Shown here in pieces: positions 1 to 64,000 of a DNA stretch of 64,000 bases (the first letter of the stretch is position 1; the number at the start of each line of letters is the position of its first letter). The stretch lies in assembly GCF_011492945.1 (NCBI RefSeq), contig NZ_CP045119.1, forward strand, positions 1,178,001 through 1,242,000. Reading direction: 5' to 3'. Origin of the DNA: Rubrobacter tropicus (GTDB lineage: Bacteria; Actinomycetota; Rubrobacteria; Rubrobacterales; Rubrobacteraceae). Both the position numbers and the translations under genes were made by a program. Below the pieces are notes generated by a model. The model ran no database searches and had not been told where the DNA came from. It saw nothing but the letters and a program-made list of their open reading frames with translations.

Positions 1-421
1 CCAGGAGCCTGACGAGCTCACGCCGGTCTTCCTCGGAGAGCCCTACGAAGAGCTCCGCCACGTCCTTGCGGTGCTCTTCGTACTGGGTTTCCATGGTCCT
101 TCCGCCCTCGTCGGTCAGCTCTATGACGATCGCGCGCCGGTCGGTGGGGTGGGGCAGACGCCTGACCAGGCCCTCCTGCTCCAGCCCGTCGACCAGCGCC
201 GTCACGTTGCGGCGCGTCACCCCGAGCTCGTCGCTGATGCCGCTCATGATCTTGGGCCCCCCGCAATGCAAGGCCCCGAGCAACCGCATCCGCGCGTAAC
301 TGACGCCCGGCTCCCGCATCCGCGAACGTACCCACTTCATGTACGCCGGCCCAAACGCGGCGAACTCGTCGACCAAACGCAGGGAGAGATCCCCGACAGC
401 CCCCGAACTTACCGTGTCCAT
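1..421 (-). CDS. MarR-family transcriptional regulator (3' end beyond window)
   Basis: About 140 residues are visible before the gene leaves the left edge of the window. The minus-strand protein begins MDTVSSGAVGDLSL and carries a winged helix-turn-helix of MarR type: recognition region SDELGVTRRNVTALVDGLE, followed by the wing LVRRLPHPTDRRAIVI and the usual ELTDEG. It should be a dimeric DNA-binding repressor responding to a small ligand or oxidant. ATG at 421 is preceded by GGGGAG; an in-frame GTG at 433 is an alternative. A better Shine-Dalgarno (AAAGGAG, 459-453) instead serves an 11-codon reading frame overlapping this start. It is divergent from the membrane protein at 535 and shares a palindromic promoter region with it, which suggests autoregulation and control of that neighbour. 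The family is clear, the ligand unknown. Confidence 0.85.
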   Translation of the reverse strand, partial: MDTVSSGAVGDLSLRLVDEFAAFGPAYMKWVRSRMREPGVSYARMRLLGALHCGGPKIMSGISDELGVTRRNVTALVDGLEQEGLVRRLPHPTDRRAIVIELTDEGGRTMETQYEEHRKDVAELFVGLSEEDRRELVRLL

Positions 422-444
422 GCCGCTCCCCACACGAAACCCAT
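409..444 (-). CDS. Possible 11-codon leader ORF overlapping the MarR start
   Basis: On the minus strand, AAAGGAG (459-453) stands 8 nt before an ATG at 444 that opens a short frame, MGFVWGAAWTR, ending at TAA 411-409. It overlaps the first codons of the MarR gene in another frame. The spacing is ideal for this ATG and too long for the MarR start, so translation of the MarR gene could be coupled to the leader. It could equally be chance; no homology can be assessed. Confidence 0.3.
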   Translation of the reverse strand: MGFVWGAAWTR

Positions 445-465
445 ACTACCAACTCCTTTGATCGC

Positions 466-495
466 ATCTTAACCGTTGACGTTCATTGTTGTCAA
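466..495 (-). promoter_or_regulatory. Promoter of the MarR gene
   Basis: Read on the minus strand: TTGACA (495-490), an 18-nt spacer and TAAGAT (471-466). The -35 box is consensus. It overlaps the CATTG-TTGT-CAATG palindrome and the -35 of the divergent promoter. The start point would fall at or just before the AAAGGAG box, giving a very short leader. Confidence 0.5.
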
Positions 496-497
496 TG
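484..497. promoter_or_regulatory. Palindromic operator between divergent promoters
   Basis: CATTG (484-488) and CAATG (493-497) form a perfect inverted repeat around TTGT. Both flanking promoters place their -35 boxes on it (489-494 on plus, 495-490 on minus), so one bound dimer would block both. MarR proteins commonly bind such palindromes; assigning it to the adjacent MarR protein is inference. Confidence 0.5.
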
Positions 498-517
498 TTA
501 TTGTGAATAACTACATT
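489..517 (+). promoter_or_regulatory. Promoter of the DUF6069-like membrane protein
   Basis: TTGTCA (489-494), a 17-nt spacer and TACATT (512-517), followed by GGAGG (524-528) and the GTG start at 535. The AT-rich promoter stands out from the surrounding GC-rich sequence. Confidence 0.45.
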
Positions 518-534
518 ATAGTCGGAGGCGCAGG

Positions 535-1005
535 GTGTCCGGCGGGATGGGAGAGGAGGCGGGCGTGGCTGCTGTATCGGGTGGGGCCGAGGGTCGGGGT
601 GTTCCGTTGGGGCGGCTGGCGATGGTCGGGGCGCTCACGGTGGTGGTTGCGGTGGTGGTGAACGTCGTGATCCGGACGGTCGCGGTCTCCGTGTTTGGGA
701 TCGGGGAGGGGTTTCAGCCGCTCGGCGTGGGGCCGACGGTGTTCTTCACCGTGGTTGGGGTAACGGGCGCCGTGGTGGTGTTCGGCCTGATCCTGCGCTT
801 CGCGCGGCGTCCGGTGCGTTTGTTCCGGAGGGTCGCTCTGGTGGTGCTGGTGGTCTCGCTGGTGCCCGACGTCTTGCTCCTGTTCGCGGGTTCCATGCCC
901 GGCGTGACCGCCGCCGGGGTCGGCACGTTGATGATCGAGCACGTCGCCACGTGGGCGGTGGCCGTCGGGATGCTCACCACGCTTGCCGGGGGGAGAAGGT
1001 CGTAG
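535..1005 (+). CDS. DUF6069-like four-helix membrane protein
   Basis: The 156-residue protein has a short hydrophilic N terminus and four hydrophobic segments at roughly residues 28-50, 68-90, 98-118 and 128-150, with a conserved-looking PLGVGPTVFF loop between the first two. This matches the layout of the actinobacterial DUF6069 family, small integral membrane proteins of unknown function often found beside MarR or TetR regulators. GTG at 535 is chosen because GGAGG lies 6 nt upstream. It is divergent from the MarR gene and probably under its control. The family name rests on topology and general sequence character, so the membrane location is firmer than the family. Confidence 0.65.
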   Translation: MSGGMGEEAGVAAVSGGAEGRGVPLGRLAMVGALTVVVAVVVNVVIRTVAVSVFGIGEGFQPLGVGPTVFFTVVGVTGAVVVFGLILRFARRPVRLFRRVALVVLVVSLVPDVLLLFAGSMPGVTAAGVGTLMIEHVATWAVAVGMLTTLAGGRRS

Positions 1006-1167
1006 GGCCTACCACGCGGGTGAGGAGGCCGACCCGCGATCCGATGGGCGGAAGGTGGCCCCGGTTACGGACGGCCGGGGCGAAGGGGACGAGACTGCGG
1101 GTTGGCCTGGATCTTCAAGGTATAGACTCAGGGCGCTCGCGAAGTTCAGAGACCAAGAGGAGCAGGT

Positions 1168-2028
1168 TTGAGTAACACTGGCATGGGTGGGAAGGTGGCG
1201 CTCGTCACGGGCGGGACCTCCGGCATAGGCAAGGCGGCGGCGACGGCGCTGGCCGCGATGGGGGCCGACGTCGTCCTGGTAGGGCGCAACCCCGAGCGCG
1301 GGGAGGAGGCGGCGGCCGAGATCCGGGCCCGGACCGGCGGACGCGTGGACCTGGCGCTCGCCGACCTCTCCTCGCAGGCCGAGGTGCGCGCGCTGGCCGA
1401 CGAGTTCAAGAAGCGCTACGACAGGCTCGACGTGCTCGTCAACAACGCGGGGCTCGTTCAGAGCACGAGGAGCGAGACCGTGGACGGCCTGGAGACCACG
1501 TTCGCCATAAACCACCTGGCGCCGTTCCTGCTCACGAACCTGCTTATGGATCTGCTCAAAGAGAGCGCCCCTAGCAGGGTCGTCACCGTCTCCTCGGAGG
1601 CCGAACGGTGGGGGAACATCGACTTCGACGACTTGCAGTCCAGGAAGAAGTACAGGGGTTTCCCCGTCTACGGGATGACCAAGCTCGCCAACATCATGTT
1701 CACCTACGAGCTAGCGGGGCGGCTGAAAGGGACTGGCGTAACGGCCACCTGCATGCACCCGGGGGCCGTCAATACCAGGTTCGGGAGCGACAACTCGGGG
1801 CTGTTCACGATCTTTTTCCGGCTCTTCAAGCCGTTCATGAGGACGCCGGAGCAGGGGGCCGACACCCTGATCTGGCTGGCCTCCTCGCCCGAGGTGGAGG
1901 GCGTCAGCGGCCGGTACTACTCGGACCGCAAGGTCATCGAGCCGAAGAAGGTCGCCGATGATCCGCAGGCCCGGCGCAGGCTGTGGGAGGAGAGCGAGAG
2001 GCTCACGGGCCTGAAGGTGACCGCGTAG
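1168..2028 (+). CDS. Short-chain dehydrogenase/reductase (retinol dehydrogenase-like)
   Basis: A classical SDR of 286 residues. The N-terminal cofactor motif is TGGTSGIGKAAA, the structural NNAG motif and catalytic serine region (VSSEAERWG) follow, and the active site is YGMTK. The C-terminal half has a loop with HPGAVNTRFG. Substrate specificity cannot be read from sequence; close relatives are annotated as retinol dehydrogenase-like or oxidoreductases of lipophilic alcohols. TTG 1168 is used because GAGGAGC stands just upstream. Its TAG overlaps the GTG of the ABC ATPase by one base, so it leads a likely five-gene operon running to the rhodanese. Confidence 0.9.
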   Translation: MSNTGMGGKVALVTGGTSGIGKAAATALAAMGADVVLVGRNPERGEEAAAEIRARTGGRVDLALADLSSQAEVRALADEFKKRYDRLDVLVNNAGLVQSTRSETVDGLETTFAINHLAPFLLTNLLMDLLKESAPSRVVTVSSEAERWGNIDFDDLQSRKKYRGFPVYGMTKLANIMFTYELAGRLKGTGVTATCMHPGAVNTRFGSDNSGLFTIFFRLFKPFMRTPEQGADTLIWLASSPEVEGVSGRYYSDRKVIEPKKVADDPQARRRLWEESERLTGLKVTA

Positions 2029-3014
2029 TGGGACGCGACAGCGGGATAATCGTCGAGGGCCTCGTCCGGGAGTTCAGGAAGGGACCGCGGGCCGTGGACG
2101 GCATCGACCTGCGCGTCGAGCCCGGCGAGGCCTACGGCTTTCTCGGCCCGAACGGCGCGGGGAAATCTACGACCGTCCTGATGCTGACGACGCTGCTGCC
2201 GCCGACGGGCGGGACCGCGAGGGTCGCCGGCTACGACATCGTCAGGGAGGGGCCGCAGGTCAGGGCCTCCATCGGGGCGGCGCTGCAGGAGGCCGCGCTC
2301 GACCCGTTCCTGACCGGGAGGGAGCACCTCAACTTGCAGGCCGCGTTGCACGGCATCTCGCGCGCGGACCGGAAGAAGCGGGGGAACGCGCTGCTGGAGC
2401 GGGTCGGGTTGCAGGAGGCGGCCGACCGGCGGGTGCGCGGGTATTCGGGCGGGATGAAGCGGAGGCTCGACCTCGCGCTCGCGCTCGTGCACGGGCCGAG
2501 CATCCTGTTTCTCGACGAGCCGACGACGGGGCTCGACCCGCAGAGCCGGAGCGCCCTGTGGAGCGAGGTCAGCAGGCTCGCCAGGGACGAGGGTGTCACG
2601 GTGTTCCTGACGACGCAGTACCTCGAAGAGGCCGACGTGTTGGCCGACCGGGTCGGGATCATCGACCGGGGCACCATCGTGGCCGAGGACACGCCCGAGG
2701 CGCTGAAGGCCGAGATCGGGCGCCCCAGCGTCGAGGCGACGCCGGCCAGCCCGGCAGAGCGGGACGCCGTCGTTGGCGTTCTGGGCCGGTTCGGGGAGGA
2801 GATCCCATCCCAGCCCGGCACCGTCGCCGTCCGCCTCTCCGGCGGCGCCGCGGGCCTCGCCGACGTCGTGCGAGCCCTCGACCGGGAGAACCTGAAGGTC
2901 TCGAACCTGAGACTAGAAGAGCCGAGCCTCGACGACGTCTTTCTCGCCAAGACCGGCCGCTCGCTCGAAGGGGCCGGGGACAGTGGAGAGGGCGCGGAGG
3001 AGGCGCAAGGGTGA
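2028..3014 (+). CDS. DrrA-family ABC transporter ATP-binding protein
   Basis: A 328-residue ATPase with Walker A GPNGAGKST, signature SGGMKRRLDLALALV and Walker B LDEPTTGLDP. Its long C-terminal extension after the nucleotide-binding domain is typical of the DrrA (daunorubicin resistance) family that powers ABC-2 exporters. The GTG start overlaps the SDR stop (TAGTG), a better choice than the GTG-like codons upstream that lie inside the SDR gene. Its stop overlaps the GTG of the first permease, consistent with stoichiometric production. The exported substrate is unknown; drugs, lipids or glycolipids are all possible. Confidence 0.92.
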   Translation: MGRDSGIIVEGLVREFRKGPRAVDGIDLRVEPGEAYGFLGPNGAGKSTTVLMLTTLLPPTGGTARVAGYDIVREGPQVRASIGAALQEAALDPFLTGREHLNLQAALHGISRADRKKRGNALLERVGLQEAADRRVRGYSGGMKRRLDLALALVHGPSILFLDEPTTGLDPQSRSALWSEVSRLARDEGVTVFLTTQYLEEADVLADRVGIIDRGTIVAEDTPEALKAEIGRPSVEATPASPAERDAVVGVLGRFGEEIPSQPGTVAVRLSGGAAGLADVVRALDRENLKVSNLRLEEPSLDDVFLAKTGRSLEGAGDSGEGAEEAQG

Positions 3015-3787
3015 CGGGCTCCTCTTTTCTCGTGCAGGTCGTGGCGCTCGCGCGCCGCTCGACCGTAAGGACGCTGCGCCAGCCGGCCGTTATCGTCTCG
3101 GCCCTGCTGTTTCCGATGATGTTCTTCTCCATAAACGCGAGCGGCCTCGACGCGGCCTCGCGCTTGCCGGGATTTCCGGACGCCCCGTACCTGGACTTCG
3201 CCTTCGCGTTTCCGCTCATTCAAGCGTCGCTGTTCGGGGCGATCACGGCCGGCAGCGACCTCGCCCGCGACATCGAGAACGGCTTCTTCGACCGGCTCTC
3301 CCTGACCCCGATGCGGCCTTCGGCGCTGCTCAGCGGGATGCTCGCCGGCGTCGTCGCCCTCGGCCTTATCCAGGGCGTCGTCTTTCTCGCGTTCGGTTTC
3401 CTGATGGGCGTGAACATCAGCAGCGGCGTCCTGGGGATGCTCGTGATCGTGGCGCTCACGGTGCTCGTGGCTCTGGGCTTCGGGGGGCTCGGGGCGATGC
3501 TCGCCATACGGACCGGCTCCGTGGAGGCGGTCGAGAGCGCCTTTCCGCTCTTCTTCGTCGCGATCTTCATGTCCTCCATAAACCTGCCGAGAAACCTTAT
3601 AGAGCAGGACTGGTTCAGGTTCATAGCGACCGTCAACCCTATCTCCTACCTCGTCGAAGGCATCCGGAGTTTGGTGATAACCGGCTGGGACGCGCAGGCG
3701 CTCCTGCTCGGCTTCGGGTGCGCGGCTGTGATCGTGGTGCTCGCCATCGGCGGGGCCGCGGCCTCCATGCGGACGAGGGTGGCCTAG
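3011..3787 (+). CDS. ABC-2 type transporter permease (DrrB-like), first subunit
   Basis: A 258-residue membrane protein with six predicted hydrophobic segments and the ABC-2 signature regions: GSDLARDIENGFFDRLSLTP after the second helix and NPISYLVEGIRSL before the last. It starts at GTG 3011, overlapping the ATPase stop as GTGA. With the ATPase and the second permease it would form an exporter with a heterodimeric membrane part. Substrate unknown. Confidence 0.9.
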   Translation: MTGSSFLVQVVALARRSTVRTLRQPAVIVSALLFPMMFFSINASGLDAASRLPGFPDAPYLDFAFAFPLIQASLFGAITAGSDLARDIENGFFDRLSLTPMRPSALLSGMLAGVVALGLIQGVVFLAFGFLMGVNISSGVLGMLVIVALTVLVALGFGGLGAMLAIRTGSVEAVESAFPLFFVAIFMSSINLPRNLIEQDWFRFIATVNPISYLVEGIRSLVITGWDAQALLLGFGCAAVIVVLAIGGAAASMRTRVA

Positions 3788-3788
3788 C

Positions 3789-4553
3789 GTGGGCGGCTTC
3801 TTCGCGGTCGCCTGGGCCGTCGCGGGCAGGCAGACCTACAAGTACTTCACCAACCCGGCGTTCCTGGCGCCGGCCCTCTTCCCGCTCTTCTTCTTCGTGG
3901 CGTTCGCGGGGGGGCTCACGAGGGTGGGTGACATACCCGGCTTCGACTACGCCGCCGGTTACATCGCCTTCCAGTACGTCTGGGCCTTGCTCCAGGCCGT
4001 CACGATGGGCGGGGCGTTCACGGGGTTCTCGATAGCCAGCGACTTCGAGAACGGGTTCGCCAGGAGGCTCATGCTCGCGGCCTCCAACAGGTACGGGATC
4101 ATCCTCGGCTACACCATGGCCTCGCTCGTACGCGCCTTCATGACCGGGACGCTCGTGACCGTTCTGGCGCTTATAACCGGCATGCCCATAACGGGCGGCT
4201 TCGACTTCTTCGGGTTGATCGCGCTCGCCATTCTCGCCAACATCGCGGCGACGCTCTTCGGGGCCGGTATCGCGATGATGCTCCGCACCCAGCAGGCCGG
4301 GCCCGTTATAAGGACCCCGATCTTCATGGTCCTCTTTTTGGCCCCGGTCTTCGTCCCGCTGAACCTCTTGAGCGGCTGGATCGAGACGGTGGCCCGCCTG
4401 AACCCGTTCACCGCCATCCTCGGCGCCGCGCGCGGCTTTCTGGCCGGCGACCCGCAGAACGTGCTCCCGGCCTTCGCCATAAGCGCCGCCCTGATACTCG
4501 TCCTCTCCGTGTGGGCCATCTTCGGCCTCCGGCGGGCCGAGAACGCCGGATAG
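3789..4553 (+). CDS. ABC-2 type transporter permease, second subunit
   Basis: A 254-residue protein paralogous in layout to the previous permease. It has an N-terminal helix, the FENGFARRLMLAASNR loop corresponding to the ENGF motif of its partner, and the NPFTAILGAARGF segment before the last helix. GTG 3789 begins one base after the upstream stop. Two different permeases behind one DrrA-type ATPase suggests a heterodimeric channel. Its stop is followed after one base by the ATG of the F420-type oxidoreductase. Confidence 0.9.
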   Translation: MGGFFAVAWAVAGRQTYKYFTNPAFLAPALFPLFFFVAFAGGLTRVGDIPGFDYAAGYIAFQYVWALLQAVTMGGAFTGFSIASDFENGFARRLMLAASNRYGIILGYTMASLVRAFMTGTLVTVLALITGMPITGGFDFFGLIALAILANIAATLFGAGIAMMLRTQQAGPVIRTPIFMVLFLAPVFVPLNLLSGWIETVARLNPFTAILGAARGFLAGDPQNVLPAFAISAALILVLSVWAIFGLRRAENAG

Positions 4554-4554
4554 A

Positions 4555-5037
4555 ATGACCCGGGGACGGCCTTACGGCCCCGCCATCGCCACGGCCCAGA
4601 AGTGGGCCACGAAGCTGCATTCTTCCCTCTACCGGACCACGAACGGCAGGGTCGGCGGCCGGATGGTCGGCAGCCCCGTGCTTCTGCTCGTCACGACCGG
4701 CCGCCGGAGCGGGCTGCGGCGGACGACGCCGCTTCTCTACCTCGAAGACGGCGGCCGGTACGCTATCGTCGCCTCCAACGGCGGCGCCCCGAAGCACCCC
4801 GACTGGTGGCTCAACCTCGGGGCGAACCCGGAGGCGGCCGTCGAGGTCGGTGGGCGCGAGATCCGCGTCCGCGCCACGGAGGCCGTGGGCGAAGAGAAGC
4901 GGCGGCTGTGGAAGCGGCTCGTCGAGATGTACCCGAGCTACGCGAGCTACCAGGCGAAGACGGACCGGGAGATCCCGGTGATCCTCCTCGAACCCATCGA
5001 ACAAGGCACCCGAAACCCACGAAAGGAGCCGGCATGA
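4555..5037 (+). CDS. F420-dependent (Ddn-type) nitroreductase-family oxidoreductase
   Basis: A 160-residue protein of the deazaflavin-dependent DDN family (formerly DUF385), a split beta-barrel fold that uses coenzyme F420H2. Characteristic segments are VLLLVTTGRRSGLRRTTPL, the ASNGGAPKHPDWWLNL core and the NPEAAVEVGG strand. Relatives reduce quinones, nitro groups or other electrophiles; the substrate here is not predictable. It is tightly linked to the ABC exporter upstream, and its TGA overlaps the ATG of the rhodanese gene (ATGA). An export pump beside a reductase is consistent with a detoxification unit, but that is inference. Confidence 0.9.
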   Translation: MTRGRPYGPAIATAQKWATKLHSSLYRTTNGRVGGRMVGSPVLLLVTTGRRSGLRRTTPLLYLEDGGRYAIVASNGGAPKHPDWWLNLGANPEAAVEVGGREIRVRATEAVGEEKRRLWKRLVEMYPSYASYQAKTDREIPVILLEPIEQGTRNPRKEPA

Positions 5038-5354
5038 AAACCATAGACCGCGAGGAACTGAAGGCGAAGCTGGACCGCGGGGACGATCTCTTGCTCCTGG
5101 AGGTGCTCGGCGAGGCCTCGTACGGGCAGGGGCACCTGCCCGGCGCGGTCCGTTACGAGGGGCGGGGTCAGGTTGAGGGTCTGGTTCAGGACCGGAGCGC
5201 CGAGGTCGTGGCCTACTGCTCGAACTTCAACTGACACTCCTCGACGCGGGTCGTCCGTGAGCTGACGGCCATGGGTTACGACAACGTCTCCGACTACGAG
5301 GGCGGCAAGCAGGACTGGATCGAGGCCGGCCTCCCGGTCGAAACGGGGAGTTGA
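5034..5354 (+). pseudogene. Rhodanese-domain protein interrupted by an in-frame TGA (nonsense mutation or selenocysteine)
   Basis: ATG 5034 overlaps the previous stop and is preceded by AAAGGAG. The frame encodes a rhodanese: N-terminal LLLLEVLGEASYGQGHLPGA, then VVAYC with the catalytic Cys. At TGA 5232-5234, right after the peptide SNFN, translation would stop at 66 residues. The same frame continues without break to TGA 5354 as HSSTRVVRELTAMGYDNV then SDYEGG and EAGLPVE, exactly the C-terminal half of a rhodanese. The TGA occupies the second position of the C-x4-C loop seen in many relatives, so TGC to TGA is one substitution away. A small stem CGAC/GTCG lies a few bases downstream, but it is weak evidence for a SECIS element. 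Confidence 0.7.
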
Positions 5355-5387
5355 TACGGGGTTGACGGGGTTGCGAAGGAGGGCCCG

Positions 5388-6089
5388 GTGAGGGTCATCA
5401 AGGCCAGGGAACTCACCAAGACCTACGGCCGGGGCGAGGGCCGGGTCGAGGCCCTGGCCGGCGTGAGCCTCGACGTCGAGCCGGGCGAGTGGGTTTCGGT
5501 GGTCGGACCTTCCGGGAGCGGCAAGAGCACGCTGATGAACCTGCTGGGGCTGCTGGACCGGCCCACGGCAGGGAGCTACGTCCTCGACGGGCGCGAGGTG
5601 TCGGGGCTCAAGGGCGGCGAGCTCGCGCGGGCGAGGCGGGATCTGATCGGCTTCGTCTTCCAGAGCTACAACCTCCTGCCCCGCCAGAGCGCCCGCAAGA
5701 ACGTGGAGCTTCCCCTCGTCTACGCCGGGACGCGGGGGGCCGAGCGTCGCAAGCGGGCGCTTGGGGCCCTCGAACAGGTGGGGCTCTCGGACCGGGCCGG
5801 GCACAGGCCGCCGGAGCTCTCGGGTGGGCAAAAGCAAAGGGTGGCCATAGCGCGGGCGCTCGTGAGCCGGCCGGCGATGCTGCTCGCCGACGAGCCTACG
5901 GGGAACCTGGATACGAGATCCGGGGAGGGAATCCTGAACCTCTTCGGGCAGCTCAACGCCTCGGGGGTGACGCTAATCGTCGTTACGCACGACCCGGAGG
6001 TCGCCCAGAGGGGGGACAGGATCGTGGACATCCGGGACGGGCGCGTCTTTGCCGACGAGAAGTCGCGGGGGCTGGGGGTCGCAGAATGA
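5388..6089 (+). CDS. MacB/LolD-type ABC transporter ATP-binding protein
   Basis: A 233-residue ATPase with Walker A GPSGSGKST, the LLGLLDRPTAG segment typical of the MacB/LolD/FtsE group, Q-loop FVFQSYNLLP, signature LSGGQKQRVAIARALV and Walker B LLADEPTGNLD. GTG 5388 is preceded by GGAGGGCCC. The stop overlaps the ATG of the permease gene (ATGA), so the two form a classic mechanotransmission exporter pair. It lies 33 bp after the interrupted rhodanese and may be transcribed with it. Confidence 0.93.
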   Translation: MRVIKARELTKTYGRGEGRVEALAGVSLDVEPGEWVSVVGPSGSGKSTLMNLLGLLDRPTAGSYVLDGREVSGLKGGELARARRDLIGFVFQSYNLLPRQSARKNVELPLVYAGTRGAERRKRALGALEQVGLSDRAGHRPPELSGGQKQRVAIARALVSRPAMLLADEPTGNLDTRSGEGILNLFGQLNASGVTLIVVTHDPEVAQRGDRIVDIRDGRVFADEKSRGLGVAE

Positions 6090-7429
6090 GGAAGGTCTTC
6101 CAGATCGCCGGCATGGGCCTCTCCGGGTTGCTCGTCAACTGGGCCCGCACGTTCCTCACCATGCTCGGCATAATCATCGGGGTGGCGGCCGTCGTGCTGC
6201 TCACCTCTTTGGGGAACGGCATACAGAAGAGCATCTCGGGCCAGATCAACGACCTCGGCCCCAACCTCATAACCATAAGCCCCGGCACCAGCGGCGAGCA
6301 GGCCGGCGGCGACGACGGCCCGTTCGGCGCCGCCGCGGCCAGCACCCTGACCCCGGAGGACACGCGGCTGGTCGGCGATCTTCCCGGCGTGGCGAGGGCC
6401 TCGTCGAACGTCTCGACCGTCGCGCCCGTCGAACGACAGAGTGTCTCTTTCTCCGGGGTCGACCCGTCCTACGACGAGATCCGGTCCGTCGGCCTCGCCG
6501 CGGGCCGCTTCGTGGAGGGCCGCGGCGAGGTCGTGCTCTCCCAGGCCGATGCGAGGAGGCTCCTCGACTCGAAACCCGGGGAGGCCGTCGGAAAAACCTT
6601 GTCCGTCGGGGGATCATCCCAAAACGCGCCAGAACGGGACTCCGAACGGCGCTCCGCCCAGGTGCCGAAACGGCTCCCCGAACAGATCTCCGAACGTCTC
6701 CCCGAAGGCGTCGCGCGCGAGCAGGCGCAGGATGCGCCGCAAGAGCCCGCGCCCGAGCCTGCCAGGAAGTACGAGGTCGTCGGGGTAGCCGAGGCGTCGG
6801 ACGTGGAGTTCGGTCCCCCCGTACCCGAGGCTTCGTTCATGGCGACGGCGGACGCTTTGGAGGTCTCCGGCGTGAAGACCGTGGGACAGATCGTGGTCCA
6901 GGCCGAGGGTGCGGGGACCGTAGACCGGGCCGTGGACGGGATCGGCAAGGAGCTGAGGGAAGCCCATGATGGGGCGAAGGACTTTTCTGTTATTACGCAG
7001 AGGGAGTTGCTTTCGACCTTCACCGAGATCACGGACCAGCTCAAGATCTTCCTGACGGGCATCGCCGGCATCTCACTTCTCGTCGGCGGCATCGGGGTCA
7101 TGAACATCATGCTCGTCTCGGTGGCGGAGAGGACGCGTGAGATCGGCGTTCGCAAAGCCCTCGGCGCGACCAACGCCAACGTGCTGCTGCAGTTCTTGTT
7201 GGAGGCCGTGCTGCTGGCCCTGATCGGGGGCGTCCTCGGCGTCCTGGTCGGCATCGCAGGATCGGCCATCCTGCCGAACGTCCTCGAAGACCTCCCGCCC
7301 GCCGTCGTTACGGCAAACGAGGTGGCGCTGGCGTTCGGCGTCTCGGCCCTGATCGGGGTCCTCTTCGGCGTCCTCCCCGCCTACCGCTCCGCCCGCCTCC
7401 AACCCGTCGAAGCGTTGCGCAGGGAGTAA
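6086..7429 (+). CDS. MacB-like ABC transporter permease with a charged insertion
   Basis: A 447-residue permease with the MacB topology. One N-terminal helix (LTMLGIIIGVAAVVLLTSLG) is followed by a large extracytoplasmic domain (MacB_PCD) and three C-terminal helices of the FtsX fold, with VSVAERTREIGVRKALGA between the first two. Residues about 175-230 form a Glu/Arg/Pro-rich insertion with degenerate heptad-like repeats (PERDSER, PKRLPEQ, SERLPEG) interrupting the periplasmic domain, which resumes at KYEVVGVAEA. The insertion is lower in GC at third positions than its surroundings. Substrate unknown; peptides or lipids are typical for the family. Confidence 0.9.
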   Translation: MRKVFQIAGMGLSGLLVNWARTFLTMLGIIIGVAAVVLLTSLGNGIQKSISGQINDLGPNLITISPGTSGEQAGGDDGPFGAAAASTLTPEDTRLVGDLPGVARASSNVSTVAPVERQSVSFSGVDPSYDEIRSVGLAAGRFVEGRGEVVLSQADARRLLDSKPGEAVGKTLSVGGSSQNAPERDSERRSAQVPKRLPEQISERLPEGVAREQAQDAPQEPAPEPARKYEVVGVAEASDVEFGPPVPEASFMATADALEVSGVKTVGQIVVQAEGAGTVDRAVDGIGKELREAHDGAKDFSVITQRELLSTFTEITDQLKIFLTGIAGISLLVGGIGVMNIMLVSVAERTREIGVRKALGATNANVLLQFLLEAVLLALIGGVLGVLVGIAGSAILPNVLEDLPPAVVTANEVALAFGVSALIGVLFGVLPAYRSARLQPVEALRRE

Positions 7430-7430
7430 G

Positions 7431-7880
7431 ATCAAAGGGTCGCCGGACGAAAGAGGCCTTCCCAACGAACGACATCCAAACCCCGAGAGGCAACCGCGTG
7501 CCCCCAACCCGACGACGAACCCCCAACCCCCAACCCGCCCCCCACGTAGGGGCGGGTTTCAAACCCGCCCGGCGGAACCGGCGCTCACCGCGACGCTCGC
7601 GGCCGCCCTGGAGGCCGACGCCGCCGGCGACGAGGACCGCACCCTCGCCCGCTTCCTGCGCTCCGTCGAGACCTCGGCCCCACCCAACCCGGAAGAGGCG
7701 GCCGCGCTCCGGGCCGTCGCGGACCGCATCGAGACCGGCAACGGGGACTACCCGGCCCTCGTCCGGGCCGCCGCGGAGCCCTCGGGCGGCAACGTCGGCG
7801 ACGAGCGCGAGCGGGCCTCCCACGCCTCGAGGACCGTCATCCGCCCGCTCGCGGCGCGCGGGACGGACGGCGCCCGGTAG
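7431..7880 (+). pseudogene. 5'-truncated gene remnant with no usable start codon
   Basis: From about 7570 to the TAG at 7878-7880 one frame has strong GC3 coding character and reads as a soluble acidic protein (LAAALEADAAGDEDRTLARF ... AAALRAVADRIETGNGDYPA). The frame stays open back to 7431, but no ATG, GTG or TTG occurs in it. The first part is Pro/Arg-rich translation of a C-rich tract and of the palindrome at 7551-7569. The natural 5' end therefore seems to have been replaced by repeat DNA. Its stop lies one base before the TTG of the next gene, as in a coupled operon. Function not recognised. Confidence 0.5.
7551..7569. repeat. REP-like palindrome GGCGGGTTT-C-AAACCCGCC
   Basis: A perfect 9-bp inverted repeat with a single central base, embedded in GTAGGGGCGGG context. 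This type of palindrome is a common dispersed intergenic repeat in several high-GC and thermophilic genomes. It lies at the 5' edge of a gene that has lost its start. A tract of tandem AACCCCC units (about 7520-7545) precedes it. Confidence 0.6.
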
Positions 7881-7881
7881 C

Positions 7882-8442
7882 TTGGAGACCTACTCCCACG
7901 CCTTCTTCACCTGGGCGCTCGCCAAGCACGGCATAAAGGCCGGACGGGCCGCGGGTATTGCCGGCGCCTTGGGGGCCTCCTTCCCCGACCTGCCTTCCTT
8001 CGCCGGCACCGCCTACTACATAGGGCCGGCCTACCTGCGGGACGGCTGGTCCTCGATGGACACGGAGGAGGTGCTGCAGGCCATCTACTTCACCGGCCCG
8101 TTTGGCGGGACGGGCAGCATCCTCCACTCGGCCGTGCCGGTCGTGGCCCTGCTCGTCCTGTACCGCATCTCCGGTCTGGTACGGCTGGACCAGCACAGAA
8201 TACTTCTCTGGTTCCTCCTTGGCTGGCTCGGACATACCCTCGCCGATTTTCTGACCCACGTGGACGACGTGCGACCGCTCTTCTGGCCTTTATCTAGCTG
8301 GACCTGGGCGAGCCCGATCTCCTACTACAACAGCGCGTACTACGGGCGGGAGTTCTTCCTCGCCAATCACGGCCTGATGCTGCTTACGATGCTGGCGTTG
8401 CTGGTTTCGCGCCTCAGACGTAGGGCCGGGAAGGCTTCTTAG
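7882..8442 (+). CDS. Membrane-bound metal-dependent hydrolase (DUF457/YdjM-like)
   Basis: A 186-residue membrane protein that begins (TTG) ETYSHAFFTWALAKHG. His and Asp residues in the N-terminal SHAFFTWALAKHG and FPDLPS segments and later in LGHTLADFLTHVDD are laid out like the DUF457 (YdjM-type) inner-membrane putative hydrolases. About four hydrophobic helices separate them. The TTG start follows the upstream TAG by one base; an in-phase GTG at 7498 would add a Pro/Arg-rich segment translated from the wrong frame of the upstream gene, so it was not used. The substrate is unknown; some family members affect membrane lipids or DNA damage response. Confidence 0.75.
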   Translation: METYSHAFFTWALAKHGIKAGRAAGIAGALGASFPDLPSFAGTAYYIGPAYLRDGWSSMDTEEVLQAIYFTGPFGGTGSILHSAVPVVALLVLYRISGLVRLDQHRILLWFLLGWLGHTLADFLTHVDDVRPLFWPLSSWTWASPISYYNSAYYGREFFLANHGLMLLTMLALLVSRLRRRAGKAS

Positions 8443-8489
8443 CTTCGATCCGGGCCGGGTCATTTGGTACACTCCATGCCGTCGCTCCC

Positions 8490-8580
8490 GGAGAGGTGTC
8501 CGAGTTGGCCGAAGGAGCGCGATTGGAAATCGCGTAGGCGGTGTTAAGCCGTCTCGAGGGTTCGAATCCCTCCCTCTCCG
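8490..8580 (+). tRNA. tRNA-Ser (anticodon GGA)
   Basis: A 91-nt class II tRNA. The acceptor stem GGAGAGG (8490-8496) pairs with CCTCTCC (8573-8579), with discriminator G. The D-arm is GAGTTGGCCGAAGGAGC, the anticodon loop ATTGGAAAT gives GGA, a long variable arm GGCGGTGTTAAGCCGTC follows, and the T-arm is GGGTTCGAATCCC. CCA is not encoded. Serine identity fits the long variable arm and the anticodon. Confidence 0.97.
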
Positions 8581-8820
8581 CTCTTGTCCTATGTTTGCAG
8601 GTACGCCGTGATGCCTGGTTGGCACGCCGAACGGATGCCGGACGGCTCCTGGTCCCGGTTTACCGCAACCGTACTGCAACCCCCGGCCCGGGAATCGCCG
8701 AAGAGCGGGCGGTATTTCTTCTGGAAGATGGTCGCCCTGGCCCGCCTTGACTGGTGTATTACTGTTGCTTACGAGGTCGATGGGACCCCGATCGCACCGG
8801 AACAGCCCGGTGGGAGAGGA
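8581..8820 (+). other. Intergenic stretch after tRNA-Ser
   Basis: 240 bp between the tRNA and the next gene. One frame is open throughout and could extend the downstream protein by 79 residues, but that N-terminal part has no recognisable domain and a good ribosome site lies at the internal ATG 8821. No integrase, no copy of the tRNA 3' end and no direct repeat were seen, so there is no evidence for an integrated element. Confidence 0.4.
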
Positions 8821-9378
8821 ATGATCGTGAGCGCTGGCGGCGGGTCGGTGGGGTGGAGGTTCTTCCTGTGGTGGATGCTCGCCTTCCTGGGCTTTCCGAT
8901 AGGCGGGCTGTTGGCTTTCATCGTGGTAGGCTCGATCGGTGGCACGGCGTCCGGCGCGCTCGCCGGAGCCCTGGCGGGAGCGGTGATCGGGGCGGCCCAG
9001 TGGCTGGTGCTTCGCGGATACCTGAGGATAGGCCCCGGCTGGATAGGAGCCACCGCGCTGGGTGTTGCCTCCGGCGACGCCGTAGGGGCCCTGCTCACGA
9101 GCGCGGAAACGGGGTTAGGAGACCTGCTCGTAACCGGCCTGGCCACCGGTGTCGCCGTCGGGTTCTTGCAGTGGGCGCTCTTGAGGAGGCACCTCCGGTC
9201 CGCGGGGCTGTGGGTGCCGGTCGCCATCCTCGCCTGGCCTGTCGGCTGGACGGTTACGTGGGCGTTCGGCATAGACGTCGAGCGGGGCTACGCCGTGTTC
9301 GGCTCGACAGGGGCACTCGTCTTCGCCGCGCTCACGGGAACGGCGTTGTTGCTCTTGCTCCGCAGCCGAACCCGCTGA
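8821..9378 (+). CDS. Glycine/alanine-rich integral membrane protein
   Basis: A 185-residue protein with about six hydrophobic segments. It contains Gly/Ala zipper-like stretches (GSIGGTASGALAGALAGAVIGAAQWLVL) and two similar GAAQWLVLRGYLRIG / GFLQWALLRRHLRSAG units, suggesting an internal duplication of a two-helix hairpin ending in a QW-L-R motif. ATG 8821 is preceded by GGGAGAGGA. Function not recognised; a transport or scaffold role would be a guess. It lies 46 bp upstream of the epimerase gene and may share its transcript. Confidence 0.7.
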   Translation: MIVSAGGGSVGWRFFLWWMLAFLGFPIGGLLAFIVVGSIGGTASGALAGALAGAVIGAAQWLVLRGYLRIGPGWIGATALGVASGDAVGALLTSAETGLGDLLVTGLATGVAVGFLQWALLRRHLRSAGLWVPVAILAWPVGWTVTWAFGIDVERGYAVFGSTGALVFAALTGTALLLLLRSRTR

Positions 9379-9424
9379 CCGAGAGGGACGCCGGGACACA
9401 CAACCAGGCAGGGGAGGAACCCAG

Positions 9425-10378
9425 ATGACCGACGACGGAGGGCTTCACGTAATCTTCGGCACCGGGCCGGTCGGGATGTCCGTGATGGATGAGCTGACCG
9501 AGAGGGGCAGGCGAGTCCGAATGGTCAACCGCAGCGGCAGGGCGGACGTTCCCGAGCGCGTAGAGGTCGTGGGAGGCGACGCTTCCGACCCCGCGTTCAG
9601 CCGGGAGGCGAGCGCGGGAGCATCCGCCGTCTACTTTGCCCTCAACCCGCCCTACGACAAGTGGCCCGAGCTGTTCCCGCCGCTGCAGGCGGCGGTGATA
9701 GAGGGCGCCGTGGCCGCCGGCGCAAAGCTCGTGGCCGTGGAGAACCTCTACATGTACGGTCCAACAGACGGCCTTCCGCTCACCGAAGACCTGCCCCACG
9801 CCGCCGAGACGCGCAAAGGCGGTGTCCGTGCCAGGATGTCCCAAGAGCTCATGCGGGCCCACGAGTCCGGCAGGGCGCGGGTCGCCATCGGGAGGGCGTC
9901 CGACTTTTTCGGACCTCGCGTGCTCGCGTCGGCCGCGGGAGAGCAGGTCTTCGGCCGGGCCGTGGAGGGCAAGAGCGCCCGGGTGGCCGGCGACCCCGAC
10001 CAGCCCCACACCTACACCTACGTGCCGGACATCGGCAAGGGGCTCGTAATCCTGGGCGAGCGCGAGGAGGCGCTGGGGCGGGCGTGGCACCTACCAAGCC
10101 CCGAGACGGTTACGACACGCGAGTTCGTTGAGATCGCCTTCGAGGAGGCCGGAAAGCCGGCGCGCATCCAGGCGGCGCCGAAGATCGTGCTTCGGGCCAT
10201 CGGCCTATTCAACCCGCCCCTGCGCGAGACCATCGAGATGCTCTACGAGTTCGAGGAGCCTTTCGTCGTCGACCATTCGGACTTCGCACGTACCTTCGGC
10301 GACCACGCGACACCACTAAGGACGGCCATAGGCGAGACCGTGCGCTGGTACCGTGATCGTCTCTCGGGCATGGGGTGA
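9425..10378 (+). CDS. NAD(P)-dependent epimerase/reductase-like protein (atypical SDR)
   Basis: A 317-residue Rossmann protein. The cofactor loop is FGTGPVGMSVMDEL rather than GxxGxxG, followed by RVRMVNRSG at the end of beta-2. The expected active-site Tyr lies in VENLYMYGPTDG. The C-terminal part (HLPSPETVTTREFVEIAFEE) matches NAD-dependent epimerase/dehydratase family proteins of the extended or atypical SDR type, such as nucleoside-sugar epimerases and NmrA-like reductases. GGGAGGAACCC precedes the ATG. Substrate unknown. Confidence 0.8.
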   Translation: MTDDGGLHVIFGTGPVGMSVMDELTERGRRVRMVNRSGRADVPERVEVVGGDASDPAFSREASAGASAVYFALNPPYDKWPELFPPLQAAVIEGAVAAGAKLVAVENLYMYGPTDGLPLTEDLPHAAETRKGGVRARMSQELMRAHESGRARVAIGRASDFFGPRVLASAAGEQVFGRAVEGKSARVAGDPDQPHTYTYVPDIGKGLVILGEREEALGRAWHLPSPETVTTREFVEIAFEEAGKPARIQAAPKIVLRAIGLFNPPLRETIEMLYEFEEPFVVDHSDFARTFGDHATPLRTAIGETVRWYRDRLSGMG

Positions 10379-10628
10379 GAGCATAGAACTTCGCCGTGAC
10401 CGTTCGGCCGCGTTGCCGGAAGCGGTTGCCCAGGTGCCGGGCCACCCCGAAGCGCCACGGAGGCGGTGAGCGAGGCGCGACTCGGAAGCGAACCCGACGA
10501 GACGAGCTCGCCCCTCGCCGTACCTTTGCGAGCTGATCCAGGAGACCCCGGCGCGGGCGTTCTCCAACCTGAACGCCCGCGCCCGAGCATCCTGGCCAAC
10601 GCCGCCCTTCTATCCGGGGAGCGGGAGG
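10379..10628. other. Intergenic region, possible degraded coding remnant
   Basis: About 250 bp between convergent genes. A short plus-strand stretch near 10527-10610 reads ELIQETPARAFSNLNARAR, which looks protein-like. It is not connected to a start and is joined to SSPLAVPLR in another frame. It may be the remains of a frameshifted gene; no function can be assigned. Confidence 0.3.
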
Positions 10629-11645
10629 TCAGGAGAACAGCGCGCTGTAGCCGTTGAGGGCTGGCTGGCCGCCCAGGTGGGCGTACAGGACGGTGGAGGT
10701 CGGGGGGATCTCACCCCGCTTTACGAGGTCGATCATGCCCGCCATCGACTTCCCCTCGTAGACGGGGTCGGTGATCATCCCCTCCGTGCGGGCCGCGGTC
10801 CGCATTGCCTCCAGCGTCGCCCCGTCCGGGATGCCGTAGACGCCGGCGTGGTACCTGTCGTCGAGGATTACGTCGTCGCCGACCTCCCGTGTCAACCCGA
10901 TGAGTCCGGCCGTGTTGCGGGCTATGCGCGTTATCTGTTCTCTGGTCTCTTGCGGTTTCGCCGACCCGTCGATGCCTACCACCCGGCGGGGACGGCCCCC
11001 GGCCTCCTCCAGGGCGGCGAAACCGGCGACCATGCCGGCCTGCGTGCTGCCGGTTACTGAGCAGACGATTACGGTGTCGAAGAAGACGCCGAGATCCTCC
11101 TCCTGGGCTGCGACCTCGTTGGCCCAGTTCGCGAAGCCAAGGCCGCCGAGTTCGTGGTCGGAGGCGCCGGCCGGTATGGCGTAGGGTTTGCCGCCGGAGG
11201 CTTCTATCTCGGCCACGGCCGCGTCCCAACTCTCCTTGAACCCGATGCCGAAACCGGCCTTGACCAGGCGCACGTCAGCGCCGGCCAGCCGGCTGATGAG
11301 GATGTTGCCGACCTTATCGTAGACGCTGTCGGGCCAGTCCACCCAGCTCTCCTGGACCAGGACGCACCGGAGCCCGACGCGGGCCGCAACGGCCGCCACC
11401 TGGCGGGTGTGGTTGGACTGCACGCCGCCGATGGAGACGAGCGTGTCGCACCCCTTGGCGAGCGCGTCGGCGACGAGGTACTCGAGCTTTCGGGTCTTGT
11501 TCCCCCCGTATGCGATGCCAGAGTTGCAGTCCTCGCGCTTCGCCCACAACCCGGCGCCGCCCAGGTGCTCCGTGAGCCTGTCTAGCCGATGCACGGGCGA
11601 TGGCCCGAACAAGAGCGGGTAACGGTCGAAATCCGCGATGGTCAA
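10629..11645 (-). CDS. acdS: 1-aminocyclopropane-1-carboxylate (ACC) deaminase
   Basis: A 338-residue PLP enzyme very like characterised ACC deaminases. The start reads [19 protein letters not shown], and the PLP lysine is in [11 protein letters not shown] (Lys50). It also has [18 protein letters not shown], the phosphate-cup [11 protein letters not shown], and [12 protein letters not shown] with the Tyr-Glu pair that, with the Leu of YAHLGG, distinguishes ACC deaminase from D-cysteine desulfhydrase. It would convert ACC, the plant ethylene precursor, to 2-oxobutyrate and ammonia in the cytoplasm. It is divergent from a FadR-type regulator across 154 bp, a likely control arrangement. Full length, no obvious defects. 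Confidence 0.92.
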
Positions 11646-11799
11646 TGGGCCTCCTCCGTGCGGCCTGGGCTGTCCCGCGGGAGGTTAACATCTCCTGGTC
11701 ACCACGGTTCCAACCGCCCGTTGCCGGAAGAGCGCGCGGTTTCGGGCGTGGCCCTTATGCTAGGATTGCGCGGCGTGGGGGTCGTCTAAAGAGGAGTGG

Positions 11800-12465
11800 G
11801 TGGGGTTGGACAAGGTCCGCAAAACCTCCCTGTCCGATGCTGTTACGGACAGCGTTATCGCCTGGATCCGGGAAGGCCGGTACCGCGCCGGCGACCGCCT
11901 CCCGACCGAGAGGGAGCTCGCGGAGCGACTGGGCGTCGGCAGGACCTCCGTTCGCGAGGGGCTGCGGTTCCTGGAGAAGCTGGGCATCCTGGAGATCCGC
12001 CAGGGAACGGGGACGATGGTGCGCTCCCTCTCCTTGGGCGAGGTCTTCGACCACCTGGTCCCCGTCCAGACGATCATAGATCTCCCCGACCGCGACGTCC
12101 GCCACATCATGCACGTGAGGCGCGTCCTCGAGGCCGAGTCGGCCCAACTCGCGGCCCAACACGCCACCGAACGGCAACTGGGACGACTAGACGAGTTGCT
12201 CGACGGCATGGCCGCCTCCCTGGAGAGGCCGAGGGATTACCTGGAGATGGACCTGGAGTTTCACGTGGTGGTGGCCGAGGCCGCGGCCAACCCCGTGCTG
12301 GCGCATCTGATCGACCTGATCCGGACCATCTACACCAGGTACTTCGAGATCGTGCTCCGCGACCCCGATATGAACAGAACCTCCCTCGACTTCCACCGTA
12401 AACTCTACGCAGCCCTCCGCGACCACGACCCGAAGCCGCCCGCCAGCACATCCTCGCCCACCTGA
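11800..12465 (+). CDS. FadR/GntR-family transcriptional regulator with frameshifted C terminus
   Basis: Winged HTH at residues about 8-75 (GRYRAGDRLPTERELAERLG, GVGRTSVREGLRFLEKLGIL) followed by an all-helical FCD ligand domain. The domain contains the expected metal-site histidines, as in DLEFHVVVAEAAANPVL and FHRKLY. At the end the frame reads HDPKPPASTSSPT, whereas the -1 frame reads AARQHILAHLNQAERDVLKL, the normal last helix of the family. One base appears to be missing near 12430-12432 (CCGGAA to CCGAA); the restored frame would run to TGA 12608. GTG 11800 lies 3 nt after AGAGGAG; TTG 11806 has better spacing. Probably regulates acdS. Confidence 0.8.
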   Translation: MGLDKVRKTSLSDAVTDSVIAWIREGRYRAGDRLPTERELAERLGVGRTSVREGLRFLEKLGILEIRQGTGTMVRSLSLGEVFDHLVPVQTIIDLPDRDVRHIMHVRRVLEAESAQLAAQHATERQLGRLDELLDGMAASLERPRDYLEMDLEFHVVVAEAAANPVLAHLIDLIRTIYTRYFEIVLRDPDMNRTSLDFHRKLYAALRDHDPKPPASTSSPT

Positions 12466-13008
12466 ACCAGGCCGAGAGGGACGTCCTGAAACTACTCGAC
12501 CCCTCTAACGACAACGGCCAGCCCCCTCGCCCCCACGGGATAACGGAACGCCATTGCGAGCAAGAAACGCATGTGATAAAGTGCGCGAACTTTGGTCTGG
12601 TAAGCTGATGAACAGTTAACCAGTACAACGGGGAAGCGGGAAGCAAGGCCGGGTCGGCGTGGGGGCCGGCACCTGGCCTACGTGATAGGAGGCTGATGCT
12701 GTTGGGGAAGCTGGCATTCGTGGTTGGTGCGGGACGCCGCTGAAGGCTGGGCCCAGTCTCTTACGTGGGCCGGGGACGATCATGCCAATAGTCTTGCGAG
12801 CAGCCGTGGGCCGGTGCCTTTCGGAGCGGGGGTAGGGGCGTGGGGTTGCCCGGGGCGCACGCGGCGCGGATACTTCCATCAAGGGAAAAGACAATAGCAA
12901 CAGGGAACCGGCCTTTCGGCATGCAAGAAAGCTTCATTAGTGCAGGGTGGTCGTTGGGGCCGGTGGGTGGAACCCCGTTTTTCGGGGGCTCAAGAGGAAG
13001 GGAGTGGC
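12466..13008 (+). other. Frameshifted regulator tail followed by a long untranslated leader
   Basis: Bases 12466-12608 are the shifted continuation of the FadR-type gene. From 12609 to 13008 I see no gene: 400 bp of mixed, less GC-biased sequence upstream of the sugar porter. It includes a CCCCG-TTTTT-CGGGG hairpin close to the ribosome site. A promoter and possibly RNA-level control of the sugar operon should lie here, but no known riboswitch class was recognised. Confidence 0.5.
12973..12987 (+). promoter_or_regulatory. Hairpin in the sugar-operon leader
   Basis: CCCCG (12973-12977), loop TTTTT, CGGGG (12983-12987). The loop, not the 3' side, carries the T run, so it is not a normal intrinsic terminator. 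It ends 13 nt before the AAGGGAG ribosome site at about 12999 and could affect access to it or protect the RNA. Confidence 0.35.
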
Positions 13009-14421
13009 ATGTCTGCGGGAAGTTCTAGCGCGGGAGCCGCTGAGAGGCGGAGGTTCGTAAACCTGGCGGCCGCGATCACGGCGACGGGTGGATTGCTCTT
13101 CGGGTACGACACGGGCGTCATCTCCGGTGCCCTGCTGTTCATCAGGCAAGACTTCGAGCTGACGTCCTTTTTGGAGGGCATAATCGTCAGCTTCCTGCTG
13201 GTCGGCGCGATGGTCGGGGCGCTCTCGGGCGGGCCGCTCTCCGACCGTATCGGACGCCGTCCCACCACTCTCATAGCCGCCATCATCTTCGGGGTGGGTG
13301 CGATGGCGGTGGCATTCGCGCCGAGCGTGGCGTTCATAGTCCTCGGCCGGTTCTTGCTTGGCCTGGGCGTCGGGCTGGCGTCGATGATCGTGCCGCTCTA
13401 CATCGCCGAGATAGCCCCGGCCGACAGGCGGGGGGCGCTCGTCTCGCTCAACCAGCTCATGATCACCATAGGTATCTTGCTCTCCTACATCGTGGGCGTC
13501 CTCTTCACGCCCATCGAGGGCTGGCGCTGGATGTTCGGCGTCGCGCTCATACCGGCCCTCATCCTCGGCATCGGCATGTTCTCGCTGCCGGAGAGCCCGC
13601 GCTGGCTCTTCGAGCACGGCCGGATGGACAAGGCCCGCCAGGTGCTCGGCCGCTCCCGGAGCCCGGAGGAGGTAGATCAAGAGCTCCAGGAGATGCAGGA
13701 CATAAAGAACCAGGAAGGCAACCAGGAGCGGGTCTCCTACGCGGAGCTTCTGGCTCCCTTCGTCAGGCCGGCCCTCATCATCGGCATAGGTCTCGCCATC
13801 TTCCAGCAGATAACCGGCATCAACACGGTGATCTACTACGCGCCCACGATCCTGCAGGGCGTCGGCTTCTCGGAGGGGGGCGCCATCGCGGCCACCGCCC
13901 TCGGTGTCGGGGTCGTGAACGTAGGGTTCACGATCCTTGCCGTCCGCATCATCGACCGGGCGGGGCGCAGGCCGCTGCTCCTCATCGGGCTCGTCGGCAT
14001 GACCATAAGCCTCGCGCTGCTTGGCACGGTCTTCGCGTCCGGCGCCACCGGGGACAATTCGACCGTTCTGTCTGGCGTGCTCGCGACCGTGTGCCTGGCG
14101 GTTTACATAGCTTCGTTCGCGATCAGCCTCGGGCCGGTGTTCTGGTTGATGATCTCGGAGATCTACCCGCTGAGAATTCGTGGCACGGCCATGAGCGTGG
14201 CCTCAATCGCCAACTGGGGCTCGAACTTCCTCGTCGCCCTGACGTTCCCGGTCCTGCTGGCGGCGCTCGGCGGCGCCACCTTGTTCTGGATATTCGCGTT
14301 CCTCGGCATCGTCGCGTGGGTCTTCATCTACTTCCGGGTGCCGGAGACGAAGAACCGCTCGCTGGAGGAGATAGAGGCAAGCTTCCGCGGCACGACGGTC
14401 AGCACCGGCCGCGTTCGCTAG
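13009..14421 (+). CDS. MFS sugar porter (sugar/H+ symporter)
   Basis: A 470-residue, 12-helix transporter of the sugar porter family. Motifs are GYDTGVISGALLF in helix 1, the DRIGRRP loop 2-3 motif, PESPRWLFEHGR before the central loop, QQITGINTVIYYAPTI in helix 7, and PETKNRSLEEIE at the C terminus. This is the XylE/AraE/IolT/GLUT layout, moving hexoses, pentoses or inositol with protons; the family also includes disaccharide porters. ATG 13009 has AAGGGAG upstream. It heads an operon with enzymes for disaccharide phosphorolysis, so trehalose or maltose is a plausible substrate, but that is inference from context. Confidence 0.92.
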   Translation: MSAGSSSAGAAERRRFVNLAAAITATGGLLFGYDTGVISGALLFIRQDFELTSFLEGIIVSFLLVGAMVGALSGGPLSDRIGRRPTTLIAAIIFGVGAMAVAFAPSVAFIVLGRFLLGLGVGLASMIVPLYIAEIAPADRRGALVSLNQLMITIGILLSYIVGVLFTPIEGWRWMFGVALIPALILGIGMFSLPESPRWLFEHGRMDKARQVLGRSRSPEEVDQELQEMQDIKNQEGNQERVSYAELLAPFVRPALIIGIGLAIFQQITGINTVIYYAPTILQGVGFSEGGAIAATALGVGVVNVGFTILAVRIIDRAGRRPLLLIGLVGMTISLALLGTVFASGATGDNSTVLSGVLATVCLAVYIASFAISLGPVFWLMISEIYPLRIRGTAMSVASIANWGSNFLVALTFPVLLAALGGATLFWIFAFLGIVAWVFIYFRVPETKNRSLEEIEASFRGTTVSTGRVR

Positions 14422-14437
14422 GTAGAAAGGAGAGCCC

Positions 14438-15220
14438 GTGAGCTTTCGAGGCGCGATCTTCGACGTCGACGGCGTGCTTGTCGACTCGCCCCACGAGCAG
14501 GCCTGGCGCGACGGCCTGCGGCAACTGATGGAGAACGACTGGAAGGGCATCAGGGACCAGACTTCCTACGCCCCGGAAAAGTTTACCCCCGAGGTTTACC
14601 AGAGGGAGATGTCAGGAAAGCCCCGCTACAAGGGCGCCCAGGCGGCGCTCGAGTACTTCGGGGTGCCAGACGCAGAGGAGCGGGCGCAGGAGTACGGCGA
14701 CCGCAAGCAGGTGATGATCGTGGAGCTGATCGAAGCCAGCCAGTTCCACGCCTACCCGGATGCCCTGCGCTTCGTCCTGGCCGTCAAGGACGCGGGCCTG
14801 CGGATATCCGCCGCCTCCTCGTCCAAGAACGCGAACGCTTTTCTGGAGCGGATTCGTCTGGACGAGTTCGTCGAGGAGGAGGGCCTCGAATACGACTTCG
14901 TGAGCCCCGGCTACACCCTGCTCGACATCCTCGACGCGAACGTCAGCGGGAGGGACTTCGCGCAGGGCAAGCCGCACCCCGAGATCTTCCTTACCGCCGC
15001 CGAAGAAGCGGGCGTATCGCCGGGCGAGGCGTTCGTGGTGGAGGACGCCGCGAACGGCGTGCAGGCGGCGAAGGCCGGCAACATGCAGGCCCTGGGCCTG
15101 GCGCGGGCCGACGACGAGGAGCTTCTAAAAGGCGCGAACGCCGACCTCGTCGTAACAAGCCTCGACGACGTCTCGCTCGAGGCGCTCGCCGAAGGCCGCC
15201 TGGAGAGGTCGGGGCGCTGA
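14438..15220 (+). CDS. HAD hydrolase, beta-phosphoglucomutase family
   Basis: A 260-residue HAD protein. Motif I is FDVDGVLVDSPHEQAWRDGL with the double-Asp nucleophile and acid/base, the helical cap follows, motif II is ISAASSSKNA, the Lys and motif IV are GKPHPEIFLTA and VVEDAANGVQAAKA. This is the subfamily of beta-phosphoglucomutase and sugar phosphatases. Beside a GH65 phosphorylase, which releases beta-glucose-1-phosphate, the beta-phosphoglucomutase role (beta-G1P to G6P) is most likely. The protein is somewhat longer than typical PgmB (about 220 residues), mainly in the cap. GTG start with AAAGGAGAG upstream. Confidence 0.85.
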   Translation: MSFRGAIFDVDGVLVDSPHEQAWRDGLRQLMENDWKGIRDQTSYAPEKFTPEVYQREMSGKPRYKGAQAALEYFGVPDAEERAQEYGDRKQVMIVELIEASQFHAYPDALRFVLAVKDAGLRISAASSSKNANAFLERIRLDEFVEEEGLEYDFVSPGYTLLDILDANVSGRDFAQGKPHPEIFLTAAEEAGVSPGEAFVVEDAANGVQAAKAGNMQALGLARADDEELLKGANADLVVTSLDDVSLEALAEGRLERSGR

Positions 15221-15239
15221 CGGTGGGAGGATTCCAGAG

Positions 15240-16208
15240 ATGAACGCCATAGGGGTCGACGTGGGGGGGACCAAGATCGCCGCGGCGGTCGTCTCTCCCG
15301 AGGGTGAGATCCTGAACGAGGTCAGATACCCGACCCAGGCCGTCCCGCCCAACCGCCTGGTAGGGACCATCGCCGGGGCGATAACGGAAGTAAAGGACGG
15401 CTTCGAGGTCGGCGGCGTCTGCCTGGCCGTCCCCGGCCTGATCATGGCCTCGATCAACACCGTGATCTTCTCGCCGAATTTGCACGAGATAGAGAACATC
15501 CGCCTGGACGAGGAGATCGGCGGAAGGACCGGGGTGCGGGTCACGGTCGAGAACGACGCCAACGCGGCGGCCTGGGGCGAGTTCCGCTACGGCGCGGGCA
15601 AGGACGTCGACCACCAGATCTTCATAACTTTGGGCACCGGGGTCGGCGGCGGGGTCATAACCCACGGGGTCCTGCTCAGGGGCGCCCAGGGCGCGGGGGG
15701 CGAGCTCGGGCACGTTACGCTCGACCCCGACGGCCCGGTCTGCGGCTGCGGAAACCACGGGTGCCTGGAGGCGCTGGCGTCCGGCACCGCCATCCGGCGT
15801 AGGGCGCGGGAGGTCGCAAACGACTACCCGGGCTCGGCCCTGGGCCGGCTGGCCGTCGAGCGGCAGGTGCTCGGGGAGGACGTCACGGAACTCGCCAGGG
15901 AGGGGGACGAGGCCTCGATCCGGGTCCTCAAAGAGACCGGACGGTGGCTCGGCATCGGCGTCGCGGGGTTCGTGAACGTGTTCAACCCCGAGGTCGTGGC
16001 CGTCGGCGGCGGCGCCTCGCGGGCCGGGGATCTCATCCTGGAGCCCGTCCGCGAAGAGGTGCGTCTGAGGGCCCGCTCGCCGTCGCGGGACCTCGTCGAG
16101 ATCAAGGAGGCTACCCTCGGGCCGGCCTCGGGCGTGCTCGGCGCCGCGGCCCTGGCCCGCGGCGAGGACGGCGAGTACGTGCTCGGCCCGTCCAGGCGCG
16201 TGACGTGA
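15240..16208 (+). CDS. ROK-family glucokinase
   Basis: A 322-residue ROK protein. It has the N-terminal phosphate loop DVGGTKIAAAVV, catalytic ENDANAAAWGE, the second phosphate motif TLGTGVGGGVI, the sugar-binding ELGHVTLD, and the zinc-binding CGCGNHGCLEALASG. No N-terminal HTH, so it is an enzyme rather than a ROK repressor. It would phosphorylate the glucose released by the neighbouring phosphorylase with ATP, in the cytoplasm. It is separated by 19 bp from the HAD gene and has its own weak ribosome site. Confidence 0.92.
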   Translation: MNAIGVDVGGTKIAAAVVSPEGEILNEVRYPTQAVPPNRLVGTIAGAITEVKDGFEVGGVCLAVPGLIMASINTVIFSPNLHEIENIRLDEEIGGRTGVRVTVENDANAAAWGEFRYGAGKDVDHQIFITLGTGVGGGVITHGVLLRGAQGAGGELGHVTLDPDGPVCGCGNHGCLEALASGTAIRRRAREVANDYPGSALGRLAVERQVLGEDVTELAREGDEASIRVLKETGRWLGIGVAGFVNVFNPEVVAVGGGASRAGDLILEPVREEVRLRARSPSRDLVEIKEATLGPASGVLGAAALARGEDGEYVLGPSRRVT

Positions 16209-16343
16209 GTGAAGATCGGACCGTAACCCGACGCGGGGACACGGCGGCGTCTTCGTGGGCCGGGACGCCGGTCCGGGGGTGAGACCATCTCCGGACGCGT
16301 TCGCACGCTGAGTACCGCCCGGCGGCGGGGGCCGCGGGACAAG

Positions 16344-16568
16344 ATGGGCGTGACGGGCACAGCCTGGGCGAGCGCCGTGGGGTGCGAGGAACTCGGGAGG
16401 CTCGGGCTCCTCGACACGTCGGACTGCTGCGCGCTTTGCCACTCCGCCGCCAGGTACGCGCCCGGCCGCTTCTTTTTGGGTCCCTGCCACGCCGCGCTTC
16501 CGGACGGCAGGACGGCCTCCGTTTGCTGCGCCGGCAAGAGGCGCCTGCTCGGGAGGAAGGGTACGTGA
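16344..16568 (+). CDS. Cys-rich small protein of unknown function
   Basis: A 74-residue reading frame within the sugar operon. It has a dense cysteine/histidine pattern, GCEELGRLG, then CCALCHSAARY, GPCHAALPDG and VCCAGKR, which looks like a metal-binding or redox-active knuckle rather than a random frame. Codon use is GC3-rich like its neighbours. ATG 16344 lacks a strong ribosome site; GTG 16350 is an alternative. It lies between the glucokinase and the GH65 phosphorylase. I do not recognise the family; a zinc- or iron-binding regulatory role would be a guess. Confidence 0.6.
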   Translation: MGVTGTAWASAVGCEELGRLGLLDTSDCCALCHSAARYAPGRFFLGPCHAALPDGRTASVCCAGKRRLLGRKGT

Positions 16569-16611
16569 AGAAAACGCTCGGAACACTAACAGGGAAACGG
16601 GGAGGATCTCT

Positions 16612-19008
16612 ATGACCGACTGGACGCTCGCCTTCGACACTTTCGAGCCGGAGCAGGAGGGGCTGCGCGAGGCGCTGACCTCGACCGGCAACGGCTTCTT
16701 CTGCACGCGGGGCGGCCTCGCCTGGGCCCAGGCCGACGGGGTGAGTTATCCCGGCACGTACACCCACGGCGGCTTCAACCGGGAGACGACCATCATGGCC
16801 GGGGTGCCCGTCCTTAACGAGGACCTGGTCAACCTTCCGAACTGGCTGCTCCTGGAGATGCGCATAGAGGGAGAGGAGGCCCTCGACAGGGAGAACGTCG
16901 AGATCCTCTCCTACCGGCACGAGTACGACATCCGTACGGCTACGACGATACGTGTCCTCCGGGTCCGCGACAGGGCGGGCAGAGAGACCACGCTGGAGAC
17001 CCGCCGCTTCGTGAGCATGGCCGACATGCACCAGGCCGCCATGAAGTGGACCATCACGCCCGAGAACTGGTCGGGCAGGGTCGAGGTCATATCCGCCCTG
17101 GACGGCCGCGTTACGAACAAGGGCGTGGCCCGCTACCAGCAGCTCGAAGGGCGCCACCTGGACCCCGTCTCCCCCAGGACGTTCGGGCCGGAGACCATCG
17201 CGCTCGTGGTCAGGACCCGTCAGTCGCGTATTTACGTGGCCGAGGCGGCCCGTACCAGGATCTTCGGCGTGGCAGGCCAGCTCGACGTCGGCAGGGACCT
17301 CTACCAGATGCAGGACTACGCCCACCAGGTGCTCTCCTTCGAGGCCACGCGGGGGGAGCCCGTGCGGGTCGAGAAGATGGTGGCCTTCTACACCTCGCGC
17401 GACCACGCCATAAACGAGCCGCTGGTCAACGCCGGCAAGGCCGTCGGCCGCTACGGGACGTATGCTGAGGCCTTCGAGCACCACAGGCGGGCTTGGGAAG
17501 AGCTGTGGGAGATCTGCGACGTCCGCGTCCCGAACGACGAGCGGGTCCAGCTCCTGCTCAGGCTGCACATCTCGCACATCCTCCAGGTCTGCTCGCCCCA
17601 CACCTCCGACCTCGACGCCGGCGTCCCCGCGCGCGGCCTGAACGGCGAGGCCTACCGCGGGCACATCTTCTGGGACGAGCTCTTTATCTACCCGTTCTTG
17701 AACTTCAGGCTGCCCGAGATCACCCGCGGCCTCCTGATGTACCGCTACCGCCGCATGGGGGAGGCCCGGGCGGCGGCCAAAGAGGCCGGCTACCAGGGGG
17801 CCATGTTCCCCTGGCAGAGCGGGTCAGACGGCCAGGAGGAGACCCAGAAAGTCCACATCAACCCGAAGTCCGGGAAATGGGAGCCGGACCTGAGCCACAA
17901 CCAGCGCCACGTCAGCGCCGACATCTTCTACAACGTCTGGCGCTACTACGAGACGACCGGGGACACGGAGTTTTTGCTCGACTACGGGGCCGAGATGATG
18001 CTCGACATCGCCCGGTTCTGGGCCTCCATCGCGCACCACAACCCCGTGCGGGACCGGTACGAGATCCACGGCGTCATGGGGCCCGACGAGTTCCACGAGA
18101 AGTACGCGGGATCCGACGAAGAGGGACTCAGAAACAACGCCTACACGAACGTCATGGTCGCCTGGCTCTCGGAGATCGCCCTCGAAGTGCTCGACCTCGT
18201 CCCCGAACGCCGCCGGCAGGCCCTGCGGGCCTCCATCGGCCTGACGGACGAGGAGGTGGAGAAGTGGGGCGAGATGTCCCGCAAGATGTTCGTCCCGTTT
18301 CACGGCGACGGGCTCATCAGCCAGTTCGAGGGCTACGACAACCTGGAGGAGCTGGACTGGGACCACTACCGCCGGGAGTACGGCAACATCCAGCGCCTCG
18401 ACCGCATCCTGCGCGCCGAGGGCGACGACCCTGACAAGTACAAGCTGACCAAGCAGGCAGACGCCGTGCTGCTCTTCTTCCTCTTCCCCGAGGACGAGCT
18501 GAAACCCCTGTTCGAGCGTCTCGGGTACGAATACTCGACCGAGATGGTGCGCCGCAACACCGAGTACTACGACCAGAGGACCTCCCACGGCTCGACTTTG
18601 AGCTTTATAGCGCACGCGGGTATCCTGGCCGATCTGGACCCCGAGAGCTCGTGGGAGCGGTACATGGTGGCGCTCGAGAGCGACGTCGGGGACGTGCAGG
18701 GGGGCACCACGCAAGAGGGCATCCACATGGGGGTGATGGCGGGTACCCTTGATCTGATCCAACGCGGCTACCTCGGCACCGACATCCGGGACGGGGCGCT
18801 CCACTTCGACCCCAAGCCCGTCGGCAACCTCGACGGCCTCTCGTTCCCCATGCAGTTCCACGGGACGCGCCTCCAGATCGAGCTGAAAGGCAAGCAGCTG
18901 ACGGTCGCCGCCCCCGCCGACGGCCAGCCGGTCGACGTGAGGGTCGGAGATACGGCGGCGAGGATCGAGTCCGGCGGAAGCCACACTTTCGACTTCGGGG
19001 GCGAGTAG
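16612..19008 (+). CDS. Glycoside hydrolase family 65 disaccharide phosphorylase (trehalose/maltose type)
   Basis: A 798-residue protein with the full GH65 architecture. It has an N-terminal beta-sandwich (residues about 1-270), a linker, an (alpha/alpha)6 catalytic barrel (about 320-690) and a C-terminal beta domain. Signature segments are GHIFWDELFIYPFLNF, HNQRHVSADIFYNVWRY, and HGVMGPDEFHEKY, which carries the general acid Glu; TSHGSTLSF lines the phosphate site. These enzymes invert the linkage with phosphate, giving beta-glucose-1-phosphate plus glucose. The neighbouring beta-phosphoglucomutase-like HAD and glucokinases are what such a reaction needs. Trehalose versus maltose or kojibiose cannot be decided from sequence alone. 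Confidence 0.88.
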   Translation: MTDWTLAFDTFEPEQEGLREALTSTGNGFFCTRGGLAWAQADGVSYPGTYTHGGFNRETTIMAGVPVLNEDLVNLPNWLLLEMRIEGEEALDRENVEILSYRHEYDIRTATTIRVLRVRDRAGRETTLETRRFVSMADMHQAAMKWTITPENWSGRVEVISALDGRVTNKGVARYQQLEGRHLDPVSPRTFGPETIALVVRTRQSRIYVAEAARTRIFGVAGQLDVGRDLYQMQDYAHQVLSFEATRGEPVRVEKMVAFYTSRDHAINEPLVNAGKAVGRYGTYAEAFEHHRRAWEELWEICDVRVPNDERVQLLLRLHISHILQVCSPHTSDLDAGVPARGLNGEAYRGHIFWDELFIYPFLNFRLPEITRGLLMYRYRRMGEARAAAKEAGYQGAMFPWQSGSDGQEETQKVHINPKSGKWEPDLSHNQRHVSADIFYNVWRYYETTGDTEFLLDYGAEMMLDIARFWASIAHHNPVRDRYEIHGVMGPDEFHEKYAGSDEEGLRNNAYTNVMVAWLSEIALEVLDLVPERRRQALRASIGLTDEEVEKWGEMSRKMFVPFHGDGLISQFEGYDNLEELDWDHYRREYGNIQRLDRILRAEGDDPDKYKLTKQADAVLLFFLFPEDELKPLFERLGYEYSTEMVRRNTEYYDQRTSHGSTLSFIAHAGILADLDPESSWERYMVALESDVGDVQGGTTQEGIHMGVMAGTLDLIQRGYLGTDIRDGALHFDPKPVGNLDGLSFPMQFHGTRLQIELKGKQLTVAAPADGQPVDVRVGDTAARIESGGSHTFDFGGE

Positions 19009-19033
19009 GGGTATCGAGGGGAGAAGATCACCC

Positions 19034-20434
19034 ATGAAACGCGTAGTCATATTCGGGGCGACGGGGGACCTCACGGCCCGGTACCTGATCCCGGCCCTGG
19101 CGAAGCTCTACGAGGCCGGGCGGCTGCCCGACGGGATCAAGATAATAGGCGTGGACCGTAGGGGGTGGAAGAACGACAAGAACGGCTTCCGCCGCCTGGT
19201 GCTCGACAGCCTGGAGCGCCACGCCGGCAGCGTCTCGGCCGCCGCCCGCGCGAGGCTGGTCACCGAGGTCATCGAGTACCGCAGGGCCGACGTCACCGAT
19301 GCCGAAAGCGTTATCTCGGCCCTGGAGCCCCTCGCGGAGCCGATCCTGGCCTACCTTGCCCTCCCGCCCGCCGTCTTCGCCCCCACCCTCGAAGCCCTGA
19401 AAAAGGCCGGCCTGCCCGAGGGGAGCCGCATCGCCATAGAGAAGCCGTTCGGGGTGAACCTCGAATCGGCCCAGAGCCTCAACCGGCTGCTGCACGAGTT
19501 CCTGCCCGAAAAGAACATCTACCGCATAGATCACTTCCTGGCCTGGCAGCCGTTCCCGACGATCATGGGCCTGCGCTTCGCGAACGGCATCCTGGAGCCC
19601 CTTTGGGACCGCAACTACATAGAGCGCGTCGAGATCCTCTGGGAAGAGACGCTGGCGCTGGAGGGCAGGGCCGGATACTTCGACCACGCCGGCGCCTTCA
19701 AAGACCTGATCCAGAACCACCTGCTCCAGCTCATGTGCCTCACGGCGATGGAGGCACCGACGGCCCTCCACCGCCGCAACCTGCGCGACCGGAAGGTGGA
19801 CCTCATGCGGGCCATCAGGCGCCTCTCCCCCGAGGAGGCCCGGGGCCAGACCGTGCGCGCCCGCTACGGGACCGGAAAGATAGGGGAAAAGGAGATCCCG
19901 GCCTACGCCGACGAGGAGGGCGTGGACCCATCCCGCGGGACCGAGACCTTCGCCGAGGTCACCCTCGCCGTCGACAACCTGCGCTGGGCCGGGGTGCCCT
20001 TCGTCCTTCGCGGCGGCAAGGCCCTGAGCGGCTTTAAAGGCGAGATCGCGGTCCACTTCAAGCCCGTGCCGCACCTCGCCTTCCAGAGGGCCGACGACCC
20101 GCGCCCAAACGTGCTCCGCGTCAGGCTCGGGCCGGACAGGGTAACCCTGAGCTTGAACGTCAATGGGCCGCACGACCCCTTCGACCTGGAGCAGATCGAG
20201 CTGGGCGCCGACTTCGCCCCGCAGGAGTTCTTTGCCGCCTACCAGCGCGTCTTTCTCGACCTTTTGGAGGGAAACACCACCCTGTTCATCCGGGCTGATG
20301 AGGCCGAGGAGGCCTGGCGGGTCTCCGAACCGATCCTGCAAGCCTGGGAGGAGGGGCTCGTGCCGCTCCTCGAGTACCCCGCCGGCGCCGACGGCCACAG
20401 CGTGGCGCGGTCGGGGCGGGCCGTCGGCGTCTAG
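19034..20434 (+). CDS. zwf: Glucose-6-phosphate 1-dehydrogenase
   Basis: A 466-residue enzyme. It has the nucleotide-binding [16 protein letters not shown], the AIEKPFG motif, and the substrate/catalytic RIDHFL segment (with His of the usual RIDHYLGKE; here [10 protein letters not shown]). The C-terminal beta-sheet domain contains FVLRGGKAL. It oxidises glucose-6-phosphate to 6-phosphogluconolactone. The replacement of the usual Gly-Lys-Glu after the His by Ala-Trp-Gln is unusual: the second Lys of RIDHYLGKE normally contacts substrate. In the operon it links phosphorolysis and glucokinase products to the Entner-Doudoroff steps downstream. Confidence 0.88.
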
Positions 20435-20442
20435 GAGGATTT

Positions 20443-21155
20443 ATGGGAGTATTCGGCCTCGACATCGGCGGCTCCGGCATGAAGGGGGCCCCGGTCGACC
20501 TCGATACGGGCGAGTTGTTGGAGGAACGAATCCGCATCCCGACGTCCCAGGCCCCCACCTCGAAGGCCGTGGTCGAGACGTCGCTGGGGGTGATCGAGCA
20601 CTTCGGCCGGGACGGCCCCGTCGGCGTCGGTTTCCCTTGCGTCATAAAGGACGGCGTCGTTCGTACCGCCGCGAACGTCGCCAAGGATTTGACAGGCTTC
20701 GACCTGCAGGGGAGGTTGAAGCGGGAGGCCGGGAACGTCGTGCGCGTGGTCAACGACGCCGACGCCGTCGGGCTGGCCGAGATGAGGTGGGGCGCGGTGT
20801 CGACGGCACGGCGCTCTTCACGCGGGGCAAGCTGATGCCCAACACCGAGTTCGGGCATATCATGATCCGGGATCGCGAGGCCGAGCCGCGCGCCTCCGAC
20901 CGCATCCGCAAGCAGGAGGACCTGAGCTGGAAGAAGTGGGCCAGACGCCTCAACGAGTACCCGGCGACCATGGAGGCCCTGTTCTGGCCGGGCCTGATCA
21001 TCGTCGGCGGCGGCGTGAGCAAGAAGGCCGACAAGTTCATCCCCAGGCTGGAGACCCGCGCGAGGATAGTGCCGGCCCGGATGCTGAACATCGCCGGAAT
21101 AGCCGGCGCCGCGCTCGCCCCCGAAGCCGTACCGCGGACGGCCACGCCCGGGTAG
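20443..21155 (+). pseudogene. Decayed polyphosphate glucokinase (PPGK)
   Basis: Starts well after AGGAGG with [15 protein letters not shown], the PPGK form of the ROK phosphate loop, and continues normally to [15 protein letters not shown]. The frame then runs into a nonsense tail ending at 20835. The rest of the protein continues in another frame from about 20801: [20 protein letters not shown] through [18 protein letters not shown] to the normal C terminus at 21155. Between the halves the conserved stretch that should carry the LGTGIG phosphate-binding motif (about 12 residues) is missing and the frame is shifted. The remaining ROK kinase at 15240 would have to supply glucokinase activity. 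Confidence 0.85.
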
Positions 21156-21197
21156 CAAACGTTCTTGCCCACGAGCCGAAGAAGAGGAGGACATCCC

Positions 21198-21251
21198 GTG
21201 CGCTTTAACGGGTCCCAGATATCAGTGCCGGAAGCGGAGCGCGGAGTATGA
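21198..21251 (+). CDS. Possible 17-residue leader peptide overlapping kdgK
   Basis: GTG 21198 stands 5 nt after a strong AAGAGGAGG site and encodes MRFNGSQISVPEAERGV. Its TGA overlaps the ATG of the sugar kinase (ATGA at 21248-21251). The kinase itself lacks a strong ribosome site, so coupling through this mini-ORF is plausible. It may instead be the remnant of a gene that once preceded kdgK. Confidence 0.35.
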   Translation: MRFNGSQISVPEAERGV

Positions 21252-22207
21252 GAGATCCCTTGCGGGTGACGACGCTGGGCGAGGCCCTGGTCGTGATGGA
21301 CCCGCTCTCGAAGGGCCCGCTCAGGCACGTCGGTACTTTCGAGAAGCACCTGGGCGGGGCCGAATTCAACGTGGCCGTCGGCCTCTCGCGCCTCGGGCAC
21401 GCGGTCGGGTGGGCCGGCGGCCTCGGGGACGACGAGTTCGGGGAGGAGATCCTGGCCTTCGCGAGGGGCGAGAGGGTGGACGTCTCCAGGGCGATCCTCG
21501 ACCCCGACGCCCCGACGGGCCTGTACTTCAAGGAGTGGAGGGCCCTGGGCCAACTGCGCGTCCACTACTACCGGGCGGGGTCCGCGGCGAGCCGGATGCG
21601 GTTCGACGGGCTGGACGTGGAGTACCTGCTATCGGGCGAGATATTGCACCTGACCGGCATCACGGCCGCCCTCTCCGATAGTTGCCACGGCCTGATCTCC
21701 GACCTCATCTCCGCCGCCAACGAGCGCGGCGTAACCGTCTCCTTCGACCTCAACGTCAGACATCAGCTCCTGAAGGGCCGGGACCCGCGCGAAGTCCTCG
21801 GTCCCCTGGCAGCGCGCGCCGACCTCCTGTTCCTCTCCGAGGACGAGTCGGGGCTGCTTTTCGGCGGCGGCGAGCCAGAGCACGTCCGGAAGGCGCGGCG
21901 GGACATACGGGCCGCCACGGTCGTGGTCCATGGGGCGGAAGGAGCCTTCGCGGTCGAGGAGGAGGGAATCTTCGAGATGCCCGCGTACTCCGTGAGCGTG
22001 GTCGATACCGTCGGGGCCGGCGACGCTTTCGTCGCAGGTTTTCTGTCAGGCAGGTTGCGGGGATGGAGCACGGGGGAGTGCCTGGACCTGGCGAACGCCT
22101 GCGGGGCGTGCGCTGTTACCGTGCCCGGGGACCTGAAGGGGCTTCCAACGGAAGAGGAGGCCTTCGCGCTGCGGCGCGGCCTCGGGGCCCAGGACGCCGG
22201 ACGATAG
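21248..22207 (+). CDS. kdgK: PfkB-family sugar kinase, probably 2-keto-3-deoxygluconate kinase
   Basis: A 319-residue ribokinase-fold kinase. It has an N-terminal lid with GGAEFNVAVGLSRLG, substrate loop HYYRAGSAASRM, SFDLNVRHQLL, and the C-terminal anion hole with catalytic Asp DTVGAGDAFVAGF. The HYYRxGSAAS segment is typical of KDG kinases. It would phosphorylate 2-keto-3-deoxygluconate to KDPG with ATP. It lies 17 bp upstream of KDPG aldolase, which supports the assignment. Its start overlaps the stop of the 17-residue reading frame. Confidence 0.85.
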   Translation: MRDPLRVTTLGEALVVMDPLSKGPLRHVGTFEKHLGGAEFNVAVGLSRLGHAVGWAGGLGDDEFGEEILAFARGERVDVSRAILDPDAPTGLYFKEWRALGQLRVHYYRAGSAASRMRFDGLDVEYLLSGEILHLTGITAALSDSCHGLISDLISAANERGVTVSFDLNVRHQLLKGRDPREVLGPLAARADLLFLSEDESGLLFGGGEPEHVRKARRDIRAATVVVHGAEGAFAVEEEGIFEMPAYSVSVVDTVGAGDAFVAGFLSGRLRGWSTGECLDLANACGACAVTVPGDLKGLPTEEEAFALRRGLGAQDAGR

Positions 22208-22224
22208 AGAAGGGAGAGAGTGGG

Positions 22225-22869
22225 ATGGGGTCGGATCAGGTACTAAAGAAAACCGGGGAGTTGGGCCTGCTTGCCGTCGTGCGCGGGGAGTCGCGCCAGG
22301 CGGCGATGGAGGTCGTCGGCGCGCTGGTCGAGGGCGGTGTGCTGGGCATCGAGGTCACCTTCACGACCCCCGAAGCTCCGCAGGTCATCCGGGACCTGGG
22401 CTCGGAGTACGGGGACGACATCCTGCTCGGCGCCGGGACCGTGATCACGCCCGAGCAGGTAGCCCAGGCCGCCGAGGCCGGGTCGGCTTTCCTGGTCAGC
22501 CCCGGCTGCGACCCCGACCTTTTGCCAACGATGCTCGAAACCGGCCTCCTCGTGCTCCCCGGCGTCCTTACCCCCTCCGAAGTCATGCTGGCCCGTCGCC
22601 TCGGCGCCCCGGCCCTGAAGTTCTTCCCCGGCTCTTCCGGGGGACCCTCCCACCTCAAAGCGCTCCTCGGCCCCTTCCCCGACGTCTCCTTCATACCGAC
22701 GGGCGGGGTCTCCGCGGACAACGTCTCGGACTGGTTCGCGGCCGGGGCCCTCGCGGTCGGGGCCGGAAGCGCCCTGGCCCCGCCCTCGCTCGCAGGCCGC
22801 GACCGCGCCGAGGTGGTCGAGAACGCCAGGCGGTTCGCGGAAGCCGTCCGCACCGCCAGGAAGCGGTAG
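22225..22869 (+). CDS. eda: 2-dehydro-3-deoxyphosphogluconate (KDPG) aldolase
   Basis: A 214-residue TIM-barrel aldolase. It shows LLAVVRGES, GIEVTFTTPEAP with the catalytic Glu, GAGTVITPEQV, SPGCDPDLL, the Schiff-base Lys in ALKFFPGS, and PTGGVSADN. It cleaves KDPG to pyruvate and glyceraldehyde-3-phosphate, the last Entner-Doudoroff step. ATG 22225 has AGGGAGAGAG upstream. It is the last gene of the sugar operon; the next 570 bp hold no gene. Confidence 0.92.
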   Translation: MGSDQVLKKTGELGLLAVVRGESRQAAMEVVGALVEGGVLGIEVTFTTPEAPQVIRDLGSEYGDDILLGAGTVITPEQVAQAAEAGSAFLVSPGCDPDLLPTMLETGLLVLPGVLTPSEVMLARRLGAPALKFFPGSSGGPSHLKALLGPFPDVSFIPTGGVSADNVSDWFAAGALAVGAGSALAPPSLAGRDRAEVVENARRFAEAVRTARKR

Positions 22870-23441
22870 GCAGCGACACCCCCGACGGGGGATCAGTCCC
22901 GGCCCCACGCAACCGTTCGCAAACAAGAGATCCCCGTAGAGACACCCGCCGGGCGTCACGCCCCCGCAGTGACGAACGGACCAACCACGAAACCGTTCTA
23001 ATCCTCCGTCCTCGCCCCGCCTCGCCGGCGGGATTCAGAGCGCCGGCCAGGGACAGCCTGAGACATTCTTCTTGATGCCTGACAGCGGTTTGCGGAAGGA
23101 CCGACCCTCGTCGCCCACGGGACACAGAGGCTTCGAGGCACCGAGGCTTTGAGGGGTGCGCCCCGAACCGCGGGCGGGCCCCGATCCTCCACCCCTAAAA
23201 ACCTAAAAACCCGAGAACCCGTATGCCTGCTCGCGCTAGGCCCGATACCTCCGCAAACCGCTCTGAGACCTGAAACCCGAAGCCCAATCTGGTAACAGAT
23301 GGCAACTGCTTCGCAACAGTTTGATAACACCCCCGAAAAGCCTGCCCAAACCCCTTGTACACGAACTTTCGGGTGTTAGATTGGTTTCTATTGAGTGCCG
23401 CAGGCACATAGTCGAGACAAGAGATCCCGAAGGGGGGTGTG
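22870..23441. other. 570-bp intergenic region with repeat fragments
   Basis: No gene seen. It contains pieces that recur elsewhere in the window: GCGGTTTGCGGAAG (about 23087) and its inverted partner CGCAAACCGCT (23254), CCTGAAACCCGAAGCC (23270-23285), and AAAACCTAAAAACCCG. The 3' part is less GC-rich and holds a promoter-like pair for the FUSC gene. The rest is of unknown role. Confidence 0.5.
23355..23382 (+). promoter_or_regulatory. Promoter upstream of the FUSC transporter
   Basis: TTGTAC (23355-23360), a 16-nt spacer and TAGATT (23377-23382), in a locally AT-richer stretch about 60 bp before the start codon. No operator palindrome is obvious. Confidence 0.4.
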
Positions 23442-24593
23442 ATGGCAATTTCAGATGTCACGGAAGCGGTCAGGCGGGGTGGTCCGACGGCGCTTCGTCG
23501 CGGGTTGGATCGCGCGCTCGGACGTTTGCGGGCCGGCATATGGCCCGTGGCGCAGACGGCGGTGGCTGCTGCGCTGGCGTGGTCGATGGCCGTGGTGGTG
23601 TTGGGGAACGACCGTCCCTTCGTGGCGGCGATAGCGGCCGTGATCTCGATCGGCGCGGTGGCCGGTCAGACGTTGAAGAGGGCCATCGAGTGGACCCTCG
23701 GGGTGGCCGTGGGGCTCACGGTCGCGGACCTCATCATGCTCGCCATCGGCACGGGTCCCGTTCAGATCGGGGTCATAGTGGGGCTGGCGATGGCCGTCGC
23801 GCTCCTGATTCGGGGTGGGATCATGTTCTGGACCGAGGCCGGTGTCTCGGCCCTGCTCGTCGCCGGGCTCGATCCCATGACCTCGGGGGTATCTCCCGAC
23901 AGGCTCCTGGAGGCGCTCATGGGCGGTGGCGTTGCCCTGGCCGTGAGCGCCGCCTTCCCGAGCAACCCGAGCCTGCGCGCCAAGCTGGCGACGCAGCCCG
24001 TCCTCGACGACCTCGCCACGGCTTTGAGGGACTCGTCGGCCGCCCTGATCGGGGGCGACATCGACCTTGCCGAGCAGGCGCTTTCTGAGGCCCGCTGCGT
24101 GGACGCATCCGTGGCGCGGCTGCGGGAGGAGTTGGACGGGGGATACCAGATCGCCCGCTTCGCCCCGCCCCGCAGGCGGCACCTCGGCCCCCTGGCCCAC
24201 TACGCGACGGCCGCCGACCAGCTCGACTTCGCCGTGCGGGACACCCGCGTGCTGGCCCGGGCCGCCGTTACGATGGTGCGCGAACGCGGCGCGTCGGACG
24301 GGCAGCTTCCCGAGGCGATCCTGGGCCTGGCCCTCGCCGTAGAAGCCCTCGCCGGGTACCTGGAGAGGCCCGATTTCCCCGTGGACGTCCGCCACTTCGC
24401 CCTCGGGGCCGCCGAGGAGGCAACCGCCACCCTCCGGACGAACAACGACCTCGAGTCGAGCGCCCTCGTCGCCCAGATACGCTCGACGGCCCTCGACCTC
24501 CTGCAGGCGGCCGGCATGGGCCCCGCCGAAGCCCTCGAAGCCCTCCGCAACCCGCACGAGCCCGCCTCCGAGCCGAGCGTGGCCGTCCGCTAG
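23442..24593 (+). CDS. FUSC/aromatic acid exporter family membrane protein
   Basis: About 383 residues. The N-terminal half has six closely spaced hydrophobic segments (residues about 35-170, including VAAALAWSMAVVVLG and GAVAGQTLKRAIEWTLGVAVG), the FUSC or ArAE pattern. The C-terminal half is a cytoplasmic helical domain (PVLDDLATALRDSSAALIGG, HYATAADQLDFAVRDTRVLA). Relatives are implicated in efflux of aromatic acids. An AAGGGGGG site precedes both GTG 23439 and ATG 23442; the ATG is used. Monocistronic, flanked by repeat elements on both sides. Confidence 0.8.
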   Translation: MAISDVTEAVRRGGPTALRRGLDRALGRLRAGIWPVAQTAVAAALAWSMAVVVLGNDRPFVAAIAAVISIGAVAGQTLKRAIEWTLGVAVGLTVADLIMLAIGTGPVQIGVIVGLAMAVALLIRGGIMFWTEAGVSALLVAGLDPMTSGVSPDRLLEALMGGGVALAVSAAFPSNPSLRAKLATQPVLDDLATALRDSSAALIGGDIDLAEQALSEARCVDASVARLREELDGGYQIARFAPPRRRHLGPLAHYATAADQLDFAVRDTRVLARAAVTMVRERGASDGQLPEAILGLALAVEALAGYLERPDFPVDVRHFALGAAEEATATLRTNNDLESSALVAQIRSTALDLLQAAGMGPAEALEALRNPHEPASEPSVAVR

Positions 24594-24599
24594 AAAGCT

Positions 24600-24690
24600 C
24601 GTCAGCCGGTCAGCACGATCAAAAAGCTGACAGGCTGAAATGCTGACCGGCCGAGAGCGGAGGCCGAAGCGCGCTGATCCCGGTTAAAGG
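24600..24690. repeat. TCAGC/GCTGA inverted-arm element, copy A
   Basis: Arms GTCAGCCGGTCAGCACGATC and GCTGACAGGCTGAAATGCTG face each other, followed by a GAGAGCGGAGGCCGAAGCGC tail that recurs in other copies. It sits directly downstream of the FUSC gene stop. Confidence 0.7.
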
Positions 24691-24769
24691 TGTTGCTTTG
24701 CGGTGTCGAAAGATGCAGTATGATTGGACCGGTCACGCGGGGGATGATTCTGGTTTCTGGAGGGGGAAG

Positions 24770-25366
24770 ATGAAGCGTATAGGGTTGGTTTTGTTGGCGG
24801 CGTTTCTGGCTCTTGGACTGGCTTCTCACGTTCAGGCCGAGACGGTCCAGAAAGCGGCGATGCGGGACCCGGGTGAGATCCTGGGCGGCGCCCGCCATTC
24901 GCAGGCGAAGGTGGAGCGGTACGCCCGCCGGATGGGCAGCACGCGGTACATCATGCGGACCATCCCGATCTACTACAAGCTCGCCCCCCAGAGGAACATC
25001 GCCCCCGACGTGCTCGTCGCCCAGGCCATGGTCGAGACCGGCTACGGCCGCTACGGCGGCGATTCGAAGCCGTGGAACATGGCCGGCATAAAGAAGGGCG
25101 GCAACGTCGGCGACGCGCCGCGCGACTTCGAGCGCCCCGCGACCCCCTACGCCGGCGTCAGGATGCACGTCAACCACATGGCCGCCTACACGGGCAAGAG
25201 CCCCATCGGCAAACCCCACGACCGCTTCTACGACGCCCGCGCCGCCCAGAAGGCCCGCGGGTACTGGATCCGGAACATAGGCCAGCTAGGCGGCGGCATC
25301 TGGGCCACCGATTCGACCTACGACGACAAGATCCGGCGCATCCTCTACGGTATGAGCAGGGCTTAA
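24770..25366 (+). CDS. Secreted glucosaminidase-domain protein
   Basis: A 198-residue protein with a signal peptide (MKRIGLVLLAAFLALGLASHVQA, cleavage after VQA). It has a mannosyl-glycoprotein endo-N-acetylglucosaminidase-type domain: NIAPDVLVAQAMVETGYGRY with the catalytic Glu, then KPWNMAGIKKGG and MHVNHMAAYTG. It should act on peptidoglycan outside the membrane. ATG 24770 has GGAGGGGG upstream; a TATGAT at 24719 is a possible -10. Small for the family, being a single domain without SH3 or LysM targeting. Confidence 0.85.
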   Translation: MKRIGLVLLAAFLALGLASHVQAETVQKAAMRDPGEILGGARHSQAKVERYARRMGSTRYIMRTIPIYYKLAPQRNIAPDVLVAQAMVETGYGRYGGDSKPWNMAGIKKGGNVGDAPRDFERPATPYAGVRMHVNHMAAYTGKSPIGKPHDRFYDARAAQKARGYWIRNIGQLGGGIWATDSTYDDKIRRILYGMSRA

Positions 25367-25620
25367 AGCCCTGCTCGCACGCTTCGCCCTCCGGGCTCCG
25401 CTTGTCAGCCCGGCGCTTCGCGCCTCGTCAGCACGCTCCTTTCGGTCGCTCTCAGTCAAGTCGTCTGTTCACCTTACGCTTGCGCGACTTCTGTACCGTC
25501 TCGCCTGGCGCGGCCCGGTTTGTCGTTGCGCGGCCGAAAGCTGACAAGCTGAAAGCGAGGGGCTGCGGAGGCGAAGCCGGAGCAGGCCCGATGCGCGCTG
25601 AAAGCGGAGCCCATAGGGCG
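25367..25620. repeat. TCAGC/GCTGA inverted-arm element, copy B
   Basis: A 250-bp region with CTTGTCAGCCCGGCGCTTCG and CGTCAGCACGCTCC on one side, and GCTGACAAGCTGAAAGCGAG plus CGCTGAAAGCGGAG on the other. The arms enclose about 100 bp. It fills the gap between the glucosaminidase gene and the SRP RNA. No gene is seen in it. Confidence 0.65.
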
Positions 25621-25628
25621 GAGCGTGC

Positions 25629-25634
25629 TACAAT
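25629..25634 (+). promoter_or_regulatory. -10 box of the SRP RNA
   Basis: TACAAT at 25629-25634, 6 nt before the presumed 5' end at 25641. No good -35 is visible 16-18 nt upstream, where copy B of the repeat ends. Confidence 0.45.
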
Positions 25635-25640
25635 CGGCGA

Positions 25641-25909
25641 GCCGCGCTAAGCGGGGAGATGGCGATGCCCTGTACCTGCGATCGCCTAGCAGGGCCTAAT
25701 TCCCCGCCCGAGGCGCGAACCGGGTTCGGTTGAAACCGGTGCGGCCGGCGTTGATGGCCTGGTCCCGGGCAATGGGGCCCCGTGAACCGTGTCAGGACCG
25801 GAAGGTAGCAGCACTAAGCGGGTAACCTCATGTGCTACGGGGCAGCCAGGCCGGAGTCGGCGGCCGGAAGTTCGCCGAACGCGGTCGTGTCGACGGCGGG
25901 GTGCGCGGT
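25641..25909 (+). ncRNA. ffs: Signal recognition particle RNA, large bacterial type
   Basis: About 269 nt. The S domain is unmistakable: GTGTCAGGACCGGAAGGTAG followed by CAGCACTAAGCGGGTAACCTC. The 5' part carries an Alu-type fold (GGCGATGCCCTGTACCTGCG and TAGCAGGGCC). The ends pair: CCGCGC at 25642 with GCGCGG at 25903. It binds Ffh to target nascent membrane and secreted proteins. Most actinobacteria are known for the short 4.5S form, so the long form is a useful taxonomic hint. A T5 tract follows, then a separate strong hairpin terminator. Confidence 0.93.
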
Positions 25910-25918
25910 ATTTTTGTA

Positions 25919-26080
25919 GCTGTCAGCCATCAGCTTTCAGCTAGTCGTTTCGGGGCAATTGTTTGCCCCTTTTTCGTATCTTCTTGGCGGGGCCATGTCG
26001 GGTGACGGTTTACGCACCTGCGTTGGTCTGACCACGGAGAAGCTGACGGCTGACAGCTAAGAGATGGCTGTCAAGCCGTC
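25919..26080. repeat. TCAGC/GCTGA inverted-arm element, copy C, enclosing a terminator
   Basis: Left arm GCTGTCAGCCATCAGCTTTC (25919 onward), right arm AGAAGCTGACGGCTGACAGC (about 26038-26057). Between them lies the hairpin terminator at 25952-25974. The right end adjoins an 8-bp inverted repeat GTCAAGCC-GTCA-GGCTTGAC (26070-26089) just before dnaX. Confidence 0.7.
25952..25974 (+). terminator. Intrinsic terminator downstream of the SRP RNA
   Basis: GGGGCAA (25952-25958), loop TTGT, TTGCCCC (25963-25969), then TTTTT. A perfect 7-bp stem with a 3' T run; the textbook terminator of the window. Confidence 0.9.
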
Positions 26081-26131
26081 AGGCTTGACCTATACTAACC
26101 GCGTGACTTTTTCGACGGGACGAACCTTCTA

Positions 26132-27997
26132 GTGCAGCACGCTTCGCTCTACCGCAAGTGGCGTCCGCGGAAGATGGACCAGGTGGTCGGGCAGGAGCCC
26201 GTCGTGCGCACTTTGCGGCGGGCCATCGAGACGGGTCGGGTGGCGCACGCCTACCTCTTTAGCGGGCCGCGGGGGACGGGGAAGACCTCGACGGCGAAGG
26301 TGCTGGCCATGGGGTTGAACTGCGCTGAGGGGCCGACGGCCGAGCCCGACGGGACCTGCGAGAACTGCCGGGCCATCGTCAACAACTCTTCCCTGGACGT
26401 CGTGGAGATGGACGCGGCTTCGAACCGGGGGATCGATGAGATCCGGGACCTCAGGGACCGCGTGAACCTCGCACCCGTCGCAGGACGGACGAAGGTCTAC
26501 ATCATCGACGAGGTCCACATGCTGACCGCCGAGGCCTTCAACGCCCTGCTGAAGATGCTGGAGGAGCCGCCCGAGCACGTCGTTTTCGTGCTCGCCACCA
26601 CCGAGAAACACAAGGTCCTGCCGACGATCATCAGCCGCTGCCAGAGCTTCGACTTCCGCAGGCCGAGCATCGAGACGCTGGCGACGAAGCTCGGGGAGAT
26701 CTCCAAGGCCGAAGGCATAGCGGTCGAGCCAGAAGCACTGACGGTCATAGCGCGGGAGGGGCGAGGCTCCTTCAGGGACGCCGAGGGGCTCTTGGACCAG
26801 CTCTCGTCTTTCGTGGAGGGGGAGATCACGACCGTGGTGGTCCGCGAGTTGCTCGGCAGCGTCGGGCCCGAGGCGCTCCTCGAGACCACCCACGCCCTGC
26901 ACGAACGCCGGGCCGCCGACGCTTTGCGCATCGTGGACCGGCTCTCGAACGAGGGCCGCGACCTCGGGCAGTTCGTCGGCGAGCTTCTCTCGCACCTGCG
27001 GAACCTGATGCTCCTGCCCCACGCGCCCGAGGTGGCCCTGGCCGGCGTCGGCGCCGAGGAGCGGGCGCCGCTGGAGGAGCAGGCAAACGCCGTCCCGACC
27101 GCCGAGGTCGTGCGCCTCGTCGAGGCGCTCGGCGACGCTTTGGGCCGCATCCGGCGCGGCGGCGACCCGAAGCTGGAGCTCGAACTCACCTTCCTCAAGC
27201 TCGCCCGCGACTACACCGAGCCGTCCGTCGAGAACCTCATGGCCCGCCTGGAACGGCTCGAGAACGCCGCCGCGAACGGGGGCCTCACACCGCCCGCGCA
27301 AGCGCCGCGCTCCCAAGCTCCGGTGACCTCTCCGGAGCCGGCCACGACCGTCGAGCGGCCGGACACCGGGGAGTCCCGGGAGGCGCCGGCGGAGCCGCGA
27401 CCGGTAGAGACGGAGCCGGCCGGGGCGACGGAGTCTGCTGCAGAAGAGGCTGGTGGGCGGCGTAGCGACGTCGACCTTGCGGGGCAGTGGGTTTCGATCA
27501 TGGGCGAGCTCAAGCGGCGCAAGCAGGCCTTGACGGCCGCCGTCTACGGCGAGGCAAGGGTCGAGGGCTTCGACGGCTCGGTGCTGAAGCTGGCTTTCCC
27601 GGGGGACCAGAGCTTCTACGTGGGGATGGCGAGGGACCGCAAGCACGCCGACGTGCTCGCCGAGGTTCTCGAAGAACGCGTCGGTTCGCGGCCGCGCCTG
27701 GAGGTCAGCACGGGGGATGATCTCCCCGAGACCGTCTCCACCGCAGGAGAAGCGCCGCCTGGGCCTGAAGCCCTGCAGGAGCCCGCGCCGCGGGCCGTCG
27801 TGCCGGAGCCGCCCGCGCGCGAGGAAGAGCCGCCGGGGGCCTGGGATGGTGAAGGACCGGGCGGGACGATGGCCGGGACTAACGGCTCGGGGCCCGGATC
27901 TCCGGGGGGTGGGGGCGACGGGACGATCCGGAGCGAATCGGAGGTTTTCGAGATCATGCGCGGCTTTGGCCCGTTCGGCCAGAACGGGGGAGGCTAG
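26132..27997 (+). CDS. dnaX: DNA polymerase III subunits gamma/tau
   Basis: A 621-residue clamp-loader subunit. It begins (GTG) QHASLYRKWRPRKMDQVVGQ. Walker A is GPRGTGKTSTAKVLA, the zinc module has Cys residues in LNCAEGPTAEPDGTCENC, Walker B is IIDEVHMLTAEAFNALLKML, and sensor 1 is ISRCQSFDF. Domain III follows. After residue about 385 comes a Pro/Ala/Glu-rich linker with low complexity, then a tau-type C-terminal domain (AGQWVSIMGELKRRKQALTA) and a second disordered Gly-rich tail. It loads the beta clamp and couples polymerases. Followed by ybaB and recR, a widely conserved order. Confidence 0.95.
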   Translation: MQHASLYRKWRPRKMDQVVGQEPVVRTLRRAIETGRVAHAYLFSGPRGTGKTSTAKVLAMGLNCAEGPTAEPDGTCENCRAIVNNSSLDVVEMDAASNRGIDEIRDLRDRVNLAPVAGRTKVYIIDEVHMLTAEAFNALLKMLEEPPEHVVFVLATTEKHKVLPTIISRCQSFDFRRPSIETLATKLGEISKAEGIAVEPEALTVIAREGRGSFRDAEGLLDQLSSFVEGEITTVVVRELLGSVGPEALLETTHALHERRAADALRIVDRLSNEGRDLGQFVGELLSHLRNLMLLPHAPEVALAGVGAEERAPLEEQANAVPTAEVVRLVEALGDALGRIRRGGDPKLELELTFLKLARDYTEPSVENLMARLERLENAAANGGLTPPAQAPRSQAPVTSPEPATTVERPDTGESREAPAEPRPVETEPAGATESAAEEAGGRRSDVDLAGQWVSIMGELKRRKQALTAAVYGEARVEGFDGSVLKLAFPGDQSFYVGMARDRKHADVLAEVLEERVGSRPRLEVSTGDDLPETVSTAGEAPPGPEALQEPAPRAVVPEPPAREEEPPGAWDGEGPGGTMAGTNGSGPGSPGGGGDGTIRSESEVFEIMRGFGPFGQNGGG

Positions 27998-28083
27998 AAC
28001 CGGGAGGCCGCCGGGAGAGGTGGTTGGGTGGTGCGGGTCGTTTACAATAGGGAGACTCTTAGACCTCGACTTAGGAGCTGTGC

Positions 28084-28416
28084 GTGGCTAAAAGACAGAA
28101 CGTAAACAAGATGATGGCCCAGGTCCAGCAGATGCAGGAGCAGATGCGGCTCGCCCAGGAGGAGCTCGCCAAGGAGACCGTCTCCGCGAGCGCCGGCGGC
28201 GGGGCCGTCAAGGCGACGATGACCGGCGGGATGGAGCTCGTCTCCGTCGAGATCGACCCCGAGGTCGTAGACCCCGAGGACGTCGAGATGCTCCAGGACA
28301 TGGTGATGGCGGCCGTCAACGAGGCCATGAACTCCTCCCAGGAACTCGCCAACAAGAAGCTCGGCGGCGTTACCGGCGGGCTCGGGGACCTCGGTTTGAA
28401 CCTGCCGGGGATGTAG
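28084..28416 (+). CDS. YbaB/EbfC nucleoid-associated protein
   Basis: A 110-residue protein. It has an N-terminal coiled-coil helix (NKMMAQVQQMQEQMRLAQEE), a beta sheet with AGGGAVKATMTGGMELVSVE, and a helix with EVVDPEDVEMLQDMVMAAVN, the YbaB fold. It binds DNA as a dimer and is almost always between dnaX and recR. GTG 28084 follows TAGGAGC. A TACAAT at 28043 could be an internal -10. Confidence 0.93.
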   Translation: MAKRQNVNKMMAQVQQMQEQMRLAQEELAKETVSASAGGGAVKATMTGGMELVSVEIDPEVVDPEDVEMLQDMVMAAVNEAMNSSQELANKKLGGVTGGLGDLGLNLPGM

Positions 28417-28423
28417 GGGCTCT

Positions 28424-29023
28424 TTGGCGACCTACGCCCGGCCCGTAGAACGGCTCATAACGGAGCTCTCGAAACTCCCGTCTATCGGACCCAGGAGCGC
28501 GCAGCGCATAGCGTTCCACGTAATCCGGGGCAAGAAGGACGACGCCATCGGCCTCGCCGAGGCGCTCAAGGAGGTGAAGGAGCGGATCAAGCCGTGCGTC
28601 CGCTGCTTCAACCTGACCGAGGCCGAGGAGTGCGAGATCTGCCGCGACGCCCGCCGCGACCGGACCGCTATCTGCGTCGTCGAAGACCCCTACGACATCG
28701 GCCCGATCGAACGCACGGCCGAGTACCGCGGCCTCTACCACGTCCTCGGCGGCTCCCTCTCGCCCCTGGACGGCGTCGAGCCAGAAGACCTCCGCATCGC
28801 CGAGCTCGTCGAGCGGGTGCGGAAAGAGGAGACGAAGGAGCTAGTCGTCGCCACCAACCCGAACACCACCGGCGAGGCAACGGCCCTGTTCATAGCCGCC
28901 GAGGTGAAGGACCTGCCGGTGCGGGTAACGGCGCTCGCCAGCGGCCTCCCCGTCGGCGGGGACCTGGAGTACGCGGACGAAGTGACGCTCGGCCGCGCCT
29001 TCGCCGGCCGTCGCGAACTGTAG
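28424..29023 (+). CDS. recR: Recombination mediator protein RecR
   Basis: A 199-residue protein. It starts (TTG) ATYARPVERLITELSKLPSI with helix-hairpin-helix GPRSAQRIAFHVI. The zinc finger is CVRCFNLTEAEECEIC, the Toprim domain starts TAICVVEDPYDIGPIE, and a Walker-like C-terminal TALASGLPVGGDLEYAD follows. It works with RecO and RecF to load RecA on gapped DNA. The gene begins 8 bp after ybaB. Confidence 0.95.
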   Translation: MATYARPVERLITELSKLPSIGPRSAQRIAFHVIRGKKDDAIGLAEALKEVKERIKPCVRCFNLTEAEECEICRDARRDRTAICVVEDPYDIGPIERTAEYRGLYHVLGGSLSPLDGVEPEDLRIAELVERVRKEETKELVVATNPNTTGEATALFIAAEVKDLPVRVTALASGLPVGGDLEYADEVTLGRAFAGRREL

Positions 29024-29034
29024 GGGTTCCCGTC

Positions 29035-29100
29035 AGGGGACCCAGCCTGTCAGCCGGTCAGCTTTTGGGGCTTGATTGTTTTGGCTGATGTTCCGAAGAA
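29035..29100. repeat. TCAGC element, copy D (short)
   Basis: AGCCTGTCAGCCGGTCAGC (29043-29061) with a partial right arm TTTTGGCTGATG (29079-29090). A reduced copy in the 83 bp between recR and the helicase gene; the helicase -10/-35 region must overlap it. Confidence 0.55.
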
Positions 29101-29106
29101 GGGGTT

Positions 29107-31389
29107 ATGACGGCGATTCGTGAAACCAATCCCCTTGCGGAGATGAGCGGCAAGGCCCTGCGGTCGTTGGGGGACACGGTGGCGAGTTTGCCGCCGCGAG
29201 GGGCGACGCTGGTGAAGATGCCGGGGTTGCACTCGGAGTTGGTCGAGGCTCTGGGGAAGATGGGGGCGTCCAGGCTCTATTCGCACCAGTTGGAGGCTTA
29301 CGAGCGGGTGCGGGCTGGGGAGAACGTGGTGGTGGCTACGGCGACGGCCAGCGGAAAGTCGCTATGTTACAAGATCCCGGCTTTCCAGAACGCGCTCGGG
29401 CGGACGAAGAGCCGGTCCATTTTCTTGTACCCGACGAAGGCGTTGGCGCAGGACCAGCTAGGCAAGATCAAGGGCTTCGGGCTGCGCGGCGTCCACCCGG
29501 CCACCTACGACGGCGACACGCCGCAGGCCTTGCGGGCTGATATCCGGCGCCGCTCGAACGTCGTGCTCACGAACCCCGACATGCTTAACGTCGGGCTCCT
29601 GCCCAACCACGAGGCCTGGGGCGACTTCTTGCGGAACCTCGAGATAGTGGCCGTGGACGAGGCCCACGTCCTGCGCGGCGTCTTCGGCTCGCACGTCGCG
29701 GCGGTCTTGAGGAGGCTCAGGAGGGTCGCGGAGTTGCACGGCGGTAACCCCCAGTTCGTGCTCACGAGCGCGACCATTGCGAACCCGCAGGAGCTCGCCG
29801 AGAGCCTTACCGGGCTGCCTTTCTCGCTCGTGGACGACGACGGGGCCTCTTCGGGGCCGCGGCGGGTGGTCTTCCGCAATCCTCCGCTTCTGGACAAGGA
29901 GAAGGGGGAGCGGCGGAGCTTGCTCACGGAGGGGGCGCTCGTCTTCGCGGACCTGGTCTCGCGTGGAATTCGGACCATCGCTTTCGCGAAGTCCAGGAAG
30001 GCGGCGGAGCTTATCTACCGCTACGCGGCCGAGCGGCTCGGGGTCGAGGGGGCGCGCAGGATCTCGCCCTACCGCGCCGGCTACACCATCCGCGAGCGGC
30101 GGAAGATAGAGGAGCGCCTCTTCAGCGGCGACCTGCTAGGCGTCGTCTCGACGAACGCGCTGGAGTTGGGCGTGGACGTGGGAGCCTTGGACGCCGTCGT
30201 GTGCTGCGGCTACCCCGGGAGCGTCGCCTCGATCTGGCAGCAGTGGGGCCGCGCCGGTCGCGGCAAGGACCCTTCCCTCGCCGTCTACATAGCGGGACGC
30301 GACTCACTTGACCAGTTCCTCTTCGAGAACCCGCCCCGCGTCCTCGGCCGCCGCGTCGAGGCCGCCCGCGTGACGATGGAGAACCCGTACATCCTCGGCC
30401 CGCATCTGCTCGCCGCCGCCCACGAGGCCCCGCTGGACGCCGAGGACGAGCAATACTTCGGACCGGCCTACAGGGGGGTGGCAAAGAGGATGATGGAGGA
30501 GCGGGCGCTGGCGTCGAGCGGGGACCGGCTGATCTACGCGCGCTCGGACAGCCCGGCCAGGAACGTATCTTTGCGCTCCGCCTCCTCGGAGACCATCCTT
30601 ATAGCCGACGTTGACGGTGAGCTGATCGGCACGGCCGAGGCGACGCGCGCCCCGAGCGAACTCCATCCCGGCGCTACTTATTTGCACCGCGGCAACGCAT
30701 ACGAGATAGAGGAGTTGGATCTACGTCTGCACCGCGCCGTCGCCCGCCGCGTGCCCAACAACTTCTACACCAAGCCAAAGGTCGAGACGGACGTGGAGAT
30801 CGTGGAGACGTTGGAGGAGAGGGACCTGCCGAACGGGGCGACGCTCCGCTGGGGGAGGGTAAGGACGACGGACTCCGTAACCTTCTACAAGAAGGTGAGG
30901 GTTGCCGACGAGAAGGAGATCGGGGTCTACCCCCTGGATTTGCCTGACGTCACTCTGGAGACGCAGGCTTTGTGGGTTACGCTGCCGCCGCTGCCCAGGG
31001 GGGCGCGGCCGAGCTTCGAGAGCTTCGGGGGTGCGTTGCACGCCGGGGAGCACGGCATGATCGGGCTGTTGCCCCTGTTCGCGATGTGCGACCGGGCGGA
31101 CATCGGCGGGCTCTCCACCCCGGCCCACCGCCAGAACGGCCTGCCGACTATCTTCGTCTACGACGGCTACCCCGGCGGGGTCGGCATCTCCAGGCGCGGC
31201 TTCGACGCCTTCGCCTCGCTGGCCCGCGACACCGTCGGCGTCATCACCCGCTGCCCGTGCGAGCGGGGTTGTCCGGCCTGCATCCAGTCCCCCAAGTGCG
31301 GCAACTGGAACGAACCCTTGAGCAAGGCCGGGGCCGTGGACCTACTCCGCTACCTGCTCGGCCAGACGAGCAAGTACCCCGCGGAGTAG
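29107..31389 (+). CDS. DEAD/DEAH-box helicase with DUF1998 domain (YprA/MrfA-like)
   Basis: A 760-residue SF2 helicase. Motif I is TATASGKSLCYKIPAF, Ia YPTKALAQDQ, II DEAH (VDEAHVLRGVFGSH), III TSATIANP, and the domain 2 motifs are STNALELGVDVG and QQWGRAGRG. The C-terminal DUF1998/MZB region ends with a four-Cys cluster, CPCERGCPACIQSPKCGN. Homologues (MrfA in Bacillus, Hrq1 in fungi) act in repair of mitomycin C lesions; the same role is likely. The Cys cluster probably binds zinc. Its TAG is in the same frame as the next protein. Confidence 0.9.
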   Translation: MTAIRETNPLAEMSGKALRSLGDTVASLPPRGATLVKMPGLHSELVEALGKMGASRLYSHQLEAYERVRAGENVVVATATASGKSLCYKIPAFQNALGRTKSRSIFLYPTKALAQDQLGKIKGFGLRGVHPATYDGDTPQALRADIRRRSNVVLTNPDMLNVGLLPNHEAWGDFLRNLEIVAVDEAHVLRGVFGSHVAAVLRRLRRVAELHGGNPQFVLTSATIANPQELAESLTGLPFSLVDDDGASSGPRRVVFRNPPLLDKEKGERRSLLTEGALVFADLVSRGIRTIAFAKSRKAAELIYRYAAERLGVEGARRISPYRAGYTIRERRKIEERLFSGDLLGVVSTNALELGVDVGALDAVVCCGYPGSVASIWQQWGRAGRGKDPSLAVYIAGRDSLDQFLFENPPRVLGRRVEAARVTMENPYILGPHLLAAAHEAPLDAEDEQYFGPAYRGVAKRMMEERALASSGDRLIYARSDSPARNVSLRSASSETILIADVDGELIGTAEATRAPSELHPGATYLHRGNAYEIEELDLRLHRAVARRVPNNFYTKPKVETDVEIVETLEERDLPNGATLRWGRVRTTDSVTFYKKVRVADEKEIGVYPLDLPDVTLETQALWVTLPPLPRGARPSFESFGGALHAGEHGMIGLLPLFAMCDRADIGGLSTPAHRQNGLPTIFVYDGYPGGVGISRRGFDAFASLARDTVGVITRCPCERGCPACIQSPKCGNWNEPLSKAGAVDLLRYLLGQTSKYPAE

Positions 31390-31422
31390 GAGATCCCGCC
31401 CTCCCACCCCCACGTCGCCGTC

Positions 31423-31857
31423 GTGGGCTCCGGAACCGCCGCCGGAGATCTCTACGAGCAGGCCCGCGAGGTCGGACGCCTCGTTGCGGAGCGGGGCGGC
31501 ATCGTCGTCTGCGGAGGCCTGGGCGGCGTGATGGAAGCGGCCGCCCGCGGGGCCACCGAGGCCGGCGGTACGGCCATCGGCATCCTGCCCGACGAGGACC
31601 GTGGGCGGGCGAACGCGTACCTGAGCTTCTCCGTCGCGACGGGAACGGGACAGGCGAGGAACCTGGCTGTGGTCTGTTCGGGGGACGTGGTCGTCGCCGT
31701 CGGGGGTGAGTACGGGACGTTATCCGAGATGGGGCTTGCCCTGAAGGTCGGGAGGCCCGTCGTCTCGCTCGGGAGTTGGGACCTCGGGGAGCACGTCGCC
31801 GTCGCCCCGTCCCCGGAGGAGGCCGTGGGGGCGGCGTTCGGGTTGCTCGGTGTGTAA
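31423..31857 (+). CDS. TIGR00725/LOG-like Rossmann protein
   Basis: From GTG 31423 the protein has 144 residues: MGSGTAAGDLYEQAREVGRL, VVCGGLGGVMEAAARGA, ILPDEDRGRAN, and AVGGEYGTLSEMGLAL, which carries the E-G-T nucleotide motif of the LOG/TIGR00725 group. Relatives are cytokinin-riboside monophosphate hydrolases or of unknown function. The codons just before the GTG read HVAVV, the missing first beta strand of the fold. They lie in phase between the helicase TAG (31387-31389) and the GTG, with AGGAG at 31388-31392 but no ATG, GTG or TTG. The true start is therefore unclear. Confidence 0.7.
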   Translation: MGSGTAAGDLYEQAREVGRLVAERGGIVVCGGLGGVMEAAARGATEAGGTAIGILPDEDRGRANAYLSFSVATGTGQARNLAVVCSGDVVVAVGGEYGTLSEMGLALKVGRPVVSLGSWDLGEHVAVAPSPEEAVGAAFGLLGV

Positions 31858-31890
31858 TATTTCCGAGGTTGAAAGAGATCCGGAGGTCAT

Positions 31891-32589
31891 ATGGCTGAGA
31901 ACGGGCGCGTCGCGCTGGTGAGCGGTGGAAACAGGGGGATAGGGCTGGAGGTCTGCCGCCGGCTCGCCGGGGAGGGGCTGACCGTGATACTGGGCTCCCG
32001 CGACGAGGAGGCGGGAAAACGGGCCGCCGAGGGGCTGCCCGGAAACGTTACCGCCCGCCAGCTAGACGTCGCCGACGCCGGCAGCGTCGAGAACCTCGCG
32101 GCTTCCATAGAGGGCGAATTCGGACGCCTGGACGTCCTGGTCAACAACGCCGGCATCTCCAACGACGAGGGCCAGAGCGGGGCCGAGGCCGACCTGGACC
32201 GGGTGAGGGAGGCCCTCGAGGCCAACCTTTTCGGGGCCTGGCGGCTGTGCGAGGCGGCGATACCCCACATGAGGCGCGAAGGATACGGCAGGATCGTCAA
32301 CGTCTCGACGGGCCTCGCGGCCCTCGAAGACATGGGCGGCGGTTCCCCGGGCTACCGGATCTCGAAGACCGGCCTGAACGCCCTGACCCGCATCCTGGCC
32401 TCCGAGTTGCGCGGCACCGGCGTCCTCGTAAATGCCGTCAACCCGGGCTGGGTCCAGACCGACATGGGCGGCGCCAACGCCAACCGATCCGTCGAAGAAG
32501 GCGCTGACGGCGTGGTCTGGGCGGCCTTGCTCCCCAATAACGGCCCCACCGGCGGATTCTTCAGGGACAGGCGGCAAGTGGCGTGGTGA
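31891..32589 (+). CDS. Short-chain dehydrogenase/reductase (carbonyl reductase-like)
   Basis: A 232-residue SDR. It has SGGNRGIGLEVCRRLAGEGL, the NNAGIS structural motif, catalytic Ser in VNVSTGLAAL, active-site YRISK, and NPGWVQTDMGG. The short length and the NRGIG cofactor loop resemble the NADPH-dependent carbonyl reductases. Substrate unknown. ATG 31891 is preceded by GATCCGGAGGTC. Monocistronic or weakly linked to the upstream gene; a repeat element follows. Confidence 0.88.
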   Translation: MAENGRVALVSGGNRGIGLEVCRRLAGEGLTVILGSRDEEAGKRAAEGLPGNVTARQLDVADAGSVENLAASIEGEFGRLDVLVNNAGISNDEGQSGAEADLDRVREALEANLFGAWRLCEAAIPHMRREGYGRIVNVSTGLAALEDMGGGSPGYRISKTGLNALTRILASELRGTGVLVNAVNPGWVQTDMGGANANRSVEEGADGVVWAALLPNNGPTGGFFRDRRQVAW

Positions 32590-32594
32590 GGAAG

Positions 32595-32712
32595 CTGCCG
32601 GTTATCAGCCTTCAGCTATCAGCTGTCAGCCCGCTTCGGCCTTTCGGCCTGCGCTCTCAGCGGTCAGCTTTCTTTGTCTTTGGCTGACAGCTGACAGCTG
32701 ATAGCTCTCGGG
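32595..32712. repeat. TCAGC/GCTGA inverted-arm element, copy E
   Basis: Left arm TATCAGCCTTCAGCTATCAG plus CTGTCAGC (32604-32630), right arm GGCTGACAGCTGACAGCTGA (32682-32704). The arms pair almost perfectly. The core TTCGGCCTTTCGGCCTGCGC is itself a small hairpin. It separates the SDR from the convergent glycosyltransferase, so it may act as a bidirectional terminator. Confidence 0.75.
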
Positions 32713-32792
32713 TCGGTTTGGGCCGCGTTTGTTGATGGGTGCGCGCAGACGCCGGTCTGTTTACGGAACGGGCAGTTCCACCGTCGTGGTAA

Positions 32793-34064
32793 TCAGGGCC
32801 TTCTCTGTACGTATCGCTCGAACGTTCTGACTGCCTGGGCCACGCCGTTCTCGGCCTTTATCTTCGAGCCGAGGTTTTCGCAGCGCTGGCGTATTTCGGG
32901 GTCGGTTGCCGCCTGCAGGATGGCGCTTGATAGGTTCTCGGCTGTCAATTTTTTGTGAGAGATCGGGGCGGGGCTGACGCCGAGGGCGTGGACGCGCCAG
33001 CCCCAGAACTGCTGGTCGGGTACGACGGGGACGACGACGGAAGGGGTTCCTGCTCTCAGGGCCTCGGCCGTCGTCCCGGCGCCGCCGTGGTGCACGGCGA
33101 CGGAGACTTTCGGGAAGAGCCAGTCGTAGGGTACGCCGCCCGGGACCCTGATGACGTCCTCGTGCAGATCCGCGTCCGCGTCGCCGTAGTCCGAGACCAG
33201 GACGCCCCGGAGCCCCGCGAGCCGGAGCGCCTCCGCCGTTAGCGAGACGATGCGCCCGGCCTCCGAAGCGCGGGTATGGCCCATGCTCCCGAGGCCGAGC
33301 GCGACCGGCGGCTCTCCGGCTTCGAGGAAACGTCTTAGCTTCTCCGGGGGGCGCCAGCCCTCTTCGCGGCCGAGAAACCAGTAGCCGGTCGTGTGCATCC
33401 AGGCGTCGCGCCTGCCGTCCGTGGGCAGGACGTGCGGGCTCCAGCCGAGCAGGAAAGGACGCTTCTGCCGGTGCATCTCCCCGAGTGGACCCCTCAGGCG
33501 GGGCATGGCCGGAAGACCCACCTCTCTGCGTGCCTCCGCCACCAGGGGCTCGACGGTGCGCCAGTAGAGTTGCTCCGTCGCCGGGTGGCTCAGGCGGTTG
33601 TAGAGGTGGCCCGGGAGGGGGAGGGGCTTCCCGAACATCGCGCTCGGAAACCCGCCGTCCCGGATAAAGAGCGGCGTGACGACGCTCCCTACCGAGGGTA
33701 GCCCCAGGTGCTCCGCCGCCATGAAGCCGGCGAACCCGAGCGGGGTGTAGATGACGGCGTCGGCGCCCTCGCAAGCCGCGAGGCAGTCGCGAAGCCCCTG
33801 CCCGACGTGCGGCCTCAGCAGCGGCCGGAACCGCCTGGCGTACCCGAAAGGATTGCGGCCCGCGGCCACCAGCGCCTCCACCAGCCGGTCCGGGTCGGGG
33901 CCCGCCACGGGCCAGAATGCCAGGCCGCGGCTTTCGGCCATGGTCCTGTAAGGTTCCCAGCCCGCCAGAATGACCTCGTGGCCCGCCTCTTTCAGTCCGA
34001 GCCCGAGGGCGGCGCAGGGCTGGACGTCGCCCCTGGAGCCGGCCGCCGTGACGACGATCCTCAC
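32793..34064 (-). CDS. UDP-glycosyltransferase-like protein (GT1/GT28 fold)
   Basis: About 423 residues starting (GTG) RIVVTAAGSRGDVQPCAALG, the N-terminal GT-B signature seen in sterol and macrolide glucosyltransferases. The C-terminal donor-binding part has VALGLGSMGHTR and VAVHHGGAGTTAEALRAGTP followed by VVPVVPDQQFWGWRVHALG, the GT1 motif. It would move a sugar from a nucleotide donor to a lipid or small molecule; the acceptor is unknown. The start is set at GTG 34064, where GTGA overlaps the preceding frame's stop; an in-frame upstream extension is Arg/Gly-rich and not family-like. Confidence 0.87.
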   Translation of the reverse strand: MRIVVTAAGSRGDVQPCAALGLGLKEAGHEVILAGWEPYRTMAESRGLAFWPVAGPDPDRLVEALVAAGRNPFGYARRFRPLLRPHVGQGLRDCLAACEGADAVIYTPLGFAGFMAAEHLGLPSVGSVVTPLFIRDGGFPSAMFGKPLPLPGHLYNRLSHPATEQLYWRTVEPLVAEARREVGLPAMPRLRGPLGEMHRQKRPFLLGWSPHVLPTDGRRDAWMHTTGYWFLGREEGWRPPEKLRRFLEAGEPPVALGLGSMGHTRASEAGRIVSLTAEALRLAGLRGVLVSDYGDADADLHEDVIRVPGGVPYDWLFPKVSVAVHHGGAGTTAEALRAGTPSVVVPVVPDQQFWGWRVHALGVSPAPISHKKLTAENLSSAILQAATDPEIRQRCENLGSKIKAENGVAQAVRTFERYVQRRP

Positions 34065-34411
34065 CCGGCCTGCCCTGTGTCGTTCTCGCGCAGGCGCAGG
34101 GAGAGGATGAAGACGGCGAACCCCGCGAGGACCACCAGCCCGAGTGCCACGCGAAGGCCGGTGAGCTCGGCTACGCTGCCCACCAGCGGCGTCGAGAACA
34201 GTAGCGCAGAGCAGCCCGCCCACAGCCCGAAGGCCCCGAACGCCGTCAGGGAGAGCGCCAGCAACCGCGCGACACCCGTGACCCGCGCACCTTCCAGTTG
34301 GTCCCCACCTCCATCCCGCAAGAGCCGACCGGGCGATGCTACAGGAGTCGGCACCGCCCGGTCCACCCGCGCCGGCCATGGCCGACGCAGGCTCTGTACC
34401 TCATCAACCAC
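34061..34411 (-). pseudogene. Remnant of an MFS transporter (last two helices)
   Basis: A 116-residue frame. Its first 45 residues lack character, while the rest (VARLLALSLTAFGAFGLWAG and GSVAELTGLRVALGLVVLAG) reads like the final helices of a major facilitator protein. No N-terminal ten helices exist upstream, so it is probably a truncated remnant. It could be expressed, since its stop overlaps the glycosyltransferase start. A true small membrane protein is the alternative. Confidence 0.4.
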
Positions 34412-34494
34412 ACGAGTCGTGTGCTTCGGACGACCATCAGCGCGACGAGCGCGACGTAATCGGTGGCGGATCGGGCTCCTCTGGCCGGAGCGCG

Positions 34495-34926
34495 CTACGT
34501 CCTGAGCCTGCCTGCCATCTCTAGCAAAGCGGTCGAGATGGTCCTCAGGTCGGCTTCGTTCTGCGGCGAGGCGTAATAGGCATTGAGCGGCCAGCTACGG
34601 ATTCCGCGCTCGGCGAGCTGCTCGCGCAACTCCGAGATCCCCTCCAGGTAGTCTTCGGCGTAGATCCTCTGGGTCTCGATGTCGTGGAGGGTGACGCGCC
34701 GGTGCGGGTACTCGTGGTCCTTGATGACTACGTCGTCGAGGGGCCTGCTCGCTTCGCGTTCCTGGAGTAGCCCGATCAGGGCCTCCGATCTGGCCCGCGC
34801 CAGGTTCCTCAGGCCCGCCCGGGTCATCTTGTGGCGCCGACGGCCGAACGGCCGGACGGAGAGCAGGCGCGAGGTCTTCCAGGCGGGTAGTCTGCCTGTC
34901 CTTTGGGTGGGGGCTGTTTCTATCAT
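34495..34926 (-). CDS. Hypothetical protein, basic N terminus
   Basis: A 143-residue protein. The N-terminal 50 residues are rich in Arg (SRLLSVRPFGRRRHKMTR), then come charged helices (SEALIGLLQEREASRPLDDV) and LREQLAERGIRSWPLNAYYA. GC3 is high and the composition is protein-like. No family recognised. The strongly basic N terminus suggests nucleic acid or membrane surface contact, but that is a guess. ATG 34926 has no strong ribosome site. Confidence 0.6.
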   Translation of the reverse strand: MIETAPTQRTGRLPAWKTSRLLSVRPFGRRRHKMTRAGLRNLARARSEALIGLLQEREASRPLDDVVIKDHEYPHRRVTLHDIETQRIYAEDYLEGISELREQLAERGIRSWPLNAYYASPQNEADLRTISTALLEMAGRLRT

Positions 34927-35184
34927 CGACCGTTAGCCTACCAACCCGGTGTACCCGGCGGGTTAACCGTCCTGAGGCTTCGTGCTAAGCGTTGTTAAGG
35001 ACTCTTGCCTGGACTCGCGGGCGAATTGCCCGCCGGTAACAGTCCCGTGAAGAATCGTTAATGTCTCGACGGTTCACGCGGAACTAGACGTTCTCGCGGG
35101 GCAGAACTAGCCGGACGGGTGATGTGCCGTTTGGGGCGTGGGGATAGAGTATCCGCATAGACTAGACCGGATCAGGAGAAGAGC

Positions 35185-36090
35185 ATGGAGAGTACGCAAA
35201 ACACTTTGGCCGCCTTGTCCGAGGGCATGGCGGACGCGGTCGCGAACGCCGGCAGGTCGATCGTGCGGGTACACGGCAGGAGGCGGCACCCGGGGAGCGG
35301 CGTGGTCTACGCGCCCGACCTGGTGCTTACGGCGGGACACGTGCTGGAGCGCGAGGAGGACCTGTCGGTCGAGACCGCCGACGGGCGGACGCTGCCGGCC
35401 AGGCTCCTCGGCAGGGACCACTCGACGGACCTTGCCGTGCTGCGGGTCGATAACCTGGGGGTGGAGGCCGCGACGCCCGCCGAGGGGGAGGCGAGGGTCG
35501 GCCAGATCTCTCTGGCAGTGGCGAGCCCTGGCCGCGGCGACGGCCCCAGGGCCACCTTCGGCATCGTAAGCTCGGTCGGCGGCCCCATCAGGACGCGGCG
35601 GGGACCGAGGCTGGAGCGTTACATACAGACCGATGCTTCGCCATACCCCGGTCTCTCGGGCGGCCCGCTGGTGGACGTCGGCGGCAAGGTCGTCGGCATC
35701 ATGGTGGCCGGATGGGGGCGCGGGGCCGCCTTCGCCGTCCCGGTCGACCTGGCCTGGCGTGTCGCCGGGGCGCTGCAGGAGCGGGGCACGGTGAGGCGGG
35801 GATACCTCGGCATCCTCAGCCAGCCGGTACGCCTCCCCGGGGGCGAGAAAATCGACCTGACCCAGAAGGGCGGCCTCCTGGTCGTCGGGGTCGAGGACGG
35901 TAGCCCCGCCGGCCGCGGCGGCCTGATGGTCGGTGACATAGTCGCGACCCTGGATGGGCAGCCGGTCGAGGACACGGACGATCTGCTCGTGCTGCTCTCC
36001 GGCGACAGGGTCGGACGGGCCGTGCCCGTGAAGGTGGTCCGGGGTGGGGAACCTCAGGAGCTGGAGATCACAGTCGGCGAGCGCGGTTAG
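35185..36090 (+). CDS. Trypsin-like serine protease with PDZ domain (HtrA type), first copy
   Basis: A 301-residue protein. The trypsin-like domain carries the triad: His52 in VLTAGHVLE, Asp82 in HSTDLAVLRV, and Ser158 in PYPGLSGGPLVD, where GLSGG replaces the usual GNSGG. A single PDZ domain follows (LVVGVEDGSPAGRGGLMVGD). No clear signal peptide or transmembrane anchor is visible, so it may be cytoplasmic. ATG 35185 has GGAGAAGAGC upstream. It is followed 10 bp later by a second protease of the same design and then a LuxR-type regulator. Confidence 0.88.
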   Translation: MESTQNTLAALSEGMADAVANAGRSIVRVHGRRRHPGSGVVYAPDLVLTAGHVLEREEDLSVETADGRTLPARLLGRDHSTDLAVLRVDNLGVEAATPAEGEARVGQISLAVASPGRGDGPRATFGIVSSVGGPIRTRRGPRLERYIQTDASPYPGLSGGPLVDVGGKVVGIMVAGWGRGAAFAVPVDLAWRVAGALQERGTVRRGYLGILSQPVRLPGGEKIDLTQKGGLLVVGVEDGSPAGRGGLMVGDIVATLDGQPVEDTDDLLVLLSGDRVGRAVPVKVVRGGEPQELEITVGERG

Positions 36091-36100
36091 GGGGCCGGGG

Positions 36101-37045
36101 ATGGTCCTGGGAAACGCGGAGTCTTTCGCCCAGGCCGCTTCGTCGGAGGGGGCGCGGATGGTCGAGGGTGCGCGCGAGAGCGTCGTGCAGGTGGTCAGCG
36201 GCGGGCGCGGGTCGGGGGCCGGTGTGATCTGGTCAGAAAGCGGCCTCGTGCTGACGAACGACCACGTGCTCCCGGAAGGTCGCGGGGGCCGTCGTCGGGG
36301 CGGGGTAACCCGCGTCGCCCTGCGAGACGGCCGGACGTTCGACGCGGAGGTCGTGAAACGCTCCCGCGAGCTTGACCTGGCGCTGCTCCGGCTGCGGGAC
36401 GCCGCGGAACTTCCGGCGGCATCCGTCGGGGACTCGGACGCTATGCGCGTCGGGGAGATCGTCTACGCCATCGGCCACCCCTGGGGCAATCCCGGGGCGG
36501 TGACGGCCGGCATCGTCGGCGGGTTGGGCGTTTCGGGCGGGCGGGGTAAGGGGCGTCGCCGGGGCTCGGGGGGGAGCTACATCTTTTCGGACGTCGCCCT
36601 GGCGCCGGGGAACTCGGGCGGGCCGTTGCTCAACGCCAGGGGGGAGGTGGTCGGGATCAACGCCATGATCTTCGGCCGCACCGCCTTCTCCATCCCATCC
36701 AACGCCGCGACCGCCTGGGTCGCGGCCCCCCGGGAGCGACGCGTGGACCGGCGCCCGCGCCTGGGCGTCGGGTTGGTGCCCGTGGAGTTTCCGGCTTCCG
36801 GTCGGCCTGAGGAGGGCGACGCCTGGGGGCTCGCGGTCTCTTCGGTCGAAGAGGGCGGCCCCGCCGAAGCCGCGGGCCTCCTGGTGGGCGACGTGCTACT
36901 CGGGATCGCAGGAAGCCCGCCGCATGACGTCGAGACGTTTTACGAAGCCCTCTCGCGGGACGACACCGTATCCCTGCGGGTGCTGCGCGGGGGACACGCC
37001 ATCGTCGTGGAGGTGCCGCCGAGAACGTCGGGACGCGCCGCGTGA
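36101..37045 (+). CDS. Trypsin-like serine protease with PDZ domain (HtrA type), second copy
   Basis: A 314-residue paralogue of the previous protein. The triad is intact: His in LTNDHVLPEG, Asp in ELDLALLRLRD and Ser in LAPGNSGGPLLN, with the canonical GNSGG. A PDZ domain follows (VSSVEEGGPAEAAGLLVGDV). An insertion after the His, PEGRGGRRRGG, is rich in Gly/Arg. Start taken at ATG 36101 preceded by a GGGGG tract, 10 bp after the first protease. The pair probably arose by tandem duplication. The stop overlaps the GTG of the LuxR gene. Confidence 0.88.
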   Translation: MVLGNAESFAQAASSEGARMVEGARESVVQVVSGGRGSGAGVIWSESGLVLTNDHVLPEGRGGRRRGGVTRVALRDGRTFDAEVVKRSRELDLALLRLRDAAELPAASVGDSDAMRVGEIVYAIGHPWGNPGAVTAGIVGGLGVSGGRGKGRRRGSGGSYIFSDVALAPGNSGGPLLNARGEVVGINAMIFGRTAFSIPSNAATAWVAAPRERRVDRRPRLGVGLVPVEFPASGRPEEGDAWGLAVSSVEEGGPAEAAGLLVGDVLLGIAGSPPHDVETFYEALSRDDTVSLRVLRGGHAIVVEVPPRTSGRAA

Positions 37046-37671
37046 CGCCGACGCGGGTCTTCGTCGTGGCGTCGACCCCGATGGCCCGGGCCGGGCTGCG
37101 CTCGATGCTCGAAGCCGTCGAAGGGGCCGACGTCCGGGTCTCCGGCGATTCGGGTGCTCCGGCCGGCTCGTTGCCGGGGACCCCGCTCGCCGCCGCCGAG
37201 GTCGTGCTCCTGGCCGACGAGGAACTGCTGGACGAGACGGCCCTCGCCCTCGCCGAAGACGGTGCCCAGGGATTGGTACTCCTCTCCGAGGATGAGCGGG
37301 CGGCGGCGCGGTTGCGAGCGTTGCCGCTCAGGGGCTGGGGCATCCTACCGCCGGATGCCCCGCCGGAGGAACTCGGGGCCGCGGTCGCCGCCGCGGCCCA
37401 CGGCCTCGTCGTGATGCCAAAGGCCGCCGCCGAGCAGGCGCTGGGCGAGGTCACCGTCGTCGAAGAGCTCTCCGAACCGCCAACGGCGCGGGAAGGCGAG
37501 GTATTGAACCTCCTCGCCAGGGGCCTATCCAACAAAATGATCGCCCGCGAGCTCCGCATCAGCGAGCACACCGTCAAGTTCCACATCTCCTCCCTCTACG
37601 CCAAGCTCGCCGTGAGCAACCGCGCCGAGGCCGTAAGCCAGGGCGCCAGGCACGGACTGATTTCGTTGTAG
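37042..37671 (+). CDS. LuxR-family regulator with degenerate receiver domain
   Basis: A 209-residue protein. The C-terminal LuxR HTH is clear: TAREGEVLNLLARGLSNKMI, ARELRISEHTVKFHISSLYA, AVSNRAEAVSQ. The N-terminal 120 residues have the shape of a receiver (VFVVASTPMARAGLRSMLEA). The phospho-acceptor Asp is missing, with EVVLLADEELL where a normal receiver has the Asp after the third strand. It may therefore be controlled by protein contact or level rather than phosphorylation. Its GTG overlaps the upstream protease stop (GTGA), so the three genes form one operon. No kinase is adjacent. Confidence 0.85.
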   Translation: MTPTRVFVVASTPMARAGLRSMLEAVEGADVRVSGDSGAPAGSLPGTPLAAAEVVLLADEELLDETALALAEDGAQGLVLLSEDERAAARLRALPLRGWGILPPDAPPEELGAAVAAAAHGLVVMPKAAAEQALGEVTVVEELSEPPTAREGEVLNLLARGLSNKMIARELRISEHTVKFHISSLYAKLAVSNRAEAVSQGARHGLISL

Positions 37672-37925
37672 CTGTCAGCACGCTTCGGCCTGGGGCCTCC
37701 GCTCTCGGCGCGCTTCGGCCCGCTCCGCGGGCCTCGCTTTCAGCAGTCAGCTTCTTGCCGCCCATAGCCCTACCGGGCAGCGTAATACGGATCGATTTCG
37801 TTGTCGCAGGGCGCAACGCGGGCAGACGACTGGCTGACGGGCTGAGAGTCCCCGAAGGGGACGTGCTGAAAGCGGAGGCGGAGCCGGAGCGGGCTGATAG
37901 CTGCCCGTAGGGCCGCGTGCTGCGA
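37672..37925. repeat. TCAGC/GCTGA inverted-arm element, copy F
   Basis: Left arm GCTGTCAGCACGCTTCGGCC and TTTCAGCAGTCAGC (37671-37752). Right arm GACTGGCTGACGGGCTGAGA, CGTGCTGAAAGCGGAG and GGGCTGATAGC (37828-37906). About 80 bp lie between, with CCCGAAGGGG as an inner hairpin. It fills the gap between the LuxR gene and the lipoprotein gene. Confidence 0.7.
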
Positions 37926-37948
37926 CGACCGTAGGGAGGAGCTAGAAT

Positions 37949-38713
37949 GTGGTTGGTATCGCTGAACGGCGGCATGGGATGCGGGAGCTCCGGAACAGGT
38001 TCGTGGTCGTCTGGGGACCGCTTTTTCTCGTGTTTTTTGTGTGGGGGTGCGGTGGGGGTTCCGGGCCTTCCGAGCCCGACGGGGGTGTGGTGACTGAGCC
38101 GGTTCCCGCCCATACGGGGGAGGTGATCGTCACCAGCGACGACGAGACGCTACCGGAGGGCTGCCGTCCGCGGCCGGTGGCCGGGCTTTTGATCCGTTTT
38201 CTCGATGCCTTTAACCGGGGTAGCCAGGAGGAACTCTCCCGCTCCTTTTTCCTCTCCGAAGGTCCGACCCCGCCTGACTTCTCGCCCGTGGCCTACCGGC
38301 CGTGGTCCTGGTACTCCTCCACACATACCGGGAGCGGTGGGAGGGTGACGCACGACTTCACCACCTCGGACCAGGGCGAGCTGCTCCGCTACTTCGCGAA
38401 GCGCCACGAGAAGGGGGAGACTATGCGCCTGATCAAGGTCAGCCTCACCCAGGCCGGGCTTCTGGATATGGAGAGCAACGTAGGCTTCGTCTACGTCGTC
38501 ACCCGCGAGGCCCCGGACCTCGACCCCGGCCTCGGCGGTCCGTCGCGCGTGGCCTACGGCAAGGGTTCCCTCAACTGCGAGAACCTGCGCATCTTTACCT
38601 GGAACATGACCATGAAAACGCACGAAGACAGGACCAAGCGCGAGGCCGCCGCCTGGCTCTGCAAGGACCCGCCGGGATGGAGACCCGGCAAGGCCGTCGT
38701 GGCGTGTACGTAG
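37949..38713 (+). CDS. Putative lipoprotein of unknown function
   Basis: A 254-residue protein. Its N terminus has basic residues (RELRNRFV), a hydrophobic core (VVVWGPLFLVFFVWG) and then Cys followed by Gly and Ser residues. This is a lipoprotein signal, though Trp two before the Cys is atypical. The mature part contains FLDAFNRGSQEELSRSF, similar in style to SnoaL/NTF2-like or stress-related lipoproteins, but no family is confidently seen. Two Cys pairs in the body may form disulfides. GTG 37949 has GGGAGGAG 8 nt upstream; ATG 37979 is an alternative that keeps the signal. Confidence 0.7.
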   Translation: MVGIAERRHGMRELRNRFVVVWGPLFLVFFVWGCGGGSGPSEPDGGVVTEPVPAHTGEVIVTSDDETLPEGCRPRPVAGLLIRFLDAFNRGSQEELSRSFFLSEGPTPPDFSPVAYRPWSWYSSTHTGSGGRVTHDFTTSDQGELLRYFAKRHEKGETMRLIKVSLTQAGLLDMESNVGFVYVVTREAPDLDPGLGGPSRVAYGKGSLNCENLRIFTWNMTMKTHEDRTKREAAAWLCKDPPGWRPGKAVVACT

Positions 38714-38714
38714 A

Positions 38715-38855
38715 AGGCTACAGGCTTCAGGTTGCAGCCGTCAGGCAGCGCGCGGGTGGTCGATGCTTCAACGCGGAAGAGAATGTGTCGAAGGACTTCG
38801 TGGTCCCCTCGAAGTCCCGCCCACCACCCCTGAAACCTGAAGCCCGAAACCTACA
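38715..38855. repeat. Second repeat type: inverted GGCTTCAGGTTTCAG arms
   Basis: AGGCTTCAGGTTGCAG (about 38725-38741) and CCTGAAACCTGAAGCC (about 38828-38843) are inverted copies differing by two bases. The pair lies between convergent genes and may terminate both. A related CCTGAAACCCGAAGCC lies at 23270. A CTTCG-rich core with CGAAGGACTTCG is between the arms. Confidence 0.6.
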
Positions 38856-40032
38856 AAACCAGATGCAGGTCGCCGAACTCGTGCCAGAGGTAGCCTTCCT
38901 CGAGCGCTTCGGTGTAGGCGATCTCGAGGTGATCCCGGCCCGATGAGAGCAGGGGGCACGCGGAACCGCTCTCGACGAGCGCCTGCAGCATCGCCAGGTG
39001 CGTCGAGCGGGGCTCGTGCAAACCGGTCAGCAACGCGCCGACGGACCGTACGCCGCGCTCCGGGGTAATGAAGAGGTCTGTCCAGCCTTCTCCGGGGTGG
39101 GATCTCCCCTCCACGTCGGTTACGGTCTCTAGCGCCCGCACGACGGTCGTCCCGACGGCCACGACCCTGTGGCCCGCCGCCCGCGCTTCGTTGACCGTAC
39201 GGGCCGTGGCGGGCGGAACCCGGTAGTACTCCTCGTAGGGCGGCTCGTCGTCCTCGAGGCTCGCGACGCCGGTGTGCAGTACGAGCGGCGCGACCTGCAC
39301 ACCGCCCGCCACGAGGCGCGTGATGAACTCGGGCGTGAACGCCCGGCCGGCCGAGGGCATCTCGGCGCTGCCCTTCTCGGTGGCATAAACGGTCTGGTAG
39401 TAACCGGAAGGCCAGTTTTCCCTGACGTAACCGTAACGGATGGGTGCACCGTGCCGGTCTAGGTAGTCGTTCAGGTTTGTTGGGAGGTTCAGGGTGGAGA
39501 TCCAGAGCCGGTTGGCCCCTTCCTTCGAACGGTTTTGCGATAGGTATGGAGTGTGAAGGACGGCTACGCCGCCTCCGGGGAGCCGCAACGTCTCGCCTGG
39601 CTTACCGTCGAGCAGAGGTTTAGTGCCCTCATGGGAGCGTAGCTCGACGGTCCACAGGTCCCCGGGGAGGTGGGTTGAGAGGTGGAGCGTGAGTTCGGCG
39701 CCGGTCTCGCGGGTGGCAGGGACGGCGGCGTTCATGGTGCCGCTGGTGTTGACGACGAGCACGTCGCCGGCTTCTAGAAAGTCCGGCAGGTCCCTGAAGC
39801 CGGCGTGCAGGACGCGGTCGTCTTGCCGGTAGGAGACCATGAGGCGTACCTCGTCGCGGGCGAGGCCGCGGGCTTCAGGCGGCCCGGTGGCTTCGAGCTC
39901 CGGTGGAAGATCGAAATCGAGGCTCCTCAACCTCCCGGGGCTTGCGCCTGCGTTGTGTGGTTTCGCGCCGCGTCTTGGGTCGTCTCGTAGGGTGGTCTGA
40001 GATTCCGTGGGTACTGTTCGTGCGTCTAGCAA
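38851..40032 (-). CDS. QueA-like S-adenosylmethionine:tRNA ribosyltransferase-isomerase family protein
   Basis: A 393-residue protein of the QueA fold. It has SLDFDLPPELEATGPPEARG at the start, then GDVLVVNTSGTMNAAVPA, and the second-domain segments RYGYVRENWPSGYYQTVYAT, EMPSAGRAFTPEF and VVAVGTTVVRALETV. It ends with SVGALLTGLHEPRSTHLAML. True QueA makes epoxyqueuosine in tRNA. This sequence differs from housekeeping QueA at several motifs (AGLHFT replaced by AGRAFT), so it may be a paralogue on another substrate. TTG 40032 follows AAGGA. It is last of four minus-strand genes. Confidence 0.8.
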   Translation of the reverse strand: MLDARTVPTESQTTLRDDPRRGAKPHNAGASPGRLRSLDFDLPPELEATGPPEARGLARDEVRLMVSYRQDDRVLHAGFRDLPDFLEAGDVLVVNTSGTMNAAVPATRETGAELTLHLSTHLPGDLWTVELRSHEGTKPLLDGKPGETLRLPGGGVAVLHTPYLSQNRSKEGANRLWISTLNLPTNLNDYLDRHGAPIRYGYVRENWPSGYYQTVYATEKGSAEMPSAGRAFTPEFITRLVAGGVQVAPLVLHTGVASLEDDEPPYEEYYRVPPATARTVNEARAAGHRVVAVGTTVVRALETVTDVEGRSHPGEGWTDLFITPERGVRSVGALLTGLHEPRSTHLAMLQALVESGSACPLLSSGRDHLEIAYTEALEEGYLWHEFGDLHLVL

Positions 40033-40057
40033 GATGAGTTTCCTTTGTCTGGGGCGG

Positions 40058-40426
40058 CTATCTTTGTGGGTCGTCGCGGGTTATTTCGTAGACGTTGTCG
40101 TCGGGGCCGACGAAGTGGGACCAGGCGCTGTGCTCGCCGTAATGGTGGACCGGGCCTATAAAGGAGATGCCGGCCCGCTCGAGCTCGGCGCGCGCCTCTT
40201 CGACGTCGTCGACCAGGAACCCGGCTACCGGGCCCGTCGTGAAATGCTCGTGGTCGCGGTCCCCGGGCCCGAAGACCTCGACCCTGGAACCGTCCGGCAG
40301 CCTGAAGACCGCGAAGTCCGGCTCTTCGCGCTCGGCGTTGAGCCCGAGCGTCTCACCGAAGAACCTGGCCGTCGCCTCGAACTGTGGGGTGCGGGTCCCG
40401 AGCCACGCGAGTCCTTTAGCTTTCAT
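40058..40426 (-). CDS. VOC-family (glyoxalase/bleomycin resistance-like) protein
   Basis: A 122-residue protein with one vicinal-oxygen-chelate domain. It begins MKAKGLAWLGTRTPQFEATA, with GETLGL and later AVFRLPDGSRVEVFGPGD and VGPDDNVYEITRDDP. The start is set at ATG 40426 because AAGGAGG stands 7 nt before it. Substrate unknown; such proteins bind metals and small oxidised molecules. It lies between the SDR-VOC fusion and the QueA-like gene in one minus-strand operon. Confidence 0.88.
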   Translation of the reverse strand: MKAKGLAWLGTRTPQFEATARFFGETLGLNAEREEPDFAVFRLPDGSRVEVFGPGDRDHEHFTTGPVAGFLVDDVEEARAELERAGISFIGPVHHYGEHSAWSHFVGPDDNVYEITRDDPQR

Positions 40427-40479
40427 GGATTGTCCTCCTTCGAACCTCGACGACCGGGACGATCTCGGCAAGTCCCGGG

Positions 40480-41601
40480 TTAAACAACCGACCTGCCCCC
40501 CTCCCCGGGAGATTGGAACAGGGTGAGCTGGAGGCCGTCCGGCGCCCGCAGGCGCTGGTTGAGGTCACCCCAGGGAGTCTGGACCGGGCTGTTAAGGACC
40601 TTGGCCCCCTTCTCTTTGAGAGAGTCGGCCGACGCCCCGACGTTCGACACTTCGAAGGCCAGCCGCACGGGGCCGGAGACGCGCTCTCCGACCTCTACCT
40701 CGTCAATATGTTCAGCTTGCGGGTGGTCTACGAGCTCTATGGTCGCCCGGCCGGCGTCGAGCACGATACCCCGCCCTTGCGTCTCGTCCCACCCCATCAC
40801 GACGGGCAGGTTCAGCGCGTCCCTGTAGAGCGCCGCGGCACCATCGAAGTCGGCCACCGTGAGGGCGACGCGCGTCTCGTGGACGCTACCGTCCGAGTCG
40901 TTCGTTCCCGCAACGTCTCTGGCCGAGTACCGGCCGCTCGGCAGATCTCCAGTCAGGAGCTCGACGAGGCCCGGCACGCTCTCGTCCGGGAGTGGCCTGT
41001 CGCTAATGTCCTCGTCCGGGAAGGCCTCCTGGTGCATCCGGGTCCGCATGTCGCCGGGGTCCACGGCGTAGACGCGCCAATCGGGGTTCTCGGCCGCCAG
41101 GATGTTGGAGATCTGCTCCAGGGCGGCTTTGCTCGAGCCGTACCCGCCCCACCCTTCGTAGGGCTCGACGGCCGCGTCGCTCGTCACGTTGACTATGCGC
41201 GCCTCGGGCTTCAGTTCGTCCCCGACGGCCTGTATCAGCGCGAGCGGCGCGACGACGTTCGTCCTGTAGACCTCTTCCAGCGTGTCGAGAGGGTAGTTCA
41301 GGAGCGGTGGCTGGGGGCTCGGGCCGAGGATACTCGCGTTGTTCACGAGCGCGTCGAGGCCGCCCGCTTCGCGGGCTGCTTCCGTCAGTTCCCGGCGGTG
41401 ATTCGGGTCCGTGACGCTGCCCGCGATGGCGGTTGTCCGCGTGAGACTTGCGAGCTCGGCGCGGGCGGTTTCCAGGTCTTCCCCGCCGCGGGCGTCGATA
41501 ATCAGCGTCCAGCCGGCCTGGGCCAGACCGCGGGCCAGGGCCAGGCCGAGGCCGCGGGAGGCGCCCGTGATCAGGGCCGTCTTGTCAGGTGAATGGTTCA
41601 T
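40480..41601 (-). CDS. SDR-VOC fusion protein
   Basis: A 373-residue two-domain protein. Residues about 1-233 are a full SDR with TGASRGLGLALARGL, NNASI, a Ser in VTSDAAVEP, and active site YGSSKAALE. After a short linker, residues about 242-365 form a VOC domain: ETRVALTVADFDGAAALYRD, LDAGRATIELVDHP and LNQRLRAPDGLQLTLFQSP. The ATG overlaps the stop of the small upstream gene (ATGA). Fused dehydrogenase-VOC proteins are unusual; a dehydrogenase product handled by the VOC domain is inference. A second, separate VOC protein is the next gene. Confidence 0.87.
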   Translation of the reverse strand: MNHSPDKTALITGASRGLGLALARGLAQAGWTLIIDARGGEDLETARAELASLTRTTAIAGSVTDPNHRRELTEAAREAGGLDALVNNASILGPSPQPPLLNYPLDTLEEVYRTNVVAPLALIQAVGDELKPEARIVNVTSDAAVEPYEGWGGYGSSKAALEQISNILAAENPDWRVYAVDPGDMRTRMHQEAFPDEDISDRPLPDESVPGLVELLTGDLPSGRYSARDVAGTNDSDGSVHETRVALTVADFDGAAALYRDALNLPVVMGWDETQGRGIVLDAGRATIELVDHPQAEHIDEVEVGERVSGPVRLAFEVSNVGASADSLKEKGAKVLNSPVQTPWGDLNQRLRAPDGLQLTLFQSPGEGGRSVV

Positions 41602-41816
41602 AAAGGTTTCCTCTCCTGTTCTGTAAAATTCGGACCGGGAGGCGCCGCAGAAGGGTGTCCGAGGCCCCGGACGAGCCGGCGCGTAATGGAGGAGGCGGGG
41701 GGGACTCGCCGCGTGCGGGCGTCTCCGAGTCCGTCCGCCTTTCGGGCCCTTTCGGCTTCTTGCAAGAGCTCCCGGCGGCGCAGACGGGAGGCTTCCACGT
41801 CCGTCCAGTCGTACAT
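41598..41816 (-). CDS. Small hypothetical protein leading the SDR-VOC operon
   Basis: A 72-residue protein starting MYDWTDVEASRLRRRELLQE, with a charged helical N terminus and a Pro/Arg-rich tail. ATG 41816 follows an ideal AAAGGAGGG. Its stop overlaps the start of the fusion gene, so it is translated first. Not recognised; a role in regulation or complex formation would be a guess. Confidence 0.65.
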   Translation of the reverse strand: MYDWTDVEASRLRRRELLQEAERARKADGLGDARTRRVPPASSITRRLVRGLGHPSAAPPGPNFTEQERKPL

Positions 41817-41936
41817 CCGGCCCTCCTTTAGATCCCTACTGGTATGCGGAGATCATGCCTCCCCGGCGGGCGGGCGGCATCGCGCGGAAGGACGGATTTC
41901 GGGCCTGTACGGAAGTACAGGTGGGAGGCGCGGGCG

Positions 41937-42578
41937 CTAGGAGGGCTTATCCACGAGGCCCCGCTCGGCGGCTATCATGGCCGCTTCGGTTCGGTTGCCC
42001 GCGCCGAGCTTGGCGAGGATGGAGCCGACGTGGAACTTTACGGTCCTCTCGGAGATGAAGAGGCGCTCGGCGATGTCGGCGTTCTTGAGGCCGCGGGCCA
42101 GGAGGGCGAGCACCTCGACCTCGCGCGGGGTAAGCGGGTTCGCCCCCGCGGGGTCCTCGCCGAGCCGCCCGAGCAGGCGGTTGGTGACGACGGGGCCGAG
42201 CAGGGAGCCGCCGGCGTTGACCGTGCGGACGGCGGAGAAGATGTCGGCGCGGGAGGCGCCCTTCAAGAGGTAGCCGCGGGCCCCGGCGCGCAGGGCGCCG
42301 AGGATGCGCTCGTCCGTGTCGTAGGCCGTGAAGACGACCGTCCGGGCCGACGAGCCCGCTCTTTGGAGTCTCTGGAGCGCCTCCACGCCGTCCACGTCAG
42401 GCATCTCGAGATCCAGCAGGATCACGTCGGGCCCGAGCTCGGCGGCCAACCGGACGACCTGCTCCCCGTCCGACGCCTCGCCCACCACCTCGAAGTCCGG
42501 CTGGGTGCCGAGGACGGCGACGAGGCCCTCCCGCAGCATCGGGTGGTCGTCCGCGACGAGCAGCCTGATCCTATCCAC
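41937..42578 (-). CDS. NarL/FixJ-type response regulator
   Basis: A 213-residue protein. The receiver begins (GTG) DRIRLLVADDHPMLREGL, with the phospho-acceptor Asp in VILLDLEMPDVDG and the Lys in GYLLKGASRADIF. The LuxR HTH is LTPREVEVLALLARGLKNAD then LFISERTVKFHVGSILAKLG. It is encoded directly after the sensor kinase with an 8-bp overlap, so it is the cognate regulator. Start GTG 42578 is preferred over an in-frame upstream extension inside the kinase gene. Confidence 0.92.
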   Translation of the reverse strand: MDRIRLLVADDHPMLREGLVAVLGTQPDFEVVGEASDGEQVVRLAAELGPDVILLDLEMPDVDGVEALQRLQRAGSSARTVVFTAYDTDERILGALRAGARGYLLKGASRADIFSAVRTVNAGGSLLGPVVTNRLLGRLGEDPAGANPLTPREVEVLALLARGLKNADIAERLFISERTVKFHVGSILAKLGAGNRTEAAMIAAERGLVDKPS

Positions 42579-43761
42579 TCTGGAGTCCTTCCAGGGGTAC
42601 GGCCGCCTCCACCCGCGTCCCCCCGGCCGGGCGCCCCTCGACTCGCAGGACGCCCCCAAGGATCTCGACCCGTTCCCTCATGCCGACGATCCCGTGCCGG
42701 TCCTCCGGCACCCGGGAAGGATCGAGCCCGATACCGTCGTCTTCTACGAGCAGGCTGACGGAGCCTGGTGTGGCGACGAGCCGGACCGTCGCGCGGCGCG
42801 CGTTCGCGTGGCGGGCGACGTTGGCGAGGGCCTCCCCGCCCACGCGGTACAGGGCGGCTTCGACGCGCGGGGGGACCGGGCGGCTCCCGTTCACGGCCTT
42901 GAACCTCGTCGCGATGCCCGTCTCCGCTTCCCAGCGGTCCACGAGAGTTTTCAGGGCCTCCGCCAGGGAGCGGCCTTCGAGGGGCGCCGCGCGGAGGTCG
43001 AGGACGGAGCGGCGGGCCTCGTCGAGGTTGGAGCGGGTGAGGGAGAGGGCGCGGGCGAGGGCGGCCCGGACCTCGTCCGGGGCCGCGTCCGCTTCGAGGA
43101 GGGCTTCGGCCGATTCGATCTGGAGCCCCGTGGCGGTGAGGTTCTGGGCGAGGGTGTCGTGGATCTCACGCGCCAGCCGGTTCCGTTCCTCCACGGCCCC
43201 GAGCCTGGCGCTCCGCTCGAAGAGCCGCGCCCGCTCGACGGCGATCGAGAGCAGGTCGCCCACAGTGTTCAACAGTTGCAGGTCGTCGGGGCCGAGGCCG
43301 CGCCAGCCCGGGCTCGCCACATTCATCACGCCGAGCTTCTTCTCGCCGGAGTAGAGGGGGATGCTCGCGTGGTAGCGGAGGCCGTCGGTGCCGTCTACGA
43401 GGCCCTCCAGGCGGCTGCAGGTCAGGACGTTGACGTTGGCTGCGCCTTCGAGGTCGCCCTTCTTGTACGAGTCGAGGCAGTAGCAGTAGCCCGAGCCGTC
43501 CATCCGGCGCGGCTCGTCGGCCAGGACGGGGGGGAGGTTCTGGGCCGCGGCGAGGTAGGGTTCCGGGGAGGAGTCTTGTATCAGCCAGATCCAACCCGTC
43601 CTGAGCCCCAGAAGCTCCGCCACCTGCGAGAGGGTGAACCGGAGCGCCTGGTCCAGGTTGACGGAGCGGTTGAGCTCGCGCGCGATCCCGTTGAGCACCG
43701 ACAACTCGTGGTTGAGCCGTCGCAGCTCTCCGGTCCCCTGCGTGCTCGAAGAATCGGACAA
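42571..43761 (-). CDS. GAF-domain sensor histidine kinase (HisKA_3 type)
   Basis: A 396-residue cytoplasmic kinase without transmembrane helices. An N-terminal GAF domain (about 30-180) contains three cysteines, Cys93, Cys95 and Cys115, in GYCYCLDSYKKG and VLTCSRLEG. A dimerisation/phosphoacceptor helix follows with ERNRLAREIHDTLAQ (His201), and an HATPase_c domain (GEALANVARHANA, DDGIGLDP, GIVGMRERVEILGG). The Cys trio in a soluble GAF domain resembles redox- or iron-sulfur-sensing kinases such as AirS. TTG 43761 is preceded by AGGAGG. Partner: the adjacent NarL-type regulator. Confidence 0.9.
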   Translation of the reverse strand: MSDSSSTQGTGELRRLNHELSVLNGIARELNRSVNLDQALRFTLSQVAELLGLRTGWIWLIQDSSPEPYLAAAQNLPPVLADEPRRMDGSGYCYCLDSYKKGDLEGAANVNVLTCSRLEGLVDGTDGLRYHASIPLYSGEKKLGVMNVASPGWRGLGPDDLQLLNTVGDLLSIAVERARLFERSARLGAVEERNRLAREIHDTLAQNLTATGLQIESAEALLEADAAPDEVRAALARALSLTRSNLDEARRSVLDLRAAPLEGRSLAEALKTLVDRWEAETGIATRFKAVNGSRPVPPRVEAALYRVGGEALANVARHANARRATVRLVATPGSVSLLVEDDGIGLDPSRVPEDRHGIVGMRERVEILGGVLRVEGRPAGGTRVEAAVPLEGLQSG

Positions 43762-43903
43762 AACGCTTCTACCTCCTGCTCCCGTACGCAGTCTAGCAGG
43801 GACGAAAGCACGCGAGGAGTTCCGAATCTCATGGAAGGTCGGGACGGAGTCCGAGGGTTCTACAGCGGATCGTAGTGGCTCAATGCCACCGCGATCCGCG
43901 CGG

Positions 43904-44036
43904 TCAGCAGTCAGCCCGCTGCGGCTTCGCCTCCGCTCTCGGCTATCAGCCTTTTTTGCCCTTGCTGAAAGCCGACCGCTGAAAGCCGATAGCCCCGCGA
44001 AGAGGCCGGGCCTCTTCGCAAACCGCTTGAGAGGGG
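43904..44036. repeat. TCAGC/GCTGA element, copy G, with 10-bp palindromic hairpin
   Basis: CAGCAGTCAGCCCGCTGCGG and GGCTATCAGCC on the left, TTGCTGAAAGCCGACC and GCTGAAAGCC on the right. Then GCGAAGAGGC-CGG-GCCTCTTCGC (43997-44019) is a perfect 10-bp hairpin, followed by AAACCGCTTGAG. Most of it is repeated almost exactly at 47795-47917. It lies 3' of the minus-strand membrane protein gene. Confidence 0.75.
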
Positions 44037-44050
44037 CATTGCGGGGTTGG

Positions 44051-44569
44051 TCACGAGATCATCCCGGCGAGCACCGCGGCCCAGATGGCGGCCCCGATCA
44101 GGCACAGCGTGTTTACGGCCGCCCTGCGTGGGGCGCCCCGGAGCAGCGTCACCAGCGCGACGACGATCCCGACCTCCGCCAGCGCGCCCGCGACGTCCAC
44201 CCTCTGCGGGTACATCAGCATTCCCGCGTGCGGCCCGAAAGGGATTCCCCGCGTGTACCACACGAGGTACAGCAAAAAAAGCGCCAGGTTGGGCCAGATC
44301 CCGAGCAAGCACAACGGCTGGGTGGGCCAGCGCAGGAGCGCGACCGCGTAGATCCCCTGGAAGAGGGCGAACGCGAGGAAGAAGAGGCTGTAACCCCACC
44401 ACAGCACGAACTGCATCGGTGCGGCCCACAGGTAGACGAGGGCCGAGACCAGGGAGAGCGCCGCCGCCCCGTAGACCGCCGGCCCGGGGCTCGTGTCGGC
44501 GTCCCGGGCACCGCCGGGCGGATCTGCGCTGGCGGCAGATGGGGCACCCGGCCACGTCCTTGTTTCCAC
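44051..44569 (-). CDS. Integral membrane protein co-encoded with the multicopper oxidase
   Basis: A 172-residue protein with a Pro/Ala-rich N terminus and five hydrophobic segments, including AALSLVSALVYLWAAPMQF, YSLFFLAFALFQGIYAVALL, WPNLALFLLYLVWYTRG, and VGIVVALVTLL. GTG 44569 lies 11 bp after the oxidase stop with GGGAGG before it. No family recognised. Context suggests a membrane partner for copper or electron handling, but that is only inferred from position. Confidence 0.75.
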   Translation of the reverse strand: METRTWPGAPSAASADPPGGARDADTSPGPAVYGAAALSLVSALVYLWAAPMQFVLWWGYSLFFLAFALFQGIYAVALLRWPTQPLCLLGIWPNLALFLLYLVWYTRGIPFGPHAGMLMYPQRVDVAGALAEVGIVVALVTLLRGAPRRAAVNTLCLIGAAIWAAVLAGMIS

Positions 44570-44580
44570 CTACGGCCTCC

Positions 44581-46191
44581 CTAGAGCGGCGGCGCGGGGA
44601 GCGGCCTTGCGGGGGCTATCTCGGCCGGGTCCCGTCCGGTCGCGCCCACGTCGAAGTGGGTCATCATGTCGTGGTCCTCGTGGACGAGGTTGTGGCAGTG
44701 CATCATGTACTTGCCCCTCGTCGGGCCGAAGCGCGCTATCACGCGCACCGTCTCGCCCTCGCCGACGTAGGCCACGTCCTTGGGGCCTCGCTCGTAGGCG
44801 AAAGGCGGCCCGCCGTTGCGGTCCAGGATCTTGAAGTCTACGAGGTGGAGGTGGATGGGGTGGAACCACCCGCCCGACCTGTTCTCGAGCTCCCAGATCT
44901 CGACGTCGTCGTGCGGCACGTCGGCGTCCGAGCGCTGCGAATCCCAGGTCCTGCCGTTTATGGTCCAAAGGCCGTTCTTGCGCTCAAAGACCCACTTTCT
45001 CGTCCGCGCCGCGTCGGATTCGCGGAGCCTCATCGGGTTGTGGCGGCCCGTGCTGGGGTTGAGGCGATCGGGGACGGAGTTGCCGGCCGTGCTCGTGGCG
45101 TTGCTGACGACGTCGAAGCGCATGATTACGTCGGTGTTGGCGAAGTCCTGGTTGTTCGGAAGGCCCAGATTGCGAAGGACTATCTGGTCCCCGATCTTGT
45201 GCCTGGCGAAGTCCACGATGACCCCGTAGCGCTCGGCCATCCCGAGGCGGAAGCTGGTCACCTCGGTTGGCTCGGGCGCAAACCCCCCGTCGTGCCCGAC
45301 GACCGTGAACGGCTCCCCCGAGTCGAGCGCCAGGTGGAACCCGCGCGAGACCGAGGCGTTAAGGAAGCGCAAACGGTACTTCCTACGCTCGACCTTCATC
45401 GTTGGCCACGGGCGGCCGTTCACGAGGATCACGTCCCCGTACAGGCTGTTTTCTCCATCGTCGTCGTAGATAAAATTGCCGTTCTGGGCGAAGATCTTGT
45501 CCTGGATGACCAGCGGGATCTCGTAGCGGCCGTAGCCCTTTGGCACGGGCAGGCTCGCTTCCAGCTCGTCGTGGGTGGTGTACAGGGCCGCGCAGCCCAT
45601 GTAGGCGTTCTGGGCGGTGTGGTGGATCGCGTGGTCGTGGTACCAGAGCGGGCGCGCGTCCTGGTCGTCCGGGTAGCGGTAGTCCTTGTATTGCCCCGGC
45701 CTGATGACGTCTTCGGCCCAACCGTCGTACTGGGGCAGCGAGTCCGAGCCGTGCAGGTGCACCGAGGTCGTGCATTCATAGCCGAGGTAGGGGTGCGTCT
45801 TCGGGAGGCGGTTGATCTGGCGCACGACGCACCTCCTGCCACGCTTCTCCCTGATGGTTGGGCCGGGTGTGATGCCGTCGTAGCCGAAGATGTACGTCTT
45901 CGGCCCGTCGGGCAGGATCTGGACCCTGGCCGCCTTCATCGTCATCGAGTAGAAGTCGATCTTCCTCTTGTTGTCCCTCCTGAGCGGCCTCGCCAGCGGC
46001 GGTATCGACAGCGGCACCCGGAAGGGTACGGGTAGCCGGCTCTCTGGCAGCCGGTCCTTTATGGTCAGCTGCGTCCTTGCCGCGCGCTGCACGGGCAACA
46101 GCAGCGCCGCGCTGCCTAAAGCGCCCAGCTTGAGCGCCTCCTTGCGGGTGAGTTTCAGGGGAAACCGGGTTCGATGCTCTTCGTGTGCCAA
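44581..46191 (-). CDS. Multicopper oxidase (CotA/bilirubin oxidase-like)
   Basis: About 536 residues with three cupredoxin domains. All copper motifs are present: HLHG in SVHLHGSDS, HDH in WYHDHAIHHTAQ, HPIHLH, and the type 1/trinuclear MMHCHNLVHEDHDMM. The N terminus has LTRKEALKLGALGSAALLLP, a Tat-like signal with Arg-Lys instead of Arg-Arg. It oxidises phenols, metals or bilirubin-type substrates with O2, outside the membrane. Start taken at TTG 46191 because AAGGAG lies 5 nt upstream; a longer N-terminal extension is possible but has no family likeness. Followed by a small membrane protein. Confidence 0.92.
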   Translation of the reverse strand: MAHEEHRTRFPLKLTRKEALKLGALGSAALLLPVQRAARTQLTIKDRLPESRLPVPFRVPLSIPPLARPLRRDNKRKIDFYSMTMKAARVQILPDGPKTYIFGYDGITPGPTIREKRGRRCVVRQINRLPKTHPYLGYECTTSVHLHGSDSLPQYDGWAEDVIRPGQYKDYRYPDDQDARPLWYHDHAIHHTAQNAYMGCAALYTTHDELEASLPVPKGYGRYEIPLVIQDKIFAQNGNFIYDDDGENSLYGDVILVNGRPWPTMKVERRKYRLRFLNASVSRGFHLALDSGEPFTVVGHDGGFAPEPTEVTSFRLGMAERYGVIVDFARHKIGDQIVLRNLGLPNNQDFANTDVIMRFDVVSNATSTAGNSVPDRLNPSTGRHNPMRLRESDAARTRKWVFERKNGLWTINGRTWDSQRSDADVPHDDVEIWELENRSGGWFHPIHLHLVDFKILDRNGGPPFAYERGPKDVAYVGEGETVRVIARFGPTRGKYMMHCHNLVHEDHDMMTHFDVGATGRDPAEIAPARPLPAPPL

Positions 46192-46674
46192 GGGAGCTCC
46201 TTCCCGTCTCCAGACCGGGAAGCCGTGCTCGTCCCCACACCAAGCAGCGCCACCCGGCTTCTCTTTACACGGAACATTTTGGTTTGGACGAAGGTGTTTC
46301 CACATCGCTCCAATGGGCGATTTATGCTTAGCTACTATCTGTTACCGCAAATCAGGTAGCCGACCCGAGGGGACCAGAAGAATACGCCGACGGGCGGGTC
46401 GTTACGTGGGCGTTTCGGAGGGACGCACCCCCAGGAGACCCACGCGCGGCCGCCGTGCTGATGAACCCGGACGAGACGCCCACCCAACCCGTGAATGGAT
46501 CTCATGCCAGCGCCGGAGGCGGCGTAGTCGACGACGCCTTGCAGGTGGGATGCCCTCCAAATTTCGCAGAGAAAGTTGCGTAATTAGTCCCTTCAGGGGA
46601 AGCGCTCACGGTTCCGCAAGGGTAAGCTCGACCTATCACACGCCGGAGAAGGGCGGAGCAGACGGATAGAGGTT
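46192..46674. other. 483-bp divergent intergenic region
   Basis: Between the oxidase gene (minus) and the MBL-fold gene (plus). The first 170 bp are AT-richer than average (GGAACATTTTGGTTTGGACG, GGCGATTTATGCTTAGC), which suits promoters. On the minus strand TTGCGG with a downstream CATAAA is a weak promoter candidate for the oxidase. The rest is GC-rich with no protein-like frame. No operator or known RNA motif recognised. Confidence 0.4.
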
Positions 46675-47634
46675 ATGAGCGACCAGGTTTCACTAGAACC
46701 AGTTGACGCGGCCAACGTAACTGTCCTGGTGGACAACTTCATCGACGCCCTCCTGCCCGGCGGCGAGGTGGCGCAACGGCCGCAGGTGGCGTACGACATG
46801 TGGGAGCGTGAGCGAGAGCAGTTGGTCGCCGAGCACGGCCTCTCGCTGTTGCTGACCGTCGAGCGAGACGGCCGCAGCGCATCGCTCGTTTACGACGCGG
46901 GGCTTGGCCGCGAATCCGCGGTCCACAACATGGACGTACTCCAGGTTCGGTTGCCGGATCTGAGGGCGATCGTGATGTCCCACGGGCACAGCGACCACCA
47001 CGGCGGGCTGGAGGGCATGATCCGGCGCGTCGGTGCCCGGGGGATGCCGCTCGTTATCCATCCCGAAGCCTGGCGAGACCGCAAGGTCGTCTTCCCGACC
47101 GGCACCGAGCTGCACCTCCCGCCACCGAGCCGGCGGGACCTCGACCGGGAAGGGGTCGAGGTAACCGAGGAGCGCCAGCCGAGCCTCTTGATCGACGGCA
47201 CGGTGCTCGTGACCGGACAAATCGAGCGTGTTACCGATTTCGAGAAGGGCTTCCCGCTCAATTACGCACGCTCCAACGGCGGCTGGGAGCCCGACCCCTG
47301 GATCTGGGACGACCAGGCGGTGGTCGTGAACCTCAAGGGAAAGGGCCTCGTGGTGCTTTCGGGCTGCAGCCACTCCGGGGCGATCAACGTGCTGCGCCAG
47401 GCCCAGCGGCTTACCGGCGAGGACCGCGTGCACGCTTTTGTGGGCGGCATGCACCTTACCGGGGGGATCTTCGAGCGCCTGATCCCCCGCACGTTGGATG
47501 AACTGGTTGCGATAGCCCCCAAATGGCTGGTGCCGGGGCACTGCACGGGCTGGAAGGCGACCCACGAGATCGCGCGCCGACAACCGGAGGCGTACGTGCA
47601 GACGAGCGTCGGCACCCGGCTGCAATTTACGTGA
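46675..47634 (+). CDS. MBL-fold metallohydrolase
   Basis: A 319-residue metallo-beta-lactamase-fold protein. The main metal motif is SHGHSDHHGGLEGM, a further His is in LSGCSHSGAINVL, and the last is in VPGHCTGWKATHEIA, with VGGMHLTGG between. The long N terminus and the SGCSHSG segment resemble the COG1237 group (dihydropterin-related beta-lactamase fold) also seen near methanopterin-type genes. Substrate unknown. ATG 46675 has a weak site. Monocistronic. Confidence 0.82.
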   Translation: MSDQVSLEPVDAANVTVLVDNFIDALLPGGEVAQRPQVAYDMWEREREQLVAEHGLSLLLTVERDGRSASLVYDAGLGRESAVHNMDVLQVRLPDLRAIVMSHGHSDHHGGLEGMIRRVGARGMPLVIHPEAWRDRKVVFPTGTELHLPPPSRRDLDREGVEVTEERQPSLLIDGTVLVTGQIERVTDFEKGFPLNYARSNGGWEPDPWIWDDQAVVVNLKGKGLVVLSGCSHSGAINVLRQAQRLTGEDRVHAFVGGMHLTGGIFERLIPRTLDELVAIAPKWLVPGHCTGWKATHEIARRQPEAYVQTSVGTRLQFT

Positions 47635-47750
47635 TCGCTGGAGATGTTTGTGCGAGTCGCGGGGCGGTTTTACGAGGGCGAGTCAAGATCCAGGCCCAGA
47701 GTAGCGTCGATGTCGTCCGGATGGACCAACCTGGGGCGTGGCTTACGAAA

Positions 47751-47779
47751 ACGAGGGGGACGGCAGCCGCCCCCCTCGT
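47751..47779. terminator. Hairpin ACGAGGGGG / CCCCCTCGT
   Basis: A perfect 9-bp stem (47751-47759 with 47771-47779) and an 11-nt loop. No T run follows on either strand, so termination is plausible but not certain. It lies 117 bp after the MBL-fold gene. Confidence 0.45.
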
Positions 47780-47794
47780 GCGATCCGCACGGTC

Positions 47795-47917
47795 GGCTTG
47801 TCAGGCCGCTCCGGCTTCGCCTCCGCTTTCAGCGGTCAGCTCTTTGCTCTTGCTGAAAGCGAAGAGCCGAAAGCCCTGCGAAGAGGCTGGGCCTCTTCGC
47901 AAACCGCTTGAGTGGTC
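47795..47917. repeat. TCAGC/GCTGA element, copy H, near-duplicate of copy G
   Basis: It shares GGCTTCGCCTCCGCT, TTGCTGAAAGC, and the hairpin GCGAAGAGGC-TGG-GCCTCTTCGC (47878-47900), followed by AAACCGCTTGAG, with the copy at 43904. It again lies at the 3' end of a minus-strand gene (47924). Confidence 0.75.
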
Positions 47918-47923
47918 GAAGCG

Positions 47924-48655
47924 TCAGGCGGTGCAGCCGTTCTCCACGGCGTCTTCGCCGACGACCATACCCATGCGTCCGCCGGATTCCACGCGCCAGG
48001 TGCTGGTAGTGCCCTGGCCGTTTAGCGGCGTGAGGCGGGTGGCGACTTCGGGGCTGTCGTATCCCGGGAAGACGTCGTTGGTGAAGCAGAGGCTGCCCTC
48101 TCCCGGAGGCCCGTTGTACCGGAAGCCCGCCCCGAGGACGTGCGTGTAGACGAGGCCCGGTTCGGGCTCGTGCTGGAAGATGCCGCCCTGCTGGCAGTCT
48201 TTGGCCTGGATCTTGAGGCTCTGCCCCGTCCCGCGCTCCAGGCGCACGTGCTCGCGCACCACCCTGATGGTCAGCGGGCCCGCGAGGACGCCGGCGAACT
48301 GGGGCGTCTTGCGGGCGAAGATCTCCGCGCGCCGCCCACCCGTGAGCGGGCTCGTGAGCGTGTAGTTGAGCACCTCGAACTTGGAGAGCCTGACGTCGAA
48401 GTCCGCGTACCGGCCCCTGACGAGCATGAAGGCCCGGGGCTGTACCGTCCGCTCGGTCTCGGGCCTGAACGCCTGGTCGTCGGCGCTGACCACCCTGTCC
48501 GCGGAGTTGTACGCGACGAACGAGGCGCACGTCCCGCCCTTGGCCGCCTCTGCCGGCTTTGTCGAAGACGCGATCAACACCAACAGGCAAGCGACGATCA
48601 ACGCCCCCCCAAGCCACCACAGACCGGGCAACAGCCCCCTCGTGGTACGGACCAT
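47924..48655 (-). CDS. Secreted or membrane-anchored protein of unknown function
   Basis: A 243-residue protein. It has an N-terminal hydrophobic segment (LPGLWWLGGALIVACLLVLI) acting as a signal anchor, cleavable after AEA. An extracytoplasmic part follows with four Cys (GTCASF, KDCQQGG, GSLCFTND, ENGCTA) that could form two disulfides. It also contains RAFMLVRGRYADFDVRLSKF and similar strands, suggesting a beta-rich fold. Not recognised. ATG 48655 is chosen because GGGAGGGAGC precedes it. Divergent from the DUF817 gene across an AT-rich stretch at 48738-48772. Confidence 0.7.
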   Translation of the reverse strand: MVRTTRGLLPGLWWLGGALIVACLLVLIASSTKPAEAAKGGTCASFVAYNSADRVVSADDQAFRPETERTVQPRAFMLVRGRYADFDVRLSKFEVLNYTLTSPLTGGRRAEIFARKTPQFAGVLAGPLTIRVVREHVRLERGTGQSLKIQAKDCQQGGIFQHEPEPGLVYTHVLGAGFRYNGPPGEGSLCFTNDVFPGYDSPEVATRLTPLNGQGTTSTWRVESGGRMGMVVGEDAVENGCTA

Positions 48656-48840
48656 ACAGCTCCCTCCCATCCCCCGACGCCCGAGACGCCCGGTAGCGTG
48701 CTTACAAGGCTCTATACGTGGGGCCGGGCGACTTCGGTTTGAAAAAAGTGAATAAATTTACAAAAGATTAACGCCCGTGCGGGGGCGTCCGGGTGTCCTG
48801 CTATAGTTGCGCGAGGAGTTTCGAGGAGAGGGTGGGCTTG

Positions 48841-48891
48841 ATGGAACCACAGCCGGCGCGTCCGTCGAGGCACGTTCGGACGACGCCTTAG
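48841..48891 (+). CDS. Possible 16-residue upstream ORF of the DUF817 gene
   Basis: ATG 48841 opens MEPQPARPSRHVRTTP, ending at TAG 48889-48891, with one base between it and the ATG of the next gene. GGAGAGGGTGGG lies upstream. The downstream ATG has no ribosome site of its own, so reinitiation after this mini-ORF is plausible. Chance cannot be excluded. Confidence 0.35.
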   Translation: MEPQPARPSRHVRTTP

Positions 48892-48892
48892 G

Positions 48893-49699
48893 ATGGGAAA
48901 GGTCGCCGAGGCAGGCTTCGAGAAGTCTTCTTCGAGGGCTCTTCTCGCGGAGCTGCTCGTCTTCGGGATCAAGCAGGCGAGGGCTTGCCTGTTTCCGGGA
49001 ATCTTTATCTCGATCCTGCTGCTTTCGAACTACGTGCCGCTCTTCGGGCTGGCCCGCTACGACTTCATCTTCGTCGGGGCGGTGCTCGCCCAGGTGGCCC
49101 TGGTTGCGCTGAAGATAGAGACCAGGGACGAGGTACTCACGCTCTTCGCGTTTCACCTGCTCGGGATCTTGCTGGAGGTCTTCAAGACAAACCCGGCCAT
49201 AGGCTCGTGGAGCTACCCGGAGGAGGGTTTCTTCGAGGTCTGGGACGTCCCCCTCTACAGCGGCTTCATGTACGCCTCGGTGGCGAGCTACATGTGCCAG
49301 GCCTGGAGGCTTCTCGACATCGGGCTCGACAGGTACCCCTCCTACGCGCTAAGCGTGCCTTTGAGCGCCGGGATCTACCTGAACTTCTTCACCCACCACT
49401 TCGTCCCGGACTTCCGGTGGGTGCTCGCCGCGGGCGTCTTCGTAGTGTTCTTCCGGACGAGGGTGCTCTTCACCGTGACCAGCAGGCGGCGGAGCATGCC
49501 GCTCGTGCTCTCGTTCGTCCTGATCGGCTCCTTCGTGTGGGTGGCCGAGAACGTCTCCACGTACCTCGGGGCGTGGTCCTATCCGGGCCAACTCGGGGGG
49601 TGGGAGGTGGTCTCGCTCCAGAAGATTAGCTCCTGGTGCCTGCTGGTCATAGTTTCCTTCGTTATAGTCGCGGACCTGAAACACGTGAAGAAGAGCTAG
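48893..49699 (+). CDS. DUF817-family integral membrane protein
   Basis: A 268-residue membrane protein with eight or so hydrophobic segments. Conserved-looking loops are GIKQARACLFPGIF, KTNPAIGSWSYPEEGFFEVW, DVPLYSGFMYASVASYMCQA, NFFTHHFVPDFRW, and ENVSTYLGAWSYP. These match the DUF817 family; the repeated SWSYP/AWSYP segments are typical. Molecular function is unknown; some members are annotated as YoaT-like. Monocistronic. Confidence 0.85.
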   Translation: MGKVAEAGFEKSSSRALLAELLVFGIKQARACLFPGIFISILLLSNYVPLFGLARYDFIFVGAVLAQVALVALKIETRDEVLTLFAFHLLGILLEVFKTNPAIGSWSYPEEGFFEVWDVPLYSGFMYASVASYMCQAWRLLDIGLDRYPSYALSVPLSAGIYLNFFTHHFVPDFRWVLAAGVFVVFFRTRVLFTVTSRRRSMPLVLSFVLIGSFVWVAENVSTYLGAWSYPGQLGGWEVVSLQKISSWCLLVIVSFVIVADLKHVKKS

Positions 49700-49825
49700 T
49701 CAGCACGCCGCTTCGCGGCTCTCAGCATTTCAGCTCGTCAGCGGGCCGTCTCCACCCGTTGCCCAGCGCGCAGGCGGCAAGAAGCTGACAAGCTGATAGC
49801 GAGCCCGAAGGGCGAGGCGTGCTGA
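49700..49825. repeat. TCAGC/GCTGA inverted-arm element, copy I
   Basis: Left arm AGTCAGCACGCCGCTTCGCG, CTCAGCATTTCAGCTCGTCAGC (49699-49743). Right arm AGAAGCTGACAAGCTGATAGC and GTGCTGACTAGC (49780-49831). The element lies exactly between the convergent DUF817 and DedA genes, and the stop codons of both fall in the arm-like CTAG sequences. It probably serves as a bidirectional terminator. Confidence 0.75.
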
Positions 49826-50485
49826 CTAGCTCTTCTGGCGGCGGTACCTTCTGCGGAGCAGGTAGGCGAGGAGGATGAGCGCCACGACGGCGACGACGCC
49901 GAAGCCGAAGGATTTTGCGACGGCGAGCAGTTCGTTCCAGTACTGGCCGAAGACGTAGCCTATCAGGGAGTAGGCGATGGCCCAGACGAAGCCGGCGGCG
50001 ACGTTGTATGGGATGAACCTGTAGTACTTCATCCTGGTGACGCCGGCGAAGAGGGGGGTCATGCTGCGCAGGCCCGGGCCGAAGCGGCCCACGAAGACCG
50101 TCTTGCCGCCGTGGGCCTCGAAGTAGTGTTCTACCTTCTCCAGGCTCTTCTCGTTGATGAGGAAGTGCAGGAGCCGGATCTTGAGGATGCGGCCGATCAG
50201 GGGCCGCCCGCCTATCCTGCCGATCCAGTAAACGGAGTTGTCCGAGACGAGCGCGCCGGCGAACCCGCTGAGCATGACGAGCGGCAGCGCCGCCTGCCCG
50301 TTGTTGGCGAAGAATCCTCCCGCGAAGAGGACTATGTCCCCGGAGGATGGGAGCCCGAAGTTGTCCAGCGCGGCCCCGAGGAAGATGACCAGGTAACCGT
50401 GCGCGAGAAGCAAACCGGTCACGAAATCCAGGACCCCGCCGGGGGAGTCTGGGATGGACTGGAGGAAATTGAGGATGCTCTCCAT
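49826..50485 (-). CDS. DedA-family membrane protein
   Basis: A 219-residue protein of the DedA/VTT group. The N terminus holds GLLLAHGYLVIFLGAALDNF and GLPSSGDIVLFAGGFFA, a loop has LVSDNSVYWIGRIGG, the signature FVGRFGPGLRSMTPLFAGVT is present, and three more helices follow. These proteins act in lipid flipping and membrane homeostasis. It ends with a basic tail (LLRRRYRRQKS). Its start faces the cobalamin riboswitch promoter. Confidence 0.93.
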   Translation of the reverse strand: MESILNFLQSIPDSPGGVLDFVTGLLLAHGYLVIFLGAALDNFGLPSSGDIVLFAGGFFANNGQAALPLVMLSGFAGALVSDNSVYWIGRIGGRPLIGRILKIRLLHFLINEKSLEKVEHYFEAHGGKTVFVGRFGPGLRSMTPLFAGVTRMKYYRFIPYNVAAGFVWAIAYSLIGYVFGQYWNELLAVAKSFGFGVVAVVALILLAYLLRRRYRRQKS

Positions 50486-50527
50486 GCGACTCGCGCTTTA
50501 TACCACGCCCCGCGCCGGGCCGGACGG

Positions 50528-50556
50528 TTGACGCGTGCGGGGCACGCGTCTATGCT
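50528..50556 (+). promoter_or_regulatory. Promoter of the cobalamin operon
   Basis: TTGACG (50528-50533), a 17-nt spacer and TATGCT (50551-50556), placed directly before the riboswitch. Predicted transcription start about 50563. The spacer contains GCGTGCGGGGCACGC, a small palindrome that a regulator could use, though none is obvious. Confidence 0.65.
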
Positions 50557-50562
50557 GCCCAC

Positions 50563-50725
50563 GTAGTAGACAGGCGGCGGAGGGACGCAGGAAGCCGGTT
50601 CGAGTCCGGCGCGGTCCCGCCACTGTAACCGGGGAGCGAGCCCGAAGAGGGGCCACTGGCGGCCGAAAGATCGCCGGGAAGGCCGGGGGAGCGAAGATCC
50701 GGGAGCCAGGAGACTGGCCTTCCGC
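50563..50725 (+). promoter_or_regulatory. Cobalamin (B12) riboswitch
   Basis: Contains the class I elements in order: AGGGACGCAGGAAGCCGG, the GCGGTCCCGCCACTGTAACC segment, the GGGAAGGCCGG region, and the B12 box GGAGCCAGGAGACTGGCC (50701-50718). Downstream a CGGGG-CGAGGA-CCCCG hairpin (50741-50756) precedes the GGAGG site of cbtB, so control could act by masking translation. It should repress the whole cbt-cob operon when adenosylcobalamin is abundant. Confidence 0.95.
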
Positions 50726-50770
50726 CCGCGAAGTTCCGACCGGGGCGAGGACCCCGAGATGGAGGTTTTG

Positions 50771-50986
50771 ATGGAGAGGACTTCTCTCGACCGGCGCATC
50801 TCCCTTGGGGACGTGCCACTCTGGAGCTGGCTGCTCGGGCTGCTCCTCCTGGCGATGCTCTTCGCCCTGCTCTCGGCCAGCGGCCCGTTGCTCGCGCCAC
50901 TGCTCGGGCAGGCGGCGGGAGCCTTCGACTACCTGCACGAGTTCGCCCACGACGGGCGCCACCTGCTCGCCGTTCCCTGCCACTAG
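50771..50986 (+). CDS. cbtB: CbtB, small cobalt transporter subunit
   Basis: A 71-residue protein. It has one central transmembrane segment (LWSWLLGLLLLAMLFALLSA) and a C-terminal HEFAHDGRHLLAVPCH, the His-rich metal motif of CbtB proteins. GGAGG lies 5 nt before ATG 50771. With CbtA it forms a B12-regulated cobalt transporter. First gene after the riboswitch. Confidence 0.93.
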   Translation: MERTSLDRRISLGDVPLWSWLLGLLLLAMLFALLSASGPLLAPLLGQAAGAFDYLHEFAHDGRHLLAVPCH

Positions 50987-51000
50987 CCGGGGGCTGACAT

Positions 51001-51720
51001 ATGATCTCGCCCTACCTGCGCCGCGGCCTGGCCGCCGGCCTGCTGGCGGGCCTCCTCGCCGGCCTCTTCGCCTTCTTCGTGGGAGAGCCGCTGCTCGACC
51101 GCGCGATAGCCCTGGAAGAGTCCCACGCCCACGGTAGCGCCGGACACGGTGCCGAAGACGAGGTCTTCGGCAGGACCACACAGAAGGCTGGCCTGTTCTT
51201 CGCCACGGGACTCTCGGGGACGTTCCTCGGCGGGCTTTTCGGGATGGCCTTCGCGTTCTTGCGCGGCCGGATGGGGCAGAGCAGCGACTGGGGGCGCAGC
51301 CTCTCGTTGTCGGCGGCGATCTTCGCTGGCTTCGCCCTGATCCCGTTCATCAAATACCCCGCGAACCCACCTACGGTCGGCGACCCCGAGACCATCGGTG
51401 CCCGCACCACCGCGTACTTCGCCCTGGTCGGGCTCTCCCTGCTCGCCGTTCTCGCCGCCTGGTACGCGGCGAAGCTGCTCCGGGACCGCGGCGTGAGCCA
51501 GCCCGCGCGCCAGATCGCCGTGGGGATTGGGCTCGTGATCCTCTTCTCCGTGCTCTTCGTGACTTTGCCCGCCTCCGCCGACCCGGGCGATTTTCCGGCG
51601 GGCCTGCTGTGGGATTTCCGGATCTCGTCGCTCGGCACGCAGGTCGTCCTCTGGACTGGGCTCGGGGTCGTGTTCGGCGCCCTCTGCGAGCGGGCGAACC
51701 GCAAACAGGCGCCGCTTTGA
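51001..51720 (+). CDS. cbtA: CbtA, cobalt transporter membrane subunit
   Basis: A 239-residue protein with five to six helices and a conserved first region (AAGLLAGLLAGLFAFFVGEP). An extracytoplasmic His/Glu-rich loop, EESHAHGSAGHGAEDEVFG, is likely to bind metal. Later segments match the CbtA family (TLPASADPGDFPAGLLWDFR). It starts 14 bp after cbtB; its TGA overlaps the TTG of cobQ. It would import Co2+ for the corrin ring made by the enzymes downstream. Confidence 0.92.
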   Translation: MISPYLRRGLAAGLLAGLLAGLFAFFVGEPLLDRAIALEESHAHGSAGHGAEDEVFGRTTQKAGLFFATGLSGTFLGGLFGMAFAFLRGRMGQSSDWGRSLSLSAAIFAGFALIPFIKYPANPPTVGDPETIGARTTAYFALVGLSLLAVLAAWYAAKLLRDRGVSQPARQIAVGIGLVILFSVLFVTLPASADPGDFPAGLLWDFRISSLGTQVVLWTGLGVVFGALCERANRKQAPL

Positions 51721-53363
51721 ACGGCGCCCTGCTGGTCGCCGGCACCCACTCGGACGCGGGCAAGAGCGTGGTCGTCGCCGGCATTTGCCGGTGGCTCGCG
51801 CGGGAGGGGATAAGCGTCGCGCCGTTCAAGGCGCAGAACATGGCGCTCAACTCGTTCGTCACGCGGGAGGGGGCCGAGATCGGGCGCGCCCAGGCCGCCC
51901 AGGCCGCCGCGGCCCGAATAGAACCCGAGGCCGCCATGAACCCCGTGCTGCTGAAACCCTCAGCCGAACGCACCACCCAGGTCGTCGTGCGCGGCAAGCC
52001 GTGGGCCACGGCAAGCGCGAAGAGCTACGGCTCCATGAAGAAGGACCTGCTGCCGATAGTCCTGGAATCCCTGGAGGATTTGCGTTCGCGGTTCGAGGTG
52101 GTGGTCTGCGAGGGGGCCGGGAGCCCGGCGGAGATCAACCTGAGGCAGAACGACCTCGCGAACATGGGCCTCGCGAGGGCCGCGAACCTGCCCGTCCTCC
52201 TGGTCGGGGACATCGACCGCGGCGGCCTCTTCGCGAGCCTCTACGGGACCCTCGCCTTGCTTTCTGCAGGAGATCAGTCCTTGCTCTCCGGGTTTCTGGT
52301 CAACAAGTTCCGCGGCGACCCCGCGGTCCTGGCCCCGGGCCTGGACCGGATGACCGCCCTCACCGGACGCCCCTTCCTCGGCACCCTCCCCTTCGCGCGG
52401 GGCCTCGGCATCGACGGCGAGGACTCGCTCGCGCTGGACGCGCCGCGCTCCGTGAGATCCCCGCTCGGACGGGACGTGTTGCGCGTGGCCGTGGCGAGGC
52501 TCGGGCGCATCAGCAACTTCACGGACTTCGACGCCCTGGCCCACGAGCCCGGCGTGTCGGTCCGCTTCACCGGGTCTTACGAGGAGTTGTTGGACGCCGA
52601 CCTTGCCGTAATCCCCGGTACCAAGGCGACCGTGGATGACCTCCGGCTTCTGCGTTCGGGGGGCCTGGATCTGGCCTTCACCGAGCGGGCGCGGCGCGGG
52701 CTGCCGACGCTCGGCATCTGCGGCGGGTACCAGATGCTGGGGACCCGCATCGCGGACGGCGTGGAGAGCGCGACGCCCGAGACCCCGGGCCTCGGCCTTT
52801 TGCCCGTCGAGACCGTCTTCGAAAGCGACAAGGTACTTGCCCGGCCAGAAGGACGGGCCCCCGGATTCGGAGACGCGCCGGTCTCGGGGTACGAGATCCA
52901 CCACGGCAGGACGAGCGTCCACGGCGACCCGCTCTTCTCCACGGAGACCGGCCCCGAGGGCTGCCGGGCCGGCGCGACTTTGGGCACCTCCTGGCACGGC
53001 GTCCTCGAATCCGACGCCTTCCGCCGCGCCCTGCTCTCGTGGGCCGCCGCCGAACGCAACCTCGACTGGAGGCCGGGAGAAGAACCCTTCGCCGCCGCCC
53101 GCGAAGCCCAGCTCGAAACGCTAGGCGACCTCGTAGCAGAGAACGTGAACAGGGAGGCGTTGATGCGTATCGTGGAGAACGGCGCGCCGGCAGGAATGCC
53201 CGTGGTGAGCGCTCAACTATCAGCTTTCAGCGATCGGCAAACCACCGACGCGGGTCTTCCAGACCCGGACACGGATATCCCACCAAGAAAGGGCGGGGTT
53301 CCGGCACCAGAACCGGCCGTGTTTGCGGCAACGAGCAACGACAACCCACGGAGCAAAAGCTGA
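51717..53363 (+). CDS. cobQ: Cobyric acid synthase
   Basis: A 548-residue amidotransferase. An N-terminal dethiobiotin synthetase-like ATPase has GTHSDAGKSVVVAGI, PFKAQNMALNSFVTREGAEI and VLLVGDIDRGGLFASLYG. The C-terminal class I glutaminase domain has the Cys in LGICGGYQMLG and a downstream His. It amidates four side chains of adenosylcobyrinic a,c-diamide. TTG 51717 overlaps cbtA's stop. The family normally ends near residue 500; residues about 500-548 (SAQLSAFSDRQTTDAGL and on) are translated from a repeat element inserted at the 3' end. Confidence 0.93.
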   Translation: MNGALLVAGTHSDAGKSVVVAGICRWLAREGISVAPFKAQNMALNSFVTREGAEIGRAQAAQAAAARIEPEAAMNPVLLKPSAERTTQVVVRGKPWATASAKSYGSMKKDLLPIVLESLEDLRSRFEVVVCEGAGSPAEINLRQNDLANMGLARAANLPVLLVGDIDRGGLFASLYGTLALLSAGDQSLLSGFLVNKFRGDPAVLAPGLDRMTALTGRPFLGTLPFARGLGIDGEDSLALDAPRSVRSPLGRDVLRVAVARLGRISNFTDFDALAHEPGVSVRFTGSYEELLDADLAVIPGTKATVDDLRLLRSGGLDLAFTERARRGLPTLGICGGYQMLGTRIADGVESATPETPGLGLLPVETVFESDKVLARPEGRAPGFGDAPVSGYEIHHGRTSVHGDPLFSTETGPEGCRAGATLGTSWHGVLESDAFRRALLSWAAAERNLDWRPGEEPFAAAREAQLETLGDLVAENVNREALMRIVENGAPAGMPVVSAQLSAFSDRQTTDAGLPDPDTDIPPRKGGVPAPEPAVFAATSNDNPRSKS

Positions 53364-53389
53364 TGGCTGACGGGCTGAAAGCTGAAAGC
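53216..53389. repeat. TCAGC/GCTGA inverted-arm element, copy J, inside coding sequence
   Basis: Left arm TATCAGCTTTCAGCGATC (53218-53235), right arm GCTGATGGCTGACGGGCTGA plus AAGCTGAAAGC (53359-53389), about 120 bp apart. The left arm encodes part of the CobQ tail. The right arm contains the CobQ stop, the CobN ATG and the first CobN residues (ADGLKAESA). Elsewhere this family is strictly intergenic. Confidence 0.7.
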
Positions 53390-56300
53390 GCAAGAGCAGC
53401 GAAGCTGCTCTTCCTGACCACCGCCGATACCGAGATCCTGGCCGCCGCGAAGGCCGCCGAACGCCTCCCCGAAGGCTTCCCCTCCGTCCGGTGCGCCAAC
53501 CCGGTCACCCTGGACGACCCGGCGGCGTTCTTTGGAGGGGAGCTTCCGGGCGCGCGGGCCGTGCTGGTGCGCCTGCTCGGCGGGCGGCGGGCGTGGCCCG
53601 AGGGGTTGGAAGCCCTGCGCCGGCGCTGCGACGAGGCGGGGATACCCTTGCTCCTCTTCGGCGGGGAGGCCGAACCCGACGCGGAGCTGACGGCCCTCTC
53701 GACGGTTCCGTCGGGGACGGTGCTGGAGGCTTTCGAGTACCTGCGCCTCGGGGGCGTGACGAACACCGGGAACCTCTTGCGGTTTGTCGCCGACACGGTG
53801 CTCATGGAGGGCTTCGGCTTCGAGCCCGCGGCGGCCCTGCCGGACGTGGGCGTCTACCACCCGCGCCTCGCCGAAGGGTCTTCGATCGAAGACCTTTTGG
53901 CGCTGCACGACCCGGGGCTTCCGACCGTCGGGGTAGTCTTCTATAGGGCGCACTGGATGGGGGGCAACACGGCCTTCGTGGACGCGCTGGTCGAGGCCCT
54001 GGAAGAGGCGGGCGCGAACGCGCTCCCGGTCTTCGGCTACTCGCTGCGGGCTGGCGCCGACGGGTCGGTGCCGGCGCTGGATCTGATCAAGGGTAAGGTA
54101 GATTCCCTGGTGACGACCGTGCTCGCAGGGGGCGGTTCGAACGCCGCCGACGCCCACAGGGCCGGTTCGCCGGAGGAGTGGCTTGAGTGGGAGGTGCCCG
54201 CGCTCGCCGAGCTCGGCGTCCCCGTCGTGCAGGGGATCTGCACGACGGGATCCCGCGAGGCGTGGCTCGCCTCGGATGCGGGCCTCTCACCTTTAGACAC
54301 CGCCTGGCAGGTCGCCATCCCGGAGTTTGACGGCCGCGTCATCGGCGTCCCCTTCTCCTTCAAGGAACGCCAGGCCCAGGAATCGCCCGTCGGCGCCCCG
54401 CTCACCCTCTACCGCGCCGATCCTGAAAGGACCGCCCGCCTCGCCGGCCTCGCCACCCGCTTCGCCCGGCTCCGCCGCGTCCCGAACGAGAGCAAGAAGG
54501 TTGCAGTCCTACTCTCCAACTACCCGACCAAGCACTCCCGCGTCGGAAACGCCGTCGGGCTGGATACCCCCGTGAGCGCCATAAAATTGCTCGCCGCGCT
54601 GCGCGAGGCGGGCTACGACGTGGACGGCGCGCCGGACGACGGGGACGAGTTGATCCACGCCCTCATAGCCGCCGGCGGCCACGACCTCGAGTTTTTGACC
54701 GGCGAACAACTCTCCGGCGCCGCGGGACGCCTGGACGCGAAACGCTACGCTGAATGGTTCGCCCGGCTACCTGAAGGGTTGCAAAGCGGGGTCGAGAGGC
54801 ACTGGGGGGATCCACCCGGGGACCTCTACGTTGACGGCGGCGAGTTCGTCGTCGCCGGGCTCTCTTTCGGGAACGTCTTCGTGGGTATTCAGCCGCCCAG
54901 GGGGTTCGGGGAGAACCCCATCGCGATCTACCACGACCCGGACCTGCCCCCGACCCACCACTACCTCGCCGCCTACTGGTGGCTGATCGAAGAGTTCGGC
55001 GCCGACGCGGTGGTCCACCTCGGCAAGCACGGGACCCTGGAGTGGCTGCCGGGCAAGTCGCTCGGCCTCTCGCCGGACTGCGCCCCGGACGCCGCCCTGC
55101 GCGACGTCCCGCTCTTCTACCCGTTCGTCGTCAACGACCCCGGAGAAGGTACGCAGGCCAAGCGGCGGGCGCACGCGACGGTGGTGGACCACCTGATCCC
55201 CCCGATGACCCGCTCGGACACCTATGACGACCTCGCGAAGCTCGAACAGCTACTCGACGAGTACTACCAGGTGGAGACCCTCGACCCATCCAAGCTCCCC
55301 GCCATCCGCGTCCGGATCTGGGAGACCCTCCGCGACGCCGAACTCCACCGCGACCTCGGCGTCGAAGAACAACCCGAAGAGTTCGGCGACTTCCTCAACC
55401 ACGTCGACGGCTACCTCTGCGAGATAAAGGACCTCCCCATAAGGGGCGGGCTACACATCCTCGGCGAAACCCCCGAAGGAGAGCCCTTCCGATACCTCCT
55501 CGCGGCCATCCTCCGTATAGGAAGCGGACAAATGTCCGGACTGCGCCGCGCCATCGGAGACGCGTACGGCCTGGACGAGAGAGAGCTCGCGGAGGGCGGG
55601 GGCGCCAGGGCGGAGGCGCCCGCCGCGCTCGCCGGACGGTTCCCGGGCGTGGTGGCGACGGCTTCGGACCTGATCGACCGGCTGGAGGAGGCGCAGCAGG
55701 CTCTTCTGCTTGCGATGGAGAGGCGCGGCTGGGACGTCGAAGCCGCCGGGTCCGTGTGCGAGGAAGTCCTGGGCCGCGCAGACGCGGGTGTGGAGCGGTC
55801 GTTGCGGTTCGCGGCGGGGGAGGTCGTGCCGCGGCTGGTACGGACGCCGGAGGAGATGGGGAATTTGCTCGGCGGGCTCGGGGGCGGGTACGTGCCCGCC
55901 GGGCCGTCCGGGTCGCCGACGCGGGGGCTGGTCAACGTGTTGCCGACGGGGAGGAATTTCTACTCCGTCGACCCGAAGGCTTTGCCGAGCGCGCTCTCGT
56001 GGGAGGTCGGGCGGGGGCTCGCGGATGGTCTGTTGCGGCGGTATCTCGAAGAAGAGGGGCGGTACCCCGAGACCGTCGGGATCGTGGTGTGGGGGACGGC
56101 GGCGATGCGGACGCAGGGGGACGACATCGCGGAGATTTTAGCGCTTCTCGGCGTCAGGCCGGTATGGAACGAGGAGTCGCGGCGGGTTACGGGACTCGAA
56201 GTGGTCTCGCCAGAAGAACTCGGTCGGCCCCGGATCGACGTGACCGTCAGGATCAGCGGCTTCTTCAGGGACGCTTTTCCGAACCTCATCTCCCTGATGG

Positions 56301-57133
56301 ACGAGGCCTTCACCACCGTCGCCAACCTCGACGAGCCGGAGAACGCGAACTTCGTCAAGAAGCACGCCGATGAAGAGAGAAAGAACGGCGCCGACGAGCG
56401 CCGTTCGACCACCCGCATCTTCGGCTCCAAACCCGGCGCCTACGGGGCGGGCCTCCTTCCCCTCATGGACGCCCGCAACTGGCGCGACGACGCGGATCTC
56501 GCCGAGGTCTACGCCGTCTGGGGGGGCTACGCCTACGGCAAGGGCCTTGACGGGGTGGAGGCGCGGGGGGCGATGGAGGACAACCTCAGGCGCACCGAGG
56601 TCGCCGTAAAGAACGTGGACAACCGCGAGCACGACCTGTTCGATTCGGACGACTACTTCCAGTACCACGGGGGCATGATCGCCGCCGTCCGCGCCCTGAC
56701 CGGCCGCGACCCGAAGGCGTTCATAGGCGACTCGGCAGATCCCTCCAGGGTAAAGACGAGGACCCTGTCTGAGGAGGCCAGGCGCGTATTCCGCAGCCGG
56801 GTCGCGAACCCGAAGTGGATCGAGGCCATGCAACGCCACGGCTACAAGGGCGCCTTCGAGCTCTCCGCAACCGTCGACTACCTCTTCGGCTACGACGCCA
56901 CCGCGGGCGTCGTCGAAGACTGGATGTACCGCGACGTGACCCGCAAGTACGTCCTCGATGAGGGCGTGCGGGACTTCATGCAGCAGTCGAACCCCTGGGC
57001 CCTGCGCGCCATAAGCGAGCGCCTACTGGAGGCAGCAGAGCGCGGCCTCTGGTCGGAGCCCGACCCCGAAGACCTGCAGGCGCTCAAGGCGGCGTACCTG
57101 GAGAACGAGGGAATGCTTGAGGAGAGATCTTGA
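53363..57133 (+). CDS. cobN: Cobaltochelatase subunit CobN
   Basis: A 1256-residue large chelatase subunit of the CobN/BchH family. Landmark segments are HLGKHGTLEWLPGKSLGLS, GTQAKRRAHATVVDHLIPP, NVLPTGRNFYSVDPKALP, WGTAAMRTQGDDIAEILALL, ATVDYLFGYDATAGV and EGVRDFMQQSNPWALRAISE. It inserts Co2+ into hydrogenobyrinic a,c-diamide in the ATP-driven, aerobic-type reaction. ATG 53363 overlaps the cobQ stop (TGATG); it lies within a repeat arm that provides the first residues. The natural protein seems to begin near KLLFLTTADTEIL. Confidence 0.95.
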   Translation: MADGLKAESARAAKLLFLTTADTEILAAAKAAERLPEGFPSVRCANPVTLDDPAAFFGGELPGARAVLVRLLGGRRAWPEGLEALRRRCDEAGIPLLLFGGEAEPDAELTALSTVPSGTVLEAFEYLRLGGVTNTGNLLRFVADTVLMEGFGFEPAAALPDVGVYHPRLAEGSSIEDLLALHDPGLPTVGVVFYRAHWMGGNTAFVDALVEALEEAGANALPVFGYSLRAGADGSVPALDLIKGKVDSLVTTVLAGGGSNAADAHRAGSPEEWLEWEVPALAELGVPVVQGICTTGSREAWLASDAGLSPLDTAWQVAIPEFDGRVIGVPFSFKERQAQESPVGAPLTLYRADPERTARLAGLATRFARLRRVPNESKKVAVLLSNYPTKHSRVGNAVGLDTPVSAIKLLAALREAGYDVDGAPDDGDELIHALIAAGGHDLEFLTGEQLSGAAGRLDAKRYAEWFARLPEGLQSGVERHWGDPPGDLYVDGGEFVVAGLSFGNVFVGIQPPRGFGENPIAIYHDPDLPPTHHYLAAYWWLIEEFGADAVVHLGKHGTLEWLPGKSLGLSPDCAPDAALRDVPLFYPFVVNDPGEGTQAKRRAHATVVDHLIPPMTRSDTYDDLAKLEQLLDEYYQVETLDPSKLPAIRVRIWETLRDAELHRDLGVEEQPEEFGDFLNHVDGYLCEIKDLPIRGGLHILGETPEGEPFRYLLAAILRIGSGQMSGLRRAIGDAYGLDERELAEGGGARAEAPAALAGRFPGVVATASDLIDRLEEAQQALLLAMERRGWDVEAAGSVCEEVLGRADAGVERSLRFAAGEVVPRLVRTPEEMGNLLGGLGGGYVPAGPSGSPTRGLVNVLPTGRNFYSVDPKALPSALSWEVGRGLADGLLRRYLEEEGRYPETVGIVVWGTAAMRTQGDDIAEILALLGVRPVWNEESRRVTGLEVVSPEELGRPRIDVTVRISGFFRDAFPNLISLMDEAFTTVANLDEPENANFVKKHADEERKNGADERRSTTRIFGSKPGAYGAGLLPLMDARNWRDDADLAEVYAVWGGYAYGKGLDGVEARGAMEDNLRRTEVAVKNVDNREHDLFDSDDYFQYHGGMIAAVRALTGRDPKAFIGDSADPSRVKTRTLSEEARRVFRSRVANPKWIEAMQRHGYKGAFELSATVDYLFGYDATAGVVEDWMYRDVTRKYVLDEGVRDFMQQSNPWALRAISERLLEAAERGLWSEPDPEDLQALKAAYLENEGMLEERS

Positions 57134-57309
57134 GAAGGAGTCCGATCGGGTACGCCCTCCTGGGAGGGTTGGCCGGTATCTTTGTGTTCAACTTGCTCTT
57201 CCCGAAGGTCCTGGATTCCGGGTTCCTGTTTGGGGCTTTGGTCGCCCTACTGTTCGTAGGCGGGCTGGTGGGGATCGTGGTTTCCGCGGCAAGGATGTTC
57301 CGCCGATGA
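57130..57309 (+). CDS. 59-residue membrane protein between cobN and the chelatase
   Basis: TTG 57130 (overlapping the cobN TGA as TTGA) encodes a protein with two hydrophobic segments: YALLGGLAGIFVFNLLF and GFLFGALVALLFVGGLVGIV, with a basic end (AARMFRR). Its TGA overlaps the ATG of the chelatase gene (ATGA), and AAGGAG lies 3 bases after the TTG. Tight coupling on both sides and a two-helix layout argue for a real gene. I do not recognise it. A role in membrane tethering of the chelatase or in cobalt supply is a guess. Confidence 0.7.
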   Translation: MRRSPIGYALLGGLAGIFVFNLLFPKVLDSGFLFGALVALLFVGGLVGIVVSAARMFRR

Positions 57310-59243
57310 TCGCACCATACCCCCTCTCGGCAATCGTGGGCCAGGACGACCTGAAGCTTGCCCTGCTGTTGAACGCGGTCTCGCCCGAGGTCGGCGGCGT
57401 TCTCGTGCGCGGCGAGAAGGGGACCGCCAAGTCCACGGCGGTGCGGGCGTTGGCGAAGCTTCTGCCCCCGATAGAGGTGATCTCGACCTGCCCGTACTCC
57501 TGCGACCCGGAGAATCCGAACCCGGAGTGCCCGGCGGGGCCCCACCCGGCCGACGCGCCGACCGAGACCCGGCCCGTGCGGCTAGTGGAGTTGCCCGTTG
57601 GGGCGAGCACGGACCGGCTGGCGGGGACGCTGGATATCGAGAAGGCGCTGGCTGAGGGGCGCAAGACGTTCGAGCCCGGGCTGCTGGCCCTGGCCCACAG
57701 GGGCATCTTGTACGTGGATGAGGTGAACCTGCTCTCGGACCATCTGGTCGACCTGCTGCTCGACGTGGCCGCTATGGGGACCAACCACGTCGAGCGGGAG
57801 GGGGTTAGCGTGCGGCACCCGTCGCGGTTCATACTGGTCGGGACCATGAACCCGGAGGAGGGGGAGCTAAGGCCGCAGCTTCTTGACCGGTTTGGGATCA
57901 CGGTCGAGGTCTCCGGCAGCCCCGAACCCGACGAAAGGGTCGAGGTCGTCCGTCGCCGCCTGCACTACGAGGCCGACCCGAGGGAGTTCGCGGAAAAGTG
58001 GTCCGGCGCCGAGGAAGATCTCGCCTCCTCCGTAGCAGCGGCGCGGGGGCGGCTTCCCGGCGTGCATCTCGGCGAGGAGACGCTCGTCGCGATCTCGACT
58101 CTTTGCGCCGACCTTGAGGTGGACGGCCTGCGCGGCGACATAGTTACCGCGAAGACGGCCCGTACTTTAGCCGCCTGGGACGCCCGCGACGAGGTGATCC
58201 TCGACGACGTGAAACGGGCCGCCCTGCTCGCCCTCTCCCACCGCCGCCGGCGCGGCCCCTTCGAACAACCCGGCATAGACCCCCAGGAGATAGAAGACGC
58301 CCTCTCCGACCCGGACCCTCCGGACGACCCGGACGGTGGCGGTGGCCCACCGGAGAAAGGCAGCGGGTCGGAAGGCCCGCAGGAACCCCGGCGGGGCTCC
58401 GAGCCTTCCGAATCGCGGACTGGCGCCGGGGAGCGGGGCCACGCCTCCGAGGAGCCCTTCAGGCCGGTGCGGCTGGAGCGGGAAGACAAGGGACGCGGCG
58501 GTCCGCTCGGGCGCCGGAGCCGCTCGGTGGGGCAGACGGGGCATCCGGTCGGAGATAAGGAGAACGCTGGAAGGCCCGCGGATGTCGCCCTGGCGGCGAC
58601 GGTGAGGACCGCGGCCCCGTATCAGAAGGGACGTGGGCGGAGTGGTGCGGGGCTCGTGGTGAGACCCGTGGACTTGAGGGAGAACGTGCGGGAAGGCCGG
58701 GAGGGGAACCTGATCCTCTTTCTTGTTGACGCGAGCGGCTCGATGGCGGCCAGGAAGCGTATGTCCGCCGTGAAGGGGGCCGTACTTTCCTTGCTGGGCG
58801 ACGCTTACCAGCGGCGGGACAAGATCTCCCTGATCTCCTTCCGGGGAGGGACCGCCCAGATGCTCCTTCCCCCGACATCAAGCGTCGAACTCGCGGCCTC
58901 GCGCCTCGAAGACCTCCCCACCGGGGGACGCACGCCGCTGGCGGCCGGCCTCGTCAGGGCGGCCGAGGTGCTACAACGGGAGGGCCTGCGCGACGGGGAG
59001 CGGAGACCGCTCCTCGTCCTGCTCACGGACGGGCGGGCGACGGCGGGCCCAGACCCGCGCGTGGCGGCTGCGGGGTTGAGATCTCTCGGAGCTGCGTCGT
59101 TCGTGGTGGACACGGAGGAGGGTAACGTGCGACTCGGGATGGCCGCGGGGGTGGCGGAGGCGATGGGTGCGCGGTGCCTGCGCCTGGAGGACCTGCGGGC
59201 CGAGTCGCTCGTGGAGTTGGTCGAGAGGAAGAGGGTGGCGTGA
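57306..59243 (+). CDS. ChlI/ChlD-fusion chelatase subunit (putative cobaltochelatase)
   Basis: A 645-residue protein that combines both small chelatase subunits. An AAA+ module (residues about 1-330) has Walker A VRGEKGTAKSTAVRAL, ISTCPYSCDPENPNPECP, Walker B ILYVDEVNLLSDHLVDLLLD, and TMNPEEGELRPQLLDRFG. An acidic, Pro/Gly-rich linker (about 335-450) follows. The VWA module has the MIDAS motif FLVDASGSMAARKRM and TDGRAT. It supplies ATP-driven remodelling for CobN, replacing CobS/CobT, as is usual in actinobacteria. ATG 57306 overlaps the upstream stop; no strong site of its own. Confidence 0.92.
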   Translation: MIAPYPLSAIVGQDDLKLALLLNAVSPEVGGVLVRGEKGTAKSTAVRALAKLLPPIEVISTCPYSCDPENPNPECPAGPHPADAPTETRPVRLVELPVGASTDRLAGTLDIEKALAEGRKTFEPGLLALAHRGILYVDEVNLLSDHLVDLLLDVAAMGTNHVEREGVSVRHPSRFILVGTMNPEEGELRPQLLDRFGITVEVSGSPEPDERVEVVRRRLHYEADPREFAEKWSGAEEDLASSVAAARGRLPGVHLGEETLVAISTLCADLEVDGLRGDIVTAKTARTLAAWDARDEVILDDVKRAALLALSHRRRRGPFEQPGIDPQEIEDALSDPDPPDDPDGGGGPPEKGSGSEGPQEPRRGSEPSESRTGAGERGHASEEPFRPVRLEREDKGRGGPLGRRSRSVGQTGHPVGDKENAGRPADVALAATVRTAAPYQKGRGRSGAGLVVRPVDLRENVREGREGNLILFLVDASGSMAARKRMSAVKGAVLSLLGDAYQRRDKISLISFRGGTAQMLLPPTSSVELAASRLEDLPTGGRTPLAAGLVRAAEVLQREGLRDGERRPLLVLLTDGRATAGPDPRVAAAGLRSLGAASFVVDTEEGNVRLGMAAGVAEAMGARCLRLEDLRAESLVELVERKRVA

Positions 59244-59821
59244 GCGAGACGGAGCAGCAGCGGGAACCGCGGGAGCAGAGGCTACGGCGAAGGTCCAACA
59301 GGGAGAGGCCGCTGTTGGTCGTCAACACCGGGCACGGGAAGGGCAAGAGCACGGCTTCGTTTGGGATCATGCTCCGCGGGTGGGCCCGCGGCTACCGCGT
59401 CGGCGTCTACCAGTTCGTAAAGTCCGGCAAGTGGAACGTCGGCGAACAGCAGGCCGCCGAGGCTTTGGGCAACATAGACTGGTTCAAGCAGGGCGACGGC
59501 TGGACCTGGACGGTAAAGGACCTCGAACACTCAGCCGACCTGGCCCGGGAGGGCTGGGAAGAGGTCAAGCGCCGCCTCGCCGACGAGACCTACGACATGC
59601 TCCTCCTCGACGAGTTCACCTACCCCATGAAGTTCGGCTGGGTCGACACGAACGAGGTCGTCGAGGTCCTCAAGAACCGCCCCGGCTTCCAGCACGTAAT
59701 CGTCACGGGCCGCGACGCGCCGCCGGAGCTCATCGAGGCCGCCGACCTCGTTAGCGAGGTCCGGAAGGTCAAGCACCCGATGGACGAGGGCTACCGGGGC
59801 CAGAAAGGTATCGAGTGGTAG
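59240..59821 (+). CDS. cobO: Cob(I)yrinic acid a,c-diamide adenosyltransferase
   Basis: A 193-residue enzyme of the CobA/BtuR/CobO family. The P-loop is NTGHGKGKSTASFGIML, followed by GVYQFVKSGKWNVGE, then LLLDEFTYPMKFGWV and VIVTGRDAPPELIEAADLVS. It adds the adenosyl ligand to cobalt(I) corrinoids with ATP. GTG 59240 overlaps the chelatase stop (GTGA). A basic, charged N-terminal stretch (QQREPREQRLRRRSNRER) precedes the core, as in other family members. Confidence 0.93.
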   Translation: MSETEQQREPREQRLRRRSNRERPLLVVNTGHGKGKSTASFGIMLRGWARGYRVGVYQFVKSGKWNVGEQQAAEALGNIDWFKQGDGWTWTVKDLEHSADLAREGWEEVKRRLADETYDMLLLDEFTYPMKFGWVDTNEVVEVLKNRPGFQHVIVTGRDAPPELIEAADLVSEVRKVKHPMDEGYRGQKGIEW

Positions 59822-61173
59822 GCACCCCGCGCATAGTAGTCGCGGGCACCCACTCGGGCGTCGGCAAGACGACCATCGCCTCCGGCCTGATGGCCGCCCT
59901 CTCTAGCCGCGGCCTCCGCGTAGCCCCCTTCAAAGTGGGCCCGGACTTCATAGACCCCTCTTACCACTCCCTCGCCGCCGGAAGGCCGGGCCGCAACCTC
60001 GACGCCTTCCTCTCCGGGCCGGATCTGGTCGGGCCGCTCTTCGCCCACGGAGCACGGGACGCGAACGTCGCCGTGATCGAGGGCGTCATGGGGCTCTTCG
60101 ACGGCAAGGGCGGCGGGGGAGAGCTGGCGTCCACCGCCCACGTCGCGAAGCTCCTGGACGCGCCGGTCGTCCTCGTCGTGGACGGATCGGCGATGGCCCG
60201 CTCCGCCGCCGCGATGGTCCACGGCTACGCGACCTTCGACCCTGACCTGCGCCTCGCCGGCGTCGTCCTGAACCGCGTCGGCTCCGACAGGCACGAACAG
60301 ATGCTCCGCGAGGCTCTCGCCCCGCTCGGTATCCCGGTCCTCGGCGTGCTGCGCCGCGACGACGCCGTACGCACGCCCGACCGGCACCTCGGCCTCGTCC
60401 CCGCCGCCGAGCGCCGCGCGGAGGCCGGAAGGTCCCTGGATGCGCTCGGCGACGTCGTCGCCCGTTCCCTGGACCTCGACGCCGTCCTGAAGGTAGCCTC
60501 CTCGGCCGGGAGGCTCCACGCGAAAGCCTGGAGCCCCGAGGCACCGGGAGGGGAGAGGACGGAAGGTGTCCGGGTCGCGGTCGCCGCCGGCCCGTCCTTC
60601 AGCTTCCTGTACAGGGAGAACGTGGAGTTGCTGGAAGGAGCGGGGGCCGAAGTGGCCTACTTCGACCCCACCTCCGACGATGCCCTGCCTGCCGGAACGG
60701 ACGCCCTGTACCTCGGCGGCGGCTTCCCGGAGACCTACGCCGAAGCCCTCTCGGCCAACGAACCGATGAAGGAGAGCGTCAGGCGCTTCGCCGCCGAAGG
60801 CCGGCCCGTGGTCGCCGAGTGCGGCGGCCTGTTGTACCTGGCCCGCGAGCTGGACGGGAAACCCATGTGCGGCGTTCTCGACGCCACGGCCCATATGACG
60901 GGCCGCCTCAAGCTCGGATACCGGGAGGCGCGGGCTGTCGCGGACTCGCCGCTTGCGGAAACGGACACGCTCGTCCGCGGCCACGAGTTCCACTACTCGG
61001 CCACCGAACCGACCGCCGGGGAGACCCCCGCGTGGGACCTGGCCGGCCGCGGCACGGAAGGCTTCGTGGCCGGCGGCGTCCACGCAAGCTACCTTCACAC
61101 CCACTGGGCCTCGACGCCCGGGTTGCCGAGGCGCTTCCTGCGGGCCGCGGAACGGGCAGAGGTTGGGGTATGA
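59815..61173 (+). CDS. cobB: Cobyrinate/hydrogenobyrinate a,c-diamide synthase
   Basis: A 452-residue amidotransferase. N-terminal GTHSGVGKTTIASGL, FKVGPDFIDPSYH, GRNLDAFL, and VIEGVMGLFDG are CbiA/CobB hallmarks. The C-terminal glutaminase domain has YLGGGFPETYAEAL, the Cys in VAECGGLLYLARELDG and His residues in FVAGGVHASYLHTHW. It amidates the a and c carboxylates. In a CobN-type pathway the substrate is hydrogenobyrinic acid. GTG 59815 overlaps the end of cobO by 7 bases. Confidence 0.93.
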   Translation: MVGTPRIVVAGTHSGVGKTTIASGLMAALSSRGLRVAPFKVGPDFIDPSYHSLAAGRPGRNLDAFLSGPDLVGPLFAHGARDANVAVIEGVMGLFDGKGGGGELASTAHVAKLLDAPVVLVVDGSAMARSAAAMVHGYATFDPDLRLAGVVLNRVGSDRHEQMLREALAPLGIPVLGVLRRDDAVRTPDRHLGLVPAAERRAEAGRSLDALGDVVARSLDLDAVLKVASSAGRLHAKAWSPEAPGGERTEGVRVAVAAGPSFSFLYRENVELLEGAGAEVAYFDPTSDDALPAGTDALYLGGGFPETYAEALSANEPMKESVRRFAAEGRPVVAECGGLLYLARELDGKPMCGVLDATAHMTGRLKLGYREARAVADSPLAETDTLVRGHEFHYSATEPTAGETPAWDLAGRGTEGFVAGGVHASYLHTHWASTPGLPRRFLRAAERAEVGV

Positions 61174-61883
61174 GCGGGCGGCTCGTCGGGGTTGGCGTGG
61201 GGCCCGGTGACCCCGAGCTTTTGACCATCAAGGGGCTCAGGGCGCTGCGGGAGGCCGACGAGGTCTTCGTGCCCGTCGCGGATACGGGCGAAATCGGGCG
61301 GGCGGAGGCGACGGTGCGCGAGTACCTGGACGAGGGGCGCATACGCCGGTTGCTCTTCGCGCTCTCAGACGACGTCGAGGCCCGGGAACGGAACTGGACG
61401 GAGGCCGCCCGCGAGGTCTCGGGGCACCTGCGAGAAGGCAAGACTTGCTCGTTCGCGACCATCGGCGACCCCAACGTGTACTCGACGTTCACGTACCTCG
61501 CGCGGAGGGTGAGGGGGACGCTACCAGAGGTAGAGGTGGAGACGGTGCCGGGCATCACCGCGATGCAAGACCTGGCCTCGCGGAGCGGAACTGTGTTATT
61601 GGAGGGCGACGAGCGGCTGGCGTTGCTGCCCTTCACGGCCGGGGAAGAGCATCTGCGGGGATCTTTGGCCTCGTTCGAGACGGTCGTCTGCTACAAGGGT
61701 GGGAGTCGTATCCGGGAGGTGCTCGGGGTGGCAGGGGAGGCGGGGCGGCTGGAGGAGGCGGTGTACGGGGCGAGGCTCGGGATCGAGGGCGAGGAGGTGG
61801 TCCCGGCGTCGGAGATGGAGGGCCGGGAGGGGACGTACCTGTCTACTGTGATCTTCACGAGGAAGGGCGGAGAGCTTGGGTAA
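61170..61883 (+). CDS. cobI: Precorrin-2 C20-methyltransferase
   Basis: A 237-residue SAM methyltransferase of the CobI/CbiL group. It has the N-terminal GVGVGPGDPELLTIKGLRAL, FATIGDPNVYSTFTYLARRV, VPGITAMQDLASR, and GREGTYLSTVIFTR. It adds the C20 methyl to precorrin-2 (or its cobalt form). ATG 61170 overlaps the cobB stop. Cobalt-free versus cobalt substrate cannot be read here; CobN in the operon favours cobalt-free. Confidence 0.92.
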   Translation: MSGRLVGVGVGPGDPELLTIKGLRALREADEVFVPVADTGEIGRAEATVREYLDEGRIRRLLFALSDDVEARERNWTEAAREVSGHLREGKTCSFATIGDPNVYSTFTYLARRVRGTLPEVEVETVPGITAMQDLASRSGTVLLEGDERLALLPFTAGEEHLRGSLASFETVVCYKGGSRIREVLGVAGEAGRLEEAVYGARLGIEGEEVVPASEMEGREGTYLSTVIFTRKGGELG

Positions 61884-62643
61884 GGTCTGGTTTATAGGGG
61901 CGGGTCCGGGCTCTCCGGACCTCTTGACGATCCGGGGCGCCGGTCTAATCGGCGAAGCGGACGTGATCATCTGGGCCAGGAGCCTCGTCCACGAGGGCGT
62001 TCTCGAACACGCCGGCCCCGACGCGGAGATAGTGGAATCCACCACCATCCCGCTCGAAGGGGTCAGGGCCCTCTACGAGCGCGCGGTCGACGAGGACTTG
62101 AAGGTCGCGCGGGTCCACTCCGGGGACCCCAGCCTCTACGGGGCCGTACTGGAGCAGATCGAGCTGTGCGAAGAGATGGGCCTCGAATGGGAGATAGTCC
62201 CGGGCGTCTCCTCCCTCGGCGCCGCCGCCGCGGCCATCGGGCGGGAGCTGACCGTGCCCGAGGTCTCCCAGTCCGTCATCCTGACGCGCCGGGCGAGCCG
62301 CACCCCGATGCCCGACGGCGAGGACATAAGGGGCTTCGCGGCGCACGGGACGACGATGGCGATCTTCCTCTCCGCAGCCAAACCGCGCGCCCTGCAGGAG
62401 GACCTGCTCGAAGGCGGCTACGCCCCCGAGACGCCCTGCGCCGTCGTCTACCGGGCGAGTTGGCCCGACGAGGAGGTCATCGAGTGCCGGCTGGAAGAGT
62501 TGGCCGACCGAATAAGGGCCGCCGGGTTCACGCGCCAGGCCCTGATCCTGGTAGGCCCCGGCCTCGGCGCGGGCGGCACCCGCTCCCACCTCTACAGCCC
62601 CGAGTTCTCCCACATGTTCCGCCGGGCGAGCCAGGAGGCCTAG
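61876..62643 (+). CDS. cobM: Precorrin-4 C11-methyltransferase
   Basis: A 255-residue SAM methyltransferase of the CobM/CbiF group. Segments are WFIGAGPGSPDLLTIRGAGL, HSGDPSLYGAVLEQIE, VPGVSSLGAAAAAIGRELTV, and SQSVILTRRASRTPMPDGE, which is very characteristic. TTG 61876 overlaps the end of cobI by 8 bases. It adds the C11 methyl that is later moved to C12. Confidence 0.94.
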   Translation: MGKVWFIGAGPGSPDLLTIRGAGLIGEADVIIWARSLVHEGVLEHAGPDAEIVESTTIPLEGVRALYERAVDEDLKVARVHSGDPSLYGAVLEQIELCEEMGLEWEIVPGVSSLGAAAAAIGRELTVPEVSQSVILTRRASRTPMPDGEDIRGFAAHGTTMAIFLSAAKPRALQEDLLEGGYAPETPCAVVYRASWPDEEVIECRLEELADRIRAAGFTRQALILVGPGLGAGGTRSHLYSPEFSHMFRRASQEA

Positions 62644-62651
62644 AACACCCG

Positions 62652-63824
62652 ATGCCCCCGCGCAAGCTCAGGGAGCCCTCCATGCCGCCGAGCATGGCGA
62701 AGGTCAAGGGCGAAAAGCTCAGGACCGGCTGGACGACCGGCGCCTGCTCCGCCGCGGCGGCCAAAGCCGCCGCCCTCGCCCTCGCCAGCGGCGAACCCCA
62801 GGCCCGCGTGGACATAAAGCTCCCCAAAAAAGGCGAGGAGCGGCGCGTCGAGTTCCCCGTCGAGCGGTGCGACCTGGACAATGAAGGGGCCTGGGCCGAG
62901 GCCGTCGTCGTCAAGGACGCGGGTGACGACCCGGACGTCACGGACGGTGCCCACCTCACGGCCCGCGTCTCGTGGAGAGCGGAGGCGGGAGTGGAGTTGG
63001 ACCGGGGCGAGGGCGTCGGGCTCGTGACGAAGCCGGGGCTCGGTCTCGCTGTCGGGGGGCCTGCGATAAACGACACGCCGCGGCGCATGATCTCCTACTC
63101 GGTCCGGGAGGCGCTCGACCCCGAGAAGCGCGGCGTCCGCGTAGTCATCAGCGTCCCCGGCGGCGAAGGGATGGCAGAGAAGACGACGAACGCCCGCCTC
63201 GGCATCGTCGGCGGCATCTCCATCCTCGGCACCACCGGCATCGTGCGTCCCTTCTCCACCGCGGCGTGGGCCGCGAGCGTCGTGCAGGCCGTCAACGTCA
63301 TGGGCGCCCAGGGACAGGGCACCTTCGTCCTCTCGACCGGGGGCCTCACGGAGAAGGCCGCCATGCGCCTCTTGCCGGAGCTCGAAGAGGTCTGCTTTAT
63401 AGAGGTTGGGGACTTTACCGGGCAGGCGATCAAGCGCGCCGTCGAGAACGGGCTCGGTACTTGCTTCTTCGTCGGGATGGCGGGCAAGATCTCCAAGCTC
63501 GCCGCGGGCGTGATGATGACCCACTGGACCCGCTCGAAGGTGGACAATACGCTGCTGGCCGAGGTAACGGAGAAGGCAGGGGGAGACCCGGCCCTCCTCT
63601 CGCAGGTCAAAGAGGCGAACACCGCCCGCCACGCCTACGAAATCTGGCGCTCCGCGCACCTGGACGAGGCCCCCCACCTTCTCTGCGAGGAGGCCGCGAA
63701 CAACCTGATGGAGTACGCGGAGCACAAGCTCGAAGTCCACGTCATCCTGGTCGACTTCGACACCCTGGACCCGACCGGCGCGAGCCCCGGCGCCCTCGAA
63801 AAGACCGCCTGGGGCGCCGCGTGA
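62652..63824 (+). CDS. cbiD: Cobalt-precorrin-5B C1-methyltransferase CbiD
   Basis: About 390 residues. CbiD hallmarks are GWTTGACSAAAAKAAALAL, GLVTKPGLGLAVGGPAIN, VVISVPGGEGMAEKTTNARLG, GISILGTTGIVRPFSTAAWA and GDFTGQAIKRAVENG. It methylates C1 in the pathway known from cobalt-containing (anaerobic) intermediates, yet it is encoded here with the late-insertion chelatase CobN. ATG 62652 is used; ATG 62682 is an alternative nearer the family start. Its TGA overlaps the next GTG. Confidence 0.92.
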   Translation: MPPRKLREPSMPPSMAKVKGEKLRTGWTTGACSAAAAKAAALALASGEPQARVDIKLPKKGEERRVEFPVERCDLDNEGAWAEAVVVKDAGDDPDVTDGAHLTARVSWRAEAGVELDRGEGVGLVTKPGLGLAVGGPAINDTPRRMISYSVREALDPEKRGVRVVISVPGGEGMAEKTTNARLGIVGGISILGTTGIVRPFSTAAWAASVVQAVNVMGAQGQGTFVLSTGGLTEKAAMRLLPELEEVCFIEVGDFTGQAIKRAVENGLGTCFFVGMAGKISKLAAGVMMTHWTRSKVDNTLLAEVTEKAGGDPALLSQVKEANTARHAYEIWRSAHLDEAPHLLCEEAANNLMEYAEHKLEVHVILVDFDTLDPTGASPGALEKTAWGAA

Positions 63825-64000
63825 GCCGCATAGCCGTGATCGGCCTCGACGGAAGCCCCCGGTCCCCGGAGGCCATCGAACTGCTCGAAGGGGCGGCGCT
63901 CGTGGCCGGAGGGAAGCGCCATCTGGAAGACCTGGCCATAGAACCCGAACGCGCGGTTTCTTTCGAGGGAGACCTCTCCGGTGCGCTCTCCCGGATAGAA
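63821..64000 (+). CDS. Precorrin-6Y C5,15-methyltransferase, CbiE/CobL N terminus (runs off window)
   Basis: Only the first 60 residues are visible: (GTG) SRIAVIGLDGSPRSPEAIEL, AALVAGGKRHLEDL. The glycine-loop strand and the VAGGKRHL segment are those of the CbiE half of CobL. GTG 63821 overlaps the cbiD stop (GTGA). Whether it is CbiE alone or a CbiE-CbiT fusion (CobL) cannot be told from this window. Confidence 0.8.
   Translation, partial: MSRIAVIGLDGSPRSPEAIELLEGAALVAGGKRHLEDLAIEPERAVSFEGDLSGALSRIE

Follow-up and report, generated by a model that had tools for sequence, protein, structure and literature searches.

A rhodanese of Rubrobacter tropicus with a Cys/Sec pair in its active-site loop, very probably encoded through an in-frame UGA

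Rubrobacter tropicus very probably encodes a rhodanese in which selenocysteine (Sec) occupies the last position of the active-site loop. The gene lies in a stretch of 64,000 nucleotides (the window) of the 4.58-Mb genome, and comparisons at the sequence level strongly favor decoding of the UGA at 5232-5234 as Sec by the organism's own SelA, SelB, tRNA-Sec and SelD, assisted by a hairpin behind the codon. We regard the gene as a selenoprotein gene because the TGA is conserved, the machinery is present, the hairpin covaries and the second half of the protein is under selection.

The gene is read in a single frame from 5034 to the TGA at 5352-5354, with only one internal TGA (Table 1). A preliminary description of this DNA had placed both rhodanese halves in one frame around the internal TGA, and one Pfam rhodanese domain (PF00581) indeed spans both, covering residues 6-97 with 48 bits against a cut-off of 22.2. 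It had also located the TGA at the second Cys position of the active-site loop, which agrees with our reading: the TGA forms codon 67, which lies five positions beyond Cys62 and is the sixth place of the loop (C62-x4-U67). Likewise, the ATGA coupling it reported was found, as the ATG at 5034-5036 overlaps the stop of the upstream ORF (4555-5037); through this overlap the upstream quinone reductase family gene is translationally coupled to the rhodanese gene. ABC transporter genes flank the locus on both sides, and the region upstream of the rhodanese shows synteny with G061 and G084, two genomes of another genus. Default gene calling would cut the rhodanese gene short at the TGA.

Table 1. Coordinates of the features at the rhodanese locus, as positions in the window
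Feature	Position	Strand	Basis or details
Upstream gene, F420H(2)-dependent quinone reductase family (PF04075)	4555..5037	+	Pfam, 162 bits
Sec-containing rhodanese gene (very probable)	5034..5354	+	106 codons plus stop; ORF reading and Pfam
Codon of Cys62, which opens the active-site loop and is the expected catalytic Cys	5217..5219	+	Alignment and model
In-frame TGA, very probably read as selenocysteine 67 (C-x4-U)	5232..5234	+	TGA/Cys codon comparison
Likely bacterial SECIS hairpin	5250..5269	+	Arm 5250-5255, loop 5256-5263 (CGTGAGCT), arm 5264-5269
Terminal TGA stop	5352..5354	+	Frame reading

The TGA is one base away from TGC, the codon that many homologues have at this position, and the preliminary description had considered a fresh nonsense mutation. 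The orthologues contradict this, as they also carry the TGA. Within the genus, a TGA orthologue was found in 8 of 9 genomes. The family has an unbroken one in 22 of 39 genomes, or in 23 of 39 when a frameshifted copy in G008 is included, and in these 23 loci, which cross genera, the TGA stands at the same codon. Eleven Acidobacteriota loci (6 named and 5 more) also carry TGA copies. In a sample of 297 Acidobacteriota genomes, 9 had a match, and every match contained one TGA; 3 are longer proteins and 6 are short rhodaneses, among them that of the query genome itself. A mutation confined to one isolate, or a sequencing error, is extremely improbable, given that the same TGA recurs across the family and also in Acidobacteriota, together with a conserved hairpin and with purifying selection behind the codon. 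At the TGA position, a Cys codon stands in each of the 14 Cys homologues examined. In a tree of 50 rows, with L137 left out, the 22 Rubrobacteraceae Sec rows form one clade (96/93); at deeper nodes the branching of Sec and Cys groups is weakly supported.

Some loci depart from this pattern. In the G008 copy (L028) the reading frame shifts between residues 43 and 47, through an error or recent damage; the TGA and hairpin of this copy are intact. In G003, the ninth genome of the genus, the TGA orthologue is replaced by two near-identical rhodanese-CBS proteins with C-x4-U and an in-frame TGA (L023 and L029); the CBS domains were detected by Pfam in L029, and L023 looks alike. A second, more distant Sec rhodanese subfamily with the same hairpin is represented in the family by L137 (G138) and L139 (G320). 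One locus, L138 (G293), has one TGA, one TAG and no readable motif, and was excluded from all counts. A plasmid search with the rhodanese protein gave 8 records, all of them covering less than 80% of the query.

The genome harbors the genes for Sec synthesis and insertion. The selA gene (492.5 bits) overlaps at its end with selB (314.5 bits), and directly after selB lies a tRNA-Sec gene (65.6 bits) with anticodon UCA. The selD gene (L127, G000:C1:2796833-2797756; 352.5 bits) has an in-frame TGA near its start and therefore probably encodes a selenoprotein itself. The preliminary description had proposed looking for selA, selB, selD and tRNA-Sec and comparing orthologues for TGC or TGA; with all four present, and with TGA kept in the family and in Acidobacteriota, the Sec-containing sulfurtransferase that it held possible is backed by both machinery and codon. 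In the window, positions 8490-8579 (+) gave a weak match to the tRNA-Sec model (33.2 bits, below the cut-off), and this element is probably a different tRNA whose variable arm is long.

Among the 39 family genomes, selB exceeded the cut-off in 29 and tRNA-Sec was found in 29. Both are present in all 13 of the 25 TGA-bearing genomes that are rated at least 90% complete. The other 12, rated below 90%, have selB in 3 and tRNA-Sec in 5, and in 7 (G002, G004, G005, G338, G394, G283 and G347) both were below the cut-off. This share, 7 of 12, exceeds what completeness values of 75-88% would lead one to expect, and it counts against the selenocysteine reading. Four incomplete family genomes that lack the TGA gene (G356, G329, G293 and G372) all have selB and tRNA-Sec. 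Of the 6 named Acidobacteriota genomes that carry a TGA copy, 5 have selB above the cut-off and one, G399, has none.

Since TGA means stop by default, and since some relatives apparently lack the Sec machinery, the codon might be a real stop, serving programmed termination or yielding a short functional product of 66 residues. However, the frame behind the TGA is open, the 20 codons that follow the hairpin give a dN/dS of 0.29, which indicates purifying selection on this part, and the alignment shows invariant DW and G residues; in addition, the structure model predicts that a 66-residue product would miss the last part of the fold. A real stop is thus very improbable. Readthrough by itself does not identify the inserted residue, and a code change or a suppressor tRNA could in principle supply another amino acid. 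This is equally improbable, given a tRNA-Sec with UCA anticodon beside selA, selB and selD, homologues with Cys at the position, and the gene's own terminal TGA, which acts as a stop.

The selenocysteine reading gains further from the RNA behind the codon. RNAalifold, applied to 30 TGA sequences, returned one hairpin of 7 pairs, the seventh being 5249/5270. Its 6-bp core lies 16-35 nt after the TGA, where positions 16-21 pair with 30-35. These inner six pairs are complete in 29 of the 30 TGA genes, with compensatory changes; at one pair, UA occurs 14 times, CG 14 times and UG twice. A codon-sampling null that kept the peptides (3000 draws), and that treats the sequences without regard to their relatedness, gave a mean of 5.06 and a maximum of 13 of 30. 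Hairpin cells were paired in 99.4%, against at most 77.8% when the partner register was slid. The hairpin was kept in all six held-out loci (L137, L145-L149) and in none of the 14 Cys homologues, the best of which had 4 of 6 pairs. It is also absent from the same place in both rhodanese-CBS proteins, which form 3 of the 6 pairs, and in two fusions with a channel-like domain, L150 (2) and L151 (3). Single-sequence minimum-energy folds differ from the hairpin in 6 of the 30 sequences (L010, L011, L013, L059, L066 and L123). Synonymous differences among 22 sequences were 0.19 in the 12 codons after the TGA, compared with 0.56 in the 30 before it and 0.44 in the 20 after, and the Rubrobacteraceae DNA just behind the TGA is thus nearly frozen.

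A covariance model of the hairpin, run on the genome, found the rhodanese gene as the sole credible match, with 72.1 bits; the next match, at 27.1 bits, contains an out-of-frame TGA. Two other genome matches of this model were discarded: in L154 the TGA is out of frame, and L155 has no TGA at the match. Rfam, run on four TGA loci, found no family at the TGA site. The portion of PMC1088965 available to us describes the bacterial SECIS as a stem-loop that closely follows the TGA and has a loop guanosine. The element at 5250-5269 has 6 bp that covary and the loop CGUGAGCU, which makes it a likely SECIS candidate. The preliminary description had pointed to a CGAC-GCGG-GTCG stem just downstream of the TGA and distrusted it as a SECIS. 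This stem exists (5242-5253) and overlaps the conserved hairpin, whose site is a few bases further on; the distrust was justified, as the stem is not conserved, with 81.7% of cells paired and two of its four pairs each broken in 11 of 30 sequences.

The structure model of the protein is a rhodanese (pLDDT 88.1) with rhodanese matches in the PDB. In the model, strand 57-61 leads into a loop, residues 62-67, which is followed by helix 69-80. Its position right behind the strand makes Cys62 the residue expected to be catalytic; Sec67 closes the loop. Both are invariant in a 31-row alignment, in which Sec was written as Cys. Judged by its sequence, the gene product is a single-domain rhodanese with a predicted Cys62/Sec67 pair in the active-site loop. 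In the syntenic G084 orthologue (L140/L071) Cys is replaced by Ala and Sec by Asp (YAENLRD), and selB and tRNA-Sec are still present. This joint loss, a single case outside the counts, suggests that Cys62 and Sec67 work as a pair.

The protein is most likely a persulfide-handling Cys/Sec enzyme. In the route that we propose, to which we give roughly an even chance, Cys62 would take up sulfane sulfur as a persulfide, the neighboring Sec67 selenolate would attack this persulfide to give a selenenyl-sulfide plus H2S or transferred sulfur, and a cellular thiol would then reduce the Cys62/Sec67 pair; by this route the protein would act as an oxidoreductase on persulfides and not as a classical one-Cys thiosulfate sulfurtransferase. 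In general chemistry Sec is a more nucleophilic partner than Cys, and a bovine-type rhodanese reportedly can bind selenium, as a reference title has it. Sec67 might itself take up and pass on sulfane sulfur or selenium (for example selenium to SelD), with Cys62 as the resolving residue. This chemistry is possible but less likely: Cys62 is found where the loop canonically begins, behind the strand, and within the window no gene link between the rhodanese and selD was seen.

Sec rhodaneses are already known as a kind. Five forms (UxxS, UxxG, CxU, UxxG and UxxxxU) are given in the part of a 2026 review available to us (PMC13188914), where several motifs in the table start from Sec and C-x4-U is not among the five. 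A literature search for 'CxxxxU' gave no match among the papers covered. Form 1 of that table (UxxS, WP_010941598.1) is likewise a rhodanese with one Sec, and Ser stands at the third position behind that Sec. The window protein reads U-H-S-S, which fits UxxS, and form 1, compared here by its motif, may use the same loop position as Sec67. TsoB (NF045694, UxxxxU), a rhodanese/DsbD fusion-like protein, resembles the window protein at the motif level in having two chalcogen residues separated by four others, but it has two Sec and a long fusion, whereas the window protein combines a Cys with a downstream Sec and is not fused; model NF045694 gave 35 bits on the window protein, below its cut-off of 805. 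The best NCBIfam match of the window protein was rhodanese_LYCAU, form 3 (NF041203), with 48.2 bits, below the cut-off of 115, and the spacing there is CxU as opposed to C-x4-U. BH2092 of Bacillus halodurans (PDB 3nhv and 3o3w) has the same fold (TM 0.85-0.88 for 3nhv) at 18-20% identity; by sequence alignment its loop is C-x4-C, with Cys where the window protein has Sec. Rubrobacter xylanophilus had already been credited with five selenoproteins in 2006, according to the section of PMC1794560 available to us.

Three Acidobacteriota loci (L151:1474-2691, L152:304-1551 and L150) encode a C-x4-U rhodanese with an in-frame TGA fused to a potassium-channel-like domain. Pfam identified Ion_trans_2 (PF07885) in L151 and L152, and in L150 the domain was recognized by eye from its SIGYGD filter. 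Strong stem-loops follow the TGA in these fusions, with a shape unlike that in the window. The rhodaneses with C-x4-U in Rubrobacteraceae and Acidobacteriota, in which Sec would take the second and resolving place of the loop, may form a subfamily outside the published inventories, whose module, where fused to K-channel or CBS domains, could act as a persulfide or redox sensor for its partners; we offer this tentatively, and somewhat against the balance of probability. With this finding, Rubrobacteraceae and Acidobacteriota gain a well-supported selenoprotein whose likely SECIS is named. Furthermore, the natural Cys/Sec pair in a rhodanese loop lets one ask what role a second chalcogen plays in persulfide chemistry, and the question can be put directly because the same family offers natural controls in its C-x4-C homologues.

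Follow-up and report, generated by a model that had tools for sequence, protein, structure and literature searches.

Short repeats that carry a stop codon are known from Beggiatoaceae and Cyanobacteria as TAACTGA heptamers (MacGregor 2015, PMC4679880). These TGA-bearing 7-nt units are mostly intergenic and overlap the stop codons of upstream genes and the ends of the encoded proteins; in the forward direction they present stops in all three frames, and in reverse they are open. The unit is invariant and forms direct repeats upstream of starts. Small palindromes captured as coding sequence in conserved genes have been described for the Rickettsia palindromic elements (RPE) and for the ERIC and YPAL in-frame repeats (PMC2229807); RPE copies lie within genes, are translated there and possess a conserved core. 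REP/BIME sequences and 3'-end stem-loops (PMC3733652, PMC1590033) are abundant, extragenic and inverted, and are enriched behind stops and in convergent regions. Termination-reinitiation pairs at ATGA or TGATG overlaps are described in PMC6728339.

The repeat at the cobQ/cobN junction reported here is likewise built of 7-nt units with a TGA, mostly intergenic, and overlaps the stop and the protein end of the upstream gene. Unlike the TAACTGA heptamers, its units are GCTGANN or CCTGANN with two variable bases, they form inverted, matched arms behind stops, and one run provides both a stop and a start. Like the RPE it is a small palindrome captured in conserved genes, but its loops are unrelated and it supplies a stop/start junction. 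It shares abundance and position with REP/BIME, but has heptad or octad arms of variable number and long loops in a genome without a Y1_Tnp match. Its TGATG joins co-directed genes as in the pairs treated in PMC6728339; unlike the overlaps described there, this one derives from a dispersed repeat and shifts by one unit between species. TAACTGA heptamers, RPE/MITE fusions and REP-like 3' elements are thus the closest systems, and none matched in all tested defining features. No report on this point for Rubrobacter repeats was found in the open literature.

Structure of the cobQ/cobN junction

The window, the whole stretch of 64,000 nucleotides that was analysed, corresponds to C1:1178001-1242000 of a 4.58-Mb Rubrobacteraceae genome (G000). 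A preliminary description, made from the sequence, had reported a repeat element at 53216-53389 that forms the end of cobQ and the start of cobN. The element proved to be real: inverted heptads make up the tail of CobQ, the overlapping TGATG and the opening codons of CobN. The features of the locus are as follows.

51717..53363, plus strand: cobQ (cobyric acid synthase), 548 aa including the repeat-derived tail; start codon putative
53217..53238, minus strand: left arm, reverse-oriented heptads (CTATCAGCTTTCAGCGATCGGC on the plus strand), coding for QLSAFSDRQ of CobQ; stop-free in every frame
53239..53356, plus strand: loop of about 118 nt, fast-evolving codons of the CobQ tail
53357..53389, plus strand: right arm, forward heptads GCTGATG GCTGACGG GCTGAAA GCTGAAAGC, with the cobQ stop, the cobN start and the ADGLKAES codons
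53361..53363, plus strand: cobQ stop TGA, inside the first right-arm heptad
53363..57133, plus strand: cobN (cobaltochelatase subunit CobN), 1256 aa including the repeat-derived N terminus
53363..53365, plus strand: cobN ATG, overlapping the cobQ stop by 1 nt; CobN models align from residue 12
53391..53411, plus strand: short perfect hairpin AAGAGCAGC-GAA-GCTGCTCTT over CobN codons 10-16

The unit of both arms is the GCTGANN heptad, arranged as an inverted pair (TCAGC...loop...GCTGA); the best ungapped arm pair is 15 nt long and 93% complementary. The left-arm core, TCAGCTTTCAGC, lies inside cobQ, though not in the last codons of the gene as had been stated: some 45 codons separate it from the CobQ stop, and it marks the point where the extra tail begins. 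A ribosome-binding-like GGAG is present within the loop at 53351-53354; no such site was seen before the cobN ATG in several other junctions.

The claims that CobQ is about 45 residues longer than its family and that both protein ends are foreign to their families agree with the protein models. The NCBIfam match for cobyric acid synthase (587 bits) covers residues 4-486, and CobQ continues for another 62 residues; 72 residues follow its DLVAEN-type motif, compared with 23-36 in three element-free Rubrobacteraceae. The NCBIfam match for cobaltochelatase CobN (TIGR02257, 1227 bits) likewise leaves out the N terminus. Since no further in-frame ATG, GTG or TTG of cobN comes before the end of the conserved LLFLTTADTE stretch, the conserved N-terminal region of CobN is kept by just one ordinary start, the heptad ATG.

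Hairpins like that at 53391-53411 occur at the equivalent place in the species of L055, L156 and L064 (species are cited here by the handles of their loci) and are broken in others. An Rfam search gave no match at the junction. A Cobalamin riboswitch (RF00174, 82.8 bits) is located at window positions 50558-50736, upstream of the cbtA-like, cobQ and cobN genes.

Reading frames of the heptad arms

The capacity of the element to be coding can be read directly from its sequence. Whichever bases fill the spacers, (TCAGCNN)n and (TCAGGNN)n contain no stop triplet, and (GCTGANN)n presents TGA in successive frames, because 7 equals 1 modulo 3; MacGregor noted the same stop/open asymmetry in TAACTGA heptamers (PMC4679880). 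A gene that loses its stop before such an element is therefore read through the stop-free left arm and, provided that its frame stays open across the loop, ends in the right arm. In the heptad variant GCTGATG an ATG overlaps the TGA, so that in GCTGATGGCTGA the stop/start overlap is made by the heptad itself. The preliminary description had the element "keeping" the TGATG overlap; the overlap is there, but its origin was understated.

A dispersed heptad family at gene 3' ends

With at most two mismatches allowed, the right-arm 16-mer has 10 matches in the window (0.02 expected), and the pattern RGCTGANNGCTGANRGC has 592 matches in the genome and none for the reversed control pattern; the junction repeat is therefore not a product of chance. 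Counts of the heptad pattern in relatives from the family ranged from none to 138, and CCTGANR heptads are also present in many of them. The reversed control (AGTCGNN heptads) gave 19-56 matches in genomes G020, G023 and G028, which suggests a third heptad flavour.

A census of runs was carried out on 1.6 of the 4.58 Mb, sampled as stretches that were 86-88% coding, with genes called by a simple codon-usage caller. Here 187 of 197 GCTGA runs were intergenic. Neighbouring runs, of both flavours, were oriented TCAGC...GCTGA in 66 pairs and with the opposite polarity in one, and reverse arms lay at a median of 21 nt behind a gene stop. Of the intergenic regions, 55 of 182 between convergent genes, 99 of 857 between tandem genes and 10 of 188 between divergent genes contained runs. 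The spacing of heptads was 7 in 338 cases. Loop lengths fell into two classes, of about 10-20 nt and about 80-120 nt, and arm flavour in pairs across the family was GG in 71, CC in 14 and GC in one. The heptads are thus a family of dispersed inverted repeats at the 3' ends of genes, of which the cobQ/cobN copy is a long-loop representative at the usual place. No other run in the sampled 1.6 Mb combined a stop with a start; a few had one of the two. A second gene of this genome, C1:997692-998630, has reverse arms inside its coding sequence and its stop in the right arm, like cobQ.

A conserved core between the arms was not found, as a loop-to-loop search yielded only six weak matches. A mobile unit with a conserved core was thus ruled out, the loops of the other copies being unrelated. 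A RAYT-driven REPIN was likewise ruled out: PF01797 (Y1_Tnp) was not matched in the genome, while control genomes were positive.

Octads of the form GCTGANNN build intergenic arrays of their own, with 144 neighbouring pairs in the 1.6 Mb (130 intergenic), for example at C1:36455, 39179 and 316602, sometimes beside GC-rich hairpins such as GAGCCCGAAGGGCGCAGCG. The existence of this family weakened the idea that the 8-nt step in the right arm is a unique adaptation avoiding an in-frame cobN stop; mixed triples of 7 and 8 nt were rare (6 vs 141). A large bacterial SRP RNA lies at window positions 25642-25941, with a reverse heptad arm within 20 nt after it, and the 3'-end preference of the heptads may extend to RNA genes.

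The junction in related species

Orthologous cobQ/cobN junctions were fetched from Rubrobacteraceae relatives and read. A heptad-type stop/start was present in 17 junctions from several genera, some of them decayed. Orthologues with such a tail and N terminus, which the preliminary description had named as evidence against its reading if they came from distant relatives, were present within the Rubrobacteraceae and not beyond the family. The right arm coding for MADxLxAE, with its 8-nt step, is common to species of g1, g6, g8 and g13.

The element is absent in L069, L073, L150 and L151, where CobQ ends 16-36 residues past a DLVAEN-like motif and CobN begins directly at (M)xILFLTTADTE. Other arrangements were also observed. 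L146 shows an ordinary ATGA overlap of 4 nt. In L147, from the same genus and without junction heptads, no stop separates the genes, and cobQ and cobN are fused into one ORF of 1861 aa (L239:919-6504, G024 C1), whose linker (…DLNGPKNRPDAGHVLFFTTADTEV) is about 90 residues long. In L053, L057, L059, L068 and L143 several hundred bases, similar to each other, lie between the genes, at the site taken up by the heptad junction in other relatives; at least those of L057 contain a 128-aa ORF (L057:5605-5991) with a hydrophobic C-terminal half.

The proposal that an intergenic element was captured as coding sequence thus holds in that the ends are repeat-derived and missing from the four deeper, element-free relatives, but the capture is old. 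The heptad-type junction in 17 relatives of several genera indicates that it predates these genera, and a recent, species-specific capture is ruled out. The trees of CobN and CobQ do not resolve their deep nodes, and single and multiple gains are both compatible with them.

Overlap size and evolution of the CobQ tail

Among the 17 junctions, cobQ and cobN share 1 nt in nine species and 8 nt in the other eight; the two values lie one heptad apart. The loops of the sister species L060/L064, L054/L063 and L049/L050 are related (z 7.4-9.3); their lengths differ by 16, 23 and 47 nt, none divisible by 3, and in all three pairs one sister has the 1-nt overlap and the other the 8-nt overlap. Because TGA occurs in successive frames, the heptads re-close cobQ at the cobN ATG after frameshifts in the tail. 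Values of dN/dS were 0.52-0.96 for the CobQ tail and 0.13-0.27 for the protein cores. The junction is conserved while the tail peptide is weakly constrained.

Arm flavour, predicted pairing and alternative explanations

Left and right arms were TCAGC/GCTGA (G flavour) in nine species and TCAGG/CCTGA (C flavour) in four, with no mixed case, so that the arms were concordant in 13 of 13 scorable species. In a tree of the flanks the C flavour occupies three or more separate positions (L049/L050, L052 and L065). The predicted fold pairs the arms around the cobN ATG (z -3.7). Left arms of G species reached -63.3 kcal/mol with right arms of G species and -43.7 with those of C species, i.e. pairing was weaker across flavours (permutation over species, kinship ignored, p 0.002); arms of the same species paired no better than with arms of other species of the same flavour. 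Predicted pairing was weak in L051, L054, L141 and L158, and the little pairing in the first three indicates that the stem is not essential everywhere. The matching of flavours could result from selection on the stem, arm-to-arm copying or replacement by resident elements.

The strongest alternative takes the junction as an inert leftover: the tail and the N terminus are tolerated, the overlap persists only through the supply of TGA and ATG by the heptads, and the stem has no coupling function. The near-neutral dN/dS of the tail agrees with this, as do four more species (L051, L054, L061 and L141) in which the left arm is decayed and the overlap retained, and the abundance of a heptad family that seems dispensable at orthologous places. 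The 1- or 8-nt overlap in 17 of 17 junctions despite frameshifts in the tail, together with the complete concordance of arm flavours, speaks against it. We rate an inert leftover just short of even chances.

Repeated independent insertion or replacement by elements of either flavour, rather than one capture followed by turnover of the arms, would account for sister species of unlike flavour (L055/L065, L067/L052 and L129/L049). The C-type loops of L049 and L065 are also closer to one another (z 8.3) than to the loops of their own relatives (z 1.3 and 0.6), a likeness that is partly due to the shared C-type right arm. A multiple alignment, however, keeps the loops of both flavours in register, and the MADxLxAE right arm and its 8-nt step are alike in g1, g6, g8 and g13; we consider repeated insertion rather unlikely. 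The junction may also have been transferred horizontally, as regards which sister species stay together in trees of the flanking 200+200 residues and the L049/L065 likeness has the partial explanation just given. That the tail of CobQ and the N terminus of CobN serve as functional extensions of the proteins and resemble the repeat by chance is very improbable, for although G-type CobN N termini have MADxLxAE in several genera, both arms repeat at the DNA level, the reading frame changes between sisters with dN/dS at 0.5-1.0, and C-type species have unrelated MP(D/E)T termini instead.

Discussion

We consider it likely, with good confidence, that the cobQ/cobN junction is an ancient, frame-tolerant stop/start junction derived from a captured 3'-end heptad element; the gene starts behind this explanation are those of a simple caller. 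We infer the following order of events at capture. A heptad inverted repeat of the kind usually found behind gene stops would have been present at the cobQ/cobN junction in an ancestor of several Rubrobacteraceae genera. The old cobQ stop would then have been lost or bypassed, so that ribosomes read through the stop-free left arm (TCAGCNN)n and the loop until a TGA of the right arm (GCTGANN)n ended cobQ, and GCTGATG would have supplied the cobN ATG. The outcome would be a nearly neutral CobQ tail and an overlap of 1 or 8 nt that outlasts frameshifts in the tail, since either one TGA or the next is in frame.

A role of the junction in translational coupling is plausible. The predicted stem between the arms would hide the cobN ATG from independent initiation, and cobN would be translated mainly by ribosomes that finish cobQ, melt the right arm in doing so and start again at the overlap, in the way described for TGATG pairs in PMC6728339. 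A further step would be to regard the heptad array as a selected, self-restoring coupling module, in which staggered TGAs re-close cobQ, compensatory selection or arm-to-arm copying preserves the complementarity of the arms while their flavour changes in three or more lineages, and the repeat regulates cobN translation. This reading is tentative, and we think it more doubtful than probable.

The junction is a documented example, traceable through the phylogeny, in which intergenic repeat DNA has turned into the end of one protein and the start codon of the next. It also indicates how a 7-nt period can shield the junction of two operon genes from frameshifts. The same should be within reach of any heptad family that bears TGA, which gives a testable rule for the way such repeats act on gene ends. 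For the Rubrobacteraceae themselves, the C terminus of CobQ and the N terminus of CobN are, in the many species concerned, not to be taken for functional domains.
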